Source: a bacterium
Lineage (GTDB): Bacteria; Electryoneota; Electryoneia; Electryoneales; Electryoneaceae
Reading direction: 5' to 3'
Length of the DNA stretch: 64,000 nucleotides
Assembly: GCA_020444265.1 (NCBI GenBank)
Contig: JAHLLH010000005.1
Coordinates: forward strand, 186,001 to 250,000
Numbering within the stretch: the stretch's first letter is position 1; each line of letters opens with the position of its first letter. The translations under genes and the position numbers were made by a program. The notes under the pieces are model-generated. The model did no database searches. It was not told where the DNA came from and worked only from the letters and a program-made list of their open reading frames with translations. Shown here one piece after another: positions 1 through 64,000 of this stretch.

Positions 1-1
1 C

Positions 2-1900
2 TATGCCTACAGTGGTGGTGTCTCCGGTTCGTACAGCGATCAAACGACCTCTGGCAACCGGTCCACCAGCTGGGATACGAAAATCCGTCACAATCAGGAC
101 ATCGACCAGTACACACGGCTGCGTGTGAACGCGACCTTTATCAGCGGCAAGAACCACACAGATGAGTATTATGACGATCCGACTCGTCGCCTGAAACAGG
201 ACATCCGCAGTAATGCGACCCTGACCAAAAGCTTCCCGAGCAATGGCGGGTCGATGTCGTTAAACCTCTCGCACACACAAAACCTGGTCACCAAGGTCAA
301 CTCCCAGACCCTGCCCAGCTTCAGCTATCGCATGGGTTCGAAAAACCTCTTCCCGAGCGAGCAGAAGAAAAAGTCAACCGACAAATCGCTGCTGTACGAA
401 CCGCCGACACCGCGTGAAAAACCGAGCAGCGGCAGCACCGAACGGGACCGCGACACAGACAAGTGGTACAACTCAATTACGTACAACTACTCGAACAGGT
501 TCGAGAATAAGCGTGACGAGACCCGGCCCGGCAACTCCAGCGACCTGACGATCCCGCTGGAAGAAACTTACCAGAGTGGGCTGACGCACAGCGTTTCGGT
601 AAACGCACCACAGAAGCTGTTTAAATACTTCAACTTGACTCCGAGCATCAGCTACCGCGAGGACTGGTTTAACGAACGGCGTGACTACTATTTCGCGACG
701 GATAGCACACTGAGCAGCGTGCAAGAACGTGGATTTTTCCAACGTCGCACCTTCTCCTCCAGTTTGACGGCAAACACAAAGCTATACGGCTTCTTCGGGA
801 TCAATCGAGGCACGGTTCAGGCGGTCCGTCATGTTATGACACCCTCGCTCAGTTTCCGCTTTGCACCAGACTTTTCCGACCCGGCATGGGGATACTACGA
901 GAAGTTGAGCAACTCAGTCACCGACACAGCCGGGGTCACACGGACCTATTCTGAAGAAGGAGACCGTTACAGAGGAAGCATCTTTGGTAGCACCTCCGCA
1001 CGCAAGCAACTCACCCTCGGGATGAACCTCAACAACCTCTTCCAGATGAAACGAGTCAAGCTTGGTGAGGATGGCGAGGAAGAGGAGCTTAAGAACGATC
1101 TCTTCACTTACAACCTCTCGACCAACTACAATTTTGCTGCCGACAGCATGCGTTTCGGACGACTCAGCGGTTCCTTCCGTGCCGATCCCATCACCGGGAA
1201 AAATTCGATAGGCCCCCTGGACCGGGTCAACATCCAAGTCTCAACCACCCACTCCTTCTACCAGTACCTGCAGGAGAAGGATGAGAATGGACGCAAGATC
1301 GGTGAAGTAGATCGTTTCTACTGGGATCAAACTGGGCATGGGCTCAATGTTGTCCGGCTAACCAGCTTTGAGACTTCCTCCAGCTTTTCGCTCTCCGGCA
1401 AGAGCCCCTTTGTCCGGGAACGGAAAGAAGCTCCGCCACCCGACCTCGAAGAGGACGATGCAGACAGCCTGTTGAGCGATGAGGACCGTGAGCTGAACGA
1501 GATTCGTAACGATCTGGACGACCGTTTCAAAGATCCGATCGACCGTGTAGCCCGGACTTCCAGTGGCAAGCCATGGCGTATCGGGGGCTCGATCCGCTAC
1601 AACCTCTCGATGAACGATCCGATCGAGCCGCAGGAAACCATTCGCTTGCAGGGGAACTTTACTGTCCAGTTGACCCCGAACTGGCAGTTCCAGTACTCCA
1701 CCTCACTCGATTTGCAGAACCGCGAAGTGGTCGGTTCCAACCTGATAATCAAACGTGACCTCCATTGCTGGGAAGGCAGTTTGCGTTGGAGCCCGCAAGG
1801 CATCGGCCAAGGCTTCTTCCTGCGCATCGGTATCAAGTCCCCGACCCTGCGCGACGTCAAGATCGAGCAACAGCGCGGCCGTGGTTCTCTCGGCTTCTAA
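2..1900 (+). CDS. lptD: LPS assembly outer-membrane protein LptD, C-terminal part (5' end outside window)
   Basis: The frame is open from base 2 to the TAA at 1898-1900, about 632 residues, and the start lies upstream of the window. The protein is rich in alternating aromatic and polar beta-strands. It carries the stretch RHVMTPSLSFRF followed by APDFSDPAWGYY, which resembles the barrel of Bacteroidetes-type LptD (OstA). Known role of the family: an outer-membrane barrel that, with LptE, inserts lipopolysaccharide into the outer leaflet. An acidic insert (about 1440-1510) probably forms a loop. The last residues end in GSLGF, a typical barrel terminus. The assignment rests on motif recall; another large outer-membrane barrel is the alternative. 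The aminotransferase starts 23 bp downstream. Confidence 0.72.
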   Translation, partial: YAYSGGVSGSYSDQTTSGNRSTSWDTKIRHNQDIDQYTRLRVNATFISGKNHTDEYYDDPTRRLKQDIRSNATLTKSFPSNGGSMSLNLSHTQNLVTKVNSQTLPSFSYRMGSKNLFPSEQKKKSTDKSLLYEPPTPREKPSSGSTERDRDTDKWYNSITYNYSNRFENKRDETRPGNSSDLTIPLEETYQSGLTHSVSVNAPQKLFKYFNLTPSISYREDWFNERRDYYFATDSTLSSVQERGFFQRRTFSSSLTANTKLYGFFGINRGTVQAVRHVMTPSLSFRFAPDFSDPAWGYYEKLSNSVTDTAGVTRTYSEEGDRYRGSIFGSTSARKQLTLGMNLNNLFQMKRVKLGEDGEEEELKNDLFTYNLSTNYNFAADSMRFGRLSGSFRADPITGKNSIGPLDRVNIQVSTTHSFYQYLQEKDENGRKIGEVDRFYWDQTGHGLNVVRLTSFETSSSFSLSGKSPFVRERKEAPPPDLEEDDADSLLSDEDRELNEIRNDLDDRFKDPIDRVARTSSGKPWRIGGSIRYNLSMNDPIEPQETIRLQGNFTVQLTPNWQFQYSTSLDLQNREVVGSNLIIKRDLHCWEGSLRWSPQGIGQGFFLRIGIKSPTLRDVKIEQQRGRGSLGF

Positions 1901-1923
1901 TACCCCCACCTGAGGAGCTTCAG

Positions 1924-3030
1924 ATGAGTTTCGGACGTATCCCTTACATGGAGTGGGCGAAAACTCACCTCGATGGTGCCCCGGACGACTTCCTCGATCT
2001 CGCCAACTCCGGCATGCCATCACTGGTCAGCTCGATATCCGAGCTGGGCATTGATCCCGCGGAGATACCTTTGGGTGGGGACAACTCGTATGGGTACCCA
2101 CCGTTACGAGAAGCCATCGCGAACCGCTTTGGGATGGTGCCGGAAAACATCCTGACTGCGCAGGGCACCAGTATGAGCAACTTCCTTCTGCTTGCCAGCC
2201 TGGTTGGGCCGGGGGATACGATCCTGGTTGAAACACCAGTCTATGAGTGCCTCTCTTACCCACCGGAAGCACTTCGGGCGAACGTGGTTCGCTTCGAACG
2301 ACGTTCCGACGAGGAGTGGCTGCTCCCTGTGGACCGTATATCTTCACTCGCGAAACAGCACAAGGCTAAGGCGGTCTTTTTCGCCAACCCCAATAACCCG
2401 ACTGGTGCCTTTGACAGCGATTCTACCATTTGCGAGCTCGCGGATCGTGTTGGGGAGCAGTGTGTGGTCATCGTAGATGAGGTCTATCGCGAGTGGCTGG
2501 ATGGGGAATACGAGAAGACGATTGCCTTGCAGCGCAAAAACATCGTCTCAACCAGCAGCTTGACAAAGGTGTGGGGGCTGGGTCCGTTACGTGCAGGCTG
2601 GGCCATCGGCGACTCAGACCTGATTCACAGGGCGTACCGTGCCTTTGACAATATGGCGGTGATCAACGCCTTCATGGTTGACTGGGTGCAACACCGCTTG
2701 CTTAGCAACAGTGAACTGCTCCGCTCTCTGCGGGATCGTGGCTTGGAAAGTGTGAAGCACTCACGCGCCCTGCTGGATGCTTTTCTTGCATCGCCGGAAG
2801 CCAACGGAATCGAAGCAATCCTCCCTGTCGGTGGTGGGTACGGCCTGATTCATTTTGAGGGTTTGTCTGGTGATGAGGTCGAAGCGGCCTTGATGCGTGA
2901 GAAAAACGTCTCGCTCGTGCCCGGATCCTTTTTCGGCCTGCCCGATTGGTTGCGGATCTCCTGGACACGTGGCGAGGATCAGGTGCGTGAGGGGCTGAAG
3001 TGCATAAGGGCATGGTGGTTGGACCGTTAA
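1924..3030 (+). CDS. Class I/II PLP-dependent aminotransferase
   Basis: A 368-residue fold-type I aminotransferase. ATG at 1924 follows GAGGAG at 1912-1917; the open frame extends further upstream but there it overlaps lptD. Visible landmarks are NPNNPTG (substrate and PLP-ring region), a D-x-V-Y motif in VDEVYREW, and the Schiff-base lysine K215 in SSLTKVWG. Length fits the aspartate/aromatic aminotransferase group (about 370-400). Substrate cannot be read from sequence; MalY/PatB-like lyases and histidinol-phosphate aminotransferases are related alternatives. It lies 23 bp after lptD and may be cotranscribed. Confidence 0.85.
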   Translation: MSFGRIPYMEWAKTHLDGAPDDFLDLANSGMPSLVSSISELGIDPAEIPLGGDNSYGYPPLREAIANRFGMVPENILTAQGTSMSNFLLLASLVGPGDTILVETPVYECLSYPPEALRANVVRFERRSDEEWLLPVDRISSLAKQHKAKAVFFANPNNPTGAFDSDSTICELADRVGEQCVVIVDEVYREWLDGEYEKTIALQRKNIVSTSSLTKVWGLGPLRAGWAIGDSDLIHRAYRAFDNMAVINAFMVDWVQHRLLSNSELLRSLRDRGLESVKHSRALLDAFLASPEANGIEAILPVGGGYGLIHFEGLSGDEVEAALMREKNVSLVPGSFFGLPDWLRISWTRGEDQVREGLKCIRAWWLDR

Positions 3031-3110
3031 ACGGGGTAGCTCGTGACTTTTATTGCGGGTATATCCTTGGTCTAACCTTACACCAGATCAGTCTACCCTT
3101 CCACAAGAAA

Positions 3111-3140
3111 CCCCGGCATCAAACTGCCGGGGCCAGTATT
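3111..3140 (-). terminator. Rho-independent terminator of the S9 peptidase
   Basis: Perfect 8-bp stem CCCCGGCA (3111-3118) / TGCCGGGG (3125-3132) with a 6-nt loop. On the minus strand the stem runs into GTTTCTT, so it probably ends transcription of the peptidase gene that stops at 3165. It may also act for the plus-strand aminotransferase, but no T-run is seen on that side. Confidence 0.7.
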
Positions 3141-3164
3141 CAGCTCAGAAAGTACTGCACTCAC

Positions 3165-5159
3165 CTACTTCTCGAATCGCCCACCCAGGTAGGCCGCCAG
3201 GAAGGCTTCGGCACGCCGGATAAAATCGACACGATCTTCCAGACTCGACAAACCGTGCCCGGAGTTCTCGTAGACGATGTAGTCTACTGGCAGGTCTTTC
3301 TCACGCAGTTTCTTGACAAACTCCTCGGTCACCTGCTGACGAACCAGGAAATCCCGACCGCCCTGCGCAATCAGCAACGGGGTGGTAATCTTGTCCGTGT
3401 TGTAGAAAGGCGAGATCGACTGCAGGTACTCAACTTCATTGCGATCTGATTCGGTCCAATCGGTTGAATCCTTCATTTCACCTGTACGAGGACCCGAGGT
3501 GTACCTCGGAACATACCCGACACGACGGTCCAGGTTGCTGCGGTAGGCGTTCCATGCTGGCGGGTAGGACGAGAGGTAGTCAAGAACATCCACCGGTCCG
3601 ACGACGGAAACAGCGCAAGCGTAAAGTTCTGGGGTGTAAGTCACCCCGGCAAGGGCAGCGTATCCTCCGAACGAACCACCATAGATACCAATTTCACCGG
3701 CACGAGTGTAGCCCTCGCCAATTGCCCACTGGACGCCGTCGGTGATATCATCCTGAATCTTTCCGCCCCACTCACGGTTGCCTGCATTGACGAACTCTTT
3801 CCCATAGCCGGTTGAACCACGAAAATTAACCTGAAGGCAGGTATAGCCACGGTTCGCCAACCACTGGGCATCGGCATTAAAGCCCCAGAAATCACGCGAC
3901 CAAGGGCCACCATGTGGCAAGACGACCAACGGTCCGGGACCGGTCTTTCCGATAGGACGTGTCAGGTAGCCTTCGATGGTTAGTCCATCCCGTGCCTTAA
4001 ACTGGATCGGTTCCATCGGCGCGAGCGGGTAGTCCGCAAGATCGTCTCGGCTGTTAAAGAGTTTCTCGAGGGACTTGTCGGCACGATGGTAAATGAAGTA
4101 TTCAATCGGGGAGGTGTCATAGACATACGCCACTACCCAGAGGCTGTCGTCTTTGGTGCGGCTCAGGATGTTGAGGTTTCCGGGGCGTGCCGCAACCAGG
4201 GTCGAAAAATCCTCTTTCACCTCGTCAGCAATCGCCACCCAGCGGCTCTTTTCCGCGAGGACTCGAGCCGCCTGAATCTCCCAAGTAACGGGGTCATAGA
4301 CCACCCCACGGACATCATAGCGTTCGTCCCCGACCAGACGTGTCGACTCTTGCGTCTCCAGGTCGTAGTAAGCAAGACCTGTGGAGTTGTAACCACGGCT
4401 ATCGTAAATGTAGATCCCTTTGCCATCCGGCGAGAAACCGACCGGTTGGCCGGAATCATCCTCGATGGCCCAGGTAATCTCCTTCTTGTAGCGACCGTTG
4501 CGCTCGTTTCGCAGGTAGAAGCTCTGACCACCGTCCGGTTCAGAAATCGTATAGCCACGAGGGGTGAGAGTACCATCGACGAACCACCAGAGGAGGTTTT
4601 CGCGGCCCTTTTCGATGAGGGTCGTCTCCCCAGTGCGAACATTCAGACGATAGAGATCAAAGACAGCGGGGTCACGCCAGTTCAATCCAACAGCGAGATT
4701 CCAGGGTTCGTCTGAGGACATCTCGTAGAAACGGAACTCGGCAGTGGCTTTTGCATCCTCAGGTGGGTCAAGGAGGCGGAACTCATCACCGGTTTCGATG
4801 TCGACCGAGTTCAAACGGCCCATCTTGTAACCCTGCATCCCGGTGAAATAGACGATCCGCTTGCCATCATCTACCCAATAGAAATAGGTGACGGACTCTT
4901 TTTCGTGGTTGGTCAGAATTTGGCGTGTGGTATCACCGAGCTGGGAGACAACGAGATTGGTGTTGCCATCAATTTCCGCCACCCAGGCGAGAAGGGTGCC
5001 ATCCGGGGAGAGTTTCGGTGTACTGCGATCCGCGTGACGAAAGAGTACTTCACGTGGAATCAGTTCAACTCGTTGTGTACAACCAACGGCAAACAACGCC
5101 AGCAACATCGGCAGGATCCATCGACCGGCTGCGGGGCGATCGGTGAGGATCTTGGCCAT
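3165..5159 (-). CDS. S9 family prolyl oligopeptidase, predicted lipoprotein
   Basis: A 664-residue protein starting at ATG 5157-5159, with CTCC (GGAG on the coding strand) 6 nt upstream. The N-terminus is a lipoprotein signal with lipobox LFAVGC (about residue 27), so the enzyme is predicted to be membrane-anchored outside the cytoplasm. Residues about 40-400 form a WD/TolB-like beta-propeller (LSPDGTLLAW, FSPDGKGIYIY). The C-terminal alpha/beta hydrolase has the triad S496 (GGSFGGYA), D603 (QGGRDFLV) and H635 (SGHGLSS). The family cleaves short peptides, often after proline or at acylated N-termini; the exact specificity is unknown. A predicted start 17 codons earlier would put extra charged residues before the signal and is less likely. 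Confidence 0.9.
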   Translation of the reverse strand: MAKILTDRPAAGRWILPMLLALFAVGCTQRVELIPREVLFRHADRSTPKLSPDGTLLAWVAEIDGNTNLVVSQLGDTTRQILTNHEKESVTYFYWVDDGKRIVYFTGMQGYKMGRLNSVDIETGDEFRLLDPPEDAKATAEFRFYEMSSDEPWNLAVGLNWRDPAVFDLYRLNVRTGETTLIEKGRENLLWWFVDGTLTPRGYTISEPDGGQSFYLRNERNGRYKKEITWAIEDDSGQPVGFSPDGKGIYIYDSRGYNSTGLAYYDLETQESTRLVGDERYDVRGVVYDPVTWEIQAARVLAEKSRWVAIADEVKEDFSTLVAARPGNLNILSRTKDDSLWVVAYVYDTSPIEYFIYHRADKSLEKLFNSRDDLADYPLAPMEPIQFKARDGLTIEGYLTRPIGKTGPGPLVVLPHGGPWSRDFWGFNADAQWLANRGYTCLQVNFRGSTGYGKEFVNAGNREWGGKIQDDITDGVQWAIGEGYTRAGEIGIYGGSFGGYAALAGVTYTPELYACAVSVVGPVDVLDYLSSYPPAWNAYRSNLDRRVGYVPRYTSGPRTGEMKDSTDWTESDRNEVEYLQSISPFYNTDKITTPLLIAQGGRDFLVRQQVTEEFVKKLREKDLPVDYIVYENSGHGLSSLEDRVDFIRRAEAFLAAYLGGRFEK

Positions 5160-5338
5160 AATCTGCTCCAAATCCGCCCTCGGGTTCTGGCTCCTGAACC
5201 TCGATGGCACAAGAACTATGGCTTTCCCCCACCCAACGGATCAAGCCTCAGTCCATGATATAGTATACAATTGGGTGCTATGTCCCTGCAACGATTCCGT
5301 TCATTTCAAACGAGACAGCGGACAACCTGTGATGACGA

Positions 5339-5863
5339 TCAAAACGGCAGATCGTCGTCCTCAGCGCCGCCAAATGCCTGATCGTTGCCAATCGGCTCAT
5401 AATGGGTGTCGCCATCCTGGCTGGGTCGTTGTTGCTGTTGTTTTTGCGGCTGAGTACCTCCACCGCCACCACCGGATTGACTCTGGCTGCGACGCTGCTG
5501 TCCGCCACCACCCTGGGAACTGCCGCCGCCACCTTCGCCGCGGGTGCTGAGCATCTGGAAATTCTGCACTTCAATTTCCGAGATGTATTTTGTCACGCCA
5601 TCCTTGTCCTGATAGGAGCGGTTGCGGATACGGCCCTCGACATAGATACGTGACCCTTTACGCAGGTACTCATTGGCCACCTCGGCCGGGCGACGCCAGA
5701 AGACGAGGTTGTGCCATTCCGTGCTTTCCTGCTTTTCACCGTCCCGGTTGTTCCAACGTTCGGTGGTCGCGAGGCTCGTTTTCGCGACGGCGACTCCGCT
5801 CGGAGTGTAGGTAAGTTCTGGGTCTTTCCCGAGATTTCCGATCAGGATTGCCTTGTTGACCAT
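5339..5863 (-). CDS. ssb: Single-stranded DNA-binding protein
   Basis: A 174-residue protein with an OB-fold at residues 1-110 (VNKAILIGNLGKDPE, WHNLVFWRRPAEVA, GSRIYVEGRIRNRSY) and a Gly/Gln-rich linker. It has the acidic tip DDDLPF that recruits replication and repair proteins. Start ATG 5861-5863 is preceded by GAGGA on the coding strand. Family role: binds ssDNA as a tetramer during replication, recombination and repair. The neighbours (S9 peptidase, VanZ-like) do not form an obvious replication operon. Confidence 0.96.
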   Translation of the reverse strand: MVNKAILIGNLGKDPELTYTPSGVAVAKTSLATTERWNNRDGEKQESTEWHNLVFWRRPAEVANEYLRKGSRIYVEGRIRNRSYQDKDGVTKYISEIEVQNFQMLSTRGEGGGGSSQGGGGQQRRSQSQSGGGGGGTQPQKQQQQRPSQDGDTHYEPIGNDQAFGGAEDDDLPF

Positions 5864-5901
5864 CGATCTATCCTCGTTTTTCGATCAATATTTGATCCTC
5901 G

Positions 5902-6312
5902 TCACCGCGAGGAGAAAGTACGTTTTTTACCTGCTTCGATCCGAACCATGATCCATGCGACCAACCCGGCCCCGATGCCATCTGCAATCCAGTCGTAGAT
6001 CGAAGCAAAGCGGCCGGGAACCGCTAGTTGATGCAATTCGTCCGTAGCTCCGTAAGCTAAACAGAAAAGCAGGATCATCCAAACTGCCGGCTGACCATCC
6101 ACCCTGCTTTTCAGCAACAGAAAAGCGAGGATGCCGAACAGCACCATGTGAACCACCTTGTCCCACCCTATGATGGGTGGAGCTGGTGGAAGCATGTCAT
6201 AGGGAATCGAAGATTGTACAAAGAGGAGCGCCGCCCAGATCCATGCAAGCCATGCTCGTTTCGCGTATCGTCCCCAACTGAACTCAAGGTTCTGTGAATC
6301 AGGAGAACTCAT
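5902..6312 (-). CDS. VanZ-like family membrane protein
   Basis: A 136-residue membrane protein with about four hydrophobic segments. Family signature residues are visible: DKVVHMVLFGILAF, then the ATDELHQ motif, then VPGR-x-ASIYDWIADGIG. VanZ-like proteins are small inner-membrane proteins of unclear biochemistry, named after a teicoplanin-resistance gene. The ATG overlaps the stop codon of the upstream EEP gene by 4 nt, so translation is probably coupled. No evidence ties it to antibiotic resistance here. Confidence 0.82.
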   Translation of the reverse strand: MSSPDSQNLEFSWGRYAKRAWLAWIWAALLFVQSSIPYDMLPPAPPIIGWDKVVHMVLFGILAFLLLKSRVDGQPAVWMILLFCLAYGATDELHQLAVPGRFASIYDWIADGIGAGLVAWIMVRIEAGKKRTFSSR

Positions 6313-8072
6313 TGAACAACTGTCACACGCTGAGTGGCCATCCTGCCTTCACCTTCGAAGCGGATGAAATATTGACCCGATCCAACAGACATTCCATGCT
6401 GATCTCTTCCATCCCAAGAGAAGGCATGACGGCCTGTTGAAAACTGTCCGACCTCTAGATTGTCCACCCATCTACCGAGCAAGTCAAAGATCGCCAGCTT
6501 TCCTTCGAGTTCCTCCTCCAGGTCGAGGACAATCCTTACCCCTGCATTGGTCGGGTTCGGCGATACGTCCCAGTCCAACCAGGATTGATCCGGGGATTCC
6601 GGTTCGGTTTCCGGAGCATCATTGATCACAACGCTAAAGTCCGCAACCACAGGAATATGGTCCGACGCTTGGGAATTGTCACCTTCGAACAGCCCATATT
6701 CATCGAGCATGTCCCCTGAGATTGTTCGCGTGTCAAAGATGAACTGATTCTCCGCCATCAGCAGGTAGTCGGAATAGATGATGTAATCGAGTTTACCTGA
6801 ACTGAAGCTGCTGCCATCGTCCCGCCAGGTGTAGACCTGGTTTTGCAGAAAGTGACGAGGGAAGGCGTTTTGCAGGGCGGTGCCATCAAGATCGGGATCG
6901 AAGGAAGGACCATATTCTCCCTGGTTGACAATCTCTCCCTCGACGAAGGTGGTGAGCTGTTCTGCCCAGCCGACAAGGTTCATGTCACCGGTGATAACGA
7001 TGGCATACAGGTCCGGAATTTCAGGAGGACCATTGCCCTCGTTCGCATCTCGAAGCCACGCCATGATCGCGTCAATCTCGAGCTGACGACCCTCATTATT
7101 ATCGCAGCAGGGTGGGTGCGCCCCGATGATCAACATCGGTACGTTGGTTGGAAAATCAACTGGTTGAACGAGGAAGGCCGTTGCACGAGCGTCCGGTATA
7201 GCCCATGTACCGAGAATCGGAAAGGGGGTGGCAAGGACGACATCTCCCCCATCCTTCGCCCCATTCCAGCCCCCCGCGACTGGCAGCCACTCATCCATCA
7301 GCTCGACGACTTCGCTGGCAGTCGTGTTCCACATCTCCTCAAAGATGGCTATATCCGGCTCAATTGCCTGGAGGATGCGACGGAACGGTGCCTGCCGTTG
7401 CACAAACCCGTCATGCAGCACATTCCAGGTCATGAATCGTGTGCCTTCATGGTCAAGGATCAGCTCTTCCGGTGTTCCCGGGTCACCACTGGGAAGGGTG
7501 AAGAGCAGCCCGCCCTGGTCCGGGATTGCATCCCCATTTTCGGTATCATCCCAAAAAGCGATTCGAATGTCCCCTGAAGGAAGCAGCAGGTCGCCATCAA
7601 GACGGCTGGCAAGGTGGAGGGAGATTTCGAATTGATCTGAGGAGACAGTCGGTGCGCTGACCAGCGCCAGATCTGCCTGATTTAACGTCTGGTTTCCTGA
7701 CTCGAGATAGAGGGTGCCGGACCGATTGCCGAAGCGATACTGTACATCAACCCCCATTCCAAGAAATGGCACGCCGGTTTCGCTGCTGTTATCGCGATCG
7801 ATCAGCAGGGAGATATCGTTGTCCTGCTGCATCAGAATTTCCCGGTTCATACGGACGCGGAGAATGAGGAAACCATACTCCTCCTCAACCCAGAGCGAGT
7901 CAAAATCAACCGATCCAGCGGCACCATCATCGAGAGGGTCTACGGTTGCAGGCATGATGTGTCCCCAATCCGTCACACGGCCATCCACCAGGATGTCCGC
8001 CTGAGCAAGCGGGAGAAACAGCAGTATCAACGGCAACAACAGGGCATATCGTCTCATCAATCTCATCCTCAT
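6309..8072 (-). CDS. Secreted endonuclease/exonuclease/phosphatase-fold protein with C-terminal sorting-type domain
   Basis: A 587-residue protein with an N-terminal signal peptide (hydrophobic LLLPLILLFLPL) and a beta-rich region of about 200 residues that may bind carbohydrate or protein. It then has an EEP domain with RFMTWNVLHDG, a FEEMW acidic pair, GDMNLVG, LDYIIYSD and ASDHIPVVADF, the usual Mg-binding and catalytic positions. The last about 85 residues form a FlgD-like/type-A sorting domain (FDLLGRW, GSGQYFIRF). Its usual YPNPFN motif is replaced by SPNPTN. Predicted activity is phosphodiesterase or nuclease outside the cytoplasm; the substrate is unknown. Several in-frame ATGs (8072, 8066, 8057) precede the signal peptide, and the exact start is unsure. 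Confidence 0.8.
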   Translation of the reverse strand: MRMRLMRRYALLLPLILLFLPLAQADILVDGRVTDWGHIMPATVDPLDDGAAGSVDFDSLWVEEEYGFLILRVRMNREILMQQDNDISLLIDRDNSSETGVPFLGMGVDVQYRFGNRSGTLYLESGNQTLNQADLALVSAPTVSSDQFEISLHLASRLDGDLLLPSGDIRIAFWDDTENGDAIPDQGGLLFTLPSGDPGTPEELILDHEGTRFMTWNVLHDGFVQRQAPFRRILQAIEPDIAIFEEMWNTTASEVVELMDEWLPVAGGWNGAKDGGDVVLATPFPILGTWAIPDARATAFLVQPVDFPTNVPMLIIGAHPPCCDNNEGRQLEIDAIMAWLRDANEGNGPPEIPDLYAIVITGDMNLVGWAEQLTTFVEGEIVNQGEYGPSFDPDLDGTALQNAFPRHFLQNQVYTWRDDGSSFSSGKLDYIIYSDYLLMAENQFIFDTRTISGDMLDEYGLFEGDNSQASDHIPVVADFSVVINDAPETEPESPDQSWLDWDVSPNPTNAGVRIVLDLEEELEGKLAIFDLLGRWVDNLEVGQFSTGRHAFSWDGRDQHGMSVGSGQYFIRFEGEGRMATQRVTVVQ

Positions 8073-8197
8073 CTTCCCGGCATCTTCCAGATCGACAATG
8101 TAGTTGAAGAAGATGCCCGAGAGTCGTGAGTAACCCGTTTGGGTCCGACTCCGTCTTACCTCTGATAGAACGATGTCTGTTACCAGGAGAATGAACC

Positions 8198-9076
8198 ATG
8201 CAAATCCGATTTAGTGTTGTCCTGCTGTTGCTCTTGGTGGTGGCCGTTGTGCCAGCTGCAGCGAAGACGACAACCTTTCACCTCGATGAGGTGTATAGCA
8301 TCGCCCCGGACGGCACCCTCTTTATTTACACCTCGGATGCTGATGTCCTGATCGCCGGAAGTGACCGTGACGATGTCCATGTGGTCGTTGATTATGTCAG
8401 CACTATCTCCGGTGTCGGCTTGAAGGTCGATGAGAACCCCTTCGAAGTGGAGGTCCTCGAGGAGGATGGTGATTTGCGCATCCGTGAACTTGAGAGTAAC
8501 CGTGTCTACATGGGGCTGTTTGTTTCCAGCCGGACCGATTATACGGTCACCATCGAAGCACCTTCATCTGTGAAGCTGAAAGTGATCGGGGAAGATGACG
8601 ATTACATGATTCACGGGTTCCGCAATGGCATCCGTTTACGCATGGAAGATGGACGAGCCAAATTGCGTGACATGAGCGGCGACAGCTTTGAGTTTGAGCT
8701 GGAGGACGGAACCATCGAGATGAGTGGTGGCGCCGGCCTGCTGGATGTCAGTGTTGAGGATGGCGATTTTTACGTGGATGATGCAGCCTTCACCTCTGCG
8801 ACTGGCGATGTTGAGGACGGCGATTTGCACATCGAAACCACCCTTGCTGATGATGGCGAATACCGTTTCCGCGCCGAAGATGGCGACATCACCCTGAATG
8901 TTCTCGACGGAGGTGGAGAGTTCTCGGTCTACTACGAGGACGGGGGTGCTCGTGCAACGAGGGACTTCGTCCAGGTTGAAGAAGATGAGAATTTTGCTCT
9001 TTTCCGTTTGAAAGAGGGAACCGCTCGCGTACGTTTCAGAGTAGAAGATGGACGAATCAGTTTGCGTGCCAAGTGA
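8198..9076 (+). CDS. DUF4097-like beta-strand repeat protein, exported
   Basis: A 292-residue protein. The start ATG 8198 follows AGGAGA at 8185-8190. The signal peptide ends near PAAAKT (about residue 24). The rest is repeated beta-strands with a recurring acidic turn: EDGRAKL, EDGTIEM, EDGDFYV, EDGDLHI, EDGDITL, EDGRISL, spaced about 20-25 residues. This pattern resembles DUF4097 / putative adhesin solenoids. It is probably a periplasmic or surface right-handed solenoid. No enzymatic residues are recognised and the function is unknown. Confidence 0.7.
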   Translation: MQIRFSVVLLLLLVVAVVPAAAKTTTFHLDEVYSIAPDGTLFIYTSDADVLIAGSDRDDVHVVVDYVSTISGVGLKVDENPFEVEVLEEDGDLRIRELESNRVYMGLFVSSRTDYTVTIEAPSSVKLKVIGEDDDYMIHGFRNGIRLRMEDGRAKLRDMSGDSFEFELEDGTIEMSGGAGLLDVSVEDGDFYVDDAAFTSATGDVEDGDLHIETTLADDGEYRFRAEDGDITLNVLDGGGEFSVYYEDGGARATRDFVQVEEDENFALFRLKEGTARVRFRVEDGRISLRAK

Positions 9077-9226
9077 GCTGTAGTCGGGTCTGACCGTGCC
9101 GCCATGACGCTTTGCAAGGTTATGGCGGTTTTCTGTTGCCGAGTCGGGATAGTAGCAGGATCGTTGACATCGAAATCGGCAGGGAGTACCTTTGACCCGC
9201 GACGAAAACGAGTTTCCGTTGCACTT

Positions 9227-9300
9227 GCCCGCGTAGCTCAGCTGGATAGAGCGTCTGCCTCCGGAGCAGAAGGCCTTGGGTTCGAATCCCGACGCGGGTA
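9227..9300 (+). tRNA. tRNA-Arg (anticodon CCG)
   Basis: A 74-nt cloverleaf. The acceptor stem is GCCCGCG (9227-9233) with CGCGGGT (9293-9299), first pair G-U, and discriminator A9300. The D-arm includes TAGCTCAGCTGGATAGAGC. The anticodon stem is TCTGC/GCAGA around loop CTCCGGA, with CCG at 9261-9263. The T-arm has TTCGAAT (9281-9287). No CCA is encoded. It reads CGG arginine codons. A T-poor GGGTCAGGCA/TGCCTGACCC hairpin follows (9307-9329). Confidence 0.95.
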
Positions 9301-9305
9301 CCTAT

Positions 9306-9334
9306 CGGGTCAGGCAGATGCCTGACCCGATTTA
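9306..9334 (+). terminator. Hairpin after tRNA-Arg
   Basis: Self-complementary CGGGTCAGGCA / TGCCTGACCCG directly after the tRNA, followed by ATTTACTTT. It is a plausible terminator, or a 3' processing boundary, for the tRNA transcript. Confidence 0.6.
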
Positions 9335-9463
9335 CTTTCCCCACTTTTTCCCAAGACAGAGTCTCCTGTCTTTCTTCTCCGGAGTCGTTCGCGTCCCCTC
9401 CCCCATCTCCTTATTTTGAAAGGTGATGGTGGGTAATCTTACCCATCTCTCCGAGAGGGCGCT

Positions 9464-10201
9464 TTGGACACATCGCAGCAAGCATTAAGCATGGCGACCG
9501 AGGGTGAAGGACATCCCACGACATCGGTCAACGAGGTACGGCTCCGTAAGCTCGCCTGGGAGCTGACACGTGCCCGTGAGGTGGAACGCCGTAAAATCGC
9601 CGCTGAACTGCATGACAACATCGGCCAGTCGCTTGCGCTGATGCGGATGAAGCTCAACCTGCTTCAAGGCGAAGCGGTGTTCAGTGGCATGGAAAAAAAT
9701 ATCAACTCCCTTCTGGTCCTGCTCGAACAGACGATCAAAGCGACTCGTTCCCTCACCTTCGAGATTAACCCGCCGATGCTGCATGAGCTCGGTCTTGTCC
9801 CCGCGCTGAACTGGCTGGCGGAACGCTTCGAAAAAAGCCACGGCGTAAAGATCAAGGTGAGCGAGAAAGCCCCGAACACGATCACTAATCCGGAAATCAA
9901 CAGCCTGCTTTTTACCTGCACACGTGAGCTGGTCTTGAACTCGATCAAGTACTCCGGGGTGAAACGGATTACGGTAGAAACATCTGGTGACTCGGATGCG
10001 ATCTGCATCTGTGTGACCGACAAAGGCAGCGGCTTCGATGCAGATGCGATTCTGGGCAGTCGGTACGGTGAGTCGGGATTCGGCCTTTTCAGCATCCGTG
10101 AACGGATCGGGCTGATCGGGGGTACCTTCACCGTCGATTCAACTCCCGGCAACGGGACCCGTGCAATGATCCGGCTCCCCCTCGATGGAGGGCAGCCATG
10201 A
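9464..10201 (+). CDS. Cytoplasmic sensor histidine kinase, HisKA_3 (NarL/DesK) type
   Basis: A 245-residue kinase with no membrane segment or sensory domain beyond a short N-terminus. The phosphoacceptor is H50 in ERRKIAAELHDN of the HisKA_3 dimerisation domain. The HATPase domain shows N-box residues near TRELVLNSIKYS, G1 in DKGSGFD and GFGLFSIRERI. A TTG start at 9464 is favoured because GAGAGGG (9453-9459) sits at proper spacing; ATG 9491 has no clear ribosome site. Its stop overlaps the ATG of the response regulator by 4 nt (ATGA), so the pair is translationally coupled. Confidence 0.85.
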   Translation: MDTSQQALSMATEGEGHPTTSVNEVRLRKLAWELTRAREVERRKIAAELHDNIGQSLALMRMKLNLLQGEAVFSGMEKNINSLLVLLEQTIKATRSLTFEINPPMLHELGLVPALNWLAERFEKSHGVKIKVSEKAPNTITNPEINSLLFTCTRELVLNSIKYSGVKRITVETSGDSDAICICVTDKGSGFDADAILGSRYGESGFGLFSIRERIGLIGGTFTVDSTPGNGTRAMIRLPLDGGQP

Positions 10202-10851
10202 GCCTTCGACTGTTTCTGGCTGATGACCACCGGCTCTTTCGAGATGCTCTACGTCCCATGTTGGACCGTCACCCGGAACTCGAGGTGATCGGCGAAGCTT
10301 CCGATGGGTTGCAGGCATTGCAGACAATCCGTGAGATGAAACCCGACATCGCCTTGCTGGATATCTCAATGCCTGGGATGAATGGCATCGAAATCACACG
10401 CCAGGTGGTCGCCCAGTGTCCGGACACATCGGTGATCATCTTATCCATGCATGCGGACCGACGGTTTGTGATCGAATCGCTGAAGGCGGGGGCGCGGGCC
10501 TACGTCCTGAAGGAATCCTCCATCGAAGAACTCTTCGATGCGATTCAGTCCATTCGCTCAAATCGGATCTATTTAAGCCCTGTCCTCTCCGACCTGATGT
10601 TGCGTGAGTACATCGACTCGATGGATGCCCCGACAACCTCTGCCTATGAAGTGCTCTCCGGGCGGGAACGTGAAGTGCTCCAACTGCTTGCAGAGGGACG
10701 CAGCACCAGGGAATCCGCAGAGAAGCTGCACCTCAGTGTGAAGACAGTCGAGACCCACCGAGCTCAAATCAAATCGAAACTGGGCATGCAGTCGATTGCC
10801 GAATTGACACGTTTCGCGATCCGCGAAGGGATCATCACGCTGGATAGTTGA
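10198..10851 (+). CDS. NarL/FixJ family response regulator
   Basis: A 217-residue protein. The receiver domain (1-120) has the acidic pocket ADDHRLF, phosphoacceptor D55 in IALLDISMPGMNG and the switch lysine in YVLKESS. The C-terminal LuxR-type helix-turn-helix reads SGREREVLQLLAEGRST and SVKTVETHR. It is the cognate partner of the overlapping HisKA_3 kinase and should bind DNA as a dimer when phosphorylated. Targets are unknown; the ammonium transporter about 500 bp downstream is one candidate by proximity only. Confidence 0.92.
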   Translation: MSLRLFLADDHRLFRDALRPMLDRHPELEVIGEASDGLQALQTIREMKPDIALLDISMPGMNGIEITRQVVAQCPDTSVIILSMHADRRFVIESLKAGARAYVLKESSIEELFDAIQSIRSNRIYLSPVLSDLMLREYIDSMDAPTTSAYEVLSGREREVLQLLAEGRSTRESAEKLHLSVKTVETHRAQIKSKLGMQSIAELTRFAIREGIITLDS

Positions 10852-10903
10852 GAGTGTTTTGAGATGTGCGTCAGGTAAAGTGTAAGGTGTGAAATGTGCG
10901 TGC

Positions 10904-10931
10904 CCCGGCTTGGCTTGCAAGCCGGGTTTTT
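10904..10931 (+). terminator. Rho-independent terminator of the NarL-type two-component operon
   Basis: Stem CCCGGCTTG (10904-10912) / CAAGCCGGG (10918-10926) with loop GCTTG and run TTTTT (10927-10931). Confidence 0.85.
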
Positions 10932-11056
10932 GTAAAGGGGTAAATGTCCGACAGGACAACCGTTTCGCGCCGTTGGCGCGATGCACGTGCAGGATGCCCG
11001 TGCTACAAGGGTGGCCCGCCGGGCAGTCCCCTGCCCGGGTCTCACTCCCCCGAAAA

Positions 11057-11122
11057 CCTCACTCCGCCCTGCTGCAAACCTCACTCCGCCCTGCTGCAAA
11101 CCTCACTCCGCCCCGCTGGTAC
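11057..11122 (+). repeat. 22-bp tandem repeat, three copies
   Basis: Unit CCTCACTCCGCCCTGCTGCA plus AA begins at 11057, 11079 and 11101. The first two copies are identical and the third diverges after 14 bases. A partial related unit (TCACTCCCCCGAAAA) precedes at about 11042. There are no unique spacers, so this is not a CRISPR array. It lies in the 494-bp gap between the response regulator and the ammonium transporter. Confidence 0.85.
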
Positions 11123-11163
11123 AAACCAGGCTTGAAGCAGTTCCCCCGCCTTCCCACCGGATG

Positions 11164-11192
11164 CTGGATCCCGGGTCAAGCCCGGGATGACA
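11164..11192. repeat. Palindromic intergenic element (REP-like)
   Basis: ATCCCGGG (11168-11175) / CCCGGGAT (11181-11188) with loop TCAAG, extended by TGG before and GAC after. A very similar palindrome is common between genes of many bacteria, so this may be a mobile or REP-type repeat. No T-run follows, so a terminator role is doubtful. Confidence 0.6.
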
Positions 11193-11345
11193 CCAATGAG
11201 CATCCAAGATCGTCTCAGGGTTTTCCCCGCAAAATCTCAGGGTTTCCCCGATTGTGAAACCATGAACGGATTTCCGATACTTCCAGACCCGGCAACTGGT
11301 CCGGGCATGCACCCTTTTTCTCAAAGCGTGGGGAGGGACCCGTTC

Positions 11346-12557
11346 ATGTTGGATACAGGCCATACAGGCTTCATGCTGCTTGCCACGAGCCTCGTGATGC
11401 TGATGACACCCGGTCTTGCTTTCTTTTACGGCGGACTGGTGGGACGTCGAAACGTCCTGACAATCATGTACCAGAGCTTTGTTTCGCTCGGTATTACTAC
11501 CATCATCTGGTTTGCCTTCGGCTATTCACTCTGCTTCAGCGGTGGTGAAGGTGCGATTATTGGCAATTTGGACAAGATGTTTCTGAACGGTGTCGACCTG
11601 ATGACACCATTCGGCGATGGTGAGATTCCTGAGTTTCTCTTCTTTGCTTACCAGATGATGTTTGCCATCATCACCCCTGCGCTGATCACAGGTGCCTTCG
11701 CAAACCGTGTCCGCTTCCCCGCCTACCTCCTCTTCCTGGTCGCGTGGCTGGTCCTGGTCTACTTCCCGTTCGTGCACATGATCTGGGGTGGTGGCTTGTT
11801 GGCTGAATGGGGTGTGAAGGACTTCGCAGGGGGGATCGCGGTCCACAACATCGCCGGTATGGCTGCTCTTGCTTCAGTCCTCTATGTCGGACGCCGCCGC
11901 AAAGAAGACAGTGTCCCGCACAGCATTCCTCTGGTCGCGCTCGGTACTGGTCTGCTCTGGTTCGGTTGGTACGGTTTCAACGCTGGCTCTGAACTACTTG
12001 TCGACAATGTTACCGTCACCGCATTCATCAACACGGACATCGCCGCTTCCTGCGCAGCCATCACCTGGATGCTGCTCGAATGGTCCCTCGTGAAAAAGCC
12101 GAAGTTTGTCGGCCTGCTTACAGGTGCAGTTGCTGGTCTCGCCACGATTACCCCGGCGGCAGGCTTTGTCACCCCGGGTAGCGCTGCGATCATTGGTGTT
12201 TCGGCTGGTTTTGTCTGCTACCTGGCCGTCAGCATGAAGAACCGTCTCGGCTGGGATGATGCTCTCGACGTCTGGGGCGTACACGGGGTCGGTGGCGCGC
12301 TTGGCATCATCATGCTCGGTCTGTTTGCCAACGAGATGGTTGGTGGTCAGACGAGTCTCTTCTACGGTGGCAATGCCACGTTCTTCGGTATCCAGGTCGC
12401 CGCTGTCGTGATCTCATCCATCTACGCCTTTGTCTTCACTTGGGTCATGCTCTGGGCCATCAACAAGGTCACCCCGGTCAAGACTACAGAAGTTGAAGAA
12501 GGCGAGTTGGATGTTTCACTGCACGGTGAGACGGCGTACGAATCCGGTAGCATCTAA
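11346..12557 (+). CDS. amt: Ammonium transporter
   Basis: A 403-residue polytopic membrane protein of the Amt/MEP/Rh family, predicted to conduct ammonium across the inner membrane as a trimer. ATG 11346 is preceded by GGGAGG (11331-11336). The N-terminal segment DTGHTGFMLLATSL then MLMTPGLAFFYGGL is the usual first helix region. Pore histidines are expected at VHNIAGM and the twin-His VHGVGGALG. The C-terminus ends with the conserved SLHGETAY tail that controls gating with PII proteins. No glnK lies beside it. The longer open frame (from 11187) lacks a ribosome site. A porin-like gene follows 47 bp downstream. Confidence 0.95.
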   Translation: MLDTGHTGFMLLATSLVMLMTPGLAFFYGGLVGRRNVLTIMYQSFVSLGITTIIWFAFGYSLCFSGGEGAIIGNLDKMFLNGVDLMTPFGDGEIPEFLFFAYQMMFAIITPALITGAFANRVRFPAYLLFLVAWLVLVYFPFVHMIWGGGLLAEWGVKDFAGGIAVHNIAGMAALASVLYVGRRRKEDSVPHSIPLVALGTGLLWFGWYGFNAGSELLVDNVTVTAFINTDIAASCAAITWMLLEWSLVKKPKFVGLLTGAVAGLATITPAAGFVTPGSAAIIGVSAGFVCYLAVSMKNRLGWDDALDVWGVHGVGGALGIIMLGLFANEMVGGQTSLFYGGNATFFGIQVAAVVISSIYAFVFTWVMLWAINKVTPVKTTEVEEGELDVSLHGETAYESGSI

Positions 12558-12573
12558 GCTGGACGGGTGAATC

Positions 12574-12590
12574 GACTGAATCATTCAGTC
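12574..12590. promoter_or_regulatory. 17-bp perfect dyad between amt and the porin gene
   Basis: GACTGAAT-C-ATTCAGTC, arms 12574-12581 and 12583-12590, lies just before the porin ribosome site (GGAGG 12595-12599). It could be a protein-binding operator or a short RNA hairpin tuning expression between the two genes. No protein is assigned. Confidence 0.4.
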
Positions 12591-12604
12591 TGATGGAGGA
12601 TAGG

Positions 12605-13606
12605 ATGAAGAAAAGTTTTGCAGTACTCATGATCCTGCTGATCGCGGGAGTCGCCACGGCTGGCGATGAGATGATGGTCAACGGGTTTGTTGATGCAAGC
12701 TACTTTGGCAACATGACGGCAGGTTCCGGCGAGTTTGGCCTGGACCAGGCGGAAGTGGATATCAGCCGGGCGATGGATGACATGATGCTGTTGCGTGTCG
12801 ACATCGACTTCAGCAAGGCGGGCAATGCCTTTGCCGCCGACCTCGAACAGGGCTACATGAATTTTGTCCTGCCGATGGCACCGATGGTCGATTTCACCTT
12901 TGGTAAGTTCAACGCCCCGATCGGTTTTGAACTGCTGGATGCGCCTGACATGTACCAGTATTCTCATTCGCTGGTCTTTGACAACTGCCTGCCGACAAAC
13001 CTTACCGGCTTGATGGCGGGCTACCAGGTCAACGAGATGATTGGTATCCAGGCCTACGCGACCAACGGGTGGGACCGGAACCAGGACGACAACGGCGTCA
13101 TGACCCTGGGTGGACGTGTCGGTGTCGCGCTGGACAAACTGGTCCTCGGTTTCTCCGGCATCCTCGGTGCAATGGACCCCAACCAGGATGTGATGAGGAC
13201 CGTGTTTGATATTGATATCACCTTCAATGTGGCTGACAACATGCTGATCGGTGGTGAGTTCAACATGGGTAGCGAGAGCTATGACATCCAGGGTGCTCCC
13301 GACGCTGGTTGGACCGGCCTGATGGTGATGTGTCATTACGACTTCAACGAGTGGCTCGGTCTGACGGGACGTTTTGATATGGTTGACGATGCCGATGGCG
13401 TCCTCTTCGGCACAGACCCGGTCAACGGGAACGCTTACTCACGCTCCTCGATCACTGTTGCCCCGACGTTTGTCCTGGGCGATGGCCTCGGTGCCTTGGT
13501 TGAGTACCGGATGGACACAGCTGGCGAAGATGTCTTCGTTGACGCCGATGGTGCCCTCACTGGCAGCCGTTCTACAGTTGCTTTCGAGATCACCTACACC
13601 TTCTAA
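12605..13606 (+). CDS. Outer-membrane beta-barrel porin, BBP2/OmpL-like
   Basis: A 333-residue protein. ATG 12605 is placed 5 nt after GGAGG. The signal peptide ends at ATAGDE (about residue 20). The mature part has alternating beta-strands, the segment FGKFNAPIGFELLDAP typical of BBP2-type porins, and a C-terminal aromatic terminus EITYTF expected for BAM-dependent insertion. It is probably an outer-membrane channel. Its place right after amt, before a common terminator, suggests a shared transcript and perhaps delivery of ammonium or small solutes across the outer membrane; that link is inference. Confidence 0.78.
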   Translation: MKKSFAVLMILLIAGVATAGDEMMVNGFVDASYFGNMTAGSGEFGLDQAEVDISRAMDDMMLLRVDIDFSKAGNAFAADLEQGYMNFVLPMAPMVDFTFGKFNAPIGFELLDAPDMYQYSHSLVFDNCLPTNLTGLMAGYQVNEMIGIQAYATNGWDRNQDDNGVMTLGGRVGVALDKLVLGFSGILGAMDPNQDVMRTVFDIDITFNVADNMLIGGEFNMGSESYDIQGAPDAGWTGLMVMCHYDFNEWLGLTGRFDMVDDADGVLFGTDPVNGNAYSRSSITVAPTFVLGDGLGALVEYRMDTAGEDVFVDADGALTGSRSTVAFEITYTF

Positions 13607-13627
13607 GTACAGCCCGCCTATCTCGGA

Positions 13628-13667
13628 AGAGACCGGTCCCGTCAGGGGCCGGTCTCTATTCTTTCTG
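13628..13667 (+). terminator. Rho-independent terminator after the amt-porin pair
   Basis: A 13-bp stem (13628-13640 with 13645-13657, one G-U) and GTCA loop, followed by T-rich ATTCTTTCT. It marks the likely end of an amt-porin operon. Confidence 0.85.
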
Positions 13668-13706
13668 GGCTGTCGTCACAAACAAAAAATCAGGGCAAGA
13701 ATAGCC

Positions 13707-14419
13707 TCAGTTCTTTTTTCCGTCTTGCTGTTCCAGTTTCAGTTCCAGGTTCTTCGCAATATCAAGCATGAAGGATTGGCTAAGATATTCTGTGGTTTCA
13801 ATCTTACCGCTATCTGCTACATCCTTAATGCATTCCACAACAGCCCGAATCCTGTCGGTCTGCTTCCTGAACACCTTCTGGAACAGGACAACTTGTTCGG
13901 GATCCGTAAAGTCCGTGACTTCTTCGCGACCGTTTAACGCACCAAGCGCATTGAAAATAGTATGAGCCAGGGTGATCATCAGCTGAGACAGGGTCTCAAC
14001 TCGTGCACCATGCGTGGCCTGCCGTTGATCGATCTGGACAACCATCTTTCGATCGACACGAGCAACAAGCTCTTCCGGTTCGAATGGCTTGCTGATGTAG
14101 TCATCCGCCCCGATTTCAAATCCCATTTTTTTCATTTTCATACTATCGTTAGCTGTGAGGAAGATGATGCTGATGTGCCTGTGGCCGGGATTGGAACGGA
14201 TCATCTTGGCAGTTTGAATTCCGTCAAGATGAGGCATTTCGATATCCAACAGGATCAGGTCAGGTTTGACCTTGTGGATCATCTCAAGGGCAGTTGCGCC
14301 ATCGACTGCAGTTTCAACTTCGTATCCGGCAGCCAAAAGCATTCCCTCAACATCTCGCGGATGAAAAGGGAATCAACGACAGCTAGAACTATTCCTATCT
14401 CGAACTGCTCCAGCAGTCT
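13707..14419 (-). pseudogene. Response regulator receiver protein, apparently frameshifted
   Basis: The open frame from 14342 encodes 211 residues beginning inside a receiver domain: AAGYEVETAVDG, phosphoacceptor region LILLDIEMPHLDG, FLTAND and YISKPFEPEEL. The missing N-terminus lies just upstream in another frame (about 14416-14345): GIVLAVVDSLFIREMLR. Joining the two needs a one-base change near the GGG at 14344-14346. The upstream frame has no ATG, GTG or TTG start before its stop at 14420-14422, and the usual Asp-Asp pair reads VDS. The C-terminal about 90 residues (TLSQLMITLAHTIFNALG) are helical and unrecognised. Sequencing error or a truly decayed gene are both possible. It sits downstream of the hybrid kinase on the same strand. 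Confidence 0.7.
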
Positions 14420-14480
14420 TTAAACGTACGTGTTCGATTTACAGACAAATGTTAAGATCTCTAGTCGGTGGTCTTCCTGC

Positions 14481-17357
14481 TCAGGCTACATCCAGAATTT
14501 CACGGATTTTCGCGACGAGTTCAGCCTTTTTAAAGGGTTTCGGAATCAGGGCAAACTGCTCGTCCTCGTTTGCTTGGGCATCGAAAACCGAGGCGGTATA
14601 CCCCGACATGTAGAGTGTGCGAACCTCTGGATATTTCTGGCGGATGCGTTTACTGAGTTCCTGACCGTTCATCTGTGGCAACACCATATCCGTTAGCAGC
14701 AGATCGACCTCAAACGCATCCTGTTCGATCAGATTGAGGGCATGAGTCGGATGCTCTGCTGTGTAAACCTGATAGCCCTGACTTCTCAGAATGCGGTCAA
14801 TGATGGTCAGGATCTGCTGCTCATCTTCGACTACGAGGATCGTCTCTTTTCCACCTGAACTCGTTCTCGAACCCTCTTCTCGCTTGCTGACCTTCTTCCT
14901 GGACAGAGGCAGGTAGATCGCAAAGGTTGTCCCACTCCCCGGAGCACTTGAGACCTGGATTGTTCCGCCATTCTGGGCTACAACCCCATAAACCGTAGCC
15001 AGGCCAAGACCAGTGCCGCGCGAATCCGCTTTTGTCGTAAAGAAGGGATCGAAAATCTTTTCAATATCTTTTTGATCTATCCCCTCCCCCGTATCACTGA
15101 ACGTTATGCAGGCGTACTCCATCTTTTGCGGGTTGAACTCCGCCGTACTTGGGATCTGTTCAGAGGTTACTCGTTTGGTGGAGATCAGTATCTCGCCATT
15201 CCCCTCAATGGCGTCACGTGCATTGGCGGAGAGATTGACCAGGATCTGGTCAAACTGGGAGGGATCAATGCGAATCGGAAGATCCTGATCATCTGCTTCA
15301 ACATGAATGGCAATGTCCTCACCAATCAGTCGTTTCAGAATCTTCAATTGTTCGTGAATGGTTGAATTAATTTCCAATCGCTTTAATTCCGCTACCTGGG
15401 TGCGAGAGAAGGTCAAGAGTTGCCTTGTTAAAGAAGCGGACCTTTCTGCTGCATGCCTGATCTGCTGCAGATCACCAAAGTGGAGATCGTCTTCGGGAGT
15501 GTCGTTGAGAACCAGTTCCACCATGCCGAGGATTACCCCTAGCATGTTGTTGAAATCATGAGCAATCCCACCTGCGAGACGACCCAGCGCATCCAATTTC
15601 TGGGACTGACGCAGCTGTGCTTCGAGCTTGAAATGATCGGTCATATCGCGCGCGACAGCATGGATCAAATTGTTGTCAGGGAAGGAGCGCCATTCGAGTG
15701 ATCGATAGCTTCCATCCTTACAGCGGTAACGGTTGGTAAAGCTGGAAATGCTATCTCCACCATACAAAGTTTTTGTCGCCTGAGCAGTCGCGTCAATATC
15801 CTCTGGATGGATAAAATCCTGAAACTTCCGACCGATCAACTCATCGAGTGAGTACCCCAACGTACGCGACCACTCTGGGTTCAGCCGAACGAAATACCCT
15901 TCCATATCGGCGATGCAAAGCAGGTCCAGGCTTGAGTTGAAATAGCGGTCCAACTCTTTCGTTTTTTTACGAAGTTCCTGTTCCGCGACCCAACGGTCCC
16001 TGATCTTCCATAAGCTGTCCATCAACAGCGTCAGTTGCAGAGCATCCGTCTCGTCATACTGATCCGGCCTGTTCGCCACGGTAACCAATGCAACCAGCTC
16101 CTCATCACGATGAACGGGTATAATGAGGATGCGGCTCAGACGATACTCCTCCCCATTCATCAGAATGGGTTTGACTTCATCTGGCAACCGATTTTCGATC
16201 AGAAATTTCTGCTTAAGTAGTTTTTCGAACGCTTCATCAAGCTTTTCCGGTTCATAGGTACTCGATTCGGTTACCTGGTAGCTACCATCCTTGTTACGCT
16301 TGAGCGCAAGATCAAGCCCCGAGTGGCGTTCGTTACCTAAAGCGTATATGAAACCGACCGGACTTTCTGTTTGCTCAAGCGCACGTTTCATCCCCTTCAT
16401 CAGAATGTCATTAGGCCCCTCATGTTTCTGTTGGGATAATTCCAGCAAATTCCGGATACGTGTGTCATTCTTGCGTGCCACCTGTGCAGTGTTTTCACGT
16501 TCTGTCACATCACGAATTAAGCCAATAACCCCGATCACCTGACCCTTTTCGATCAGGGGCGCACCGCTCAGCTCGCCAATAAACTTGCGTCCAGATTTTT
16601 GCAACATGCGGAACCGAAGACCACGTATGGTCGTTTTATTTTGCATGTTTTCTGAGTAGAGGCGGACAGCCCTGGTGATATCCTCGGTATCCAGAAAATG
16701 GGTAAAGGATTGTCCAATCATTTCTTCGGGATCGAAGCCGAAAATGTCACGGCAGGAAGGAGAGATGTAGGTGATTTCAGCCTTTGAATTCGTTTTATAC
16801 AGAACATCCGTAATCTGTTCTGTCAGGGAGCGGTATTTTATTTCACTTGCCACAAGGGCAAGTTCAGATTCTTTGCGTTGAGTGATGTCCTGAATGGTCC
16901 CGACCATGGTGGTCAGGTTTCCGTCCTCATCCTCATTCAGTTCGCCAAGCCCATGGACCCAACGTTCTGCTCCATCTGATTTGCGTACGATTTTGTATTC
17001 CAGATCAAATGGTTTATGATCCCGAAGAATGTGTGTCGCCCAGTATTCACCGATATACTCTTGCAAATCAGGATGAATTAGCGCTCCCCAGCCTTCCACG
17101 GAACGATTAAAATCTGCCCCAATCCCAAATATTTTATCAAGGATCGACGAACTGGTCCAAGTGCCTTTAACGAAGTCATGCACATAGGTACCCAGCCCGG
17201 CAACTCGTTGAGTTTCCAGGAGAAGCTTTTGGCTTTCGTGCAGCTCCTGCTTCTGCTGCTCATACTCCCTAAGCTTACTTCGAAGCTGTTCGAGTTCAGC
17301 ATCGTACTCGACTGCGTCCATGTCTACCCCGGTTAACGCATCTGCCAGAGCTCTCAC
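14481..17357 (-). CDS. Multi-PAS hybrid sensor histidine kinase with C-terminal receiver
   Basis: 958 residues, all predicted cytoplasmic. Order: coiled coil (about 18-50), PAS (about 50-167, ending DITQRKE), PAS (about 172-295, ending RDVTERE), GAF-like domain (about 305-475), PAS (about 480-590), HisKA with H600 in GGIAHDFNNMLG, HATPase (SANARDAIEGN, DTGEGI, GTGLGLATVYG) and a receiver with D890 in LLTDMVLPQMNG. Such soluble PAS-rich kinases sense internal redox, ligand or energy cues; the ligand here is unknown. The GTG start at 17357 has only a weak ribosome site, and an ATG 12 codons later is possible. The downstream receiver protein may be its partner. Confidence 0.9.
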   Translation of the reverse strand: MRALADALTGVDMDAVEYDAELEQLRSKLREYEQQKQELHESQKLLLETQRVAGLGTYVHDFVKGTWTSSSILDKIFGIGADFNRSVEGWGALIHPDLQEYIGEYWATHILRDHKPFDLEYKIVRKSDGAERWVHGLGELNEDEDGNLTTMVGTIQDITQRKESELALVASEIKYRSLTEQITDVLYKTNSKAEITYISPSCRDIFGFDPEEMIGQSFTHFLDTEDITRAVRLYSENMQNKTTIRGLRFRMLQKSGRKFIGELSGAPLIEKGQVIGVIGLIRDVTERENTAQVARKNDTRIRNLLELSQQKHEGPNDILMKGMKRALEQTESPVGFIYALGNERHSGLDLALKRNKDGSYQVTESSTYEPEKLDEAFEKLLKQKFLIENRLPDEVKPILMNGEEYRLSRILIIPVHRDEELVALVTVANRPDQYDETDALQLTLLMDSLWKIRDRWVAEQELRKKTKELDRYFNSSLDLLCIADMEGYFVRLNPEWSRTLGYSLDELIGRKFQDFIHPEDIDATAQATKTLYGGDSISSFTNRYRCKDGSYRSLEWRSFPDNNLIHAVARDMTDHFKLEAQLRQSQKLDALGRLAGGIAHDFNNMLGVILGMVELVLNDTPEDDLHFGDLQQIRHAAERSASLTRQLLTFSRTQVAELKRLEINSTIHEQLKILKRLIGEDIAIHVEADDQDLPIRIDPSQFDQILVNLSANARDAIEGNGEILISTKRVTSEQIPSTAEFNPQKMEYACITFSDTGEGIDQKDIEKIFDPFFTTKADSRGTGLGLATVYGVVAQNGGTIQVSSAPGSGTTFAIYLPLSRKKVSKREEGSRTSSGGKETILVVEDEQQILTIIDRILRSQGYQVYTAEHPTHALNLIEQDAFEVDLLLTDMVLPQMNGQELSKRIRQKYPEVRTLYMSGYTASVFDAQANEDEQFALIPKPFKKAELVAKIREILDVA

Positions 17358-17724
17358 AATCTCAAGTGATGGAGTGTTCTGAGTCAGAGCAATCCTTGCT
17401 TATCACCAGTAGTTAGCAAAAGGTGTGCCCTGTTCAGTCTTTATCTCGGTAAACATTAGTGGATTATTCATTTACAGGAAGGTAAATGAGAGGCAGGAGA
17501 TCAGTTTTGGAGGGAATGTTTCACTTTATTGCAATCAACATCTCTTACCTGACCTGAATAAGCTGGCTACCACGAAGCGGTTCGGGATTCTTCCTCCATC
17601 AAACCACGCTCGATCCCTGTCCACCCTTGACCTTCTTGTTCGGTGCACCTAATATCCGCATACTGACAAGCAATGACCCCGAGGAGGGGTTTCCCCCCTC
17701 TCCGACCAGCAGAAGGAGTTCAGG
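17358..17724. other. Divergent intergenic region between the kinase and the VOC gene
   Basis: 367 bp with no convincing gene. It should hold the promoters of both neighbours. A G/C-rich hairpin GGAGGGG-TTT-CCCCCCTC (about 17682-17699) lies shortly before the VOC gene's ribosome site. No clear sigma-70 pair was recognised. Confidence 0.4.
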
Positions 17725-18327
17725 ATGCAGAGCACAGCAGCACAGCATGGCGAAGGTGGTTTGCAAGACACCGGCTCAGTCCGTCACATCGACCATGTGA
17801 CCTATGTGGCGGCCTGGGAGAACGAGAAGGGCTTCATTGAGACATGGGAAGCGCTTGGATTCCACGAGCATGTACGTGTCTTCACCGATCGCCACCCCGC
17901 GACCCACATCGCCCTGGTGGCGGGTACCAGCCCTGAATACCCCTGGGCGACCATGACCGGTCTGTCGATCAGCGAGGACCCGGAAAGCCCGATCAATGAG
18001 TTTGTCCGTCGTTACGGTGCCGGTACCCAGCATGTCGCTTACAACGTTGATCCGACTACCGACATGGAAGAGGTTTACCAGCGTCTGAAGTCGATCGGCT
18101 GGAACTTCATGACCCCTGTGCTCACCTTCGAGGACAAGAACAAGGCTATGTTGCGTCAGGCGTTTGTCGCCCCGGCCATTCCCTTCGGGCCGTTCGTGGA
18201 ATTTGTCCAGCGCCTTCCCGGACCGGATGGAAAAGCATTCGATGGCTTCGACATGATGAACATCGACGAGCTGTATGATCATTATGCTGATTACAGCCGC
18301 CGTCTCGAAGCAGGCAAGATCAAGTAA
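17725..18327 (+). CDS. VOC superfamily protein, 4-hydroxyphenylpyruvate dioxygenase-like
   Basis: A 200-residue protein with AAGGAG before ATG 17725. Metal-ligand positions of a vicinal oxygen chelate fold are visible: H in RHIDHVTYV, H in GAGTQHVAYNVD and E in FGPFVEFVQR. GTQHVAYNVD recalls the C-terminal half of HPPD and hydroxymandelate synthase, but the protein is about half their length, so it is not a full HPPD. A dioxygenase or isomerase role is possible and the substrate is unknown. An LLM oxidoreductase follows, separated by a long inverted repeat. Confidence 0.78.
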   Translation: MQSTAAQHGEGGLQDTGSVRHIDHVTYVAAWENEKGFIETWEALGFHEHVRVFTDRHPATHIALVAGTSPEYPWATMTGLSISEDPESPINEFVRRYGAGTQHVAYNVDPTTDMEEVYQRLKSIGWNFMTPVLTFEDKNKAMLRQAFVAPAIPFGPFVEFVQRLPGPDGKAFDGFDMMNIDELYDHYADYSRRLEAGKIK

Positions 18328-18340
18328 GACAACATTATTA

Positions 18341-18449
18341 CGTGGCAGGTGCCGGACAGGTGGGATACGACTCGGAATGGGGCTTTTGCTTCCATGACCA
18401 GTCGGAGGAGGATTCCATCTATCCGGTACCTGGCACGTTTTCTTTTTCT
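18341..18449 (+). promoter_or_regulatory. Long-range inverted repeat between VOC and LLM genes
   Basis: CGTGGCAGGTGCCGGA (18341-18356) pairs with TCCGGTACCTGGCACG (18422-18437), 14 of 16 Watson-Crick plus one G-U. The loop is about 65 nt and contains a further small hairpin. TTTTCTTTTTCT follows directly. It may terminate or attenuate read-through into the LLM gene at 18467. Confidence 0.5.
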
Positions 18450-18466
18450 ACCAGAACGGAACTCCC

Positions 18467-19474
18467 ATGAAAATCTCGATCTTCACCGTCTGCGACTACT
18501 ACGCTGATGCTCATCCGGGCATTGCCGACTACTACTCCATGCAGATGGAGCTGGCTGACTGGGCCGAGGAACTGGGGTATGAAGGCTTCTTCATGGCCGA
18601 ACATCATTTCCACCCTTACGGTCTCGTGCCGGATGCCCTCCAGATGCTGACCGCGATTGCGATGCGTACGGAACGGATCAAGCTCGGTCCGGCGATCAGC
18701 GTGCTCCCCTTCCACAACCCGGTGAAAGTCGCTGAGCAGTTCTGCGTGCTCGATCAGGTGAGCCGTGGGCGAGTCATCCCCGGTGTCGGGTCGGGGTACC
18801 TGCAGCATGAGTTTGAGGGGTTTAACCTGACGCCTGCGGATAAACGTCAGCGCTTCGACGAGGCCCTCGAGGTGATGGAAAAGGCTATGCGAGGAAAACG
18901 TTTCAGTCATGAGGGCGAGTACTTCACCGTCCCCAAGACCAGGCTGAATGTGGAACCCTACGAACGCCGTAAGCTCGAGCCGAAGATCGCCATCTTGTCT
19001 GAACTGGCCGCCTACCATGTCGGAAAGCGTGGGTATGGCATCATGACTGTTCCGTATGCCACCGTTGACACCATAGACGATGCTGCGCCCCTGTTCGCGA
19101 ACTACCGTAAGGGGTGGGCAGAAAGCGGCAAGGAAGGCGAGGGGGATGTCTTCGCGGCGATCCACACCCATATCTCCGACAAAGAGTGGGACAAGAACCA
19201 GGTCAACCGCGACCACATTGAGAAGTACGTATACAGCCGTCTCTACGCGAAGCACTCGACTTACGATGAGTGCATGAGCCGTGGAGTGATTGCCAGCGGA
19301 ACCGTCGAACAGGTGACAGAGCAGCTGCAACGTGTCCTGAACACCGGTGTCAACCACCTCAAGCTATTGGTCGACTACGGCGCCATGCCCCGCGACGAGG
19401 TCCGTCAGACGATGGAACTGGTGATGTCGGACGTCGCCCCCAACCTCGAGGATGCAAAGCTGGAAGTAGCGTAG
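18467..19474 (+). CDS. LLM class flavin-dependent oxidoreductase (bacterial luciferase-like)
   Basis: A 335-residue TIM-barrel protein. Family landmarks: LGYEGFFMAEHHFHPYG near the N-terminus, RTERIKLGPAISVLPFHNP, and RGRVIPGVGSGYLQHEF. Members use FMN or F420 to oxidise or hydroxylate small molecules. The AEHH motif is typical of luciferase-like monooxygenases. The cofactor cannot be settled, but an F420:NADP reductase-like gene lies about 3 kb away. ATG 18467 is preceded by ACGGAACTCCC, only a weak ribosome site. The VOC gene upstream may act in the same pathway. Confidence 0.88.
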   Translation: MKISIFTVCDYYADAHPGIADYYSMQMELADWAEELGYEGFFMAEHHFHPYGLVPDALQMLTAIAMRTERIKLGPAISVLPFHNPVKVAEQFCVLDQVSRGRVIPGVGSGYLQHEFEGFNLTPADKRQRFDEALEVMEKAMRGKRFSHEGEYFTVPKTRLNVEPYERRKLEPKIAILSELAAYHVGKRGYGIMTVPYATVDTIDDAAPLFANYRKGWAESGKEGEGDVFAAIHTHISDKEWDKNQVNRDHIEKYVYSRLYAKHSTYDECMSRGVIASGTVEQVTEQLQRVLNTGVNHLKLLVDYGAMPRDEVRQTMELVMSDVAPNLEDAKLEVA

Positions 19475-19500
19475 CAGACTTGTTCTATCAGCATTGTTAC

Positions 19501-19536
19501 AGACCCTGTCGACCTTGCGACGGGGTCTATTTTTTA
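19501..19536 (+). terminator. Terminator after the LLM gene
   Basis: AGACCCTGTCG (19501-19511) pairs with CGACGGGGTCT (19518-19528), with one mismatch, followed by ATTTTTT. It overlaps the 3' end of the convergent TetR gene. Confidence 0.8.
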
Positions 19537-20231
19537 CCACTAGCCGGCGCCACCCCGCTCAAGATCTGCCCCAGGCCCCACTCGAACTGCTCCTCATCGG
19601 CGACGGTGTAGAGCTTCTTTTTCAAGTCGTGCAGGGTGGGAGCGTCCCCATCGTCAACCTCCGTCAGGAGAGCTTTCCATTGGGCTTTGTATTCGCTGGA
19701 GGATTGTTCGTGAACACGAGGGATTTCCCAGGCAACAAATCCAAGAGTGTAGGTGAGCAGGGCATAATAGAGACGTACAGATTCAGTCCTCTTGAAACCG
19801 GCGTTTCTCAGCACCGCCAGGTGATCGTTGAGAATTTTGACGACTGATGGAGTGGTGATGCCTTGGGATGCGATAATCCGACCGATGGCAGGGTGTTGCA
19901 ACGCCGCTGAACGGATCAGACGGAAATGCACAGCAAGGATTTCCTGCCAGGTACGGCCATCGGGTTCCGCCTCCGCCACAGGCTGCAGCACCCGTTCCAC
20001 CAGGGCGTTGATCAGATCCTCTTTGTTCTTCACATAGCCGTACAAGGTCATCGTCCCAGCCTTCACTTCACGAGCCAGCTTCGGCATGGACAAAGCATCG
20101 TAGCCCTCCGCATCGACGATTGACAATGCCGCCTCGAGGAGTTGGTCACGACTCAATGTCCCACGTTTCCTGCGTTTCGCAGGTACTCCAGGTCCGCTTG
20201 AAGTGCTGGCAGTTGCAGCTTTCCGCACCAT
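19527..20231 (-). CDS. TetR/AcrR family transcriptional regulator
   Basis: 234 residues. The start ATG 20229-20231 has GGAGGAG on the coding strand just upstream; the longer open frame would cover the divergent promoter. The N-terminal basic stretch (PAKRRKR) is followed by the TetR helix-turn-helix SRDQLLEAALSIVDAEGY and MPKLAREVKAGTMTLYGYVKNKEDLI. The C-terminal helical ligand domain resembles TetR_C. It is a likely repressor of the divergent alpha/beta hydrolase and of itself through the dyads at 20271-20294. The ligand is unknown. Confidence 0.9.
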   Translation of the reverse strand: MVRKAATASTSSGPGVPAKRRKRGTLSRDQLLEAALSIVDAEGYDALSMPKLAREVKAGTMTLYGYVKNKEDLINALVERVLQPVAEAEPDGRTWQEILAVHFRLIRSAALQHPAIGRIIASQGITTPSVVKILNDHLAVLRNAGFKRTESVRLYYALLTYTLGFVAWEIPRVHEQSSSEYKAQWKALLTEVDDGDAPTLHDLKKKLYTVADEEQFEWGLGQILSGVAPASGKK

Positions 20232-20244
20232 TTTTGCTCCTCCC

Positions 20245-20294
20245 TTGACATGCCCTCTTACAGCTCTTATCGTATGGTATACGGTAAGTCTTAC
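20245..20294 (+). promoter_or_regulatory. Sigma-70 promoter with overlapping operator dyads
   Basis: TTGACA (20245-20250), 17-bp spacer, TATCGT (20268-20273) drives the hydrolase. Two dyads cover the -10 and start: CGTAT-GGT-ATACG (20271-20283) and GTAAG-T-CTTAC (20284-20294). This placement is what a divergent TetR repressor needs. Confidence 0.6.
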
Positions 20295-20343
20295 TACTGC
20301 TTGTAATGTCTGTACTATTTCAGAAGATGTCAAGGAGGAAAAC

Positions 20344-21120
20344 ATGTCTGCTCGCAATACTTCTACCACTAGCATCGTTACTGTCCCTTGTTTTTCAGGT
20401 GCACCTTGGGAACTGGATCAACTCACACCCTTGGCCGATTATGACCTTCGGACAATGCGTCTCCCGGATGAACGACCGTCGATCGAGGAGTATGCTGATT
20501 TCGTTGAGGCTCGGATGGAAGGCCTGAAGAACGTTGTGCTGGTGGGAGATTCCTTCGGAGCGGTTATTGCCCTGGCAGTTGCGGTCCGTCAGCCCGAAAA
20601 CCTGCGCGCTCTTGTGCTGTCAGGTGGGTTCGCGGCGAATCCTGTCACCGATCCACTTACCCGGATAAAACTCGGGATGAGCCGATTCCTGCCCGGCCCA
20701 CTCTATCGTCAGGCGGTTCTGCGCTTCCATGCCGCATCGCTTGCATCGCCTCATGATGCAACGGCAGAGATCCATTGGAATGCTGCGCTCAGTCGTCAAC
20801 TTTTCCTGGAGAATACACCCTGGCGCAGCTATGTAACCCGTGCCAGGGCAGCCTTCAGTGCCGACTACAGGGATCGTCTTGAGCGGATCAATGTGCCTGC
20901 TTTGATCCTCACCCCATCCCATGACGAATTGATCGGAGAGGATGCGGCTCGGATTATGCTTGAAGGAATAGCGGATGCGCGTGAAGAGGTTCTGGAAGGG
21001 ACCGGTCACATGTTCAGGTTCACCCACCCGGAGAAGTATGCTGGTGCGATCCGTACCTTTCTGGATCAGGCAGAGATGGTCCAGAGGTCAAATGAGACCA
21101 AAATGTCATCCGTAGCATAG
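20344..21120 (+). CDS. Alpha/beta hydrolase
   Basis: 258 residues. ATG 20344 follows AAGGAGGAAA. The nucleophile is in VLVGDSFGAVIAL (G-D-S-F-G), the acid probably in LILTPSHDELIG and the histidine in EVLEGTGHMFRFTHPEK. The protein lacks a signal peptide, so it is cytoplasmic. It is short, without a large lid. Substrate unknown; esterase or lactonase activity is typical. It is divergent from a TetR regulator, which suggests induction by the substrate or a related compound. Confidence 0.85.
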   Translation: MSARNTSTTSIVTVPCFSGAPWELDQLTPLADYDLRTMRLPDERPSIEEYADFVEARMEGLKNVVLVGDSFGAVIALAVAVRQPENLRALVLSGGFAANPVTDPLTRIKLGMSRFLPGPLYRQAVLRFHAASLASPHDATAEIHWNAALSRQLFLENTPWRSYVTRARAAFSADYRDRLERINVPALILTPSHDELIGEDAARIMLEGIADAREEVLEGTGHMFRFTHPEKYAGAIRTFLDQAEMVQRSNETKMSSVA

Positions 21121-21142
21121 AATCTGGTCGAGGCAGTCGGTT

Positions 21143-21177
21143 CCCACATTCAGCGGTCAGGGATGTGGGATTTTTTC
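21143..21177 (+). terminator. Terminator after the alpha/beta hydrolase
   Basis: CCCACAT (21143-21149) / ATGTGGG (21163-21169), then TTTTTT (21171-21176). It overlaps the end of the decayed minus-strand gene. Confidence 0.8.
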
Positions 21178-21729
21178 ATTGGGTTCATCCAGCTCATCGT
21201 AATACCGTCCCTCACAATCGGGCCAGAGACCGTGGCTGAATTGCACATCAGCATTGTCGGAAATGTACTGTTCCAACTGGTTCCAGTAGCCGGAATCGTC
21301 GCGAATCTTTTTCAGTTCGAACAGATCGGCAGCAATCCGTGCAGGGTCCGTACATCAACCAACGCCTGCTCGAGCGCCTGCATTTCAGCAATCATCTGAG
21401 CTTCATAGCGGGCATGTGCCGCCTCCAGCCCGCCAGACAGGCCGACGACGATTGAATAGGTCATGAGATTGCGGATGCTGAACACCGGGTCGTACTCATA
21501 GTAGGGAGTGAATAAAAAAGCAGGAAATGGCGATCAAGATGGAGAGCCCAACCCAGATCATCCCCTCTATCAACCCGAAGAGGTAAAACACGCCAATGGG
21601 AAAGAAGTAGTACCAGACAAACGCGCGCCCTTCCGCATTCCCGTTGGTCATGACCCAGCTCATGACGATGAACATGGCAACAATGGTCAAACGATAGGCG
21701 GGATCTGATCTGTTTGGTACCGGTTTCGC
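21157..21729 (-). pseudogene. Decayed membrane signalling gene with LLPIC/CKKIR-type C-terminal domain
   Basis: Three reading frames are needed to read one recognisable protein. Frame a (about 21690-21516) gives membrane segments FVWYYFFPIGVFYLFGL and MIWVGLSILIAISCFF. Frame b (about 21520-21312) gives YEYDPVFSIRNLMTYS, a coiled coil (MQALEQALVDV) and LHGLLPICSN, then a stop. Frame c (about 21310-21157) gives KKIRDDSGYWNQLEQYI and FSHGLWPDCEGRYY. Frames a and b join at a six-T run on the coding strand. Frames b and c join where one base of a Cys codon is missing. In intact relatives the end reads LLPIC-x-x-CKKIRDD and FSHG-x-CPDC; here one Cys has become Trp. The N-terminus is also short. This domain is common at the end of PAS, kinase and receiver proteins. 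Confidence 0.75.
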
Positions 21730-22404
21730 TCACCCTCGTAACGCGAAGTACTTCAGGATGCCAAAGAAATGAGTGACACTACCGGCGAGAACGAAGAGGT
21801 GCCAGACCATGTGGTGGTAGGGGAAGGTTCTCCAGACGTAAAAAATGACACCCAGGCTGTAGCATGCTCCGCCGATCCCCAGCCAGAGGAAGAACCCATG
21901 CGGTACAGTCGCCAGCAGGGGTTTGAGGGCAATCAGAACCACCCAGCCCATGGTCAGATAAACAATCACTGAAATCGCTTTGTAGCGCCCCAGGAAGCGG
22001 ATTTTCAGCAGGATACCCGCCAGCGCAATGGCCCAGATCACTCCGAACATCGACCAGCCCCAGGGCCCACGCATGGATGTAAGCAGAATGGGAGTGTAGC
22101 TGCCAGCGATCAGGAGATAGATCGAGATGTGATCGAACAGCTTGAAGAGGGCCTTGGTCTTTTCGGAGCGGAAAGCATGGTAGAGGGTGGAAGCCATGAA
22201 GAGAGTGATCAGCGTAAAGCCATAAATGCTGAAGCTGACCACTTTCCAGGGATCCCCCTGTTTTGCACCAAAGACAACCAGGAGAACCAATGCAGCAACC
22301 CCGAAGGCTGCCCCGATTCCATGAGTGATGCTGTTGGCAATTTCTTCGCCTGTGCTCTGCGTGTGTGCCGCCTTGAAGGGCCGATTCATCAGTGTCCTAT
22401 CCAT
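21730..22404 (-). CDS. Hemolysin III family (PAQR) membrane protein
   Basis: 224 residues with seven hydrophobic helices. Family residues are present: the N-terminal E in TGEEIANSITHG, SxLYH (ASTLYHAF), LFDHISIYLLIAGSYTP, and the C-terminal H-x3-H pair in HHMVWHLFVLAGSVTHFFGI. The conserved Ser/Asp/His set matches a predicted metal site of the alkaline ceramidase-PAQR-Per1 superfamily. The hemolysin name is historical, and toxin activity should not be assumed. The start could be ATG 22404 or ATG 22389; the latter has AGGA at better spacing. Confidence 0.88.
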   Translation of the reverse strand: MDRTLMNRPFKAAHTQSTGEEIANSITHGIGAAFGVAALVLLVVFGAKQGDPWKVVSFSIYGFTLITLFMASTLYHAFRSEKTKALFKLFDHISIYLLIAGSYTPILLTSMRGPWGWSMFGVIWAIALAGILLKIRFLGRYKAISVIVYLTMGWVVLIALKPLLATVPHGFFLWLGIGGACYSLGVIFYVWRTFPYHHMVWHLFVLAGSVTHFFGILKYFALRG

Positions 22405-22606
22405 GTTGACTGTTTTCCCATAGTACGGATTTCTTACTCCTTCGGGGACGACTATTTTTACAAGCGGCTTGACCTCTCTGCCAGGACACGGTCTCAGAAC
22501 TTACGGCCCCCTTTCTCCCCGACCTGCATACTTGCCCTTGAAACCCCGGTTCAGACCTGCTACCCTATGCGGATTGACAATGAACACCCCTTTAAGGAGT
22601 GATGGT

Positions 22607-23317
22607 ATGCGTTGTGCGGTGGTGGCAGGGACAGGCTGGCAGGGTGCGGGGATTGCGACACGGATTGCCTCTGCAGGATGGACAGCAGTGATCGGGTCTC
22701 GATCTCTCGAAAAAGCTGAGATCCTGGTCGAAAACCTGCCCGATTTTGTCGGCCTTCCGGCGGAACGATTTGAAGCGGCAACCAATGAGGATGCGGTCAA
22801 GGAAGCGGACGTGGTCTGGATCGTCGCTCCCTCCACCGGCCACAAGGCGGTGCTCGAGGCGATCAAACCGCACCTCGATGACGAACAGCTCATCATCGAT
22901 GTCACCGCACCGGTCGATCCGGAAAACCATCTCAACGAGATTTGGCCGCCAGAAGGTTCCTACACCGCACAAACCCAGGAGCTGCTGGGGGACGATTACG
23001 ATGTGGTTGGTGCCTTCAAAAATGTCAGCGCCACAATGTTGCTCAACCACACCATGCCCCCGAATTCGGACATCCTGATTGTCGGGGACGATCTCCAGGC
23101 CAAGCACCGTGTCGGCTTGATGTGCAAGCAGATGGGATTTGATGGCTATGATGTCGGGAAACTGGAACACGCGCCCCAGATCGAAGGCCTCACCCGCCTG
23201 ATGATCCACCTCACCTATGCCTACCACCTCAACCAGCCGGGTATCAAACTGGTCGAGTTGAGTCGAGGGATGGAGATCCTGCCTGACGATGATCTGTTCG
23301 AGCGAAAAAAGAAGTAG
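22607..23317 (+). CDS. NADPH-dependent F420 reductase-like protein
   Basis: A 236-residue Rossmann protein. ATG 22607 is in frame 8 nt after AAGGAG; ATG 22602 is out of frame. It has GTGWQGAGIATRIASAGW for dinucleotide binding, IGSR at the end of strand 2 (typical for NADP phosphate) and VWIVAP. The later AFKNVSATMLLNH matches the substrate side of the NpdG / F420-dependent NADP reductase family. Family reaction: hydride transfer between F420 and NADP. A relative using another substrate is possible because no F420 biosynthesis gene is visible in this window. Confidence 0.75.
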   Translation: MRCAVVAGTGWQGAGIATRIASAGWTAVIGSRSLEKAEILVENLPDFVGLPAERFEAATNEDAVKEADVVWIVAPSTGHKAVLEAIKPHLDDEQLIIDVTAPVDPENHLNEIWPPEGSYTAQTQELLGDDYDVVGAFKNVSATMLLNHTMPPNSDILIVGDDLQAKHRVGLMCKQMGFDGYDVGKLEHAPQIEGLTRLMIHLTYAYHLNQPGIKLVELSRGMEILPDDDLFERKKK

Positions 23318-23345
23318 CTCGGAAGATTATTGCATTGATTTGGAA

Positions 23346-23372
23346 CCCGACCAGCTTGCTGGTCGGGTTTCT
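23346..23372 (+). terminator. Terminator after the F420 reductase-like gene
   Basis: Perfect 10-bp stem CCCGACCAGC (23346-23355) / GCTGGTCGGG (23358-23367) followed by TTTCTC. Confidence 0.8.
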
Positions 23373-23498
23373 CGGTTCTGGTATTCCTGCCAGGAGTCAC
23401 GATGACACCATTTTTCCTCTCTGCATAGGATTATCGTTTTTCTCTCGAATTTTCACTATTTTAACAGGACGAATAAAAGAGAGATGTTTGGAGGAACC

Positions 23499-24848
23499 AT
23501 GCGTACGCTCTACCGAATCGGCCTCATCCTCCTGGCAATCAGCCTGGTCACGATTACAGCCGTCGCTGATGATGTCCGTGTTCCCTTCGACAAGGGCGGG
23601 AACCTGCTCACCTATACCAGCGAGCATGAGCAACGATTCAACCTCTTCCCTGGAATCCAGAACCTCATCAAGGCAGAACTTTACCTGGAAGATGGTGGCA
23701 GCTACATACTGGAAATTCAGTATGACCAGGGCGGGTCGCAGAAAAGGCAACGTCGTGTGCTCACAGAGGACGAGGTCGACGCGATCCGTGAGACCATCAG
23801 CCTCGAGATGCAGCGTGTTGAGGTGAGGCTTGACGAGGGTGATGAACGGACCCGCTTCCTTGTCGGTACAAGCCTCCTCGGCCTCGGCTACTATGGCTGG
23901 AGCATACCTCTTTCGATTGACGTCAATGACGGCACTACTGCGCTGGCGATGTACATGATGGTCAGCGGCGCCTCCTTCTACTATCCCTACTGGGTGACGC
24001 AGGATCGGACGGTCACGCCGGCGATGGCACGTCTGGGGCTCTATGGAGGAACTCGAGGCATTGCCCACGGCTTCATGCTCGGGCTTGCGATGGACCAGAA
24101 CCCCAGCTCGGAGATGCTCTTTTTCCTGGCAAATACATTGAGCATCGCAGAGCTTGTAACTGGTTTCACGGTCGCTCGAAACAGCAACTACTCTACGGGC
24201 ACCGCTGAAAGCATCGCCTTGATGGGTGATATGGGGTTGGCCTGGGGAATCGGGGGAGCAGCAGCCCTGGAAATGGAAGAGGCAGGCATCTCTGCCCTGG
24301 GATTGGTGGGTAGTTTTCTCGGGGTTTCTTCGGGTACCTGGATTGGCAACCGGTTTGATCTATCAGCCGGGGATGTTCGTGCGGTCCAGGCCGCAACCAT
24401 GCTTGGTGCATTGGCCCCGGTCACCGTCGGCTCTGCCATTTACGGCGATAAGCTGACGAGTCAGCAAGTCGCCGCCCTGTTGACCTTCGGCTCTGCTGTA
24501 GGAACCTGGTATGGACTGCACCGTTCCGGTGGCACCCATTTCGCCGAAGGGCGCGGGAACCTGATTCGTCTAAGCACCAGCATGGGGGCCCTGACCGGAA
24601 CCGGCATTGTCTACATCGTAAATCCAGAAACCGATACCGCAACCCCCTACTTGATTGGTGCCACGATAGGCGGATTTGTAGGGTACTCGATGATGTACAA
24701 AACGCAACTCCAGTTGCACGGTCCGGGCAATCGATCCCTCTCAATTCGAACCGACTTCAACCCACTCGGTTTGATGGCGATGAACGCGAAGCATGATGGT
24801 CGCTACCGCTACCACCCACCGATCGCTTCGCTTACCGTTCGTTTCTGA
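23499..24848 (+). CDS. Unknown exported, glycine-rich membrane protein
   Basis: 449 residues; function not recognised. GGAGGA at 23490-23495 favours ATG 23499 over ATG 23484. The signal-like N-terminus is RTLYRIGLILLAISLV, ending near AVADD. A soluble portion follows (about 25-125, rich in charged residues), then a run of Gly/Ala-rich hydrophobic stretches (VGTSLLGLGYYGW, GLVGSFLGVSSGTWIG, LIGATIGGFVGYSMM). These could be transmembrane helices or glycine-zipper segments. The C-terminus RYHPPIASLTVRF is barrel-like. Its 3' end overlaps the convergent amidohydrolase gene by 17 bp. Confidence 0.65.
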   Translation: MRTLYRIGLILLAISLVTITAVADDVRVPFDKGGNLLTYTSEHEQRFNLFPGIQNLIKAELYLEDGGSYILEIQYDQGGSQKRQRRVLTEDEVDAIRETISLEMQRVEVRLDEGDERTRFLVGTSLLGLGYYGWSIPLSIDVNDGTTALAMYMMVSGASFYYPYWVTQDRTVTPAMARLGLYGGTRGIAHGFMLGLAMDQNPSSEMLFFLANTLSIAELVTGFTVARNSNYSTGTAESIALMGDMGLAWGIGGAAALEMEEAGISALGLVGSFLGVSSGTWIGNRFDLSAGDVRAVQAATMLGALAPVTVGSAIYGDKLTSQQVAALLTFGSAVGTWYGLHRSGGTHFAEGRGNLIRLSTSMGALTGTGIVYIVNPETDTATPYLIGATIGGFVGYSMMYKTQLQLHGPGNRSLSIRTDFNPLGLMAMNAKHDGRYRYHPPIASLTVRF

Positions 24849-25557
24849 GGCAGGTAAGCATCCCTCGTAGTGATTTCACCAGATCATGCTGGAGTGTCAG
24901 CCACTGCGACCCGTTTTCGAGGGGGTAGCGCTGGTTGACCTCCAACTCGATCCCGATATACTGCGAGGAAGGCAGGATTTGTCGCAGAGCTTGCACGTGA
25001 CCGTCCATCGTGCCCTGGTAAGGCTCATTCCTTTTCACCCTCCAGCCACCCTGTGACCGAAGAGAAAGCTCCTGCTCCCACAAGTCGACAACAGCCACCT
25101 CAAGCGAACGCTCAGGATCGTATAGCAATCCTATATCAAACGGACGAACGCTACCATCCAGTTCCGGGGTGAAGGTGTGGACCGAAAGGTGCAGTACTGA
25201 TCGCCCCGCCTCGATCCGTACAGCAATTTCACGTTGAACGTTTTTTCGAAATGGATGGTAATAACGTTCCAGCAACTCACGTTTCTGGGCAGGATTCAAA
25301 TCCTTCACCAGGGCACTGAACATGTTCGGATTGCCCAGCGAACGGTTCAAGTCGATCAGTAGTCGTGTGACTGTACTTGTGAAAAGAGGCGCGCCCGTCG
25401 ATCTTGCCATGCATCTCGCAAGTTCAAGTGCTCCCGGGTCCCAGCCACGATGGCTGGCAAGATGTTCGCCAGCCAACGTGAACAACTCCCCAAACATCGA
25501 TGGCACCCCATTACCACCGTGCTCGCATGTCAGGATCAGGTCAACGGATTGGGGCAT
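24832..25557 (-). CDS. N-formylglutamate amidohydrolase-like protein
   Basis: About 241 residues. ATG 25557 overlaps the GCS2 gene by 17 bp and has AAGGA upstream on the coding strand. FGase-family motifs: LILTCEHGGNGVP, HRGWDPGALELA, LLIDLNRS, and HLSVHTFTP followed by FDIGLLYDP. GIELEVNQR is near the end. The typical enzyme hydrolyses N-formylglutamate in histidine breakdown, but no hut genes are here. In this cassette it more likely removes an acyl or amino-acid cap from a ligase product. It is last gene of a four-gene minus-strand operon. Confidence 0.85.
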   Translation of the reverse strand: MPQSVDLILTCEHGGNGVPSMFGELFTLAGEHLASHRGWDPGALELARCMARSTGAPLFTSTVTRLLIDLNRSLGNPNMFSALVKDLNPAQKRELLERYYHPFRKNVQREIAVRIEAGRSVLHLSVHTFTPELDGSVRPFDIGLLYDPERSLEVAVVDLWEQELSLRSQGGWRVKRNEPYQGTMDGHVQALRQILPSSQYIGIELEVNQRYPLENGSQWLTLQHDLVKSLRGMLTCLRNER

Positions 25558-26797
25558 GGAAGGGATGTCCTTCGGCCAGGCAACGGCACAATTCTCCATA
25601 GACCTGAGTGCGCGAGGAACGTGTGTGGTTGCTTCCGATTGCACGCAGGATACGTCGGGCCAGTGTGCCCTCCGTGAAAATGGTTTTCAGAATGCCGCCC
25701 CACCCTTCCTGGGCAAGTTCATCGGGCGAAAACAGTTGTTTCACAAGCTTGGCCCAGAGATCACCCATGGTGATCGGGATCGCGTGCGAATCTCCAAACG
25801 CATGCAGAACGTCCGGTGCCTCGACAAGCGCTGCTTCGCCCTGACGGATCGATTTCAGCAACAGGGATTCAAGGGTTGATGTCTTGATCTTGTTCAAGGC
25901 TGACAGCCTCACCCACCGTTCCTCGCTTAGTGCACGGACAAGCGCCACGACAGAGGCAACAATCGCGATGTCAGCACGCGGTGATTCCTGGATATCCAGC
26001 AGGCGGATCTCGATGGCCCCGCGATCGAATCGTGCTATCGCACCCCGGCTGTTGAGCCACTCATGCTGCAAAAGACCATCGGGATCGTGCGGCTCAATAT
26101 CCCGGTAAATCCGTTTGAGAATTTTCTTGTGATACTCATCGATTGAATGGACTGGTTCAGGGATCATCTGTCCAGCAATCGAAGGCACAGCATGTTGGTT
26201 TCGTCGGTAATAATCGAGCCGTGTATCCAGCAGACCGGTAACCCTCCCCTCAACAATCGGTGAGGAGGCGGCAATCGCCGGGATCAGGGGGAGGACGATT
26301 CGGATGGCGGCATGCAGACGGGCAAACTCCTCATCATCCCCGAAGGGCAGGTTGATGTGGGTGGACTGCACGTTCGACCAGCCATGACCACGTACACCGA
26401 AAATCCTGTCGTAAGCACGATAGATCTCGTTCTGTTCATGGGGCCAGAGCCGGGTTTCGGACTCCGGGTCCATCCAAGGATGCATCGCGGTGGGCATCAA
26501 CATCGCACCCTCCGTTTCAAGGATGGTGTTGGCACGCACGATGTTCTCATGGAATCGATCCGCCAGACCGATCAGACTGGACGATGGACCGTTGGTCTTC
26601 AATTCGAGGACATGCAATGCGAGTTCATTGGACCAGCCTATCACGCCCACCTCTGCTTCGCTCGCGCCGGGTCCGGCAAGTGTGGCAAGAAGACGGTCCG
26701 CAACCGGCTTCACCTGAAGGGTGATCTGGTCAACAATCATGAACTCCAGCTCAATGCCGTACCCCGTGAAGAGTTTCAGGGGAAAAGTCTCCTTCAT
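25541..26797 (-). CDS. GCS2-type carboxylate-amine ligase (glutamate-cysteine ligase-like)
   Basis: 418 residues. The active-site core GYGIELEFMIVD near the N-terminus matches the E-x-E metal motif of the glutamine synthetase-like GCS2 fold. WSNVQSTHINLPFGDD is the substrate/ATP region, and IEIRLLDIQESPRADIAI is the conserved C-terminal strand. Family reaction: ATP-dependent amide bond between an amino-acid carboxylate and an amine. The substrate is not readable; YbdK- and EgtA-like members differ. The start overlaps the stop of the ATP-grasp gene by 4 nt, and its own end overlaps the amidohydrolase start. Confidence 0.88.
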   Translation of the reverse strand: MKETFPLKLFTGYGIELEFMIVDQITLQVKPVADRLLATLAGPGASEAEVGVIGWSNELALHVLELKTNGPSSSLIGLADRFHENIVRANTILETEGAMLMPTAMHPWMDPESETRLWPHEQNEIYRAYDRIFGVRGHGWSNVQSTHINLPFGDDEEFARLHAAIRIVLPLIPAIAASSPIVEGRVTGLLDTRLDYYRRNQHAVPSIAGQMIPEPVHSIDEYHKKILKRIYRDIEPHDPDGLLQHEWLNSRGAIARFDRGAIEIRLLDIQESPRADIAIVASVVALVRALSEERWVRLSALNKIKTSTLESLLLKSIRQGEAALVEAPDVLHAFGDSHAIPITMGDLWAKLVKQLFSPDELAQEGWGGILKTIFTEGTLARRILRAIGSNHTRSSRTQVYGELCRCLAEGHPFHAPIR

Positions 26798-28272
26798 TTC
26801 GCACTCCTGCCTTCTTTGCGCCGTTCGATACGGCTGAGTAGCACCTTCATGATCTCGAGGTAGAGCTGATCCTTCAGGACCAGGTCTTCCACCTTGGTCT
26901 CGACACTGGGATTATCATTGACCTCGATGACAAACCACTTGTTCCCCACCTGCTTGAGATCGACCCCGTAAAACCCATCACCAATCAGGTTCGCCGCTTT
27001 CAAAGCGAGATTAACCATCCCTTTTGGCGCATCCTCGACGGCCAGTGTTTCCCACTGCCCGTACCGTCCACGTGTCCCCTTTGACGCATGGTTAATGATC
27101 TGCCAATGCTTCTTCGCCATGAAATATTTTGAGATGTAGAGCGGAATACGGTTCAGAATGCCAACCCGCCAATCGAAATCAGTTGGCATAAATTCCTGGG
27201 CAATCAGTAGATCAGAATTCTCGAACAGGCTGCCAGCCTTCGCATTCAATTCCTCGAGTCGATCCACCTTTACGACCCCAAGTGAGGATGAGCTGTCCGG
27301 CTGTTTGAGGATCAGGGGGAAACCGAGCTCCTCAACTACGAGCTTCAAATTGTCTTTGTGCACGATCCTCGTTTCTGGAGTCGGCACTCCAGCACGTGCC
27401 AGGATTTCTGCCAGGTAGACCTTATTGGTGCAACGCAAAATCGAAAGCGGATCGTCGATCACCACCAGCCCTTCCGCATGTGCACGCTGTGCAAATCGAT
27501 AGGTGTAGTGGTTGACCGCGGTGGTCACTCGGATGAAGAGAGCGTCAAATTCACTTAGACGGCCATAGTCATCCTTCCCTATCACCTCGACCGCCATCTC
27601 CAACCCTTCAGCAGCCTTGACAAACTTCTTCAGTGCCTTCTCATCGGATGGTTTCACCGGGTCTTTGTCATCCCAGAGGATGGCGAGATCGAAACGAGGT
27701 GAGCCCGGTTTGCTGATGGAACGGATTCGCCCGCCCATATAGGTGCGCGTCTGCTCGACGGCAAAGTCGAGGTGATCGGGTGGAATCTGGCTGGCAGGCA
27801 TCGGCACAATGCTCCGCAGCGACCAATCCCCTTCGCTGTCACGTGAAAAAGTGGCCCGCAGGAAGGGTGAGGGGAACAGTTTGAAAAGGGCGTTGGCCAA
27901 ACGAGTATGGCGTTTCGCAACATTCCGTCCGAAATAGATGCTCAGGGTAAATCGTTCGGACTGAATAGGGGCCAGAGAGCGCTGAATCCGCTCCTCGAGT
28001 TCATCGGATGCCAAACCCACTACCGCCGGGCTGCGAAGCTCCTGTAGGGTCATCACGCTCGGCATCGGACGATGTCCGCGCGCCTCAGCCAACAACGAGA
28101 CATAGTATCCCGTCGACTGGTATTTATAGTGGCGGCAAAGGTTAAATACACGCGCACGCCGAAGCCGACTGAACTCCGGGTCCATCAGATAGGAGCGTGC
28201 CGCGACAACCCGAATCCCGGGAACATCGAGCGGCCAATCCTTCAACTGGTTCACGACAACCAACAAATCCAT
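26794..28272 (-). CDS. RimK-like ATP-grasp ligase with N-terminal RLAN-type domain
   Basis: 492 residues. ATG 28272 has GGAGG on the coding strand. Residues about 1-190 match an RLAN-like N-terminal domain (VVAARSYL, RVFNLCRHYKYQSTGYYVSLLAEARGH). Residues about 195-485 are ATP-grasp: NKVYLAEILARAGVPTPET, FPLILKQPDSSSSLGV, the metal and ATP site near GDGFYGVDLKQ and VIEVNDNPSVE. RimK-type enzymes add amino acids, usually glutamate, through amide bonds. Here it pairs with a GCS2 ligase, which suggests sequential ligations on a small molecule or peptide. The target is unknown. Confidence 0.88.
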   Translation of the reverse strand: MDLLVVVNQLKDWPLDVPGIRVVAARSYLMDPEFSRLRRARVFNLCRHYKYQSTGYYVSLLAEARGHRPMPSVMTLQELRSPAVVGLASDELEERIQRSLAPIQSERFTLSIYFGRNVAKRHTRLANALFKLFPSPFLRATFSRDSEGDWSLRSIVPMPASQIPPDHLDFAVEQTRTYMGGRIRSISKPGSPRFDLAILWDDKDPVKPSDEKALKKFVKAAEGLEMAVEVIGKDDYGRLSEFDALFIRVTTAVNHYTYRFAQRAHAEGLVVIDDPLSILRCTNKVYLAEILARAGVPTPETRIVHKDNLKLVVEELGFPLILKQPDSSSSLGVVKVDRLEELNAKAGSLFENSDLLIAQEFMPTDFDWRVGILNRIPLYISKYFMAKKHWQIINHASKGTRGRYGQWETLAVEDAPKGMVNLALKAANLIGDGFYGVDLKQVGNKWFVIEVNDNPSVETKVEDLVLKDQLYLEIMKVLLSRIERRKEGRSAK

Positions 28273-28282
28273 ATGGCCTCCG

Positions 28283-28987
28283 CTACTTGCTCTTTTCAAG
28301 GATCAACAGATTGCCATCATAGCTGAGGACACCGAGCAGGATCGCGCCGATCAAGCGATGAATACCCACGGCATACATTCGGTCCCGGCTGCGTTTGTGA
28401 CGGCGCAAGGGGTCAGCGACCAGTACCTCCTGGCTCTTCACTTCGTAGCCGCATAGCACGACAAAGTGCCCGGCCGAGGTGCCACGAATCGGGTCTTCTT
28501 CATCGTCCCATCCGCGTTCTCGTGCGTTTCCGTAGAGATAGGTTGCACTTAGCCCCGTCAGGATCGGGACTCCACGTTTCAGTGTCCGACGAATCAGCCC
28601 TGGCGTGAGGTCCTCGTAGCGGATGATCCCGCCCAAATCGAGGTAGCGCAGGTAGGCATGGGTCGCTTCATGTAGCTTGCCGTCCTGCTTGGCACGCGCC
28701 TGACGGATCAGCGCTGTGCGAAGATCGATCTCGGGATTTGAAAACCAGGTTGGATCAAAGAGACGGAGATCGTAGGTGTAGAGGGTTGCTGAATAGCCCC
28801 GTTCGAGCGCGTGGATGCCCATCAAGACCGCAAGGGTGCCACCATTCGACAGACGATCAACCCCGTCAATCACCTCGTGAAGCGACAGCAAATCACCGTA
28901 ATAGCTATAAATCGATTTGAGACAGGTTGGCCCACAGGTGGAGTCGTCCGGCTGACGCTGGATGTCCAGCTTGAGGCGGATGTCCAT
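28283..28987 (-). CDS. C39-like cysteine peptidase, first gene of the amidoligase cassette
   Basis: 234 residues. ATG 28987 follows GAGGAG at good spacing. The N-terminal QPDDSTCGPTCLKSIY contains the catalytic Cys of a papain-like C39 fold; TSAGHFVVLCGYE holds the likely His, with Asp in LVADPLRRHKRS. There is no signal peptide, ABC transporter or membrane helix, so it is a soluble cytoplasmic enzyme rather than a bacteriocin exporter. It is separated from the ATP-grasp gene by only 10 bp. A role in processing or hydrolysing the product of the two ligases is inferred. Confidence 0.82.
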   Translation of the reverse strand: MDIRLKLDIQRQPDDSTCGPTCLKSIYSYYGDLLSLHEVIDGVDRLSNGGTLAVLMGIHALERGYSATLYTYDLRLFDPTWFSNPEIDLRTALIRQARAKQDGKLHEATHAYLRYLDLGGIIRYEDLTPGLIRRTLKRGVPILTGLSATYLYGNARERGWDDEEDPIRGTSAGHFVVLCGYEVKSQEVLVADPLRRHKRSRDRMYAVGIHRLIGAILLGVLSYDGNLLILEKSK

Positions 28988-29298
28988 ACGAATACTCCTC
29001 GACACCCGGAACAGGTCTCAAACCGGCCACCTTCCGGTCGGTGGGGTTGCCGAGGGGTCCGGAATCCACGCTACTCAAGCCCTCGACCTTGGTAGGGCGG
29101 TAATGTACGCTCGTTTTCGAAAATCCAGATATGGCTCCAATTTTGAGACTCCATTTGTACACCTGATCTGTTACATGATCTCCGTACCCCCACTCCCCCT
29201 GTAAGCAGTTTTCCATCTGGTTGGTATGTGGCTCCTCCGCTCACAATTTTATTCCCATGCACGAATTCAACAGGGAGGCCCCAATTCCAGCACTAAGT
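28988..29298. other. Upstream region of the amidoligase cassette
   Basis: Non-coding stretch with no convincing ORF. It must contain the minus-strand promoter of the cassette, but no clear -35/-10 pair was found. A hairpin-like segment (AACCGGCCACC / GGTGGGGTT) lies near 29021-29048. Confidence 0.35.
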
Positions 29299-29327
29299 TT
29301 GATTTACCTAACATCTTTCGCTATACT
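29299..29327 (+). promoter_or_regulatory. Sigma-70 promoter of the heme monooxygenase-like gene
   Basis: TTGATT (29299-29304), 17-bp spacer, TATACT (29322-29327). The predicted leader of about 95 nt can fold: GTTGCC (about 29333) with GGCAAC, and GGATG with CATCC inside. Confidence 0.65.
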
Positions 29328-29430
29328 TAGCCGTTGCCGTGGATGATTTCTCAACCATCCGTCACAGAGGCAACCAGGTCAGGGGGGATGGACAAAACGC
29401 GTGCTTGGCACCGGTAGCTGGAGTGATAGA

Positions 29431-29751
29431 ATGTTCGTCGCCATGAACAGGATTACTGTATCCGAAGAGTACCTCGAAAAGTTCGAATACATGTTCAAAA
29501 CCCGTGCGGGTGAAGTGGATCAGGAAAAGGGCTTTATTGAAGCGAAGATCCTGCGTCCCAAAAAAGAAGGCCAGCCCTATATCGTAATGACCTACTGGGA
29601 GTCGGAAGCCGACTTCAACCACTGGGTCGATTCGGGTGCCTACATGAAAGGCCATTCCCGTGCTTTCGGCGATATGCAGAAGGCGCGTGAGGAGGGCCGC
29701 AAAATGCCGATGCACAGCGATGTCGAGACCTATGAGGTCTTCGCTCAATAG
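29431..29751 (+). CDS. Antibiotic-biosynthesis-monooxygenase-fold protein, heme-degrading HmoA-like
   Basis: 106 residues. ATG 29431 follows GGAG at 29420. The start FVAMNRITV has the Asn seen in IsdG/HmoA heme monooxygenases. The middle has GFIEAKILRP, then TYWESEADFNHW, and a His in GHSRAFGD that could bind heme iron. The family forms ferredoxin-like dimeric barrels that open heme to release iron. The heme pocket residues fit, but other ABM-fold functions are possible. It is a single-gene unit with its own promoter and terminator. Confidence 0.82.
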   Translation: MFVAMNRITVSEEYLEKFEYMFKTRAGEVDQEKGFIEAKILRPKKEGQPYIVMTYWESEADFNHWVDSGAYMKGHSRAFGDMQKAREEGRKMPMHSDVETYEVFAQ

Positions 29752-29777
29752 GCTGCGTCACAGCTTTGAACAGATCA

Positions 29778-29812
29778 AAACACCGCCCCCTCCGGGCGGT
29801 GTTTATTGTCCC
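29778..29812 (+). terminator. Terminator after the HmoA-like gene
   Basis: Perfect 11-bp stem AAACACCGCCC (29778-29788) / GGGCGGTGTTT (29794-29804), then ATTGTCC. Confidence 0.85.
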
Positions 29813-29879
29813 CGTTTGCACCCTCAAACCACCATCCTCGAGTTTGCTCATCCCCGCATGGGGTGCTACTTTACCTGTA

Positions 29880-29901
29880 GCCCTGCGTACATACGCAGGG
29901 C
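29880..29901. other. Perfect 10-bp hairpin upstream of the M6 protease gene
   Basis: GCCCTGCGTA (29880-29889) / TACGCAGGGC (29892-29901), with GTTTT shortly after. It may be a second terminator or a stabilising 5' structure of the protease mRNA. Confidence 0.5.
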
Positions 29902-29966
29902 ATTCGTTTTCAACGGCTGCAAAAGCCCCGCACCATTGCAGCACGCCGTCCTGTCTGGAGGAAGCA

Positions 29967-32642
29967 ATGTCTTACCGTCACAGTTTGTTCACGGCCATCG
30001 CCCTCGCTCTGATTATTCTGCCCGCGGCCGCGATGCCACCCCATCCTGATCTGGTTGACCGGATTGATCGTGGTGAGCAGCCACTCCCTTATGCGCTGCA
30101 GCATCGCGCAGAACTGATGGCACGAGGTGTGGACACTCCCCCCGAAGCAGTTCGGTGGAACTCGGGCGAATTGGATGACATCAACTTCAACACCCTTCTC
30201 CTCTTGCTCGACTTCAGCGACAACGTTCAAAATGTGGATGCTACCGATTTCGACAGCCTGATGTACGGCAATTACTTCGGGACGGTGAAGCATTTCTACC
30301 AGGATGCCTCCTACGGCAACTTCTTTGTTCAGACGGAAAACTTCCCCGGCACGATCGGCTGGCTGAGAATGCCTGAGACCTACGACTATTATGTTGACGG
30401 TCAGAATGGCTATGGCGACTACCCTGCCAATGTGCAGGGGATGGTGGTCGATGCGATCAACGCTGCCGACGAATTCGTCAACTTCGCAGACTACGATAAC
30501 GATGACAACGGAGCGGTGGACGGTTTGATGATTGTCCACGCCGGCCGTGGCGCGGAATTCACAGGCAGCGACAATATGATCTGGTCGCACTCCTGGTCGA
30601 TTCCGACCCAGACACTGGATGGTGTCACCATCCGTCGCTACGTCACCATGCCGGAATACTGGTCCAGCCATGGCGACATGACCTGCGGGGTCTTTGCTCA
30701 TGAAATGGGCCATATGATCTTTGGTCTGCCTGACCTCTACGATACCGACTACAGCTCGAATGGTGTCGGCGACTGGAGTCTGATGGCAGGCGGTTCCTGG
30801 AATGGGAACACGGGTAACTCTCCCGCGCATCCGGATGCCTGGTGCCGTGTTCAGATGGGATTCCTCGAGGCAACTGAGATCACAGAGAACGGTCCCTTCT
30901 CCTTCCCTCAGGTTGCAACCAACGAGGCAGTCTACCGTGTCCAGTCCGCTGTGATGAATCCCAATGAGTATTTCCTCGTCGAGAACCGTCAACGGACCAG
31001 CTATGACGCTGCGCTGCCGTCAGATGGACTGCTGATCTGGCACATTGACGAAAACGTCAATACAGGTAACTCGATGGAGTGGTATCCCGGTTTTGAGAAC
31101 CAGGGTCACTACCTCGTTGCGATTGAACAGGCGGACGGCAACTGGTCACTCGAACACGACAGCGGTTCTGGTGATGGAGGCGACCCCTTCCCCGGCAGCA
31201 CCAATGCGACCGCGTTCGATGGGCAGAGCATCCCCAGCAGCAACTCCTACAACGGCGACCCGACTTTTGTCGGAATCGTCAACATCAGTCCCTCCGCTGA
31301 AACGATGAGTGCGAATGTGGTCCTCACCCCGCTTCCCGCGCCTCACACCCTCGACTACACGATCGATGTGGAATCAGGCGAGGCGACCTTCAGCTGGATG
31401 ATGGACGGTGATGTCAGCGATGTGCTTGGCTATACGGTTTATCGTGACGGTGCGCTGATCGGCAACGCCGAGGAGATGACCTTCAGCGATGAACTGCCTG
31501 AGATGGAGACCCACTATACCTATACGGTGAGCGCGGTCTGGCCGGAGGGTGAGTCGATTTACAACCCCAGTATCGATGTCTTCTGGCCGGGTGCGGCTGC
31601 TCCGAAGCGGCTTCGGTACGAAGTGGTGGACCTGGACAACCGTGTTATCAACCTGATGTGGAACCAGTGGCGCAGTGACAGTCTGCTGGCCGATGATGGC
31701 AGCTACGAGCAAAACACTTACCTGAGCAGCAATGTGCCCAGCGGCCCGAAACTGGCCCAACGTTTGACCGCCCCCGCAGATGGGTTTGTCAGCGGAGTAC
31801 GAATCTGGTTCAATGACAACGCCACCTTCGAACTCGGCGAAGTCCGAGTCCGGATCTACACCGACAACAACGACACCCCCGGTGCAGAGATCTATGCCAG
31901 CGGGGTCTTCATCCCGGAAAGCACCGGCTGGATCACCCATGACCTCGGTGAACAGGCTGTGATGGTCGCCGATGGGGCCGACATCTGGGTCGCGGTCGAG
32001 TGGGTTGAAACCGGCCACTCGATGATTGGACGCGATGTCAGCAGCGAGTACCGGGGACGTGCCGCCATCGCACTGGACGGCAGCACGTGGCAGGGACTGG
32101 ATGAGGCGCTGAACGGTATCCTCGAGGGCAACCCGCTTATCCGTGCCGAATTTGGACGGGATGAAGCGGTTGGTGTGATGGGCCTGCAGGAGTTTGAGGT
32201 CTACCGTGACGACGAGCTGCTGGCGACGATCACCGATACCCAGTACGAGGATACCCTTCCCGAAGAAGGCGTCTACACCTACCATGTAGATGCGATCTAC
32301 GTGCAGGGCACCTCCTCGTCGGAGAATTTGAATGTTGACACCAACACGCTCGACGTTCCCGCGATTGATGCACTTCCGACCGGCTTTGCCATCGGCAACG
32401 CCTACCCGAACCCCTTCAACCCGAGTGTGGCAGTGGCGGTGACCCTGGGACGGACAAGCGATGTCCGGTTCCAGGTCTTCGACGTCCTCGGACGGCAGGT
32501 GGCGGATGTCCGTCGCGACCGCCTGAGCGCCGGGTCACACACTCTTAGCTGGACCGCAGATGGTGTCGCGTCCGGCGTCTACTTTCTCCGCATCCAAGCC
32601 GGTCCCGAAACCGCCATGCGTAAAGTGGTGCTGATGCGGTAG
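29967..32642 (+). CDS. Secreted M6 family metalloprotease with C-terminal sorting domain
   Basis: 891 residues. ATG 29967 follows GGAGG. Signal peptide about 1-24, pro-region, then an immune-inhibitor-A-like M6 catalytic domain with zinc motif HEMGH starting at H245, and FGLPDLYD. Beta domains follow: a fibronectin-III-like part (VLGYTVYRDGALIG), a jelly-roll-like part (about 560-700), another Fn-III-like segment, and a C-terminal domain with NAYPNPFNPS, FQVFDVLGRQVADV and GVYFLRIQAG. The C-terminal pattern is the type-A sorting signal used by type IX secretion or related systems. It probably degrades extracellular protein. No Por secretion gene lies in the window. Confidence 0.9.
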   Translation: MSYRHSLFTAIALALIILPAAAMPPHPDLVDRIDRGEQPLPYALQHRAELMARGVDTPPEAVRWNSGELDDINFNTLLLLLDFSDNVQNVDATDFDSLMYGNYFGTVKHFYQDASYGNFFVQTENFPGTIGWLRMPETYDYYVDGQNGYGDYPANVQGMVVDAINAADEFVNFADYDNDDNGAVDGLMIVHAGRGAEFTGSDNMIWSHSWSIPTQTLDGVTIRRYVTMPEYWSSHGDMTCGVFAHEMGHMIFGLPDLYDTDYSSNGVGDWSLMAGGSWNGNTGNSPAHPDAWCRVQMGFLEATEITENGPFSFPQVATNEAVYRVQSAVMNPNEYFLVENRQRTSYDAALPSDGLLIWHIDENVNTGNSMEWYPGFENQGHYLVAIEQADGNWSLEHDSGSGDGGDPFPGSTNATAFDGQSIPSSNSYNGDPTFVGIVNISPSAETMSANVVLTPLPAPHTLDYTIDVESGEATFSWMMDGDVSDVLGYTVYRDGALIGNAEEMTFSDELPEMETHYTYTVSAVWPEGESIYNPSIDVFWPGAAAPKRLRYEVVDLDNRVINLMWNQWRSDSLLADDGSYEQNTYLSSNVPSGPKLAQRLTAPADGFVSGVRIWFNDNATFELGEVRVRIYTDNNDTPGAEIYASGVFIPESTGWITHDLGEQAVMVADGADIWVAVEWVETGHSMIGRDVSSEYRGRAAIALDGSTWQGLDEALNGILEGNPLIRAEFGRDEAVGVMGLQEFEVYRDDELLATITDTQYEDTLPEEGVYTYHVDAIYVQGTSSSENLNVDTNTLDVPAIDALPTGFAIGNAYPNPFNPSVAVAVTLGRTSDVRFQVFDVLGRQVADVRRDRLSAGSHTLSWTADGVASGVYFLRIQAGPETAMRKVVLMR

Positions 32643-32664
32643 GGATCACATTCTCTCGTTATCC

Positions 32665-32692
32665 TGGCCCGGGCAATCTTGTTGCCCGGGTT
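32665..32692. repeat. 28-bp palindromic repeat, copy 1
   Basis: Contains CCCGGGCAA / TTGCCCGGG with loop TCTTG (32669-32691) and TTTCC after. It probably ends the protease transcript. It is an exact inverted copy of 32897-32924. Confidence 0.85.
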
Positions 32693-32819
32693 TCCTGGTT
32701 TCAAGAGGATGGTGAGAATGAGGCACGCACTGTCCTGTCGTAGCTCTCGCTCAGCTCTACAAGCGGATTTTCGGGATGATAGAGAGGGAAGGATCACGAC
32801 ATAGGTGAAGTTCTCTTCC

Positions 32820-32924
32820 TCTCAATACTTACTCGCTTCGTGAAGAGACCCGGGCAAGGTTCCACAAGACTCAATACATCCTCGTGAGGTGAAGAGACCC
32901 GGGCAACAAGATTGCCCGGGCCAG
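32820..32924. repeat. Imperfect direct repeats leading to inverted copy 2
   Basis: An 18-base block GTGAAGAGACCCGGGCAA is present at 32840-32857 and 32889-32906, in longer similar units starting CTCAATAC. The second unit continues into 32897-32924, the exact reverse complement of the 28 bp at 32665-32692. The region between the protease and hsp20 (32643-33011) contains no gene. This looks like a small repeat element or rearranged intergenic palindromes. Confidence 0.75.
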
Positions 32925-32925
32925 A

Positions 32926-32958
32926 CAAAAAAGCGGGACCGCGAATGCGGTCCCGCTT
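32926..32958 (-). terminator. Rho-independent terminator of hsp20
   Basis: Perfect 12-bp stem (32931-32942 / 32947-32958) with GAAT loop. On the minus strand a run of six or more T follows. Confidence 0.9.
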
Positions 32959-33011
32959 ATCTATTGAGCCCGGCCGGACGTTCGCCCGGCGCGGGATTGT
33001 ACTCGTTTCGG

Positions 33012-33443
33012 TCAGGCCGCCTTGATCTCGATCTTTTTCGGCTTGGCCTCTTCCGCCTTCGGCAGGGTGATGGTCAGGACACCGTCGGCAAAGGCGGCGC
33101 TGATCTTCTCTGCGTGAATCGACCCACCGAGGGTGAAGCTGCGGCTGAACTTGCCGTAGACACGCTCGTTCAGGTGCAGGCTTTCCTTCTTCTCGCCTGT
33201 GACCACCTTGCGCTCACCCGAGATGGTCAGGACGCCATCCTCAAAGGTGATGTCGATATCATCACGGCTCATACCCGGCAGGTCGGCGAGGATCCGGAAC
33301 CCCTCTTCCGCTTCGACGATGTCCATGCGGGGCATCCAGCTGCGGGTCACCATCTGGTTGTCCATATCCGAAAACATCTCCTCCATCAGACGGTTCCAGT
33401 TGCGGTTCATCATGCTGTTCGGCATCCAACGTACGAGACTCAT
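33012..33443 (-). CDS. Small heat-shock protein, Hsp20/alpha-crystallin family
   Basis: 143 residues. The alpha-crystallin domain is at about 40-130: PRMDIVEAEEGF, DLPGMSRDDIDITFEDG, GERK and YGKFSRSFTL. The conserved AFADGVLTITLPK sits near the C-terminus, followed by a short I-x-I tail (KIEIKAA). ATP-independent holdase that binds unfolding proteins. It is divergent from an htrA-type protease, which fits a protein-quality stress locus. The start ATG 33443 has an AAGGAG-like site. Confidence 0.93.
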   Translation of the reverse strand: MSLVRWMPNSMMNRNWNRLMEEMFSDMDNQMVTRSWMPRMDIVEAEEGFRILADLPGMSRDDIDITFEDGVLTISGERKVVTGEKKESLHLNERVYGKFSRSFTLGGSIHAEKISAAFADGVLTITLPKAEEAKPKKIEIKAA

Positions 33444-33844
33444 GGTTCAACTCCTTTTTTTTCGTTTGTTTCTATAGTGTCGCCGTCACCCGACGGCTCG
33501 TTTGCGTGTTCGCCCCATACTTTTGCAACGGCTGTGCCAAAACTGATCTCAACCAGTCTCCGCAGAGAGACTAAATGAAATAGACAAGAGATAGAGGATC
33601 TCTCGCAGCATCTGACCACACCTTCCAGAGAAGCCAGAACAGCCACACTGCAACAATGACAGTACTCGTCTTGCCAATTTGGCAGTATTTCGCGTCAGGT
33701 TTGACATTCTTTCTGAACTGGCAGAAGTGCAGCCGGGTGGGCTCCAACAATCTCTCCTCGGCCCGGGAACGGAGCGGAGGGTCCAGTCGTACCAAAGCCG
33801 ACTTGCAGAACTGTACAAACCATCCTCCAAGGAGGAAGACTACC
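33444..33844. promoter_or_regulatory. Divergent hsp20-htrA promoter region with two dyads
   Basis: 401 bp, no gene. Contains the perfect 13-bp dyad TGCCAA-T-TTGGCA (33672-33684) and, shortly after, GTCA-GGTT-TGAC (about 33695-33706) ending in a TTGACA -35-like hexamer. The similar shape of the two dyads suggests an operator for stress regulation. No regulator is assigned. Confidence 0.45.
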
Positions 33845-35338
33845 ATGAAGTGGAATGAACGCAAGAGACGCGGCACCACAATTCTGCTCGCCGCGTTGCT
33901 GACCATCAGTGTTGTATCCCTCTCCCTCACCGTCCCCGCGGCTCATGCGCAGGGTGATGAGGAGATGAGCATGCAGAGCCGTTACCCAGTCGTTGGATCG
34001 ACCTTCGACAGTCCCTTTGTTGCCGTCGCGGAGCGTTTGAAACCCGCCGTCGTCTATATCAAAGTCGTCCGGGAGCGTGAGATCCAACCTCTCCCCTTCT
34101 TCGATTTCCATCCCTTCTTCGGACCGGGTCCGGAAGGGCAGGAAAGCGAACCCCGTACCCAGAAGGTTCCTTCGAGCGGGACAGGCTTCATCATCGATGC
34201 CTCCGGGCTGGTGGTGACCAACAACCATGTGGTAGACAGTGCCACCGAAATCAAGGTTTCGTTGTCGGATGGGTCAGAGCGGGACGGTGAAGTGATCGGT
34301 GTAGATCCCGAAACGGATCTCGCGCTGATCAGCATCGGGGCGGTCCCCGAGGATCATGTCGCACCTCTTGGCGATTCGGATGCGATCCGTATCGGCGACT
34401 GGGCCATTGCGATGGGCAACCCGATGGGTCTCGATTGGACCTTGACCGTCGGCGTGATTTCAGCGAAGGGCCGCAGCAACCTGAACATCGGTGGCGGACG
34501 CACGTCGCCGGCCTTCCAGGACTTTATTCAGACGGACGCCTCGATCAACTTTGGCAACTCCGGCGGTCCCTTGACCAACATCCATGGTGAAGTCATTGGG
34601 ATCAACGCAGCCATCAACACCCGCGCCCAGAACATCGGCTTTGCCATTCCGATTAACCTTGCGAAGGAAGTTGTCAAGCAGCTCCAGGAATCGGGGAGGG
34701 TTTCACGTGGTTACCTCGGCATGGTCCCACGAGAACTGAACAGCTTGATGGCCGAGGCACTCAACCTGGACGCAGACGCGGAGGGAGTCTTTGTTGAATC
34801 AGTTCAGGATGGAACGCCCGCATCGGATGGCGGCTTGGCAGCCTCGGATGTCATAGTCGAGATCGATGGCATCCCGGTCAGTGAAGTGAGCGATTTTCGC
34901 TTCCGTGTGGCACGTCACGCTCCCGGTGACAAAATGGAGTTGACGGTCTTGCGTGATGGGAAGACGAAACGTCTCGACTTCGAGCTTGGTGATCGAGCTG
35001 ACTATGTCGAAAACGCACGCGATAACCGTACACCGGAACGTGGCCCGGAGGCTTGGATGGGTCTCTCGGTCACAGGTCTGGACAGCCCGATGGCTCAGCG
35101 TGCGCGAGTTCAAGTCGAACAGGGTGTCCTGATCACCAAACTGACAGAAGAATCTCCTGCAAATGGGCAGCTTCGTCCAGGCGATGTCATTGTTGAGGTG
35201 GATAAGCATCGGATCAACTCGATCTCGGACTGGCGAGAGGTCACCGAAGACCTCGGCAGCTCAGACCGTGCCATCCTGGTCAAGTTCCACCCCCAGGGCC
35301 GTGAACTGACCCGCTACATCGCGTTGAAAAAAGAATAG
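33845..35338 (+). CDS. HtrA/DegP-type periplasmic serine protease
   Basis: 497 residues; ATG 33845 follows AAGGAGGAAG. Signal peptide ending AAHAQ (about 36). Trypsin-like domain with triad H128 (TNNHVVD), D158 (ETDLALI) and S239 (GNSGGPL), then two PDZ domains (about 300-390, RGYLGMV..., and about 410-495, AWMGLSV...). Role: periplasmic degradation or chaperoning of misfolded envelope proteins, matching its divergent partner Hsp20. The long preceding open frame (from 33656) lies in the promoter. Confidence 0.94.
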   Translation: MKWNERKRRGTTILLAALLTISVVSLSLTVPAAHAQGDEEMSMQSRYPVVGSTFDSPFVAVAERLKPAVVYIKVVREREIQPLPFFDFHPFFGPGPEGQESEPRTQKVPSSGTGFIIDASGLVVTNNHVVDSATEIKVSLSDGSERDGEVIGVDPETDLALISIGAVPEDHVAPLGDSDAIRIGDWAIAMGNPMGLDWTLTVGVISAKGRSNLNIGGGRTSPAFQDFIQTDASINFGNSGGPLTNIHGEVIGINAAINTRAQNIGFAIPINLAKEVVKQLQESGRVSRGYLGMVPRELNSLMAEALNLDADAEGVFVESVQDGTPASDGGLAASDVIVEIDGIPVSEVSDFRFRVARHAPGDKMELTVLRDGKTKRLDFELGDRADYVENARDNRTPERGPEAWMGLSVTGLDSPMAQRARVQVEQGVLITKLTEESPANGQLRPGDVIVEVDKHRINSISDWREVTEDLGSSDRAILVKFHPQGRELTRYIALKKE

Positions 35339-35355
35339 AGTGTCGTTGCCAACCC

Positions 35356-35399
35356 AAATGGGTCGTCCCTGCAGAATGAACGGGGCGACCCATTTCTGT
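35356..35399 (+). terminator. Terminator after htrA
   Basis: AAATGGGTCG (35356-35365) plus TCCC pairs with GGGG plus CGACCCATTT (35382-35395), followed by CTGTT. Confidence 0.75.
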
Positions 35400-35455
35400 T
35401 GCCCCCCCGTTCCACGCTACCTAGCTTCGGTTACCCCCCAGTAGAGGAGTTGTGC

Positions 35456-36388
35456 ATGGACCAGATCACAGAGTGGCTGCAGCAGACATTTGGCATATCG
35501 CTGGCAATACAGGGAAAGATTGTATCATCCATCGTTGCCGTCCTGCTGATCGCTCTTGGACGCTCCCTCTTGCTTCGCTTGGCCCTTCGTCGCATAGAAG
35601 ACCCACGTTCAACGTACCGTTGGCGTAAAACTTCCTCCTACATCATGTGGGTGCTCGCTTTTTTCTTCGTTGGACGAATCTGGTTTCAGGGTGTTGAAGC
35701 GATCTCAACCTACCTCGGTCTGATCTCTGCGGGGATCGCGATTGCGCTGCGAGATCCGCTCGTCAATCTGGCAGGCTGGATGTTCATCCTTTGGAGACGT
35801 CCTTTCGAGGTGGGAGACCGTATTGAGCTGGGGGAAGTCCGTGGGGATGTCATCGACCTGCGACTCTTCTCCTTTTCCATGCTCGAAATTGGCAACTGGG
35901 TTGAGGGAGACCAGACAACCGGAAGGATCATGCAGATCCCAAACGGCCGCATCTTTTCCTTCCCGCTTGCTAACTACAACAAGGGTTTCAGTTTCATCTA
36001 CGAAGAAGTCCCAGTCCTGATCACTTTCGAAAGCAACTGGCGTGAAGCGGAAGCTCTGCTCACAACGATTGTGGAGGACGAGGCGAAGCAACTGGGTTCA
36101 GAAGCGGAACGTGAGCTGAAGCTTGCTTCAAGCCGTTATATGTTGTCACGTAGAGAAGTCGCACCAGAAGTTTACATCTCGACCGAAGAGGCGGGAGTGT
36201 TGATGACCCTACGCTACGCAATCCGTCCCCATGATCGTCGTAGTAGCTTGGACCGTGTCTGGCGAGCCATCCTCACCTCGTTCGAAAAGCATGATGACAT
36301 TGACTTCGCCTACCCGACACGTCGCAACTTTAACAATGCTATTGAAGGAAAACCGGGTGCTCGGGCAACGATACCCGGTCAATCCTGA
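35456..36388 (+). CDS. MscS-type mechanosensitive channel
   Basis: 310 residues. ATG 35456 follows GAGGAG. Three N-terminal helices (about 18-35, 58-75, 85-105), then the pore helix region AGIAIALRDPLVNLAGW and the cytoplasmic beta domain RRPFEVGDRIELGEVRGDV with IPNGRIFSFPLANY. The family opens under membrane tension to release solutes. The third-helix segment has an unusual Arg-Asp pair in place of the common Q-N region. The next gene starts 22 bp later, so cotranscription is likely. Confidence 0.88.
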   Translation: MDQITEWLQQTFGISLAIQGKIVSSIVAVLLIALGRSLLLRLALRRIEDPRSTYRWRKTSSYIMWVLAFFFVGRIWFQGVEAISTYLGLISAGIAIALRDPLVNLAGWMFILWRRPFEVGDRIELGEVRGDVIDLRLFSFSMLEIGNWVEGDQTTGRIMQIPNGRIFSFPLANYNKGFSFIYEEVPVLITFESNWREAEALLTTIVEDEAKQLGSEAERELKLASSRYMLSRREVAPEVYISTEEAGVLMTLRYAIRPHDRRSSLDRVWRAILTSFEKHDDIDFAYPTRRNFNNAIEGKPGARATIPGQS

Positions 36389-36410
36389 CAACCATTAAGA
36401 GGGAACCATT

Positions 36411-37172
36411 ATGAACGCCGCTCAGCTCCACCTGCTGGTCAATCACTTCCCCGTTATTGGTATGATTCTCGCACTTCCAGTCCTGCTACTCGCAAGGACC
36501 AAGTTTGGGGGACGGGGTGCTGCCATCGCAGCCGTTATTCTCATCGTAATTGCTTCGCTTGGGTCGGTTGCATCGGTGGTGACGGGAGAAGGTGCTGAAG
36601 AAATCATCGAAGATGTCGTGGGCATCCACACCGACTTTACCCATCAGCACGAAGAACGAGCTGAAGCAACGAATGTCGTCGCCATCATCACCGGATTTGT
36701 GGCGCTTTTGTTCCTCTTTATGAGTCTGCGAAAAGAGAAGAATGCGCCGGTGTGGGCCTGGACAAGCTTGATGATCTTTGTCCTCATCACCAGCATCCTG
36801 GCTGGGTGGACCTCTCACCTCGGTGGACAGATTCGCCACACAGAAATCCGACCCGGCTGGGCGGATGCCCCAAATGTGGACGCTACTGAGACAATGAAGG
36901 CAGTCCAATCGAAACTGGGTGACCTGATCAATTCCAGTACAGCTACCCTTGACCAGAAGCTCAATGCCTTGAACGAGATGCTGGAGGAAGAAACAGCCGA
37001 CAGTCGTCAACTTGCACGCGACGTGAAAGAAGCTGTGGAAGAGGCTGGTGATCGTTCTGACGAATTGCTTCGGGAGATCGACAACGCGATCAAAACAGCA
37101 CAAAAAACCGGCGAGAATATCTCCGATGCGGTCCACGAAGCAATCGAGGAGTTCGAGGAACACGCACAGTAA
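36411..37172 (+). CDS. DUF2231-like membrane protein with C-terminal coiled coil
   Basis: 253 residues. The N-terminus AAQLHLLVNHFPVIG and later TSHLGGQIRHTEI resemble DUF2231-type four-helix membrane proteins. Histidines H7, H12 and those in HLGGQIRH could bind heme or metal. Helices at about 15-30, 38-58, 88-105 and 115-135. The C-terminal about 100 residues are a charged amphipathic coiled coil (EEAGDRSDELLREIDNAIK). Function unknown. It is linked to the mscS gene by short spacing and ends before an AT-rich promoter-like gap. Confidence 0.65.
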   Translation: MNAAQLHLLVNHFPVIGMILALPVLLLARTKFGGRGAAIAAVILIVIASLGSVASVVTGEGAEEIIEDVVGIHTDFTHQHEERAEATNVVAIITGFVALLFLFMSLRKEKNAPVWAWTSLMIFVLITSILAGWTSHLGGQIRHTEIRPGWADAPNVDATETMKAVQSKLGDLINSSTATLDQKLNALNEMLEEETADSRQLARDVKEAVEEAGDRSDELLREIDNAIKTAQKTGENISDAVHEAIEEFEEHAQ

Positions 37173-37340
37173 TCCCTGCTCATCAAAACTTGACCGTCTG
37201 CTTGCTCTCGAGCAGGGAACTCGTGGTGCCGCAACAATGTGAAGGAAGGAGCTTGCTTGATCGTTGGCAAGCCGATAAATTGATATCTTCAAACGATACA
37301 GTATTGTTTTTTTAAGAAGTTAAGATAGACGAGGCCGGCT

Positions 37341-38345
37341 TTGAGTGACCAGAAGATACAGACCAGGGTGATTCGTTCACGCTCTTTTGACCCGTGGCAC
37401 AACCTGGCATTGGAAGAGGCATTGTTAGGGGATGTGACTCCGAACGAGGTCATCCTCTATTTGTGGCAGAACGAGAACACCGTTGTCATCGGCCGCAATC
37501 AGAATGCCTGGCAGGAATGCCGCTGGAAAGAGCTGGAGGCGGATAACGGCAAACTGGCACGCCGTCTCTCGGGTGGTGGTGCAGTTTACCATGACCTTGG
37601 CAACCTGAACTTCACGTTCGTGATGGACAAGAAACTCTTCGACCTCCATCGTCAGCTTGAAGTCATCCTCGGCGCAGTTAAACGCCTTGGGGTGGATGCC
37701 AAGTTCTCGGGACGAAACGACCTTGTCAGTGAGGACGGACGCAAATTCTCCGGCAATGCCTTCCATCATACTAACGATGCTGCCTACCATCATGGCACGC
37801 TGATGCTGGATGTCGATTTCAGCAAGTTGAGCCAGTATCTCCAAGTCAGCCAGGAGAAGATGAAATCCAAGGGTGTCACTTCGGTCAAGGCGCGAGTGGT
37901 CAACCTTGCGGAATTGAGCGATCAGGTTAGCCTCGAACCCTTGATGGATGCCCTGCGTGAGTCTTTTATCGAGGTCTACGGCGGCGATGGGGAAGAATTG
38001 CTGCCGAGTGACATCACAACAGACCTTACCCCGCTTTACGAGAAGTATTCCTCCTGGGAATGGCGGTACGGTCGCACCCCGAAGTTTGATGTCAACTACA
38101 GCACCCGTTTCACCTGGGGCGGTATTGACATGGGCTTCTCGCTGGAGGATGGTCGTGTCGCAGCCTGCACGATCTATTCCGATGCGATGGATAGCGCGTT
38201 AATCCAGGAAATTGCAGCACGTCTCGAGCAGATACCATTCCGGATTGATGCGATCATCGAGAAGCTGGAAAACATCGAGGTGGATGAGGCAGGCAAGGAG
38301 ATGTTGCAGGAGTTGGCCGATTGGCTTCGAACCCTTTCCATCTGA
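37341..38345 (+). CDS. lplA: Lipoate-protein ligase A
   Basis: 334 residues, TTG start at 37341 after GAGG. Motifs: WHNLALEEALL, VVIGRNQNAWQECR, RRLSGGGAVYHDLGNLNFT (lipoyl-AMP site), KFSGNAF with the catalytic-region lysine, and a C-terminal accessory domain beginning about residue 250 (WEWRYGRTPKFDVNY). It attaches free lipoate to the lipoyl domains of dehydrogenase complexes or GcvH. No lipoylated target lies in the window. Confidence 0.93.
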   Translation: MSDQKIQTRVIRSRSFDPWHNLALEEALLGDVTPNEVILYLWQNENTVVIGRNQNAWQECRWKELEADNGKLARRLSGGGAVYHDLGNLNFTFVMDKKLFDLHRQLEVILGAVKRLGVDAKFSGRNDLVSEDGRKFSGNAFHHTNDAAYHHGTLMLDVDFSKLSQYLQVSQEKMKSKGVTSVKARVVNLAELSDQVSLEPLMDALRESFIEVYGGDGEELLPSDITTDLTPLYEKYSSWEWRYGRTPKFDVNYSTRFTWGGIDMGFSLEDGRVAACTIYSDAMDSALIQEIAARLEQIPFRIDAIIEKLENIEVDEAGKEMLQELADWLRTLSI

Positions 38346-38367
38346 TCGATCTAATGATGCAATCTTT

Positions 38368-38399
38368 ACGGCGCGGAGTCTGGCTCGGCGCCGTTTTTC
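38368..38399 (+). terminator. Terminator after lplA
   Basis: ACGGCGC (38368-38374) / GCGCCGT (38388-38394), 13-nt loop, then TTTTC. Confidence 0.7.
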
Positions 38400-38520
38400 T
38401 TGTCGCCCGGGACCACTTTCGCCACCATCCGGGCCGTCTCGCAGTGTACATTGCCTGCTGCGGACAGATGAACGGTCCGTCAATTTCCGCAGCCTGGTCA
38501 AGCTTGGAGTGACACGAACG

Positions 38521-40296
38521 ATGCGACGTCTGCTGGTTGCCGCTCTCCTGCTGGTGGTCCTGACCCTGTCAGCGTATGCGCTCGATGTCGATTTAAACCA
38601 CCCGGTCTACGCTTTCCTCGAGCGATGTGAGCTGAAGGGCTACTTTCCCGATCCCCTCTCCGGCGCACGACCCTACACCCGTCGCACTATCGCCCTGCAC
38701 CTCACCTACGCGGCCGAGCACCGTTTGGAGTTGACCACCATCGAGAAACGTCAACTCGATTTTTATCTGTTCGAGTTCACGGATGATCTCCCTCCGACGT
38801 TTCAAGACTCGCTGCTTGGATCAAAAGATCCCTTTCACTTCGAGAATCGTGGCAGATCTTTTCCCTGGAGCAGGCTGCACCTCTACGATGACCCCCGCTA
38901 CATCTATAGCCAGAAGGGCGATGACTACCTCATGACCTTTAACCCTCATTTCGAATACGGGGTAAGCATTGTTGATGGGGAAAGTGAATCTGGAAGTTTG
39001 ACGGGGCGGATGACCGGGTTCGCGGTGATGGGATATTACAACGATTTTGGTCTTCTGGCAGTTGCACGAGATGAGTACTTCAGCGGAAAGACGTCCCTCG
39101 CCGATCAGGCACAGTACCCCGTCCGATTCGCTGCTGATGAACGTGAGGAGAATAGCTTTACCTTCGACCAATCGGATGCGATGTTCTCCTACGAGAACGA
39201 CCATGTCCAACTCACCTTCGGGAAGGGAAACAACAAGTGGGATTGGGGACAGTCGGGTTCTCTTGGGCTATCGGGGAATTCCAACACTTACACCCAACTG
39301 CGGTATCGGTTGACTTTCCAACCCTTTGAAGTGACCGGGATCCATGCCCGCTTGCGGCACTACCCGCTTTATATCATGGGAACAGATACCCTTGCTACGG
39401 GAACGGTTCAACGTGATTACGCAGAGAAATGGATGGTTGGGCATCATTACCAGGTCAACCTCTTCCCCTGGTTCCAGCTTGGGTTGTGGGACTTATTGAT
39501 CTATGGAGGCCGTGGCCTCGAATTCGATTATATCGCACCACTCTCCTTCCTCTGGTCCACCGAACATTACGCGCATGACCAGGACAATGTGATGCTCGGA
39601 GTCGATGGTCGAATTACCCCCGGAAAACGTTCGGAAATCTATTTCCAATGGTTCCTTGATGAGCTGCAGTTCGGCGAGTTGGGATCCGATTGGTGGGGAA
39701 ACAAGCATGGATACCTGATCGGAGCCCGTCAGATCGATCCACTCGGGATGAAGAACGCATCCATGGCGATCGAGTATCAGCGGTTGCGTCCCTACATCTA
39801 CACCCATTCGATCCCCTACAACAATGCCACCCACTACGGCCTGAACCTCGGTTCTTCACTTCCACCAAACAGTGAACTCTATTACTTCAGTTTGCGCCAG
39901 ATGGCACGCTGGAATCTGGAAACCTGGATTGAACTGAGCTACATCCGTCACGGTGCAACTCCTTTGAATGGCAGGAATGTGGGTGGGGATGTGAACCGGC
40001 CGCATTGGGATGACCACGATCCTGAGAAGGCAACATTCCTTGATGGCAACCTGCATTCCATCCGTCAAATGACCGTCGGGGCAAGCTGGCAAATCACCTA
40101 TCAACTGTACCTGGATGGATCGTTCCAGGTTTCAATGGATGATGTAGAAGACGCAAACGGTGCAACAGGTAATACGGTCACCCGGACCGGGATGGTGACC
40201 CTGCGTTGGCATCCCGCTATCTGGCGAGCTGACCGATCACTTTCCAGTGTTCTTTTCCGCGCAATACCGAACCAACCCATCGCCGAGGCAGATTAA
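38521..40296 (+). CDS. Capsule assembly Wzi-like outer-membrane protein
   Basis: 591 residues, start ATG 38521 with a weak GGAG site. The signal peptide is MRRLLVAALLLVVLTLSAYA. The mature protein has many amphipathic strands typical of a beta-barrel. Characteristic segments are FGKGNNKWDWGQSGSLGLSG, YTQLRYRLTFQPF, GGRGLEFDYIAPLSFLW and the end part YLDGSFQVSMDDV. Wzi-type proteins anchor capsule or surface polysaccharide at the outer membrane. No polysaccharide biosynthesis genes are nearby. The large ligase-acetyltransferase gene follows after 29 bp and may share the transcript. Confidence 0.75.
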   Translation: MRRLLVAALLLVVLTLSAYALDVDLNHPVYAFLERCELKGYFPDPLSGARPYTRRTIALHLTYAAEHRLELTTIEKRQLDFYLFEFTDDLPPTFQDSLLGSKDPFHFENRGRSFPWSRLHLYDDPRYIYSQKGDDYLMTFNPHFEYGVSIVDGESESGSLTGRMTGFAVMGYYNDFGLLAVARDEYFSGKTSLADQAQYPVRFAADEREENSFTFDQSDAMFSYENDHVQLTFGKGNNKWDWGQSGSLGLSGNSNTYTQLRYRLTFQPFEVTGIHARLRHYPLYIMGTDTLATGTVQRDYAEKWMVGHHYQVNLFPWFQLGLWDLLIYGGRGLEFDYIAPLSFLWSTEHYAHDQDNVMLGVDGRITPGKRSEIYFQWFLDELQFGELGSDWWGNKHGYLIGARQIDPLGMKNASMAIEYQRLRPYIYTHSIPYNNATHYGLNLGSSLPPNSELYYFSLRQMARWNLETWIELSYIRHGATPLNGRNVGGDVNRPHWDDHDPEKATFLDGNLHSIRQMTVGASWQITYQLYLDGSFQVSMDDVEDANGATGNTVTRTGMVTLRWHPAIWRADRSLSSVLFRAIPNQPIAEAD

Positions 40297-40325
40297 GCCC
40301 CCTGCTTCCGCTTTGTAACGAGGAC

Positions 40326-43300
40326 ATGATGGCATCATTGACGGACAAGCTTAAAAACACACTTGCTCGTTGGCAGGAAGAGCGGGAGAGTGACCGTTCC
40401 GCCACTACGGCAGAGGAACTGCTTGCCGTTGCCGAAACCATCATCGAGCGGAAAAAGCTGAAAAAGATTCCAGATGCCCTCGCCCATGCCTACCTCGAGG
40501 CAACCGGCGGCCCCGACTTTCTCGAAGCCCTCGACGATGCAGATGCCCGTCTTCGCTGGTCGGAAACTTCGTTCGCTTTCATCGATGCATGCGGGTATAC
40601 GCTTGAAACGATGATGGCCCATCGTGCCCAAGAACAGGCCGACAGAATTTACCTCGAAGAATATGGTCCTGCCACACCGGCACGCTGGAGCTACTCACGC
40701 ATCCATCGTCGGGTCCGTACCTTCGCGGCCAGTTTCCTAAGCCTGGAGGGATCGGAAACCCGAGTCGCTTTGTTTGTCGCCAACAGTGTGGATGGTGCCT
40801 GTTGCGACCTCGCCTGCCTGCTGCACGATATTCTGGTTACCCCACTCAACATCCATTTTGACACCCATGAACTTGTCTGGATCTTTGATCGCTTGAAGAT
40901 CACCGTTGCCGTCGCCGACAGCGAGGAACGGTTGCAGCGACTGCTGGATGTCAAACGTAAAGTCAAAGAGCCCTTTACCATCCTCTCCCTCCAGGCGAAC
41001 CGTTTCGTCGAAAAAGGGAAGGTGCAGCTCCTGACCGATATTGCCGCTCGAATGACCCCCGCCGAAGTGGATCAGTGGCTGGACGAACGGGACCGGTTCG
41101 GGCTGCATGATATTTGTACGGTGATGTTCACTTCCGGCAGCACAGGTAGTCCCAAAGGAGTCGCCTTTACCCAGTTCAACCTGGTGACCAAACGTTTCGC
41201 ACGTGCGGCGGTACTTCCGAGTGTGGGACGTGACGAACTCCTGCTTTGCTACCTGCCACTTTACCACACGTTTGGACGTTACCTAGAGCTGTTGGGGATG
41301 CTGTTTTGGCGGGGTACCTATGTCTTTGCCGGCAACCCTTCCGCAGAAACCCTGATCGCCGGAATGAAGAAGGTACGTCCCACTGGAATGATCTCGATCC
41401 CGTTGCGCTGGATGCAAATCCGTGACCGCGCCCAGGAACGTATGGATCAGGTGGTGACCTTCGAGGAACGGCAAACCATCTTCAACGAGTTGACTGGCGG
41501 CCGATTGAGCTGGGGCCTTTCCGCGGCCGGTTACCTCGAGCCGAAGGCTTTCAAGTTTTTCCACACCTATGGTGTTGAGCTGTGCAGCGGCTTCGGGATG
41601 ACCGAGGCGACGGGTGGCATCACCATGAGTCCGCCGTCGGACTACCTGAATGATACCGTCGGCATTGCTCTGCCCGGCATGAAAATCGCCTTCAGCGAGC
41701 TGGGTGAGATGAAAATCTCTGGTGTCTATGTAGCACGTTACCTCAGCGAGGAAGGTGAGTTCCTCGACCTCGCCGAGACTGAGATGCTCGAAGGCGAACC
41801 CTATCTCCCTACCGGCGACCTCTTCAAAGTTCTCGATCGCGGGCACCTGACAATTGTCGACCGGATCAAGGACATCTACAAGAACAATCGAGGGCAGACT
41901 GTCGCCCCCCGTCGCGTCGAGATGAAGTTTCAGGGGGTTCCTGGGATAAAAACAACCTTTCTCGTCGGCGATCATCGATCCTACAACGTCCTCCTGATTG
42001 TGACGGACGATGAGGACCCCGTCCTCCAGGGATCCAAGGATCCGGAAGAGCGGCGCGAGTACTTCCACCAGATCATCCACACAGCGAATCTTGACCTTGC
42101 CCCCTATGAACGAGTGGTCAACTTTGCCCTGCTGGATCGGGATTTCAGCCTTGATCGGGATGAACTTACACCTAAAGGGTCGTTCAAACGTAAGGTGATT
42201 GAGGAACACTTCAGCGAGCTGATCCAGCAGCTTTATGATCGCAATTACGTCGAGCTGAAGTTCGAATCGGTCAAGGTTCGTTTGCCGCGCTGGTTCTTCC
42301 GCGACCTGGGGATACTCGAGGATGATATTACCATCTCCCAGGCTGGGCTGTGGGACCGTCAGCGGTCTCGTTTCCTGCCCCTGCGTATGGATCACGACGA
42401 GGGCATGCTACTGGTCGGCGACCTGGAGTATACAATCGGGTCTGATGTTCTCGACCTGGGCTTGTTTGCGCGTCAGCCCCGGCTCTGGATCGGCAACCCT
42501 TCGCTGATCGAATTTGCCCCTTGCAAGGAGGGGTGGGATGTCCCGATGGGCAAGGTGTCAGCCTATGCAATGCTGCCGCGCGGGCGATCTCAAGAACCTC
42601 TCGATCAGGCGTCCGACCCGGACCACATTGGCGACTCGCGGCTGCTTTCGATCAACCGGCTTGTCCAGTGCGCACTCTTCTTCAGTGTTGAGGAGTCGAA
42701 ACGTTGCCTGAACACGCTCAGTGGTGAATTGATCGGAACGGACGACCGTCTGGGGCAACTCGTTCGACGCAGGATAACCGCGCTCGCACGACACGATAAT
42801 GAGGATATCCGAAGCCTTGCTTATCGAGTCCTGTTGCTCGACGAACCAATGCCGGACTATAGTGTTGCCTTTCCGGCCTTTGTTCAGTCTGGGCTGCCCT
42901 TCCTGAACGAAGAGTCCATCAAGGCAATCACCTCAACCAGCTTTGAACAGCGTCGGCTCGAGGCTCTGCGTCAGCGGCTCTACAGCTACCGTCGCCAACT
43001 GAGTTGGCCAGCTACTCAGATGGTGCGCAACCAGTTCGAAGGTGTGCTTCGCCTGCTAGTCAATTTTGTCCACTTCCACCCGGAGTACTACAAGCCGGTT
43101 CGTGCCGAGCTGGCGAGCTGGATACTACACCGTGAGGACCAGGACCTCTCCGCCTTCGCTGAAGCGCAGTTGAAAGAACTGGTGGATTGGTTTGAGCAAC
43201 GGTTGGAGGAAGAATCGGTCCAGCTCGATTCAGCTTGGTTGGATGAATTGCTCGTCTTTGACGACGATCTCTCACCGGATATGCGAAAACGGCTGAAGGA

Positions 43301-44954
43301 ATTGCTGGTTGGGTCAACCTTCCTGCGTCAATCGGTCCTGCTCGCTTTCGATGAGGAATCCTTCGACATTGACCAGATCCCCAGCGGTGGAATCTGGGTC
43401 TCGCGAATCCAAAGCAGAGAAGCCTTCCTCAACTATCGTGTCAGCATGAACACACTGACCGGGAAACACTTTGATTTGCTGGTCATTCTGCGCGAGGATG
43501 TCAACGCGGAGGCCGTACGAGATACCAACCACTGGATGATGGTGATCGCGGGCAATCCTTATGGTCAACGTGTCATGCCCCGATTCGGCTGTTTCCGTCC
43601 CGAACTGGCAGCGATGTCGCTGGAGTTTGTCAACGAGTTGACGGCGTGGGACAAGATTCGCGAATTCGCAAGCGTCCATCACCCGGAACAACATCAGCAC
43701 GACCCGTCCGAATGGCGCAAGCTTTTCGTGCGCTCGATGGCCACCTTCTTCATAGCGTGGAAAAATTCCGGTCGGCGTATCGTCCCGGGAACCGTTAGCC
43801 CGATCAACGTTGTCGTCCCAGAGCTCGACTTCCGCGAGGGGGCACAGATCTTGTCCTTGACGGGCTGGGAACAATACCGCAGTACATTCTCGCTGTTCCG
43901 CCCGCTTTTCTCCTCCTTCTACCGTAAGATTGCCGCTCATTATCCAGCGACAATCAAATTGCTGCGGTACGAGTGGATGTTTGATGCATGCGTTGATGCT
44001 CTAGGACGTCAGGAGGGTCGATCTCTGCTCGAAAGGTTCCAAGAGGAAATCCAGCAGGAAGAACAGTCACCGTTTGCTGAAGATATCATTCGAGCGCTTG
44101 ACAACTATCTCACCGGGATGGATGATCGATGGTACGTGCCCCTCGCGCTGCATAATGCGATTGACCGCTACCATGACTGGCTTACGATCAATCCGCTGGT
44201 GACATCGCAGGCGCGAGCCGAACTGATCGAGGGTTTGATCAGCCTGTACCGCTTGGAACGCTACAGTGAAATCGCACGCTATTATCTCTACCGAAATACC
44301 TATTTCTTTGATGGTGACCAAGATGTTGTCGATGTCTTTGATCGCCTTCTTGAGACCCTTCGCCTCAACCCGGATCGTGTCGCCACTTCGCTGGTCGAGT
44401 TGTCCGACCTGCAAGCGGCCCTCCAGGAGAGTGAAGACCTCGATGCGTTCAGCCGCCTGGTTTTCCCGCAAGCGCATCGTCCTCAACCACTTGAAGTCAT
44501 CACTGTCGGCGACAGCGAACACAAGCAGGTGGTCGTACGAACACACCTCACGGACATCCAGGGCGAACGCTATGACATCCGTGAGCCAATTGAACCGGAA
44601 GAAGTTGGACAGATCTACCGGCTCTTCTTCCAGGAACATTTCCCGAAAACCGTCTCCGAACTGGATCGTTACCTGATCGTGCTGGACAGCACAGACCGTG
44701 TGATCGCCGGGCTCTGCTACCGGATGCAGGATCGTGAAGTGGTCCACATGGAAGGTTTGGTTACCAGCTCACCCCTCACAGGCCGCGGGATTGCCACCAG
44801 TTTGCTGGAAGATTTTGTCACTCGCCTCGCCAGCCAGGGCATCCAAGTGCTTAAAACCGGGTTTATCATGCGAGACTTCTGCGAGAAACGAGGCTTCCGT
44901 GTCGACCGCAGATGGGGCGGGTTGGTTCGCTTCCTGGGGCAACAAGAGGTATAA
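40326..44954 (+). CDS. Giant adenylate-forming (AMP-binding) ligase fused to a helical middle region and a GNAT acetyltransferase
   Basis: 1542 residues. About 60-640: ANL-superfamily ligase with ATP P-loop MFTSGSTGSPKGV (about 268-280), YLPLYHTFGR, SGFGMTEATGG, LPTGDLFKVLDRGHLTIVDR and the adenylation lysine in PKGSFKRKVI. This order matches long-chain acyl-CoA ligases. About 640-1390: unrecognised, with HEAT/ARM-like helical repeats (about 780-960) and a block with HFDLLVILRED, HWMMVIAGNPYGQRV and PRFGCFRPELA. About 1395-1535: GNAT domain with EGLVTSSPLTGRGIATSLLE as the acetyl-CoA loop. A single polypeptide that both activates an acid and transfers an acyl group is implied. The substrate is unknown. 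ATG 40329 is an alternative start. Confidence 0.85.
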   Translation: MMASLTDKLKNTLARWQEERESDRSATTAEELLAVAETIIERKKLKKIPDALAHAYLEATGGPDFLEALDDADARLRWSETSFAFIDACGYTLETMMAHRAQEQADRIYLEEYGPATPARWSYSRIHRRVRTFAASFLSLEGSETRVALFVANSVDGACCDLACLLHDILVTPLNIHFDTHELVWIFDRLKITVAVADSEERLQRLLDVKRKVKEPFTILSLQANRFVEKGKVQLLTDIAARMTPAEVDQWLDERDRFGLHDICTVMFTSGSTGSPKGVAFTQFNLVTKRFARAAVLPSVGRDELLLCYLPLYHTFGRYLELLGMLFWRGTYVFAGNPSAETLIAGMKKVRPTGMISIPLRWMQIRDRAQERMDQVVTFEERQTIFNELTGGRLSWGLSAAGYLEPKAFKFFHTYGVELCSGFGMTEATGGITMSPPSDYLNDTVGIALPGMKIAFSELGEMKISGVYVARYLSEEGEFLDLAETEMLEGEPYLPTGDLFKVLDRGHLTIVDRIKDIYKNNRGQTVAPRRVEMKFQGVPGIKTTFLVGDHRSYNVLLIVTDDEDPVLQGSKDPEERREYFHQIIHTANLDLAPYERVVNFALLDRDFSLDRDELTPKGSFKRKVIEEHFSELIQQLYDRNYVELKFESVKVRLPRWFFRDLGILEDDITISQAGLWDRQRSRFLPLRMDHDEGMLLVGDLEYTIGSDVLDLGLFARQPRLWIGNPSLIEFAPCKEGWDVPMGKVSAYAMLPRGRSQEPLDQASDPDHIGDSRLLSINRLVQCALFFSVEESKRCLNTLSGELIGTDDRLGQLVRRRITALARHDNEDIRSLAYRVLLLDEPMPDYSVAFPAFVQSGLPFLNEESIKAITSTSFEQRRLEALRQRLYSYRRQLSWPATQMVRNQFEGVLRLLVNFVHFHPEYYKPVRAELASWILHREDQDLSAFAEAQLKELVDWFEQRLEEESVQLDSAWLDELLVFDDDLSPDMRKRLKELLVGSTFLRQSVLLAFDEESFDIDQIPSGGIWVSRIQSREAFLNYRVSMNTLTGKHFDLLVILREDVNAEAVRDTNHWMMVIAGNPYGQRVMPRFGCFRPELAAMSLEFVNELTAWDKIREFASVHHPEQHQHDPSEWRKLFVRSMATFFIAWKNSGRRIVPGTVSPINVVVPELDFREGAQILSLTGWEQYRSTFSLFRPLFSSFYRKIAAHYPATIKLLRYEWMFDACVDALGRQEGRSLLERFQEEIQQEEQSPFAEDIIRALDNYLTGMDDRWYVPLALHNAIDRYHDWLTINPLVTSQARAELIEGLISLYRLERYSEIARYYLYRNTYFFDGDQDVVDVFDRLLETLRLNPDRVATSLVELSDLQAALQESEDLDAFSRLVFPQAHRPQPLEVITVGDSEHKQVVVRTHLTDIQGERYDIREPIEPEEVGQIYRLFFQEHFPKTVSELDRYLIVLDSTDRVIAGLCYRMQDREVVHMEGLVTSSPLTGRGIATSLLEDFVTRLASQGIQVLKTGFIMRDFCEKRGFRVDRRWGGLVRFLGQQEV

Positions 44955-44988
44955 TCCTCCCTCTCCAATTTCGTCAACATGGAGACCT

Positions 44989-45045
44989 CAACAAGAAGTC
45001 GGCCCCATCAGCAGCAAGTCGTTCGATAATCCGAACTTCTTGTTG
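44989..45045 (+). terminator. Inverted repeat after the ligase-acetyltransferase gene
   Basis: CAACAAGAAGTCGG (44989-45002) pairs with CCGAACTTCTTGTTG (45031-45045), one bulged A, loop 28 nt. T-poor downstream sequence makes this a moderate terminator candidate. Confidence 0.5.
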
Positions 45046-45240
45046 GGAATAATATTCTATCTCTTCAGGTTTAACAGATCAATGAGTGAGATGCTACTCC
45101 TTGTGAGTAACACACCGAGCGGACCATCACACTGTTTGGTTCTTTTGGTATTTTTTTACGCAAACTAGCCCTGTAACTCAGGCTCCGGAGCCAACTTACT
45201 GCACAAATCGACATTTCTTTTTTTCACGCTTCGCCCCTGA

Positions 45241-45269
45241 TTGACCCCCGAGAAGAAAAACCGTATACT
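45241..45269 (+). promoter_or_regulatory. Strong sigma-70 promoter
   Basis: TTGACC (45241-45246), exact 17-bp spacer, TATACT (45264-45269). The transcript should begin near 45276, about 170 nt before the small lipoprotein gene. Confidence 0.75.
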
Positions 45270-45275
45270 TCGCCT

Positions 45276-45434
45276 CCCGCGGACAGCAGGGGCAATTCCT
45301 GGTCAGGGATGTCCGTGGACGTTCCAAAGGTGTAACACCTGCGTATGGGAAGAGACAGACCCGCACCGCCTCTTGATGCTGTCTGCTTCGCAGGGGGAAC
45401 GGTTGACAAGCTTGCCCAAATACTGGTAATCCGA
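45276..45434 (+). ncRNA. Candidate structured leader or small RNA
   Basis: A 10-bp closing stem GCGGACAGCA (45279-45288) / TGCTGTCTGC (45377-45386) encloses about 88 nt. Inside are GTCC-GT-GGAC and a nested stem TTCC...GGGAA around AGGTG-TAA-CACCT. It lies directly under the strong promoter at 45241 and upstream of a tiny lipoprotein ORF. It matches no riboswitch, 4.5S, 6S or tmRNA pattern that I know. It may be a leader or an independent RNA. Confidence 0.35.
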
Positions 45435-45445
45435 AAAGAGGCCGG

Positions 45446-45691
45446 ATGAGTACGCATTGGCGACGTCATGGTGGTTCACAGCGCGAGATCATTGTCTTTG
45501 TTGTTCTCGTGTTGGCCTTCCTGATCGCAGCATCTGTTACCCTTACCGGGTGCGAAGCTGAGACTGAAGCATCCGATCCACACGCACCCCACTCCCTCCT
45601 CTTTGATAGCAGCGAGTCTCCCCTGTCCGATCTGCAAACCCCAACATTCTACGAAAATCTATACGTATCTCACGTATACACGAGAAGTTGA
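45446..45691 (+). CDS. Small predicted lipoprotein
   Basis: 81 residues. ATG 45446 is preceded by AAAGAGGCC. A basic N-terminus (HWRRHGGSQRE) and hydrophobic IIVFVVLVLAFLIAASV lead to lipobox LTGC, so Cys at about residue 36 would be lipidated. The mature part is about 46 residues, acidic, without a recognised fold (EAETEASDPHAPHS). It has its own promoter and a long structured leader. Function unknown; it could be spurious, but the promoter, ribosome site and lipobox agree. Confidence 0.55.
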   Translation: MSTHWRRHGGSQREIIVFVVLVLAFLIAASVTLTGCEAETEASDPHAPHSLLFDSSESPLSDLQTPTFYENLYVSHVYTRS

Positions 45692-45820
45692 CTTGTTTTC
45701 CAAGCTAAGCCTTGCCTGTTCGCATCATCGTTAAAAACAGCTGATTAATCGCGTCCCGACTCTTCCCGACGCGACTCTTCTGTGCTATTTTTCAGAGGTC
45801 CTCTGGGGAGTAATGAGTAG

Positions 45821-47275
45821 ATGGAGCAAGAGAAAACACGTCTCATAAAGCGGGTTCTGCGAACGGTACGTAAAGACACCCAGGTCTGGGTGCGTGCGAT
45901 GGAGCTTGGATCCGCTTCCATCGGCATGCAGTCTGCACGACTTGCCAATGAGTTGAGACTGAACGCAGCGACCTGGACCACTAATCTGGAAACGGTTGAG
46001 AGACTCCTGACCACCGCAGAAGAAATCTCCTTTGAGCTGATTGATAAGATTCTGGACCTGCTTCCACCCCAACGTGTCATTAGCCGCTTCAACCTCGAAC
46101 GGTTAACCCCACTATACGATCAAATCTGCCTTGATAAGGGCATCGAACTGGCAGATCTCTTCCGCCAGGGCGAAAGTGCTGTCGATCGGGGTGATTACGA
46201 TATCGGTCTGAATATCCTCGATGCTGTCCTGAAGCGTGACCCCCGGTTTTACCCCGCGCTGATAGTTAGCGGGATGACGATGTTGAAAGATAAACGGGAA
46301 CGACCCAACGCGATCCGTCTCCTGGACCGATCTGTCGGCCTGCCTCCCGTGGTCAGCCCCGAACGCTTCAAACGATTATCACTCGAACTGCTTGCACATG
46401 GCTTCGAGCAGGATGAAAAATACCTGAATGCGATCAAGACGTTGAAGCGGTTGCAGAAACTTGGCGACCATTCAGCAGCACTCGAGTACAATATTGCACG
46501 CAATTATGCTGTCAACGGTCAGGGGTCGGAGGTGTCGAACCATATCATCGATGCCATCACCATTCGTCCCTCGCTAATTTCCCTCGCGCTTGTGGATGAT
46601 CAGTTTTCACGTGTGCGGAAGGATGTGCTCCAGGTTCTCGAGGATCGCAGCGAGGAAATGGGCGAGAAGAGCCTCGACCTGCTGAAACATGCTTGGCAAA
46701 TCCGTGATATGGCGCAGGGGTATGGACTACAGGAGGTGGACGGTGAGATCGCATCCGGTTTAGATGAATTGCAGCAGATGGAAGACAGCCTGACAGAGGG
46801 CTGTTACACGGTTTATCGCGACCTGCTCAGGAGACGAATTCCTGCCTGGGTTGAAGACTTCCCCGCGAGGGTTAAAAGCCGACTGGGACGTGAAGTCACA
46901 CGTCGTATGGACGAGATCAACCGTTACAACGATGAACTCGAGCAGATCGCTGATCAACGTCGCAGCATGTTCATGCGGGTTGGCGTCCCCCTCTGGGGAG
47001 CATTCAGCCTGCTGATCCTCGTCCTGCTCATCCTCAGCGGCCAGCATCCACTGACTTCACTTTTTGTCGCTCTTGTGCTGCTGGCACTCGGGTATGTCCC
47101 GGTGAGTATCATCAACAGAATGCTGAAACGGACGGTGGAGGAACAGCGGATGCCTCCTGACCTGATGCTTGAGGTAAAGAGAGATGTCGGTCAGGTTGAA
47201 CTGATTCGTACGGGAATCATGAACAAACTTCGTCAGGATGGCTATCTGCAGGAAAAAGAAGTGGCGAAGGTGTAG
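45821..47275 (+). CDS. TPR-like helical repeat protein with two C-terminal membrane helices
   Basis: 484 residues; not recognised as a named family. N-terminal helical region (1-110), TPR-like repeats at about 110-270 (FRQGESAVDRGDYDIGLNIL, AIKTLKRLQKLGDHSAALEYN), a coiled-coil region, then two hydrophobic helices (VPLWGAFSLLILVLLILSG and LTSLFVALVLLALGYVP, about residues 388-430) and a soluble tail. It is probably a cytoplasmic scaffold tethered to the inner membrane. ATG 45821 lies after a GGGGAG site. It is followed 5 bp later by yggT, so the two are probably one operon. Confidence 0.65.
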   Translation: MEQEKTRLIKRVLRTVRKDTQVWVRAMELGSASIGMQSARLANELRLNAATWTTNLETVERLLTTAEEISFELIDKILDLLPPQRVISRFNLERLTPLYDQICLDKGIELADLFRQGESAVDRGDYDIGLNILDAVLKRDPRFYPALIVSGMTMLKDKRERPNAIRLLDRSVGLPPVVSPERFKRLSLELLAHGFEQDEKYLNAIKTLKRLQKLGDHSAALEYNIARNYAVNGQGSEVSNHIIDAITIRPSLISLALVDDQFSRVRKDVLQVLEDRSEEMGEKSLDLLKHAWQIRDMAQGYGLQEVDGEIASGLDELQQMEDSLTEGCYTVYRDLLRRRIPAWVEDFPARVKSRLGREVTRRMDEINRYNDELEQIADQRRSMFMRVGVPLWGAFSLLILVLLILSGQHPLTSLFVALVLLALGYVPVSIINRMLKRTVEEQRMPPDLMLEVKRDVGQVELIRTGIMNKLRQDGYLQEKEVAKV

Positions 47276-47280
47276 CCGGT

Positions 47281-47520
47281 ATGTTAATCCTCCTGCGTCT
47301 GATTGATCTGTACGAACTCATCCTTATCCTCGCTGCGATCCTCAGCTGGGTCTCCCCAACTCTTTCCCACCCTGCTGCACGCCTGATTCGGGCGATCACA
47401 GAGCCGGTACTCCGTCCTTTGCGCAGAGTTCTCCCACGAATGGGCGAAGTTGATTTCTCCCCGGTTGCGGCAATTGTGTTGCTAGAAGTTTTGTCGTTGA
47501 CCCTGGTCCGAATCGGGTGA
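47281..47520 (+). CDS. YggT family membrane protein
   Basis: 79 residues, two hydrophobic helices (LLRLIDLYELILILAAIL and VAAIVLLEVLSLTLV) separated by the signature AARLIRAITEPVLRPLRRVLP. YggT/CCB3-type proteins are short inner-membrane proteins linked to envelope or cytochrome assembly; the role is not settled. It starts 5 bp after the preceding gene, and ends 16 bp before the convergent hybrid kinase. Confidence 0.88.
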   Translation: MLILLRLIDLYELILILAAILSWVSPTLSHPAARLIRAITEPVLRPLRRVLPRMGEVDFSPVAAIVLLEVLSLTLVRIG

Positions 47521-47536
47521 CGGGGGTTGGTCGAAG

Positions 47537-49828
47537 CTAGCTGTTTTCTGTGCTGGATGGTTCAGCCTCAGTCGCATCAAGGATGCGTCGAATCTCCGAA
47601 ACCAGGGTATCAGGCATGTAGGGCTTGGCGAGGAAACCACGAGCGCCATGCTCGAGCAGCTTCTTTTTCTGTGATGTTGGCCATACGCCACTTTGCATAA
47701 GGACGGGGATTGAACTGCCCGCATCACGGAGCATTTCTAGAACCCCCTTGCCGTCCATGTCACGCATGGACCAGTCGAGAACAACGATGTCGATGTTGTC
47801 CGGCTCGCTTCGTAGAATACTAACCGCTTCCTGACCGCTGGACGCAGTGAGAACATTGTAACCGTACAACTCGAGTGCTGCCTGGCCTACATCGCGGACG
47901 AGGGTTTCATCGTCCACGAAGAGCACACACTCGCTACCCTGAAGCTGTTGCGTCCCGGCCGGAACGGGCGCATCTGGTGTCTCTTCAACCTGGTGCTCAA
48001 CCTTCCTGGGATCGATAACAACGTGATCGGATTTTGGGATCAGGCTATCGAGCATATCCGCATCGGCGGGGATAAAATTATCTTCCGGGCTCAACGTTTC
48101 CGCACGAGTGTAGGTGTCAGCGGAAGGCAATACGATGTGGAAGGTTGAGCCTCGACCAAGCTTGGAATCAACGTCGATCCAACCTCTGTGCTGCCGGACG
48201 ATACCGTGCACATTGGCAAGACCAAGCCCCGTTCCTTTGCTCGGACTCTTGGTCGTGAAGAAAGGTTCGAATATCTTGTCGATCGTCTCCTCGTCCATCC
48301 CAGTCCCGGTATCTACCACACTCAATACCACGTATACGCCCGGCACACCTTCCGTGCCCGGCGGGATCTCGGCATCGGTCATCAATTCGCGCCTGGTGCT
48401 GCGAAGAGTTAGCGTCCCTTTGCCTGACATGGCATCACGCCCATTGACACAGAGGTTCATCAACACCTGCTGAAGCCGACCATGATCCGCCCAAATGGTT
48501 GGCAAATTGGGTTCGGTGGATGTTTCAAACCGGATACCTTCCCAACCAGCATGCGCCAACAAATCGACCGTATCGTCGATCAGTTCTTCGACTTTGAGAC
48601 GTTTCGGAATGAACGGCTGCCGTCTGCTGAAAGTGAGAAGTTGGCTGGTGAGTGCTGCACCACGTTTGGTTGTGCGAACGATTGCATCGATGTAATGGCT
48701 GACATCCTTAGGCAGATCTTCCCGGTTCTTCAGAATGGCGGAGTTGCCAGAAATAATTGTCAGGATATTGTTGAAGTCGTGCGCGATGCCACCGGCGAGT
48801 TTACCGAGAGCTTCCATCCGTTGGTGATGCAGCAGTTGTTCTTCCAGCTTCCGCTGACGACTGATATCCTGGAGGAAGACGGCGTGCGCGGCATGTTTGT
48901 CAGGCATCATGACGCGATAGGCTGTCAGCAGTACCGGAACATGATCCTCACGCACCGGAATGCGCATCTCCAGCGTGTAAACCCCACCTCGAGCAGCGGT
49001 TTCAAGCAGGATATCCGGCGCATCGGGGAAGAGATCATCGAAGGAACGTCCAATCGCTTCGGAACGCTGAATCGTCGTCAATTTTTCTATCCCACGATTC
49101 CAGACCGTTATCCGCCCGTTCTCGTCAAAGATGAGAATTGGTGCTTCGCTTTCGGTAATCACTGACGCAAGGAACTGGGCCTGGTTCAGCGCACGCCGCT
49201 CGTTAGTCACATCCCGTGCAATCCCTTGGGAGGCAATCACCTCGCCATGACGCATAATGGGAACGATGGTCGCATCGAGATAACGGATGGAGCCATCCTT
49301 TGTCCTCATCCTGACATGGTACCGCGCACGCTCACGGTTCATGATTTTTTCGCGGGTGACATTGACCACATGTCGAACATCATCTGGATGGATGAGCCGG
49401 ACAAAATGCATCCGTTTGCCCGCTTCCCATTCGTAGCCGCTCACTTTCAATGCTGTCTGGTTGGCGAAAATGACACGACCTTGCAGATCAATCTGGTATA
49501 CCAGTTCCTCGGCATTTTCCAGGATCAGGCGATAGGTATCCTCAGAATCGGCATACTGCTGTTCGACTTGTTCTCGCTGAAAGGAGATAATGAAAAAGAG
49601 ATAGAGGAGCGGAATCATCAGCTCATAGCCGAATTCCGCGCCTTCAATCGGGGATTGCCAGTTAAATGCTACGGATAAATGAGAAATTGAATTCGCCAGT
49701 GCCCAAAGTAGACCTCCCCCGAAAATCCAGCTTGAGACCGGCCATAGCCTGATGGGCCGTTGTCGGATCATCCAGGCCAAAGTCACCAGCAGGATGGCCA
49801 GGGCAGCCAGATCGAGCATCTGGATCAT
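47537..49828 (-). CDS. Membrane-linked PAS hybrid histidine kinase with receiver
   Basis: 763 residues. Three N-terminal hydrophobic stretches (about 3-20, 33-48, 68-85) anchor it in the membrane. PAS domain with PAC about 95-215, second PAS about 220-330, HisKA with H350 in GGIAHDFNNILT, HATPase (NLCVNGRDAMSG, DTGTGMD, GTGLGLANVHGI), an acidic linker and a receiver with D685 in IVVLDWSMRDMDG. The ATG overlaps the stop of the 95-residue membrane gene upstream by 4 nt. This pairing suggests that the small protein forms part of the sensor. Confidence 0.9.
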   Translation of the reverse strand: MIQMLDLAALAILLVTLAWMIRQRPIRLWPVSSWIFGGGLLWALANSISHLSVAFNWQSPIEGAEFGYELMIPLLYLFFIISFQREQVEQQYADSEDTYRLILENAEELVYQIDLQGRVIFANQTALKVSGYEWEAGKRMHFVRLIHPDDVRHVVNVTREKIMNRERARYHVRMRTKDGSIRYLDATIVPIMRHGEVIASQGIARDVTNERRALNQAQFLASVITESEAPILIFDENGRITVWNRGIEKLTTIQRSEAIGRSFDDLFPDAPDILLETAARGGVYTLEMRIPVREDHVPVLLTAYRVMMPDKHAAHAVFLQDISRQRKLEEQLLHHQRMEALGKLAGGIAHDFNNILTIISGNSAILKNREDLPKDVSHYIDAIVRTTKRGAALTSQLLTFSRRQPFIPKRLKVEELIDDTVDLLAHAGWEGIRFETSTEPNLPTIWADHGRLQQVLMNLCVNGRDAMSGKGTLTLRSTRRELMTDAEIPPGTEGVPGVYVVLSVVDTGTGMDEETIDKIFEPFFTTKSPSKGTGLGLANVHGIVRQHRGWIDVDSKLGRGSTFHIVLPSADTYTRAETLSPEDNFIPADADMLDSLIPKSDHVVIDPRKVEHQVEETPDAPVPAGTQQLQGSECVLFVDDETLVRDVGQAALELYGYNVLTASSGQEAVSILRSEPDNIDIVVLDWSMRDMDGKGVLEMLRDAGSSIPVLMQSGVWPTSQKKKLLEHGARGFLAKPYMPDTLVSEIRRILDATEAEPSSTENS

Positions 49829-50112
49829 CGCTTCTCCCCCGGCGGTGGATTTGGAGTGGGGAGCTGAATTGCAAGCAGAAGCAGCGAGATGACAAGAAGC
49901 AGGTAAAAGACACGGTGAATCAGGAGATTATCGTACCCGATGATGAGGGCTAAACTTCCCTCAAGCTCCATTAAGAACATCAGGGATATCGGGGCCAGAA
50001 TGGTCCACGTGGGCATAATATCCCTGAAAGACTGTCTCCGGTATAGAATAAAACCGAGAACAGCAAGCGATACCAGCAGGTTGAAAATCGACTGAATGGC
50101 GTCGGTTTCCAA
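49825..50112 (-). CDS. Small membrane protein coupled to the hybrid kinase
   Basis: 95 residues, TTG start at 50112 with GAGGA upstream on the coding strand. Three hydrophobic helices: SIFNLLVSLAVLGFILY, TWTILAPISLMFLMEL, LIHRVFYLLLVISLLLLA. No known domain was recognised. Four-base overlap with the kinase start points to coupled translation and a possible accessory sensor role; that is inference. Confidence 0.6.
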   Translation of the reverse strand: METDAIQSIFNLLVSLAVLGFILYRRQSFRDIMPTWTILAPISLMFLMELEGSLALIIGYDNLLIHRVFYLLLVISLLLLAIQLPTPNPPPGEKR

Positions 50113-50335
50113 ATCGTCCTCACCTGTTTGCTTGCCCCAATGATCGCCCAGGTATCATTCAGGTTCTCTTCACATGTTTCATTCTATTGGTTGACATCCG
50201 ATTTTTCTTCGATTTCAAGTTCAGCCAGTCTTTAAACATACATGCCTGAACATAGCCGCGCAAGCATGCCAACCGCTGGAAAATCACATGATTTCACTCA
50301 TCTTGATGTGACCTGCGACACCTTCACGAAAAAAC

Positions 50336-51829
50336 TTACTCCTCAATGAGAAAGCGTCCTTCCACCTTCGGATGGATAGTGTCCTGCTTCTTCGAGGCTG
50401 CAATCATTACATCCCGGTCAACCAGATAGAGCGGCTCCATGTCGACTTCTGTCTGTTCCAGACCGAAATAGTGATCGATATGATCGGTCACGTAATTTAC
50501 CGTAACAACGCTATATTTCTTGTCATCCACCACATCTTCCCCACCGATGGAGATTGAGATCAACTGCCCGGCCTTGATGTGGTAGTTGAGTCCGGAAACC
50601 TGGAGACGTCCGCTGCCTTCACTCGCCTGAAAGCGAGCAACATCTTTTACCTGTGCACCCGTCAGAGAAAAGCGAACCAGAGTGTTTCCGAAGGGGCTAA
50701 CTTCGAAAACCTCGCGCACCGTCAGAGGGCCCTCATCAACATTGGCACGGATGCCGTGCTGGTTGATAGCACCAATGTCCGCGTCACCCGCTTCACGGAA
50801 ACTGTCAGCGATCCAATTGCCGATGTTGCTTTCGCTCCCATCCCAGGACCGTTTCAAAGGCACCTCTGCCACAGTTATAGCCTTGTCCATCTCGTCAGCG
50901 AGTTGGGATTCCTGATCGTGGACAAGCTCCGCCACAGCGGCGTCCTCGGGGTAGGTCCCGACGATAACATTTTCAACACGAGCCTCGAAGCTGACCACCT
51001 TGTCCTCAAGCGTGTCAACCACCATGTCAATAACACCAATCCAGCGTCCACGAGAACCGGCTTGGACAATCGGTATATCATTGACAAAGAGCGGATCCCA
51101 CAACAGGCTGTGGGAATGCCCACCAATGATCAGATCAACATCCGGTCCAATGTTCGAGGCGAGCACCGAATCTTCATCCACACCGCTATGGCTGACCACA
51201 ATCTGGATATCGGTTAACGGGATCAGACGATCAAGGGACGCACGTACCGTTTCTTCAGCGGGAAGCGACATTAGTCCTTGAGTGGCGGCTTTGGTTGTGA
51301 CTTCGCGGAAACGGCGTGTCATAACCGAGATGATACCGACCTTCACCCCACCAAACGTAAGAATGGTGTCAGGTGGGAAAATGGTCATGCCATCCTCCTC
51401 CCGGACCACGTTGCCGAGCAGAACTGGGAAGGTGGCCTCTTGCATACCTTCGACCAGCACATCTTCGGTGTAATCGAATTCATGGTTGCCCACCGCAAAG
51501 ACATCCGGTTTGAGCAGGTTGAGAAGCGCAACCTGGCTTCGTCCTTCGGTCAGAGTAGAGATGGGCGTACCCTGGTAATCATCCCCCGCGTTCACCGTCA
51601 TTACATTCGGCAGCGTGGAGCGATAGTGGTTCAGGTAGCCACCCAGCGCCGCCACACCACCGGTCATCACCGTATCGCCCTGAACCACGCGCTGCTTCGC
51701 CACATTCGCGGCATGCAGATCGTTCCAGTGGACCACGGTAAGGGGCACTTCGTCCTGCGATCCGGCAATACTGATCAACGGCAGCAACATCATGGCAGCG
51801 GACAGGAGATGATTTGCAATTCGATTCAT
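50336..51829 (-). CDS. Exported 5'-nucleotidase / bifunctional metallophosphatase
   Basis: 497 residues. ATG 51829 has AGAGGA upstream on the coding strand and begins a signal peptide ending near SIAGSQ. Metallophosphatase motifs: VVHWNDLHAAN (D-x-H), VNAGDDYQGTP, VGNHEFDY, and IIGGHSHSLL (dinuclear metal site). The C-terminal substrate domain has NIGNWIADSF, VSPFGNTLVRFSLTG and VVTVNYVTDHIDHYFG. The family removes phosphate from extracellular nucleotides, UDP-sugars or cyclic nucleotides. It probably scavenges nucleosides and phosphate in the periplasm. Confidence 0.9.
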   Translation of the reverse strand: MNRIANHLLSAAMMLLPLISIAGSQDEVPLTVVHWNDLHAANVAKQRVVQGDTVMTGGVAALGGYLNHYRSTLPNVMTVNAGDDYQGTPISTLTEGRSQVALLNLLKPDVFAVGNHEFDYTEDVLVEGMQEATFPVLLGNVVREEDGMTIFPPDTILTFGGVKVGIISVMTRRFREVTTKAATQGLMSLPAEETVRASLDRLIPLTDIQIVVSHSGVDEDSVLASNIGPDVDLIIGGHSHSLLWDPLFVNDIPIVQAGSRGRWIGVIDMVVDTLEDKVVSFEARVENVIVGTYPEDAAVAELVHDQESQLADEMDKAITVAEVPLKRSWDGSESNIGNWIADSFREAGDADIGAINQHGIRANVDEGPLTVREVFEVSPFGNTLVRFSLTGAQVKDVARFQASEGSGRLQVSGLNYHIKAGQLISISIGGEDVVDDKKYSVVTVNYVTDHIDHYFGLEQTEVDMEPLYLVDRDVMIAASKKQDTIHPKVEGRFLIEE

Positions 51830-52085
51830 GCTATTTCCTCTAAACAATCGTTTGCTCTTCAGATGACGTGGAATATAAAGCGCAAAGCTTGAATACCGTT
51901 TGTTTTCCATCCCACAACAGTGAGCAATTGGAGACTTGGGCTGGACACCTGGAGCGCGGGCGGAAAAAGAATAGTATGCCTTAGAAGCCGCTTCATGAGT
52001 ATACTAGTGGAGCAGAAGCGGGCCGCTTGAAGCGCTTATAACCCGCGAAACGATCCACTGAGAGGTGAACTGAAAGGAACCCATT
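51830..52085. other. Divergent region between 5'-nucleotidase and NYN genes
   Basis: 256 bp, no gene. A TATACT hexamer (52000-52005) could be a -10 for the NYN gene, but its -35 is poor. The GTG of the NYN gene follows GAAAGGAACC. Confidence 0.35.
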
Positions 52086-53222
52086 GTGGGCATTTTTTCT
52101 TCCCTTTTGAAGGGCAAATCAACCCCTGCAAACCAATCTGTCTGCCTGTTGATTGATTACGAAAACTTTGCTATCAGCTTGAGAAACCGTACTGAATCTC
52201 AGGACGTCGATCTTGAACCTGTCTTGAAACTCGCACGCGATTTAAATAATGGCGACACTATTGCTGTTGCACGAGCTTATGCGGATTGGCGTCACTTTGG
52301 ACGCTATGCAGATGACCTGGTTCGACTTGGAATCCAGACTGTACAGGCACCCAACCATCGTTTGCAGGGTAAAAACGCTACCGACATTCACATGGCGGTA
52401 GAAGCAACAGACCTCATGCACCTGCGTGAGGATCTGCACCACTATATCCTCGTTACCGGCGACAGCGACTTTAATCCGCTGGTTCACCTGTTGCGAAGTC
52501 GTGGTAAAAAAGTAACCGGGATCGGGATCAAGGGAACCGTCAGCCCATATTTTGAGAAGGTCTGCGACGAGTTTCACTACTACGAGTCGCTGCTGGATGA
52601 ACCGATACCCAATGGTAGAAAGAACGGGGGATCCCGCGTCTCGAAGCCAGCATCATCCAGCTCTCGACCAAGTTCCTCAACAAGCAAGCCTGCTGGATCT
52701 ACTATGCGGTCAGGTGGGCCGGCCTCCAAACCTCCTGAGCGAAAACCGACCGCAGCGCCAGCGGGCACAAAAGCCAAGCTTGACAAGTTGGGACTAGACC
52801 CGGACTTCCTCTTTACACCGGATCGGTTGAAAGAACTAATTCCGCTCCTTACAGAAGTGATTCAGGAGGCTGGTCCCCAACATGTCAACGAGATGAAAAA
52901 AGCGCTGTCGAGGAGATTTACCGAAAAGGTATCTCCCCTCGAAGCGGCTGCCCTGGCCAACCTGTTTAAGCGAGTCAATGGTTATGGTTCAAGCGAAGGG
53001 CCAAACTGGCTTGAGAAGGTTGGGAAACGAAGCGATGATGCCTTCGATATTCTGTTGGCAACCTCCGCACAACTGTTGAAGGAGGGCAATCGTGAGCCTC
53101 GTGGCGAAGGCACCGCCGCATTGCTTTTTGGAGAAGTGCCAGCAAACCCTTCCGAAATGAACATGCGACAGACTCGTGGACGGAAACTGTACGAGGAAAT
53201 CACACGGGGCAGTAAGTCGTGA
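52086..53222 (+). CDS. NYN/PIN-like domain protein (LabA/DUF88 type) with C-terminal HTH-like region
   Basis: 378 residues, GTG start. NYN domain at about 20-160 with acidic residues: LLIDYENF, KNATDIHMAVEATDLM and VTGDSDFNPLVHLLRSRGKKV, expected to bind metal and cut RNA. A Ser/Pro/Lys-rich linker (about 175-235) is followed by a helical domain about 245-330 (LKELIPLLTEVIQEAG, LSRRFTEKVSPLEAA, FKRVNGYGSS). The latter resembles an OST-HTH/LOTUS RNA-binding domain. Predicted ribonuclease with separate RNA recognition. The stop overlaps the ABC ATPase start by 4 nt. Confidence 0.78.
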   Translation: MGIFSSLLKGKSTPANQSVCLLIDYENFAISLRNRTESQDVDLEPVLKLARDLNNGDTIAVARAYADWRHFGRYADDLVRLGIQTVQAPNHRLQGKNATDIHMAVEATDLMHLREDLHHYILVTGDSDFNPLVHLLRSRGKKVTGIGIKGTVSPYFEKVCDEFHYYESLLDEPIPNGRKNGGSRVSKPASSSSRPSSSTSKPAGSTMRSGGPASKPPERKPTAAPAGTKAKLDKLGLDPDFLFTPDRLKELIPLLTEVIQEAGPQHVNEMKKALSRRFTEKVSPLEAAALANLFKRVNGYGSSEGPNWLEKVGKRSDDAFDILLATSAQLLKEGNREPRGEGTAALLFGEVPANPSEMNMRQTRGRKLYEEITRGSKS

Positions 53223-53923
53223 CCAGTGACCCAGAACAAGAGTCCTGTCTGCTGGCTGTTGATTCACTGCTCCTTGCTGTGGAAGACCGTGAGGATCGGA
53301 AACGGATCTTGACCAAGCCGATCGATATGCGGCTTTCGGTGGGGCAAATTATCCCGCTGGTCGGGCCTTCGGGCACCGGAAAGTCGACCCTGCTGCGTGC
53401 CATGGTCCGTTTCCATCCCATTGAGAAGGGGCGCATCCTCTTTCTGGGAAAGGATATCCACGACTACCCCCCTCCCTTTCTGCGAACCCGTCTCGGCTTG
53501 ATGTTCCAGACCCCCTCCTTCACTCCTGGCACGGTCCGTCAAACCCTGCTTGAACCGTTCGCCTACCGCGCGGTGGAGCAGGATGCGCCGGACGAGACTG
53601 CAATGGTTGATGAGCTGGAGCAGGTCGGCCTGCCGCGCAAGTTGATCGAGGAGGACATCGAGCGGCTTTCCGGCGGGGAGAAACAGCGCGTTGCATTGGC
53701 ACGTCTCCTCTTGCTACATCCCCAGGTGCTGTTGTTGGACGAGCCGACGGCCAACTTGGACGAAGAGAGCGCCGAGCTGATCCTCAATCGAGTCAAGGAT
53801 TGGATCAAACATGGACGGCATGCTGCGATCTGGATATCGCACACTCGTTCCCTGACAGAACAGATTGCAGCGACTCCATATCGTCTCGAAGCTGCACCGA
53901 AGGAGGAAAAAGCGGATGACTAG
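53219..53923 (+). CDS. ABC transporter ATPase, FetA/YbbL-like
   Basis: 234 residues, GTG start overlapping the NYN stop. Walker A GPSGTGKST, Q-loop (MFQTPSF), signature LSGGEKQRVALARLLLL, Walker B VLLLDEPTANLD and H-switch WISHTR. Paired with a permease of the UPF0014/FetB family. Such pairs are linked to iron export or oxidative-stress resistance in E. coli; the cargo is not shown here. The 8-nt overlap with the permease gene supports coupled translation. Confidence 0.82.
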   Translation: MTSDPEQESCLLAVDSLLLAVEDREDRKRILTKPIDMRLSVGQIIPLVGPSGTGKSTLLRAMVRFHPIEKGRILFLGKDIHDYPPPFLRTRLGLMFQTPSFTPGTVRQTLLEPFAYRAVEQDAPDETAMVDELEQVGLPRKLIEEDIERLSGGEKQRVALARLLLLHPQVLLLDEPTANLDEESAELILNRVKDWIKHGRHAAIWISHTRSLTEQIAATPYRLEAAPKEEKADD

Positions 53924-54701
53924 CGGCTACACCTCCCTCAGTCTTCTGGATGTCGGCCTCGCGGCGGGATTTGTCGTCCTGGCAGGCATTCTCTCGCTCC
54001 TGTTTCGTTTAGGTATCGTCAAATCCTTGCTCATTGGAGCGGTAAGAACGGCAGCTCAGCTTGGCTTGGCCGGAATCGCTCTGAAAACGGTCTTCGGATT
54101 GAATCAATTCTGGCTGGTTGGCATTCTCGCGCTTGCGATGGTCGGGCTGGCGGGACGTGAAGCGCTGAATCGTCAGAAAATCCGACCGAAAGGGATGGCG
54201 ATTGATGTCATCGGCTCGATGGCTGTCTCAGCCTTCCTCGTCTCCATCCTCGTCACCGGCGTTGTGGTCGGTTCGGACCCCTGGTGGCGTCCACCCATCT
54301 TCATCCCCCTGCTCGGCATGATCCTCGGCAACTCGCTCAACGGCATTTCGATAAGCCTTGAACGGTTCCTCAGCGCCTGCCGGAATGATCGTGCTCGCAT
54401 TGAAATGCGTCTTTCTCACGGTGCAACGGCCCATGAATCGATCCAACCCGTGGTACGAGAGTCCTTGCGAGCTGGCATGATGCCAATCATCAACGCGATG
54501 GCGATTGTGGGATTGGTCAGCCTGCCGGGCATGATGACCGGTCAACTGCTGGCGGGGGCTGATCCAGTGGATGCGGTGAAGTACCAGGTGGTGGTGATGT
54601 ACATGATTGCTGCGGCAACAACAATCGCCAGTGCGATGGCTCTGCTGCTTGCGAGGAGACGGGTCTTCACCTCGGATCACACGCTAAAACCGGGGCTGTG
54701 A
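53916..54701 (+). CDS. ABC permease, UPF0014/FetB-like
   Basis: 261 residues, ATG 53916 after AGGAGG. Multiple helices (LAAGFVVLAGILSLLFRL, LVGILALAMVGL, AVSAFLVSILVTGVVVG, PLLGMILGNSLNGISI). Family segments: LIGAVRTAAQLGLAG and RESLRAGMMPIINAMAIVGLVSLPGMMTGQLLAG. This is the membrane partner of the ATPase directly upstream. It ends 25 bp before the convergent PH-domain gene. Confidence 0.85.
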   Translation: MTSGYTSLSLLDVGLAAGFVVLAGILSLLFRLGIVKSLLIGAVRTAAQLGLAGIALKTVFGLNQFWLVGILALAMVGLAGREALNRQKIRPKGMAIDVIGSMAVSAFLVSILVTGVVVGSDPWWRPPIFIPLLGMILGNSLNGISISLERFLSACRNDRARIEMRLSHGATAHESIQPVVRESLRAGMMPIINAMAIVGLVSLPGMMTGQLLAGADPVDAVKYQVVVMYMIAAATTIASAMALLLARRRVFTSDHTLKPGL

Positions 54702-54726
54702 GCGACAGACGGTCGAATGGGGTGGG

Positions 54727-55320
54727 CTACCGTTCTTTCGAGAGAAGTTGTTCGAGCAGGATGCGAATTTCTTTGAGTTCGTCCTGAATCGACTCGAGCA
54801 TGGCAGTCTGCGATTCGGTTGCGGGCTTGTTCTCTTGCTGCATCCCCGAATCTCTATGCTGACGAACTGTCGCCTCAATATCCGCACAGATTGTCTCGGG
54901 ATTTTTCAACCCGATCAGCGCCTGCTCAGGCCGCCGTCCCCGTCCAGTTGTAACCCCAGAAACCTGAAGTTTCACCCTGCCTATTCCGAAGAGCCGTTCC
55001 AACGGACCACGGCTTGAATCGAAAGCGGTAATCTTTTCGTAAGGGATGGTAACGCGTTGTTTCCAGATCACACCACGATACAGACGGATTTCGTCCTTGT
55101 CGATCTCGTACCTAAGCGACTTGAAATAGAGGGGAATCCAGAATGCCACCGCACCACCAATCAGCAGCCAGACGGCAGCGAAATAGGCAAAGACCGACCC
55201 ACTCTGAACCGTACGGGAGGCGGTCAACGGGACGAGGAAAAGGAGAAGAATGGAACTGGTCACAAGAACAAGCTGGATGATCCAGAGACGTTTTTGTGCG
55301 GGATCGGGAGTGAGTTCCAT
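54727..55320 (-). CDS. Bacterial PH-domain membrane protein (YdbT/DUF304 type)
   Basis: 197 residues. ATG 55320 is favoured because GGGAGG touches the GTG at 55332. Two N-terminal helices (LWIIQLVLVTSSILLLFLV, VFAYFAAVWLLIGGAVAF) are followed by the bPH2 signature YFKSLRYEIDKDEIRLYRGVIWKQRVTIPY, then ITAFDSSRGPLERLFGIG. C-terminal coiled coil (ESIQDELKEIRILLEQLL). The family often associates with membranes and stress. Function unknown. The receiver gene lies upstream on the same strand. Confidence 0.82.
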   Translation of the reverse strand: MELTPDPAQKRLWIIQLVLVTSSILLLFLVPLTASRTVQSGSVFAYFAAVWLLIGGAVAFWIPLYFKSLRYEIDKDEIRLYRGVIWKQRVTIPYEKITAFDSSRGPLERLFGIGRVKLQVSGVTTGRGRRPEQALIGLKNPETICADIEATVRQHRDSGMQQENKPATESQTAMLESIQDELKEIRILLEQLLSKER

Positions 55321-55358
55321 CTTCTCTTCCACCTCCCGTCTATCGAGGAACGGATGTT

Positions 55359-55745
55359 TCAGCGTGCACCGGCGCGGTTTTTCGACTGGCGTTCCTGGGT
55401 TTTGACCCGTTCAATCAGGTTCTCCTGCTCGAACGGTTTCAAGAGGTAGTCACTGACACCGAGCCGAACGATACGATGGACCGTTTCCACCGTGTTGGCG
55501 CTGGTGAGGACAATCACCGGGAGGTCTTTAGTTTGTGGTTTGCTGCGTATCTCACGGACAAATGAAACACCGCCCATGGCTGGCATGCTGAGGTCCGTCA
55601 TCACCAGGTCGGCTTCATCGAGCATCGCCATGCCCTCGAGACCGTTGTGGGCCTCGTTGACACTGGCATACCCCGCAGACTCAAGTGTCTGTTTCACAAG
55701 GGTGCGGAATTCATTGTCGTCATCCACGAGCAGGATGCGAAACAC
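55359..55745 (-). CDS. Single-domain response regulator
   Basis: 128 residues, receiver only. Acidic pocket LLVDDDNEF (D8-D10), phosphoacceptor D51 in LVMTDLSMPAMGG, T/S in VLTSAN and switch lysine in YLLKPFEQ. It has no output domain, so it should work by protein contact or in a phosphorelay, for example with one of the hybrid kinases in the window. It precedes the PH-domain gene on the same strand, 38 bp apart. Confidence 0.9.
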   Translation of the reverse strand: MFRILLVDDDNEFRTLVKQTLESAGYASVNEAHNGLEGMAMLDEADLVMTDLSMPAMGGVSFVREIRSKPQTKDLPVIVLTSANTVETVHRIVRLGVSDYLLKPFEQENLIERVKTQERQSKNRAGAR

Positions 55746-55865
55746 GATACTTCTCCTACGAAGTTGGCCCGCGATGCAATCCTATCAAGGTAGGACAGCT
55801 TATTGATAGCCGCAACGCATGATGTTGCGTACCGGCTACTTTCCATCTGTTTCAAACTGTCAAAG

Positions 55866-55907
55866 AGAGCAACCCCCGGAGACCACTCCCCAGGGGTTGT
55901 CTGGAAT
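55866..55907 (-). terminator. Possible terminator after the kor operon
   Basis: On the minus strand AACCCC pairs with GGGGTT around an inner GGAG-TGGT-CTCC stem, followed by GCTCTCTTTG. It sits 16 bp downstream of korC. The T-run is short. Confidence 0.45.
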
Positions 55908-55923
55908 ACGAACCTGGTATCGG

Positions 55924-56478
55924 TCAGGCCTTCTTTACCAGCAACTCACTCGCGTAGTCGTACCCAACCTGGAATGCCTTGAGATTGTACATCTCCGTCC
56001 CCTTCGGGGCGCGTTTTTTCAAGGCTTCCTTCGTAGCTTCCTCGGTTACGATATCGGTCAATGCCACCATCGTTCCAAGTGAAACCGCTGATGTGTAGAC
56101 CATGCGTCCCAGTTCTTTCTGGGTCAAGTCGAGTACCGGGACCTGGTAGAGGTTGTACTTCTCCTCGTCCTCTTTGCTGAACTCCACCATGTTGGGATCG
56201 ACAAGTACCACACAACCCGGCTTCAAATCCGTCGCGAACCGTTTGTACGAATCGGTCGCGAGCGAGAGGAAGAAGTCAATCTCGGTGGTACGCGGATAGA
56301 GGACCATCTCCGAATCAATGATCACATCCACTTTCGTGGGGCCTCCACGGACCTGCGCGGTATAGGTCGGCGAACCGGCTGCGTGCATCCCCAGAATATG
56401 TGCGGCGTCCGCCAGAATCGTCCCTGCAAGGATGATCCCCTGACCACCGACTGCTGAAAAGCGTGCTTCGAAATGCAT
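55924..56478 (-). CDS. korC: 2-oxoacid:ferredoxin oxidoreductase, gamma subunit
   Basis: 184 residues. The start region RFSAVGGQGIILAGTILADAA is the gamma-subunit signature; SPTYTAQVRGGPTKVDVIID follows. It is the fourth gene of the korDABC set, 20 bp after korB. The gamma subunit completes the catalytic complex that converts a 2-oxoacid plus CoA to acyl-CoA with reduction of ferredoxin. Substrate assignment (2-oxoglutarate rather than pyruvate or branched acids) rests on gene order and family resemblance. Confidence 0.87.
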   Translation of the reverse strand: MHFEARFSAVGGQGIILAGTILADAAHILGMHAAGSPTYTAQVRGGPTKVDVIIDSEMVLYPRTTEIDFFLSLATDSYKRFATDLKPGCVVLVDPNMVEFSKEDEEKYNLYQVPVLDLTQKELGRMVYTSAVSLGTMVALTDIVTEEATKEALKKRAPKGTEMYNLKAFQVGYDYASELLVKKA

Positions 56479-56498
56479 CTGACTACCCCCACTCAGGC

Positions 56499-57320
56499 TT
56501 AAGCCTTGTCCTGGAGACTTGAAATCAGGTTGCTATAGGTGTCGGTATATTCCGGACGGCTTTCGTCCTTGTGCAACACACCTACCGGGAAATGTTTTTC
56601 CTGCTCGGAGTCCGACATCTCGTCAAACTTCTTCAGCGGGGTCGCACGGTCGGAAATCCACTTCACCATGTTCATCGGATCGGCCATCTTGTTGCGACGC
56701 CCGAACTGGGTGTGGCAGTTGCTCACGACTTCGATAAAGCTGAAGCCATTGTGCGCAAAGCCATCCTTGATGAACTTGGCCAGCTGACGACCATTGCCGA
56801 CATGCCCACGTGCCACATAACTCGCGCCCGCACCGATCAACAACTTGGCGAGGTCGAAGGAGGGCTCGAGGTTGCCGTACGGGGCCGTTGCCGCTTTCGC
56901 ACCCAAAGGCGTGGTCGGGCTGTACTGACCGCCCGTCATGCCGTAGATGTTGTTGTTGTTGACAATCACCGTAATGTCAATGTTGCGACGTGCCGCGTGA
57001 ATCAGGTGGTTACCGCCGATGGCGGTTGCATCCCCATCTCCGCTGATCACAACGACATGCTTGTCGGGACGGTGCATCTTGATGCCCGTTGCGAAGCTGA
57101 TCGCACGTCCGTGAGTCGTGTGCAACGTGTTGACATTGAGGTAGCCCGGGGCACGGCTTGTGCAGCCAATGCCAGAGACGAAGGCGATGTCCTTCTGCTC
57201 CCAACCGAGTTCATCAAAGGAACGGATCACCGACTTGACAACCACGCCGATGCCGCAACCGGGACACCACATATGAGGCAGGTGGTTTTCCCGCATATAG
57301 GGCAAGTAATCGAATGACAT
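56499..57320 (-). CDS. korB: 2-oxoacid:ferredoxin oxidoreductase, beta subunit (TPP-binding)
   Basis: 273 residues. HMWCPGCGIG coordinates a 4Fe-4S centre with later cysteines (CTSRAPG). The thiamine pyrophosphate motif runs from ISGDGDATAIGGNHLIHAAR to VIVNNNNIYGMTGGQ. It overlaps the korA stop by one base (TGATG), so coupling is tight. It carries the cofactor that decarboxylates the oxoacid. KorB-type length (about 270-290) fits. Confidence 0.93.
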   Translation of the reverse strand: MSFDYLPYMRENHLPHMWCPGCGIGVVVKSVIRSFDELGWEQKDIAFVSGIGCTSRAPGYLNVNTLHTTHGRAISFATGIKMHRPDKHVVVISGDGDATAIGGNHLIHAARRNIDITVIVNNNNIYGMTGGQYSPTTPLGAKAATAPYGNLEPSFDLAKLLIGAGASYVARGHVGNGRQLAKFIKDGFAHNGFSFIEVVSNCHTQFGRRNKMADPMNMVKWISDRATPLKKFDEMSDSEQEKHFPVGVLHKDESRPEYTDTYSNLISSLQDKA

Positions 57321-58471
57321 CAGGCCACCTCCTCGATTCCGGCGAGGATCTCGTTCGGGTTGATCGGTACACCGCCAACCTTGTTGATCCGCTTGATCAC
57401 CATGTCACTGTGGACCGAACGCTCTACTTCGTAGACAATCTGACCGAGGTTAAACTCGGGTACGATCAGCGCCTTGACCTTCTTCGAGAACTCTTCCACC
57501 TGTTTGTTCGGGAAGGGCCAGATGGTCAACGGCCGAAGCATACCGACCTTGATCCCTTTTTCGCGCGCCTTCTTGATCGCTACCATCGCCGCACGGGCAG
57601 TAGATCCGAACGAGACAATCCCGATCTCGGCATCATCTGCTTCGTAGTAGTCGATGGAATCGATCAGCTCACGGTTCCCGGTGACCTTCCGCATCAGACG
57701 GTGCATCTGCTTGGTCACCAGTTCGGGGTTGGTGGTCGGGAAACCGGTCTCGTCATGATTGAGGCCGGTCGTATGCCACTGCGCCCCCTCGAAGTAGGGC
57801 AGGAAGGGCGGAACATCACCCTTATCATCGAAATAGGGCTGGTAGTCTTCCGGCTTGCCATCCCACATCGGACGGTTGACGATTTCAAATTCGCCCGGTT
57901 TCGGGGGCACCATGCCATCGCTAAGGTGACCGAGGACCTCGTCGATCAACACCAGCACCGGCATACGAAGTTGCTCGGCCAGGTTGAAGGCACGGATGGT
58001 TTCGGTATACATCTCGTGGTGAAAGGCTGGTACCAGGGCAATCGTTGGGTGGTCGCCATGCGTCCCCCAACGTGCCTGCATCACATCAGCCTGGGCAGGA
58101 TGGGTCGGCAGACCGGTTGAGGGGCCACCACGCATCACATTAACAATCACACAGGGTGCTTCCACCATATAGCCGAAGCCAAGATTTTCCAGCTTCAGGC
58201 TCAAACCGGGTCCAGAGGTGGCAGTCAACGCCTTGGCTCCCGCCAGGCTCGCACCAATCACCGCACCCATTGCACCGATTTCATCTTCCATCTGGATGAA
58301 ATGGCCACCCTTCTTCGGGAGAATCGCCGCCATGTGCGCAGCGATCTCGGAGGATGGGGTAATGGGATACCCGGCGAAAAAGTCACACCCGGCTGCGGCT
58401 GCCGCTTCAGCGATCACCACATTGCCTGGCCAGAACTTCACATCACGCATCGATTCGTTCGCGTCACTCAC
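57320..58471 (-). CDS. korA: 2-oxoacid:ferredoxin oxidoreductase, alpha subunit
   Basis: About 383 residues. GYPITPSSEIAAHMA binds the TPP pyrimidine side; GAVIGASLAGAKALTATSGPG and PCVIVNVMRGGPSTGLPTH are alpha-subunit motifs. GTG 58471 fits GAGGAG spacing better than GTG 58477. It lies between korD and korB. Length matches the separate alpha subunit of KGOR-type enzymes. Confidence 0.92.
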   Translation of the reverse strand: MSDANESMRDVKFWPGNVVIAEAAAAAGCDFFAGYPITPSSEIAAHMAAILPKKGGHFIQMEDEIGAMGAVIGASLAGAKALTATSGPGLSLKLENLGFGYMVEAPCVIVNVMRGGPSTGLPTHPAQADVMQARWGTHGDHPTIALVPAFHHEMYTETIRAFNLAEQLRMPVLVLIDEVLGHLSDGMVPPKPGEFEIVNRPMWDGKPEDYQPYFDDKGDVPPFLPYFEGAQWHTTGLNHDETGFPTTNPELVTKQMHRLMRKVTGNRELIDSIDYYEADDAEIGIVSFGSTARAAMVAIKKAREKGIKVGMLRPLTIWPFPNKQVEEFSKKVKALIVPEFNLGQIVYEVERSVHSDMVIKRINKVGGVPINPNEILAGIEEVA

Positions 58472-58483
58472 CGACACTCCTCC

Positions 58484-58804
58484 TCACGCCGCTGGGGCTT
58501 TGGCTTTTTTCTTCTGCCCACGTTCTATGATGATGGCGAAATCCGGGCACTGCAATTCGCACAGCATGCATGCGATACAGGCGTCGGCATCCACCGTCAC
58601 CGCCACACTTCCCTGCCAGCGGGTGCCTACACGTTCCATCTTCAGCACATCGGTCGGGCACACCTCAACACAGATGGTGCAACCCTTACAGTATTCCTCG
58701 AGAATCCGGATTGTGTGTCCAGTTTTCTCACTGACTGACACGGTCTCTTCGGGGGCAACCACAGTACCTCCCACCAATTGACGTACCTGACGTCTATAAA
58801 CCAT
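58484..58804 (-). CDS. korD: 2-oxoacid:ferredoxin oxidoreductase, delta subunit (2x[4Fe-4S] ferredoxin-like)
   Basis: 106 residues with two four-cysteine motifs, CKGCTICVEVCP and CIACMLCELQCP. The C-terminus is Lys/Ala-rich (KKKAKAPAA). It is first in the korDABC operon and would carry electrons from the TPP subunit to ferredoxin. The start ATG 58804 is the first in frame; a shorter start is possible. Confidence 0.88.
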   Translation of the reverse strand: MVYRRQVRQLVGGTVVAPEETVSVSEKTGHTIRILEEYCKGCTICVEVCPTDVLKMERVGTRWQGSVAVTVDADACIACMLCELQCPDFAIIIERGQKKKAKAPAA

Positions 58805-59441
58805 GCAGGGGACCCGTCCGCCGCTATCAGCGAAACAGCTCCCCCATCTCCATCGACCCGGCTGTTCAGGAGGTCCTGAACTGGGTATTTTTTCGAGGTT
58901 TCATCCGGAAAACCAGACCCTTAAACCTCTGCCAAATGACTTGTTAAAGAATACACATTGAAATCCGTTAGGACCAAATAACAATCTCTTACGACTCCGT
59001 GAGTCGAATATCAATTGTTTGATTTGACGAAAGATTATGCATAAATCGCTCCAGAATCGATTACAAGTTATAGACTTTGTGAAATGATACACGTTATAGC
59101 GCGCACAGCCTGTAAAAACAACTCATTTATTTTGTGAATCTTTCTCGGATCTTTCGCCCCGCTACCTCCTGCCTACTCCCTTTTTGTATCAATCTTGCGC
59201 AGGTCAACCTCTTTCTCCCCAAATGCTGCATCCCTATCGAACAGTTCTGCCGTCACATCACCCCTCACCCCTTTACTCTTTTGACGCATCATTCATAACG
59301 TTTCGACACATGCATAGCAGGCCCTTCTTTGACTCGATTCTAAAAAACGAGCTTTTCCCTTTTAAGGACTGGAGTTCCCTATTATTTTCAGGGATAGGAT
59401 CCGCTAGACCTATTAATGCAACTTCTGCGCTGGGAGGTTTT
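58805..59441. other. AT-rich intergenic region between korD and the secreted propeller gene
   Basis: 637 bp. Between about 58930 and 59160 the composition is much more AT-rich than the neighbourhood. Contains GACT-CCGTG-AGTC and several TTGAC-like hexamers, but no clear promoter pair. No gene is supported; it should hold promoters for both neighbours. Confidence 0.4.
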
Positions 59442-61823
59442 ATGAAACAGACGTTTTTGCTCCTGTTCCTGCTCCTTTTTCTTCCGCTTGCCGCCCAAGC
59501 CATCCCTCTCGAGACTACTTACATCGGTGAGAGCAACTCGAACCGCATTGGGACCTCTGAGGATGGGCAGTTTATCATCACCCTCTTGTCTGGAAACGGT
59601 TTATGGAAATCGGCGGATGGCGGTGAAACCTGGAACTGTATCAACGGGGAAGTATTCACCCTTCTCCCGAACGCTTCGGTGTACAATGTGGACGTCGCTG
59701 GACCGGATGCCGATGTCATCCTTCTCCGTGGCCTCGATATGGATTTCGGTCACTACCGTTGGATCATCAGCCGCGACCAGGGTCAGAGCTGGGAGGTAAT
59801 GGACAACACCTTTATGGAGAACAACCAGGGAATCCTGCTGATTTCTCCGGATGACTGGCAATCCTGGACCTACATCTCAGAAGATCGTTGCGCCAGCACT
59901 ACCAATGCTGGCCAAGAGTGGGTCACCTGGACCCCAGCGAATATCGAATCCAACCAGCATTTCCGTGCGATCGCGCAAAGTCCCCTCGACTCAAACACAC
60001 TTTACGCATCCGTCACCCAGCCTACGTTTACCCAGGATCCACCCTCATTCGGGTATGGGGTACGACTTCTGATCTCAGAGGATGGCGGGCATACATGGAG
60101 TGCGGACGAAGAGGTCATCAATGTGAATGAGATTCTGGACATTGAATCCCTTTTCAGCACCTCTATCCTCGCCCTTTCCAACGGTGACGTGCTCCTATCA
60201 GTTGGATTGTGGGAACCGACGGATAACCTGGAAACTCTCCAGAACGAAACCATTCTACGGTTTAACGAGGAGGGGGAATACCTGGGACGGACCGGGGCAG
60301 AGTTCGCAGACTGGTCGATGCCCGATCTATTCTTCGAATCTGCGGAAAATCCCGGTACGATCTATGCCCGTGGCATGCGGCTGATGAAGTCAACAGACTT
60401 TGGAGCGAGCTGGTCCCCCATGCCCGATCCGGATCAGCCCGAGAATGCGTTCTGGCTTCCCTATCCTGCCACTCCGTTTCCGACAGGAGATGGCTTCTTC
60501 ATTGCTTCCGAGTACGGGTCCTGGCGCTACAGCGAAGTAACGGAGTTGTACAATGATATGAGTTGGCCAAACGTAGGGCGTATTCAGCAGCTGACTTCCA
60601 CACCTGCCGGAATGTTTGCCGCTGGTGAACGACTTAGCTGGCAATTCCGGGAAGAGGAACAGATCTGGGAGACGCTGACTGAGCTTCCGTTCGTGGGGGA
60701 ATCGCGCCCAGCGTCGCTTTCGCTCCATTACGCCCAGGACGATACCCTTGTCATGTCGTCCTACATGCTGAACCTGCGCTACGATGGCGATCCCTTCGAT
60801 TACGCTCGCGACCGCGTCTATCACAGCTATGATGGAGGTCAGAACTGGGAAGCTGGAGAATTGATACCGTGTCAGCAGTATTCCATCCGTGCGGTAGAGG
60901 TCGATGGACATGTTCGGATGTTTGGCGTGCAGGACAGCAATCAAACCCCGGACTCACTCTACATTTCGGATGATCTCGGTCTGACCTGGCCGACCAGCAT
61001 TGCTTTGCCACATCTTGTACTTGACTACTATAATTCCTCAAGGCCTGAAGTTGTCGGTGACAGGCTCATTTTTCCCTGTAACGTGAACGGCGGTGGAACG
61101 GAACTTGTCCTGTTGGACCCCCAGACCCTCGACTATTCCTCTTTGGGGTTCCATGAGGAGCGTGGCACCAACATTTACGATTTTAAGGGAACCAATTCAA
61201 CGGTATACGTCCTCGACTATTACAACATGCTGTTGAGTTACTCGGAGGGAGAATGGACACGTCACGGTCATGTCGGCGAGAGTGATTTCGGGACTGAGTT
61301 GTTGATCCTGCCTGGAGAGCCTGATCGCCTGCTTGCTTATGAGCGAGATCCATTCCGGATGTGGCTATCGACCGACAACGGTGATTCCTGGGCGGAACAA
61401 ACCTTCGAGTTCGACCTGCCGCTGGGAGGTCGGTATCTCGTGGTGAATGCCGTACATGACCAGCTTCAAGAACGAATCTGGTTATCGTGCACCTATGGGA
61501 CACTCTGGTTCCCGGTTGACCAGCTCGATGTACCTGGCAATATCCAAGTGCACCGACCAACCCGATTTGCGATCGAGTCCCTCTACCCCAACCCGTTCAA
61601 CGGCACGACTCAAATCCGCTTCTCGGTTCCCAACCGTGCACCGGTTTCGATCAGCATTTTCAACACGCTTGGGCAACTTGTGTTGTCGCAAGAGCTCGGC
61701 ACCCTGACGGCAGGTAACCATTTTGAGACGTTTGATTTCAGCAGGCTTGCGAGTGGGACGTACATCCTCAGCATGCAGCAGAATGGTCTGACACAGGCAC
61801 GACGGTTGACACTGCTGAAGTGA
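59442..61823 (+). CDS. Secreted BNR/sialidase-like repeat protein with C-terminal sorting domain
   Basis: 793 residues. ATG 59442 follows GGGAGG. Signal peptide KQTFLLLFLLLFLPLAAQA. The body is a beta-propeller with Asp-box-like repeats: SADGGETWN, SRDQGQSWE, SEDGGHTWS, STDFGASWS, SYDGGQNWE, SDDLGLTW, STDNGDSWA. This resembles sortilin (VPS10) or sialidase-like propellers rather than a true sialidase, since no catalytic triad was found. The C-terminal domain has LYPNPFNGTTQ, SIFNTLGQLV and GTYILSMQQ, the type-A sorting signal. It is probably surface or extracellular and may bind carbohydrate or protein. A terminator follows. Confidence 0.85.
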   Translation: MKQTFLLLFLLLFLPLAAQAIPLETTYIGESNSNRIGTSEDGQFIITLLSGNGLWKSADGGETWNCINGEVFTLLPNASVYNVDVAGPDADVILLRGLDMDFGHYRWIISRDQGQSWEVMDNTFMENNQGILLISPDDWQSWTYISEDRCASTTNAGQEWVTWTPANIESNQHFRAIAQSPLDSNTLYASVTQPTFTQDPPSFGYGVRLLISEDGGHTWSADEEVINVNEILDIESLFSTSILALSNGDVLLSVGLWEPTDNLETLQNETILRFNEEGEYLGRTGAEFADWSMPDLFFESAENPGTIYARGMRLMKSTDFGASWSPMPDPDQPENAFWLPYPATPFPTGDGFFIASEYGSWRYSEVTELYNDMSWPNVGRIQQLTSTPAGMFAAGERLSWQFREEEQIWETLTELPFVGESRPASLSLHYAQDDTLVMSSYMLNLRYDGDPFDYARDRVYHSYDGGQNWEAGELIPCQQYSIRAVEVDGHVRMFGVQDSNQTPDSLYISDDLGLTWPTSIALPHLVLDYYNSSRPEVVGDRLIFPCNVNGGGTELVLLDPQTLDYSSLGFHEERGTNIYDFKGTNSTVYVLDYYNMLLSYSEGEWTRHGHVGESDFGTELLILPGEPDRLLAYERDPFRMWLSTDNGDSWAEQTFEFDLPLGGRYLVVNAVHDQLQERIWLSCTYGTLWFPVDQLDVPGNIQVHRPTRFAIESLYPNPFNGTTQIRFSVPNRAPVSISIFNTLGQLVLSQELGTLTAGNHFETFDFSRLASGTYILSMQQNGLTQARRLTLLK

Positions 61824-61845
61824 TGAACCCAGTAGCCTGAAAACT

Positions 61846-61880
61846 CAAACGCCGGGGAGCTTGCCCCCGGCGTTTCTTTG
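61846..61880 (+). terminator. Terminator after the propeller gene
   Basis: AAACGCCGGGG (61846-61856) / CCCCGGCGTTT (61864-61874), then CTTTG. Confidence 0.85.
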
Positions 61881-61958
61881 TCTACACGCCCCATGCAGAT
61901 TGCACGATCCAGCCAGAATGATCACATTTGCCTGACGGAGGATTCCACTGGGCTAGTC

Positions 61959-62357
61959 ATGAGTACGATCAAATACGTCTTCTTCCTCATCGTATCGTTC
62001 ATCTGGGCGAATTTGTACATGATTCTGCTCGGCGGGTCGCTGCTGTTTCTTTTCGCCTTCCTGCTGGTCTCTGTCAGCCTCGCGAAAGCCAACCTGACTG
62101 GTTACCTGATCCTGCTCAAAACAGTCGCCATCCCATTCGCCCTGCTGATCGTTTCACTGGCCGGATTGAGCTACTCGATCCGTAAACTCCGCAGTTACGG
62201 CTCCCTTCTTCCGCGTATCCTGCTGGCCCTGGTCGGTCTCATCGTCAGCGGCGGCCTCTTTTATCTTAACTTCGACCGCTTCCTTTTCGACGGTCTGGAT
62301 GCCAGCCGTCTTTTCTACAACGAATTCCTCAACATGATCGCGCGGTTCAAGGCGTAA
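61959..62357 (+). CDS. Unknown small membrane protein
   Basis: 132 residues, ATG 61959; the GGAGGA (61937-61942) is rather far, so the start is unsure. Four hydrophobic helices (YVFFLIVSFIWANLYMILLG, LFLFAFLLVSVSL, LLKTVAIPFALLIVSL, RILLALVGLIVSGGLFYLNF). No family was recognised. It is convergent with the asparaginase gene. Confidence 0.55.
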   Translation: MSTIKYVFFLIVSFIWANLYMILLGGSLLFLFAFLLVSVSLAKANLTGYLILLKTVAIPFALLIVSLAGLSYSIRKLRSYGSLLPRILLALVGLIVSGGLFYLNFDRFLFDGLDASRLFYNEFLNMIARFKA

Positions 62358-62406
62358 AAAAACGAAACTCACCATTCAGACGGGCTTCGAATCACGTTTC
62401 CTGGAT

Positions 62407-63855
62407 CTATTCTGTAAACACCGCCAGGTGCATGTTGGCCCAGCGAATCGGTTGGCCCTCGAGGGAGGTGATGGTTACCGAAGTCCGTTTCGCCGGATCG
62501 AGGTGGTGGAGTACGGTTTCAGTCACATCCAGGTAAAGGCTGGTGCCACGTTCTCCCTCAACACAGGGCAGGTTCCGTGACCCGGCAAAGCCGCTGGCAG
62601 GATCGGTCGCATCGCCCGCCTTTCGGTTTAAGTGGGCACGTAGCTCGACAGCTTCCGCCTCCCCCGCATCGGTTGAAATGCCAGTGAGACGCAGGGTTGC
62701 CCGCACAATGCGAGTGCCATCGAAATATCGTGCGGCAGGGAACGACCCCTTTGAACGGACGGTTCCTTCCGGCGTCGCTTCGCCCGGCCCGAATTCGAGG
62801 TCAAACAGGCTTTCGTCCATCTCGCCGCGCAGGTTGATTTGCATCATCTCTTCGGCGGGGTAGAGTGAGGATTGGTCGGCCAGCAGCAGGGAGAGCTTGG
62901 TCTGGGCGGCTTCCGGAGTCATGTCCATCCCGCTGATTACACCTCGTTCCAGCAGCCCAGTACTGACATCGTACTGCCCGAGACGGACCGTGCCAGCATA
63001 GCACTGAGTTACCGCCACCATCCCGACACCACGTTCGTAGGCCTCCCCGATGATGTCGAGAAACTCGCCCTTTGGTGCATTACCCGCGCCGTAGGCCTCT
63101 AGGACGACCCCTTTCAACCCTTCCGCCTGCAGAACCGTGCGGAACAGGCCGCTGTTCATCAAGGGTGACAATTCGAGTACCGCCACACCCTCGTCGAACT
63201 CCTTCCTTACCTCGAGGGCATGGTTGTCGGTCCTACGGATGAGCTCCTCATAAATCTCGATCTTGCTCCCTGCCGCGCCGAGTGGGGGGTAGTTGGGTGA
63301 GGTAAAACCGGTGTAGCCATCAGCATCGTATTTCGTGGCACGGCAACCACGCAGCAGGGTCTCGTGGAAGTAGATGCAGACTTCCGGGACCACCACAATC
63401 CCAAGTTGTTTCGCTGCAGCGATTTCGATGGCGGTGATCACATTCTGGTAGGCATCGGACCGTGTCGCGCTGATCGGGCGCTGTGATCCAGTGAGGATGA
63501 CCGGCTTGCTGAGATGGTCGAACATGAAGGAGAGCGCGCTAGCCGTGTAGGCCATGGTGTCCGTGCCATGCAAAATGACAAAGCCATCATATTTGTTGTA
63601 GTTCTTCTCAACCAGCGTGGCCATCTCCACCCAGTGGTCGGGTGTGATCAACGAGGAGTCGATGAACTCATCCATCGCGATCAGATCCACGGGAATGGTA
63701 ACCCCTTCGAGTTGAACGCTCCCACCCATCAGTTCCGGCATATGCTTGAGCAGCTCATCGGTTTCAGCCGGTTTGAGTGGGCTATTCGGATCATCCGGCC
63801 ATGTCCGAACCGACCCGATGGTCCCCCCGGTGTAAATCAGCAGCACTCCTGCCAT
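62407..63855 (-). CDS. Type I asparaginase with C-terminal extension
   Basis: 482 residues. ATG 63855 follows GGAG on the coding strand. Nucleophile Thr in LLIYTGGTIGS and second Thr in ILHGTDTMAYTA-SALSF. TGSQRPI, and GVVLEAYGAGNAP for the substrate pocket. Typical asparaginases have about 330 residues; here about 150 extra residues at the C-terminus (from about 345) form a beta-rich domain with RGTSLYLDVTETVLHHLDP. There is no signal peptide, so it is cytoplasmic. It hydrolyses asparagine to aspartate plus ammonia. The extension is unrecognised. Confidence 0.88.
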   Translation of the reverse strand: MAGVLLIYTGGTIGSVRTWPDDPNSPLKPAETDELLKHMPELMGGSVQLEGVTIPVDLIAMDEFIDSSLITPDHWVEMATLVEKNYNKYDGFVILHGTDTMAYTASALSFMFDHLSKPVILTGSQRPISATRSDAYQNVITAIEIAAAKQLGIVVVPEVCIYFHETLLRGCRATKYDADGYTGFTSPNYPPLGAAGSKIEIYEELIRRTDNHALEVRKEFDEGVAVLELSPLMNSGLFRTVLQAEGLKGVVLEAYGAGNAPKGEFLDIIGEAYERGVGMVAVTQCYAGTVRLGQYDVSTGLLERGVISGMDMTPEAAQTKLSLLLADQSSLYPAEEMMQINLRGEMDESLFDLEFGPGEATPEGTVRSKGSFPAARYFDGTRIVRATLRLTGISTDAGEAEAVELRAHLNRKAGDATDPASGFAGSRNLPCVEGERGTSLYLDVTETVLHHLDPAKRTSVTITSLEGQPIRWANMHLAVFTE

Positions 63856-64000
63856 GACACAACTCCATCTTCGATTCCCTGTTGATCTGAAATACACAAT
63901 CAAATGCGTTCATTCAAGTTCAGCATGTAAGCACCCGAGCCATGATTGGGAATCACTGTCCCCAAAAAAATGTTCGAATATCCTAACAACTCTTTCCATC
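63856..64000. other. Upstream region of the asparaginase gene to window end
   Basis: 145 bp with no gene. It should carry the asparaginase promoter, but no clear -35/-10 pair was identified. Confidence 0.35.

Follow-up and report, generated by a model that had tools for sequence, protein, structure and literature searches.

Organization of the locus

The window analysed here, a 64,000-nucleotide stretch of bacterial DNA, carries four adjacent genes on its minus strand. The first gene of the presumed operon (28283-28987) encodes a C39-like, papain-fold cysteine peptidase or acyltransferase of 234 residues. It is followed by the gene for a 492-residue ligase (26794-28272), assigned from Pfam, active-site residues and an AlphaFold2 model, in which an RLAN domain (residues 1-183, 27724-28272) precedes a RimK/LysX/ArgX-like ATP-grasp domain. 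The third gene (25541-26797) encodes a GCS2-family carboxylate-amine ligase of 418 residues, recognized by Pfam and its invariant residues, and the fourth (24832-25557, with 25557 as the likely start) an amidohydrolase of the FGase family (PF05013), recognized by Pfam and profile matches. An earlier note, made from the sequence by itself, had described this compact layout, and the description was exact: the C39 and RLAN ligase genes are separated by 10 bp, the RLAN ligase and GCS2 genes share a 4-bp ATGA overlap, and the GCS2 and FGase genes overlap by 17 bp. The motifs claimed to be intact (STCGPTCL, VIEVNDNPS, IELEF and CEHGGNG) are all present.

Shine-Dalgarno-like sequences precede the starts of the C39 (GAGGAG), RLAN ligase (GGAGG) and GCS2 (AGGAG) genes; the FGase start has only a weaker AAGGA in front of it. 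The intergenic region upstream of the operon (28988-29430, not assigned to a strand) is the presumed promoter region. It precedes a divergent gene with an ABM domain (29431-29751, plus strand), 443 bp from the operon start. A search of the minus strand upstream of the operon for sigma-70-type promoters gave no signal, and no promoter or terminator signal at the operon exceeded chance. At the other end, a convergent gene without a Pfam match (23484-24848) lies tail-to-tail with the operon and overlaps it by 17 bp. Further out on the plus strand are an F420-dependent NADP reductase-like gene (22577-23317) and a gene (29856-32642) whose product, of the immune inhibitor A family, has a Peptidase M6 domain and carries a C-terminal sorting domain of the Por secretion system.

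Conservation of the cassette

Scanning GTDB genomes with an RLAN alignment yielded more than 500 relatives, and the best 80 loci, a sample skewed toward close relatives of the query, were used for comparison. A C39 gene lies immediately upstream of the RLAN gene at 66 of the 75 loci with enough flank. GCS2 follows immediately downstream at 68 of 73 loci (67 counted by script, plus L040, where the GCS2 frame overlaps RLAN), and FGase comes next after GCS2 at 36 of 65 testable loci. FGase is optional: about half of the cassettes lack it. The loci span about a dozen phyla, including Planctomycetota, Pseudomonadota, Thermodesulfobacteriota, Myxococcota (by NCBI label), Balneolota, Verrucomicrobiota, Hydrogenedentota, Omnitrophota, Nitrospirota, Chlamydiota, Spirochaetota and others. 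These results show that the four genes form an operon-like unit whose order is kept across many phyla; with the identical order found again in phylum after phylum, chance is very far from explaining the arrangement. The earlier note had proposed that two enzymes that form amide bonds and two that break them work as a unit, and conserved order and co-occurrence bear this out: the genes are not isolated in relatives.

We also examined 386 genomes picked by kinship and not by RLAN similarity. RLAN was found in 25 of them; 17 carried the GCS2 subfamily and 15 the C39 subfamily. Both GCS2 and C39 occurred only in RLAN-positive genomes (Fisher p = 6e-24 and 9e-21, respectively), and the C39 set lay inside the GCS2 set. 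The search for FGase covered just the 25 RLAN genomes; 11 had it, all of them together with C39. Pairwise distances among the four proteins are correlated, with Mantel r values of 0.45-0.69 that none of 499 permutations reached, in a comparison made without a species-tree control. Ligases with a GCS2 partner fall into one well-supported group, inside which there are several GCS2-less rows, some of them at contig ends.

Carriers of the cassette include Thiobacillus denitrificans and Blastopirellula marina. Individual loci vary. A Legionella adelaidensis record holds an RLAN-GCS2-FGase tandem under generic names. In one genome (G266) the cassette is split into two pairs, RLAN with GCS2 and C39 with FGase, on separate contigs (L134, L135). 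In-frame stops were reported inside GCS2 (L008 4798-4856 of G003, and G318) and inside FGase (G266 and G126), reflecting either assembly error or decay.

The RLAN/ATP-grasp ligase

The ligase matches RLAN (PF14401) at 7e-48 and RimK (PF08443) at 3.7e-9. The earlier note had staked its reading on intact ligase active sites. In alignments of 30-45 relatives, the ATP-grasp residues K284, K323, D438, E450 and N452 were invariant, as were the catalytic residues of the other enzymes (below), so the sites are not degenerate. Judged by its RLAN domain and intact ATP/Mg residues, the protein is an RLAN-type, RimK-like ATP-grasp ligase, 24% identical to RimK. The AlphaFold2 model of the whole ligase (pLDDT 87) has Ddl, ArgX, LysX and RimK as its nearest folds.

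A separate model of RLAN, built from an alignment of the RLAN region only, reached a pLDDT of 94.8, and all 50 of the 50 listed PDB matches were ATP-grasp-fold proteins. The best was ArgX (3vpb; E 4.3e-5, TM by query 0.65, 286 columns), although the rmsd was high, about 9 angstrom; PsnB was matched as well. In the model, RLAN resembles a whole ATP-grasp ligase minus about 100 residues: its strand-helix order follows that of two parts of the active half, the pre-ATP-grasp segment and the C-terminal palm, and the lid is missing. From this model, RLAN would be similar to an ATP-grasp fold that lacks the lid and is probably inactive. No sequence similarity between RLAN and the C-terminal ATP-grasp half was found, so that the degenerate ATP-grasp reading comes from structure comparison; given also the high rmsd, we regard it as a strong lead and not as a result.

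Eight relatives of the ligase were seen on viral contigs. Six of these (L149, L150 and L152-L155), 33-42% identical to the window enzyme, match it only past RLAN; one is a C-terminal fragment and one is nearly full-length.

The GCS2, C39-like and FGase proteins

The GCS2 protein matches PF04107 at 1.7e-30. Residues E16, E18, N57, E58, E65, H147, N149 and R265 are invariant in alignments of 30-45 relatives, as are the GxExE, N-E, HxN and ExR-D positions. With this domain and these predicted metal and nucleotide residues it is placed among the GCS2 carboxylate-amine ligases. It scored far under every cut-off of the NCBI curated GshA, EgtA and YbdK models (best, TIGR02050, 51.3 bits against 176.4), and profile matches to plant glutamate-cysteine ligase and YbdK were weak. 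By these scores the GCS2 subfamily is distinct from YbdK, EgtA and cyanobacterial GshA. No second GCS2 was found in the source genome, and a bona fide glutathione synthetase was present in only 1 of 17 GCS2-carrying genomes and absent from the other 16. The cassette is therefore not a glutathione auxiliary, and glutathione synthesis is not supported as its function.

The C39-like protein matches Peptidase_C39_2 at 2.7e-10 and also C39 in Pfam. Its putative catalytic set Q12, C18, H174 and D192 is invariant among 30 aligned sequences; from this Q...C...H...D set it is assigned to the C39/papain-fold cysteine peptidases. Profile searches matched structurally characterised C39 peptidases of the bacteriocin-leader type (3k8u, 3e-7). 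The window protein is a stand-alone domain without a fused transporter, and an N-terminal signal sequence is not evident.

For the FGase protein, the PF05013 match was 1.4e-27, and E8, H9, H32, D36, H123, E200 and E202, among them the presumed metal ligands E, H, H and D, are invariant (30-45 relatives). The domain and putative metal ligands place it in the FGase superfamily. A profile search matched Atu2144 (2odf) at 9.9e-38, whereas the HutG model TIGR02017 gave only 19.7 bits against a cut-off of 278.75. Identity with the HutG N-formylglutamate deformylase was accordingly rejected, and the window FGase belongs to a subfamily distinct from HutG. The earlier judgement that glutathione synthesis and histidine breakdown are both unlikely thus holds up against the curated-model scores, the lone GCS2 gene and the rarity of glutathione synthetase.

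Gene neighbourhood

Within 800 bp of the cassette, no small ORF was conserved among about 80 loci. Those small-ORF families that did recur were limited to a handful of close relatives and resemble shadow frames of adjacent genes. Nor did the 80 loci share any widely conserved neighbour besides the four genes, or a conserved dehydrogenase, transaminase or oxidoreductase. The module is small and apparently soluble, without conserved linked transporters or precursor genes. The PADLOC anti-phage defence models did not match the cassette, and defence and phage libraries gave no relevant match.

RLAN ligases without GCS2 occur in other settings. At two loci (L127 and L130) RLAN adjoins a GNAT-DUF3335 fusion, itself C39-like, whose GNAT half is RimI-like; a Pseudomonas aeruginosa plasmid copy stands alone. 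The ligase is thus not always dependent on GCS2. We considered whether the window holds an RLAN plus GNAT-DUF3335 pair and rejected this: its C39 protein had no DUF3335 or GNAT match in a Pfam search, whereas L127 and L130 did. Iyer et al. 2009 (Mol Biosyst 5:1636) reportedly predicted an RLAN/RimK-like ATP-grasp beside a GNAT-DUF3335 fusion, and the Pfam RLAN entry is said to describe the same association. DUF3335-GNAT fusions are noted in a review, which credits them to Iyer et al. 2009 (PMC10318531). Our literature search, whose reach did not extend to that 2009 paper, found no account of a C39-RLAN-GCS2-FGase module. Predicted amidoligase cassettes are already known as a kind, of which the version with GCS2 and FGase is a variant.

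At two Planctomycetota loci, a fusion of GNAT and a carbon-nitrogen hydrolase lies immediately upstream of RLAN (L043 6302-7858 and L046 6321-7877). In some Gammaproteobacteria (L084 1262-2116 and six other loci), an EgtC-like class II amidotransferase is encoded next to the cassette, divergently from it; it scored 199.6 bits against a cut-off of 218.65. EgtC takes off gamma-glutamyl groups. The neighbour is a weak hint of gamma-glutamyl chemistry, although its occurrence in one clade only may be plain synteny.

Predicted function of the cassette

GCS2 ligases activate the side-chain carboxylate of glutamate, RimK-like ligases attach an amino acid to a carboxylate, and glutamate is the residue added by most characterised RimK, LysX and ArgX relatives. 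We favour, with middling confidence, a self-contained, non-ribosomal pathway in the cytosol by which a small peptide containing glutamate is made and trimmed, the substrates being suggested by the enzyme families. The GCS2 enzyme would use ATP to activate the gamma-carboxylate of glutamate, or of a similar acid, and couple it to an amino group, supplied by an amino acid or by an amine. The RLAN/RimK-type ligase would then add a further amino acid to a free carboxylate of this product; a GCS2 step followed by an ATP-grasp step would parallel GshA followed by GshB in glutathione synthesis. The C39-like enzyme might cleave or transfer the peptide, much as the papain-fold phytochelatin synthase acts on glutathione. 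FGase, in about half of the cassettes, would be an accessory amidase for salvaging the product or for stripping off a cap, either acyl or glutamyl. The enzyme families are most simply read as making a glutathione-like peptide that C39 trims or transfers and FGase deacylates. This is the favoured reading, and we hold it with as much doubt as conviction. The earlier note had the cassette making and trimming a peptide-like metabolite or tag; its conserved enzyme unit stands, but no conserved small peptide gene of the kind it suggested seeking lies nearby.

The main rival to the peptide reading is reversible protein tagging, which we consider unlikely though worth serious attention. Here the RimK-like ligase and GCS2 would add glutamate or another residue to a host protein encoded elsewhere, at its side chains or its C-terminus, and C39 and FGase would remove it, so that two ligases and two hydrolases form a writer and eraser set. 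RimK, of like fold, modifies ribosomal protein S6, and RimB removes the tag (PMC12239564); the RimI-like GNAT half of the related GNAT-DUF3335 protein and the lack of a peptide gene near the cassette point the same way. However, the RLAN ligase is distant from RimK, the cassette has no linked gene for a target, and the C-terminal tails of S6, mostly acidic or low-complexity in the relatives compared, do not separate cassette-positive from cassette-negative relatives in a comparison of few genomes with at least one tail read off-frame. Less probable still is a modified-amino-acid pathway with glutamyl-carried intermediates, as in LysW-dependent lysine or arginine synthesis or gamma-glutamyl amine use, from which FGase would free the product. 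The nearest folds of the ATP-grasp half include two enzymes that act on the LysW carrier, LysX and ArgX, and a GCS2-type ligation with later hydrolysis is how gamma-glutamyl-protected pathways work. Against this, the neighbourhood survey turned up neither a LysW-like or other small conserved gene nor a conserved dehydrogenase, transaminase or oxidoreductase.

The lack of a conserved small ORF and of a widely conserved neighbour argues against carrier-protein and RiPP models alike, although a carrier or target protein may be encoded elsewhere. In a graspetide-like RiPP system, the ATP-grasp enzyme would cross-link a ribosomal peptide whose leader C39 removes. C39 peptidase-transporters are indeed the commonest partners of graspetide ATP-grasp enzymes (PMC8939145), and the RLAN model matches PsnB, but the C39 domain here has no transporter fusion, and we regard this explanation as largely refuted and very improbable. 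That unrelated metabolic genes are clustered by chance, each family being common by itself, is refuted by the order kept over about a dozen phyla and the strict subfamily co-occurrence, and we give it practically no weight.

Returning to the glutathione-like peptide, a more specific version of it is possible but doubtful: the operon would make an undescribed glutathione-like peptide or cofactor of about a dozen phyla, with a central enzyme that pairs a degenerate, lid-less RLAN, acting in substrate binding or as a scaffold, with an active ATP-grasp domain in tandem. That a four-enzyme module is conserved in many phyla points to a small molecule, or else a protein modification, that is widespread and has no assigned chemistry. 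Since the GCS2 and C39 subfamilies depend strictly on RLAN, the functional hypothesis is a clean one, and a small, apparently soluble module without conserved linked transporters or precursors is directly testable from its two ligases.

Comparison with known systems

Phytochelatin synthase and EgtC are papain-fold or N-terminal-nucleophile enzymes that act on gamma-glutamyl compounds; the likeness is by analogy only, and the window enzymes belong to different sequence families. LysX and ArgX, which work with LysW, are among the closest in fold to the window ATP-grasp half, whereas the window has an RLAN domain and no nearby LysW carrier gene. The RimK/RimB system of S6 glutamylation and RloABC of Pseudomonas likewise combine a RimK-like ligase with a protease (PMC12239564). 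In the window, by contrast, the protease is C39-like and not retropepsin-like, GCS2 is added and no link to S6 was found. Glutathione synthesis by a GshA/EgtA-type enzyme and GshB shares the pairing of a glutamate-cysteine-ligase-fold enzyme with an ATP-grasp ligase, but the window ATP-grasp is RimK/LysX-like with an RLAN domain and is accompanied by an extra peptidase and amidase. The RLAN plus GNAT-DUF3335 pair, finally, also joins an RLAN ligase to a papain-fold peptidase; the window C39 differs in being a stand-alone protein of another family, with no GNAT, in a cassette that adds GCS2 and FGase.

Follow-up and report, generated by a model that had tools for sequence, protein, structure and literature searches.

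A single gene of the 64,000-nucleotide stretch of bacterial DNA analysed here (the window) encodes a fusion of an AMP-forming ligase of the ANL superfamily, a long middle region and a GNAT acetyltransferase domain. The architecture is widespread, new with respect to the open-access literature, in which no description of this fusion was found, and strongly associated with a pathway, the citric acid cycle. A conserved chain of 1540 residues that combines two enzyme domains with a putative pseudokinase, is present in at least six phyla and repeatedly has cycle genes as neighbours points to an undescribed regulator, which we tentatively read as a protein acyltransferase.

Domain layout and distribution of the fusion

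The original prediction, made from the DNA letters, was that a ligase, an unrecognised middle and a GNAT domain share one chain. This fusion is genuine: Pfam matched AMP-binding to residues 99-455 (E 1e-46), AMP-binding_C_3 to residues 522-639 (E 9e-9) and Acetyltransf_1 to residues 1438-1524 (E 1e-6), and the GNAT fold was recovered by structural comparison (see below). No Pfam family matched residues 640-1390, about 750 residues in all. The reading frame is intact, as it matched itself without internal stops in the source genome (a 4.3 Mb assembly of 19 contigs), where the remaining matches were ordinary ligases of 22-29% identity, confined to the ANL part. The parts of the chain and the genes upstream are listed in Table 1.

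Table 1. Positions in the window of the fusion gene, of the parts of its product and of two upstream genes.
Feature	Residues	Position	Strand	Basis and remarks
Lipoate-protein ligase LplA		37341..38345	+	Pfam; upstream neighbour
Wzi-like beta-barrel gene		38362..40296	+	PF14052, E 6e-14; neighbour not conserved beside relatives
Fusion gene, whole	1-1542	40326..44954	+	1542 aa, ATG start; ORF list and translation
N-terminal extension	1-98	40326..40619	+	Weak conservation, no family match
ANL large subdomain	99-455	40620..41690	+	Pfam AMP-binding; motif columns essentially invariant
Motifs in ANL large subdomain	269-278, 314-318, 421-427			A3 TSGSTGSPKG, A4 HTFGR, A5 SGFGMTE
ANL C-terminal subdomain	522-639	41889..42242	+	Pfam AMP-binding_C_3
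Displaced A10-type lysine (ELTPKGSFKRK)	617	42174..42176	+	Invariant, 60/60
Small beta-rich module	~640-750	42243..42575	+	AlphaFold2 model, pLDDT about 90
Helical solenoid	~771-1008	42636..43349	+	AlphaFold2 model; Foldseek
Protein-kinase-like fold	~1010-1379	43353..44462	+	Own model, Foldseek, VIA; catalytic residues not conserved
Beta hairpin and GNAT domain	~1389-1542	44490..44951	+	Pfam Acetyltransf_1; VIA

Relatives of the middle region were found in 5 of the 39 genomes of the window's phylum, all of them in the window's own family. An alignment of these relatives was then used to scan contigs from one genome per species, which yielded 36 loci, all labelled as MAGs, in Calditrichaeota, Acidobacteria, Aminicenantes, Zixibacteria, Bacteroidetes/Bacteroidales, Gemmatimonadetes/Longimicrobiales and Lysobacterales. 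On complete contigs nearly all loci are single ORFs of about 1530-1640 aa; the gene is split in two frames at L022 and L044, and one relative (G191:C90:47977-50682) has one in-frame TGA. Even relatives whose middle region is about 21% identical keep the architecture, which extends across at least six phyla and is present in the window's family, Acidobacteriota, Aminicenantes, Bacteroidota, Gemmatimonadota, Zixibacteria and Lysobacterales. The recurrence in other phyla that had been proposed as a check of the prediction was therefore found, and since full-length homologues in other phyla are 40-60% identical, the existence of the ORF as a full-length protein family is far beyond chance. The gene is patchily distributed, usually with one copy per genome: it occurs in 22/247 genomes of the phylum to which the Aminicenantes locus belongs (with a fragment of 45 residues as one of the 22), in 16/296 and 7/249 of the sampled Bacteroidota and Gemmatimonadota, in 1/274 genomes of a gammaproteobacterial class, and in 1/132 and 2/4 genomes of two further phyla. 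The tree consists of two deep clades with full local support, and the window falls in the first together with L016, L017 and L034.

Ligase, kinase-like and GNAT domains

All ANL motifs had been claimed for the N-terminal part. Motifs A3 to A8 are essentially invariant in about 58 sequences, which keep the columns TSG[ST]TG..KG, SGFG.[TS]E, TGD498 (the A7 Asp) and DR513.K (the A8 Arg), so that the marks of the superfamily (P-loop A3, A5, A7 Asp and A8 Arg) are all there; the A10 lysine, however, lies two residues off its usual place. The canonical column holds Ser/Thr619, and Lys617, two residues upstream, occurs in all 60 sequences. The lysine, whose disabling would have spoken against the prediction, is displaced and not absent. 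Two stand-alone ligase-like proteins of the source genome, L002 and L003, have the same displacement (KTSKRSIKR and KTTKRTIKR; FQKTSKRSIKRF, FQKTTKRTIKRF), and because they share it the displacement appears to be a variant that recurs among ligases and not damage to the fusion family. The idea of a disabled ANL lysine is weakened by these ligases and by the invariance of K617. The conservation of A3 to A8 together with that of K617 indicates that the ANL domain is, as judged from the alignment, under catalytic-type constraint.

By sequence, the best ANL matches are FadD-like fatty acyl-CoA ligases (FadD11) and the A domains of carboxylic acid reductases (CAR). However, NCBIfam gave the ligase part only sub-threshold matches of FadD or CAR type, the best reaching 127.8 bits against a curated cut-off of 476 for FadD, and 105.9 bits against 1300 for CAR. 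The fusion is therefore far below both cut-offs, it has the displaced A10 lysine, and Pfam matched neither the PCP nor the reductase of the A-PCP-reductase architecture of CAR. By the criteria tested the protein is neither Pat, CAR nor FadD; by domain it is an ANL member with a displaced A10 lysine and a member of the GNAT and kinase-like superfamilies.

The middle region was resolved by structure prediction, which had been suggested for residues 640-1390. An AlphaFold2 model of residues 640-1542 (903 residues, from an alignment of 29 sequences) had a mean pLDDT of 86.7; in it a beta module is followed by a helical solenoid, then by an alpha/beta domain with two lobes and finally by the GNAT domain. 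The signature FARQPRLW...CKEGW of the beta-rich module is among the conserved patterns of the family. The HEAT-like repeats of the original prediction are borne out for residues ~771-1008, which form the solenoid, but not for residues 1010-1379, which have a kinase-like fold; a middle made of HEAT repeats throughout is rejected on the predicted structures. Known folds can thus be assigned to the middle, but their combination does not explain the fusion. The middle sequence had no convincing relative in the PDB outside the GNAT part, and among the roughly 1,100 genomes sampled, from five groups, none was seen to have it as a free-standing domain: matches lay in long frames, apart from short ones that were taken as contig ends or fragments.

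Foldseek searches with the 903-residue model placed VPS34, PI3K and mTOR chains on top, with matches covering the helical and kinase parts, followed by GCN5-type GNATs. The likeness to PI3K/PIKK modules such as VPS34 and mTOR lies in the succession of solenoid and kinase fold; however, the TM-score is only about 0.2 and the overall arrangement is different, the comparison being one of fold. When the two-lobed domain was modelled alone (residues 1004-1386, pLDDT 88), the top Foldseek rows were all kinase folds. VIA gave Bud32/PRPK as the best match (Z 14.5, 209 residues, rmsd 3.6, 9% identity), followed by the lanthipeptide kinase LxmK, a corramycin phosphotransferase and RIO1, in lists from which the absence of a family does not exclude that family. 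By Foldseek and by the Bud32 match, the predicted model has a two-lobed kinase fold, and it is in the fold of residues 1010-1379 that the protein resembles Bud32/PRPK, RIO1, APH and LxmK.

Kinase motifs were mapped by eye onto the predicted secondary structure. On this mapping column 1156 (HRD) and column 1179 (DFG) are variable: over the whole set, 13 sequences have Asp at the former, which is the residue there in part of the second clade, and Asp is not among the residues counted at the latter. No conserved beta-3 Lys was found in the third strand, and Asn1161 of the catalytic loop alone is kept, almost invariantly (53/59). In contrast to Bud32-type kinases, the fusion shows no conservation in the columns for the Asp of HRD, the Asp of DFG and the beta-3 Lys. 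We call residues ~1010-1379 a pseudokinase-like domain, on the strength of a predicted fold; for an active kinase the catalytic columns give no support.

The C-terminal domain has a GNAT fold, with YhbS (Z 16.4, 136 residues, rmsd 2.6) and GCN5 (Z 16.3) as VIA matches; the nearest GNAT folds in the Foldseek and VIA comparisons included the protein acetyltransferases GCN5, PCAF and PatZ. The CoA loop (R/Q-x-x-G-x-G/A) is less conserved than the ANL motifs. It reads TGRGIA in the window, with Thr at the usual Arg/Gln, whereas this first position is Arg or Gln in 33/56 relatives; Gly1488 is kept in 53/56. A disabled acetyl-CoA loop was the other weak point foreseen for the prediction; the window's own copy departs from the usual residues at this position, while most relatives retain Arg or Gln.

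Citric acid cycle genes and the possible role of the protein

No neighbour was shared across phyla in the first comparison, and a conserved operon was rejected for the window's clade. The link with citrate synthase was seen after 20 loci, mostly of the second clade, had been added. A citrate synthase gene lies within 3 kb of the fusion gene in 20 loci, in both deep clades, and the neighbouring enzyme is a citrate (Si)-synthase of the eukaryotic type. It is found upstream on the same strand (L023, L049, L087, L088, L090-L094, L119, L120), downstream on the same strand at 280-360 bp (L095, L097) or downstream and convergent at 28-290 bp (L024, L060, L098, L100, L127, L130). At L038 the synthase gene is upstream and divergent, and its product belongs to another, non-orthologous type (PRK14032; identity to the probe 27%); aconitase is 201 bp away, and on the other side NADP-isocitrate dehydrogenase follows the fusion gene by 126 bp. 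An isocitrate dehydrogenase gene is also found 25 bp downstream of the fusion gene at L029. Because the linkage also takes in a synthase that is not orthologous and the two enzymes that come next in the cycle, it favours a functional association over a historical one. It requires at least 9 changes on the tree, and a synthase lies within 5 kb in 17/53 genomes with the gene, where about 0.1-0.5 would be expected (the binomial test was run with 18 instead of 17, which leaves the conclusion unchanged). This neighbourhood shows a shared pathway and not a target. In one genome (G1017:C1) the synthase adjoining the fusion gene is matched in two pieces 340 kb apart (3487587-3488405 and 3826459-3827073), perhaps an assembly fault.

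The two genes also co-occur. In three groups outside the window's phylum, a eukaryote-type synthase (at least 48% identity) was present in 39/44 genomes with the fusion gene and in 11/60 without it (Fisher p 3e-13, a value that overstates the evidence, since the controls were the first listed genomes without a match and kinship was uncorrected). Within the window's phylum the synthase was present in 5/5 genomes with the gene and in 19/20 without it.

Judged by its domains, the protein would combine activation by the ANL part with transfer by the GNAT part, joined by a large scaffold for docking proteins; the genomic context supplies likely substrates. Activation and transfer in one chain are plausible because the fusion recurs, A3 to A8 are near-invariant and the GNAT fold is clear; transfer to a protein is also plausible. 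We therefore put forward as the favoured reading, tentatively and short of calling it probable, a large, single-copy, lysine acetyltransferase-like protein acyltransferase that would act on the early oxidative enzymes of the cycle, above all citrate synthase (or aconitase or isocitrate dehydrogenase). The GNAT domain at the C terminus would take the acyl group from acyl-CoA and place it on a target lysine, the N-terminal ligase would make the acyl-CoA or sense acid, ATP, AMP and CoA status, and the solenoid and pseudokinase would form a scaffold that docks the target and couples both ends, perhaps with a bound nucleotide. We infer the protein acceptor, its identity as citrate synthase (or aconitase or isocitrate dehydrogenase), the acyl group and whether the modification would be inhibitory. 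Against this reading speak the genomes that have the eukaryote-type synthase but not the fusion gene, the missing cycle-gene linkage in the window and in most of its clade, and the looser CoA loop with its Thr in the window.

As a working analogy, the fusion may work like the Pat-type protein acetyltransferases, GNATs for which fusion to an acyl-CoA synthetase-like domain is a precedent (PMC8556138). Pat, PatZ and PatA (types I and II) are likewise large chains with acyl-CoA-synthetase-type and GNAT domains, and PatZ is among the Foldseek matches. The available text of the reviews describes five types of bacterial GNAT acetyltransferase, types I and II sensing acetyl-CoA through a synthetase domain of the NDP-forming kind that is inactive, and none of the five, as described there, having an AMP-forming ANL or a kinase-like domain (PMC8556138; PMC6456759). 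The fusion differs from Pat by its AMP-forming ANL domain with conserved motifs, and the type I/II synthetase domain, as defined in the available text of PMC8556138, was not matched in Pfam or NCBIfam, where AMP-binding families alone matched. Measured against the types as so described, the fusion fits none of the five. It also adds the solenoid and the pseudokinase-like domain to what Pat contains, with 1542 aa against about 900. Another likeness is to Rv2170 of Mycobacterium tuberculosis, which is not known to have a ligase or a kinase-like domain. Rv2170 is a protein acetyltransferase and is reported to modulate carbon metabolism at the isocitrate node (PMC5428333). If the acyltransferase reading is right, one more type would stand beside the five, and a concrete protein pair would be at hand to test. 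As the gate of central metabolism, citrate synthase would give such a regulator its importance. A bolder form of this reading, possible but doubtful, is that the protein is a dedicated control hub for the oxidative entry of the citric acid cycle, which would read acid, CoA and ATP status and set citrate synthase, aconitase and isocitrate dehydrogenase by acylation, with a role analogous to that of AceK and as a sixth type of bacterial protein acetyltransferase.

The GNAT domain might instead act on its own chain, in the manner of a built-in Pat-Acs switch. The ligase would then be a metabolic enzyme whose acyl-CoA feeds citrate synthase or another acyl-CoA user, acetylation of K617 would shut it off, and the solenoid and pseudokinase would arrange this regulation in cis. 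The proximity of ligase and citrate synthase would parallel the known one of prpE and prpC, and no part of the chain is better conserved than the ANL motifs, with K617 invariant. The GNATs Pat and AcuA do acetylate the active-site lysine of AMP-forming ligases (PMC11255334; PMC4053389). We nevertheless consider such a switch unlikely, as the ANL domain is FadD/CAR-like and not ACS-like, its lysine is two residues away from the usual A10 position, a switch in cis would not need as many as 750 additional conserved residues, and prp genes were not seen among the annotated neighbours.

A biosynthetic role, in which a fatty or aromatic acid, once activated by the ligase, is passed by the GNAT domain to a small amine or amino acid to give an N-acyl metabolite, would suit the FadD-like ANL and the combination of activation and transfer in a single chain; many GNATs acylate small molecules. 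The proximity to citrate synthase would then be incidental or due to expression needs. This seems improbable, because no conserved biosynthetic cluster surrounds the gene, whose conserved neighbours are cycle genes, and because protein acetyltransferases are among the nearest GNAT folds. An AceK-like enzyme, in which an active kinase-like domain phosphorylates isocitrate dehydrogenase or citrate synthase under the regulation of the GNAT and ANL domains, could draw on the fold, the adjoining genes of both enzymes, the nearly invariant Asn1161 and the HRD-column Asp of part of the second clade, but is very unlikely given the by-eye mapping, with DFG-column Asp absent among the residues counted, no conserved beta-3 Lys and the HRD Asp in a minority.

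Other neighbours of the gene

The window itself has no cycle-gene linkage: citrate synthase is on another contig of the source genome, and most members of the window's clade are without an adjacent cycle gene. Of the relatives with sufficient flanking sequence, the two nearest also have LplA near the gene (L012/L016 and L013/L034; 65-68% identical), and HtrA, further upstream, is shared in part. As lipoate serves the pyruvate and 2-oxoglutarate dehydrogenases, this neighbourhood also touches the citric acid cycle. The gap of 29 bp between the Wzi-like gene and the fusion gene is as had been claimed, but the outer-membrane link at which it hinted was rejected, as a Wzi-like gene similar to that of the window adjoins the fusion gene at no other locus. 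Downstream in the window (45821-47275) a gene encodes a 484-aa protein that matches TPR weakly and probably has a membrane segment; no relative of it was found at other loci next to the fusion gene. In one MAG a gene for the mercury-methylation corrinoid protein HgcA lies just upstream of the fusion gene (L042:4636-5685; L044 has the same gene cluster), and at Aminicenantes-type loci a GntR/MocR-type regulator adjoins it on either side (L028:5947-6963 and L045:9109-10182; also L033 and L036).
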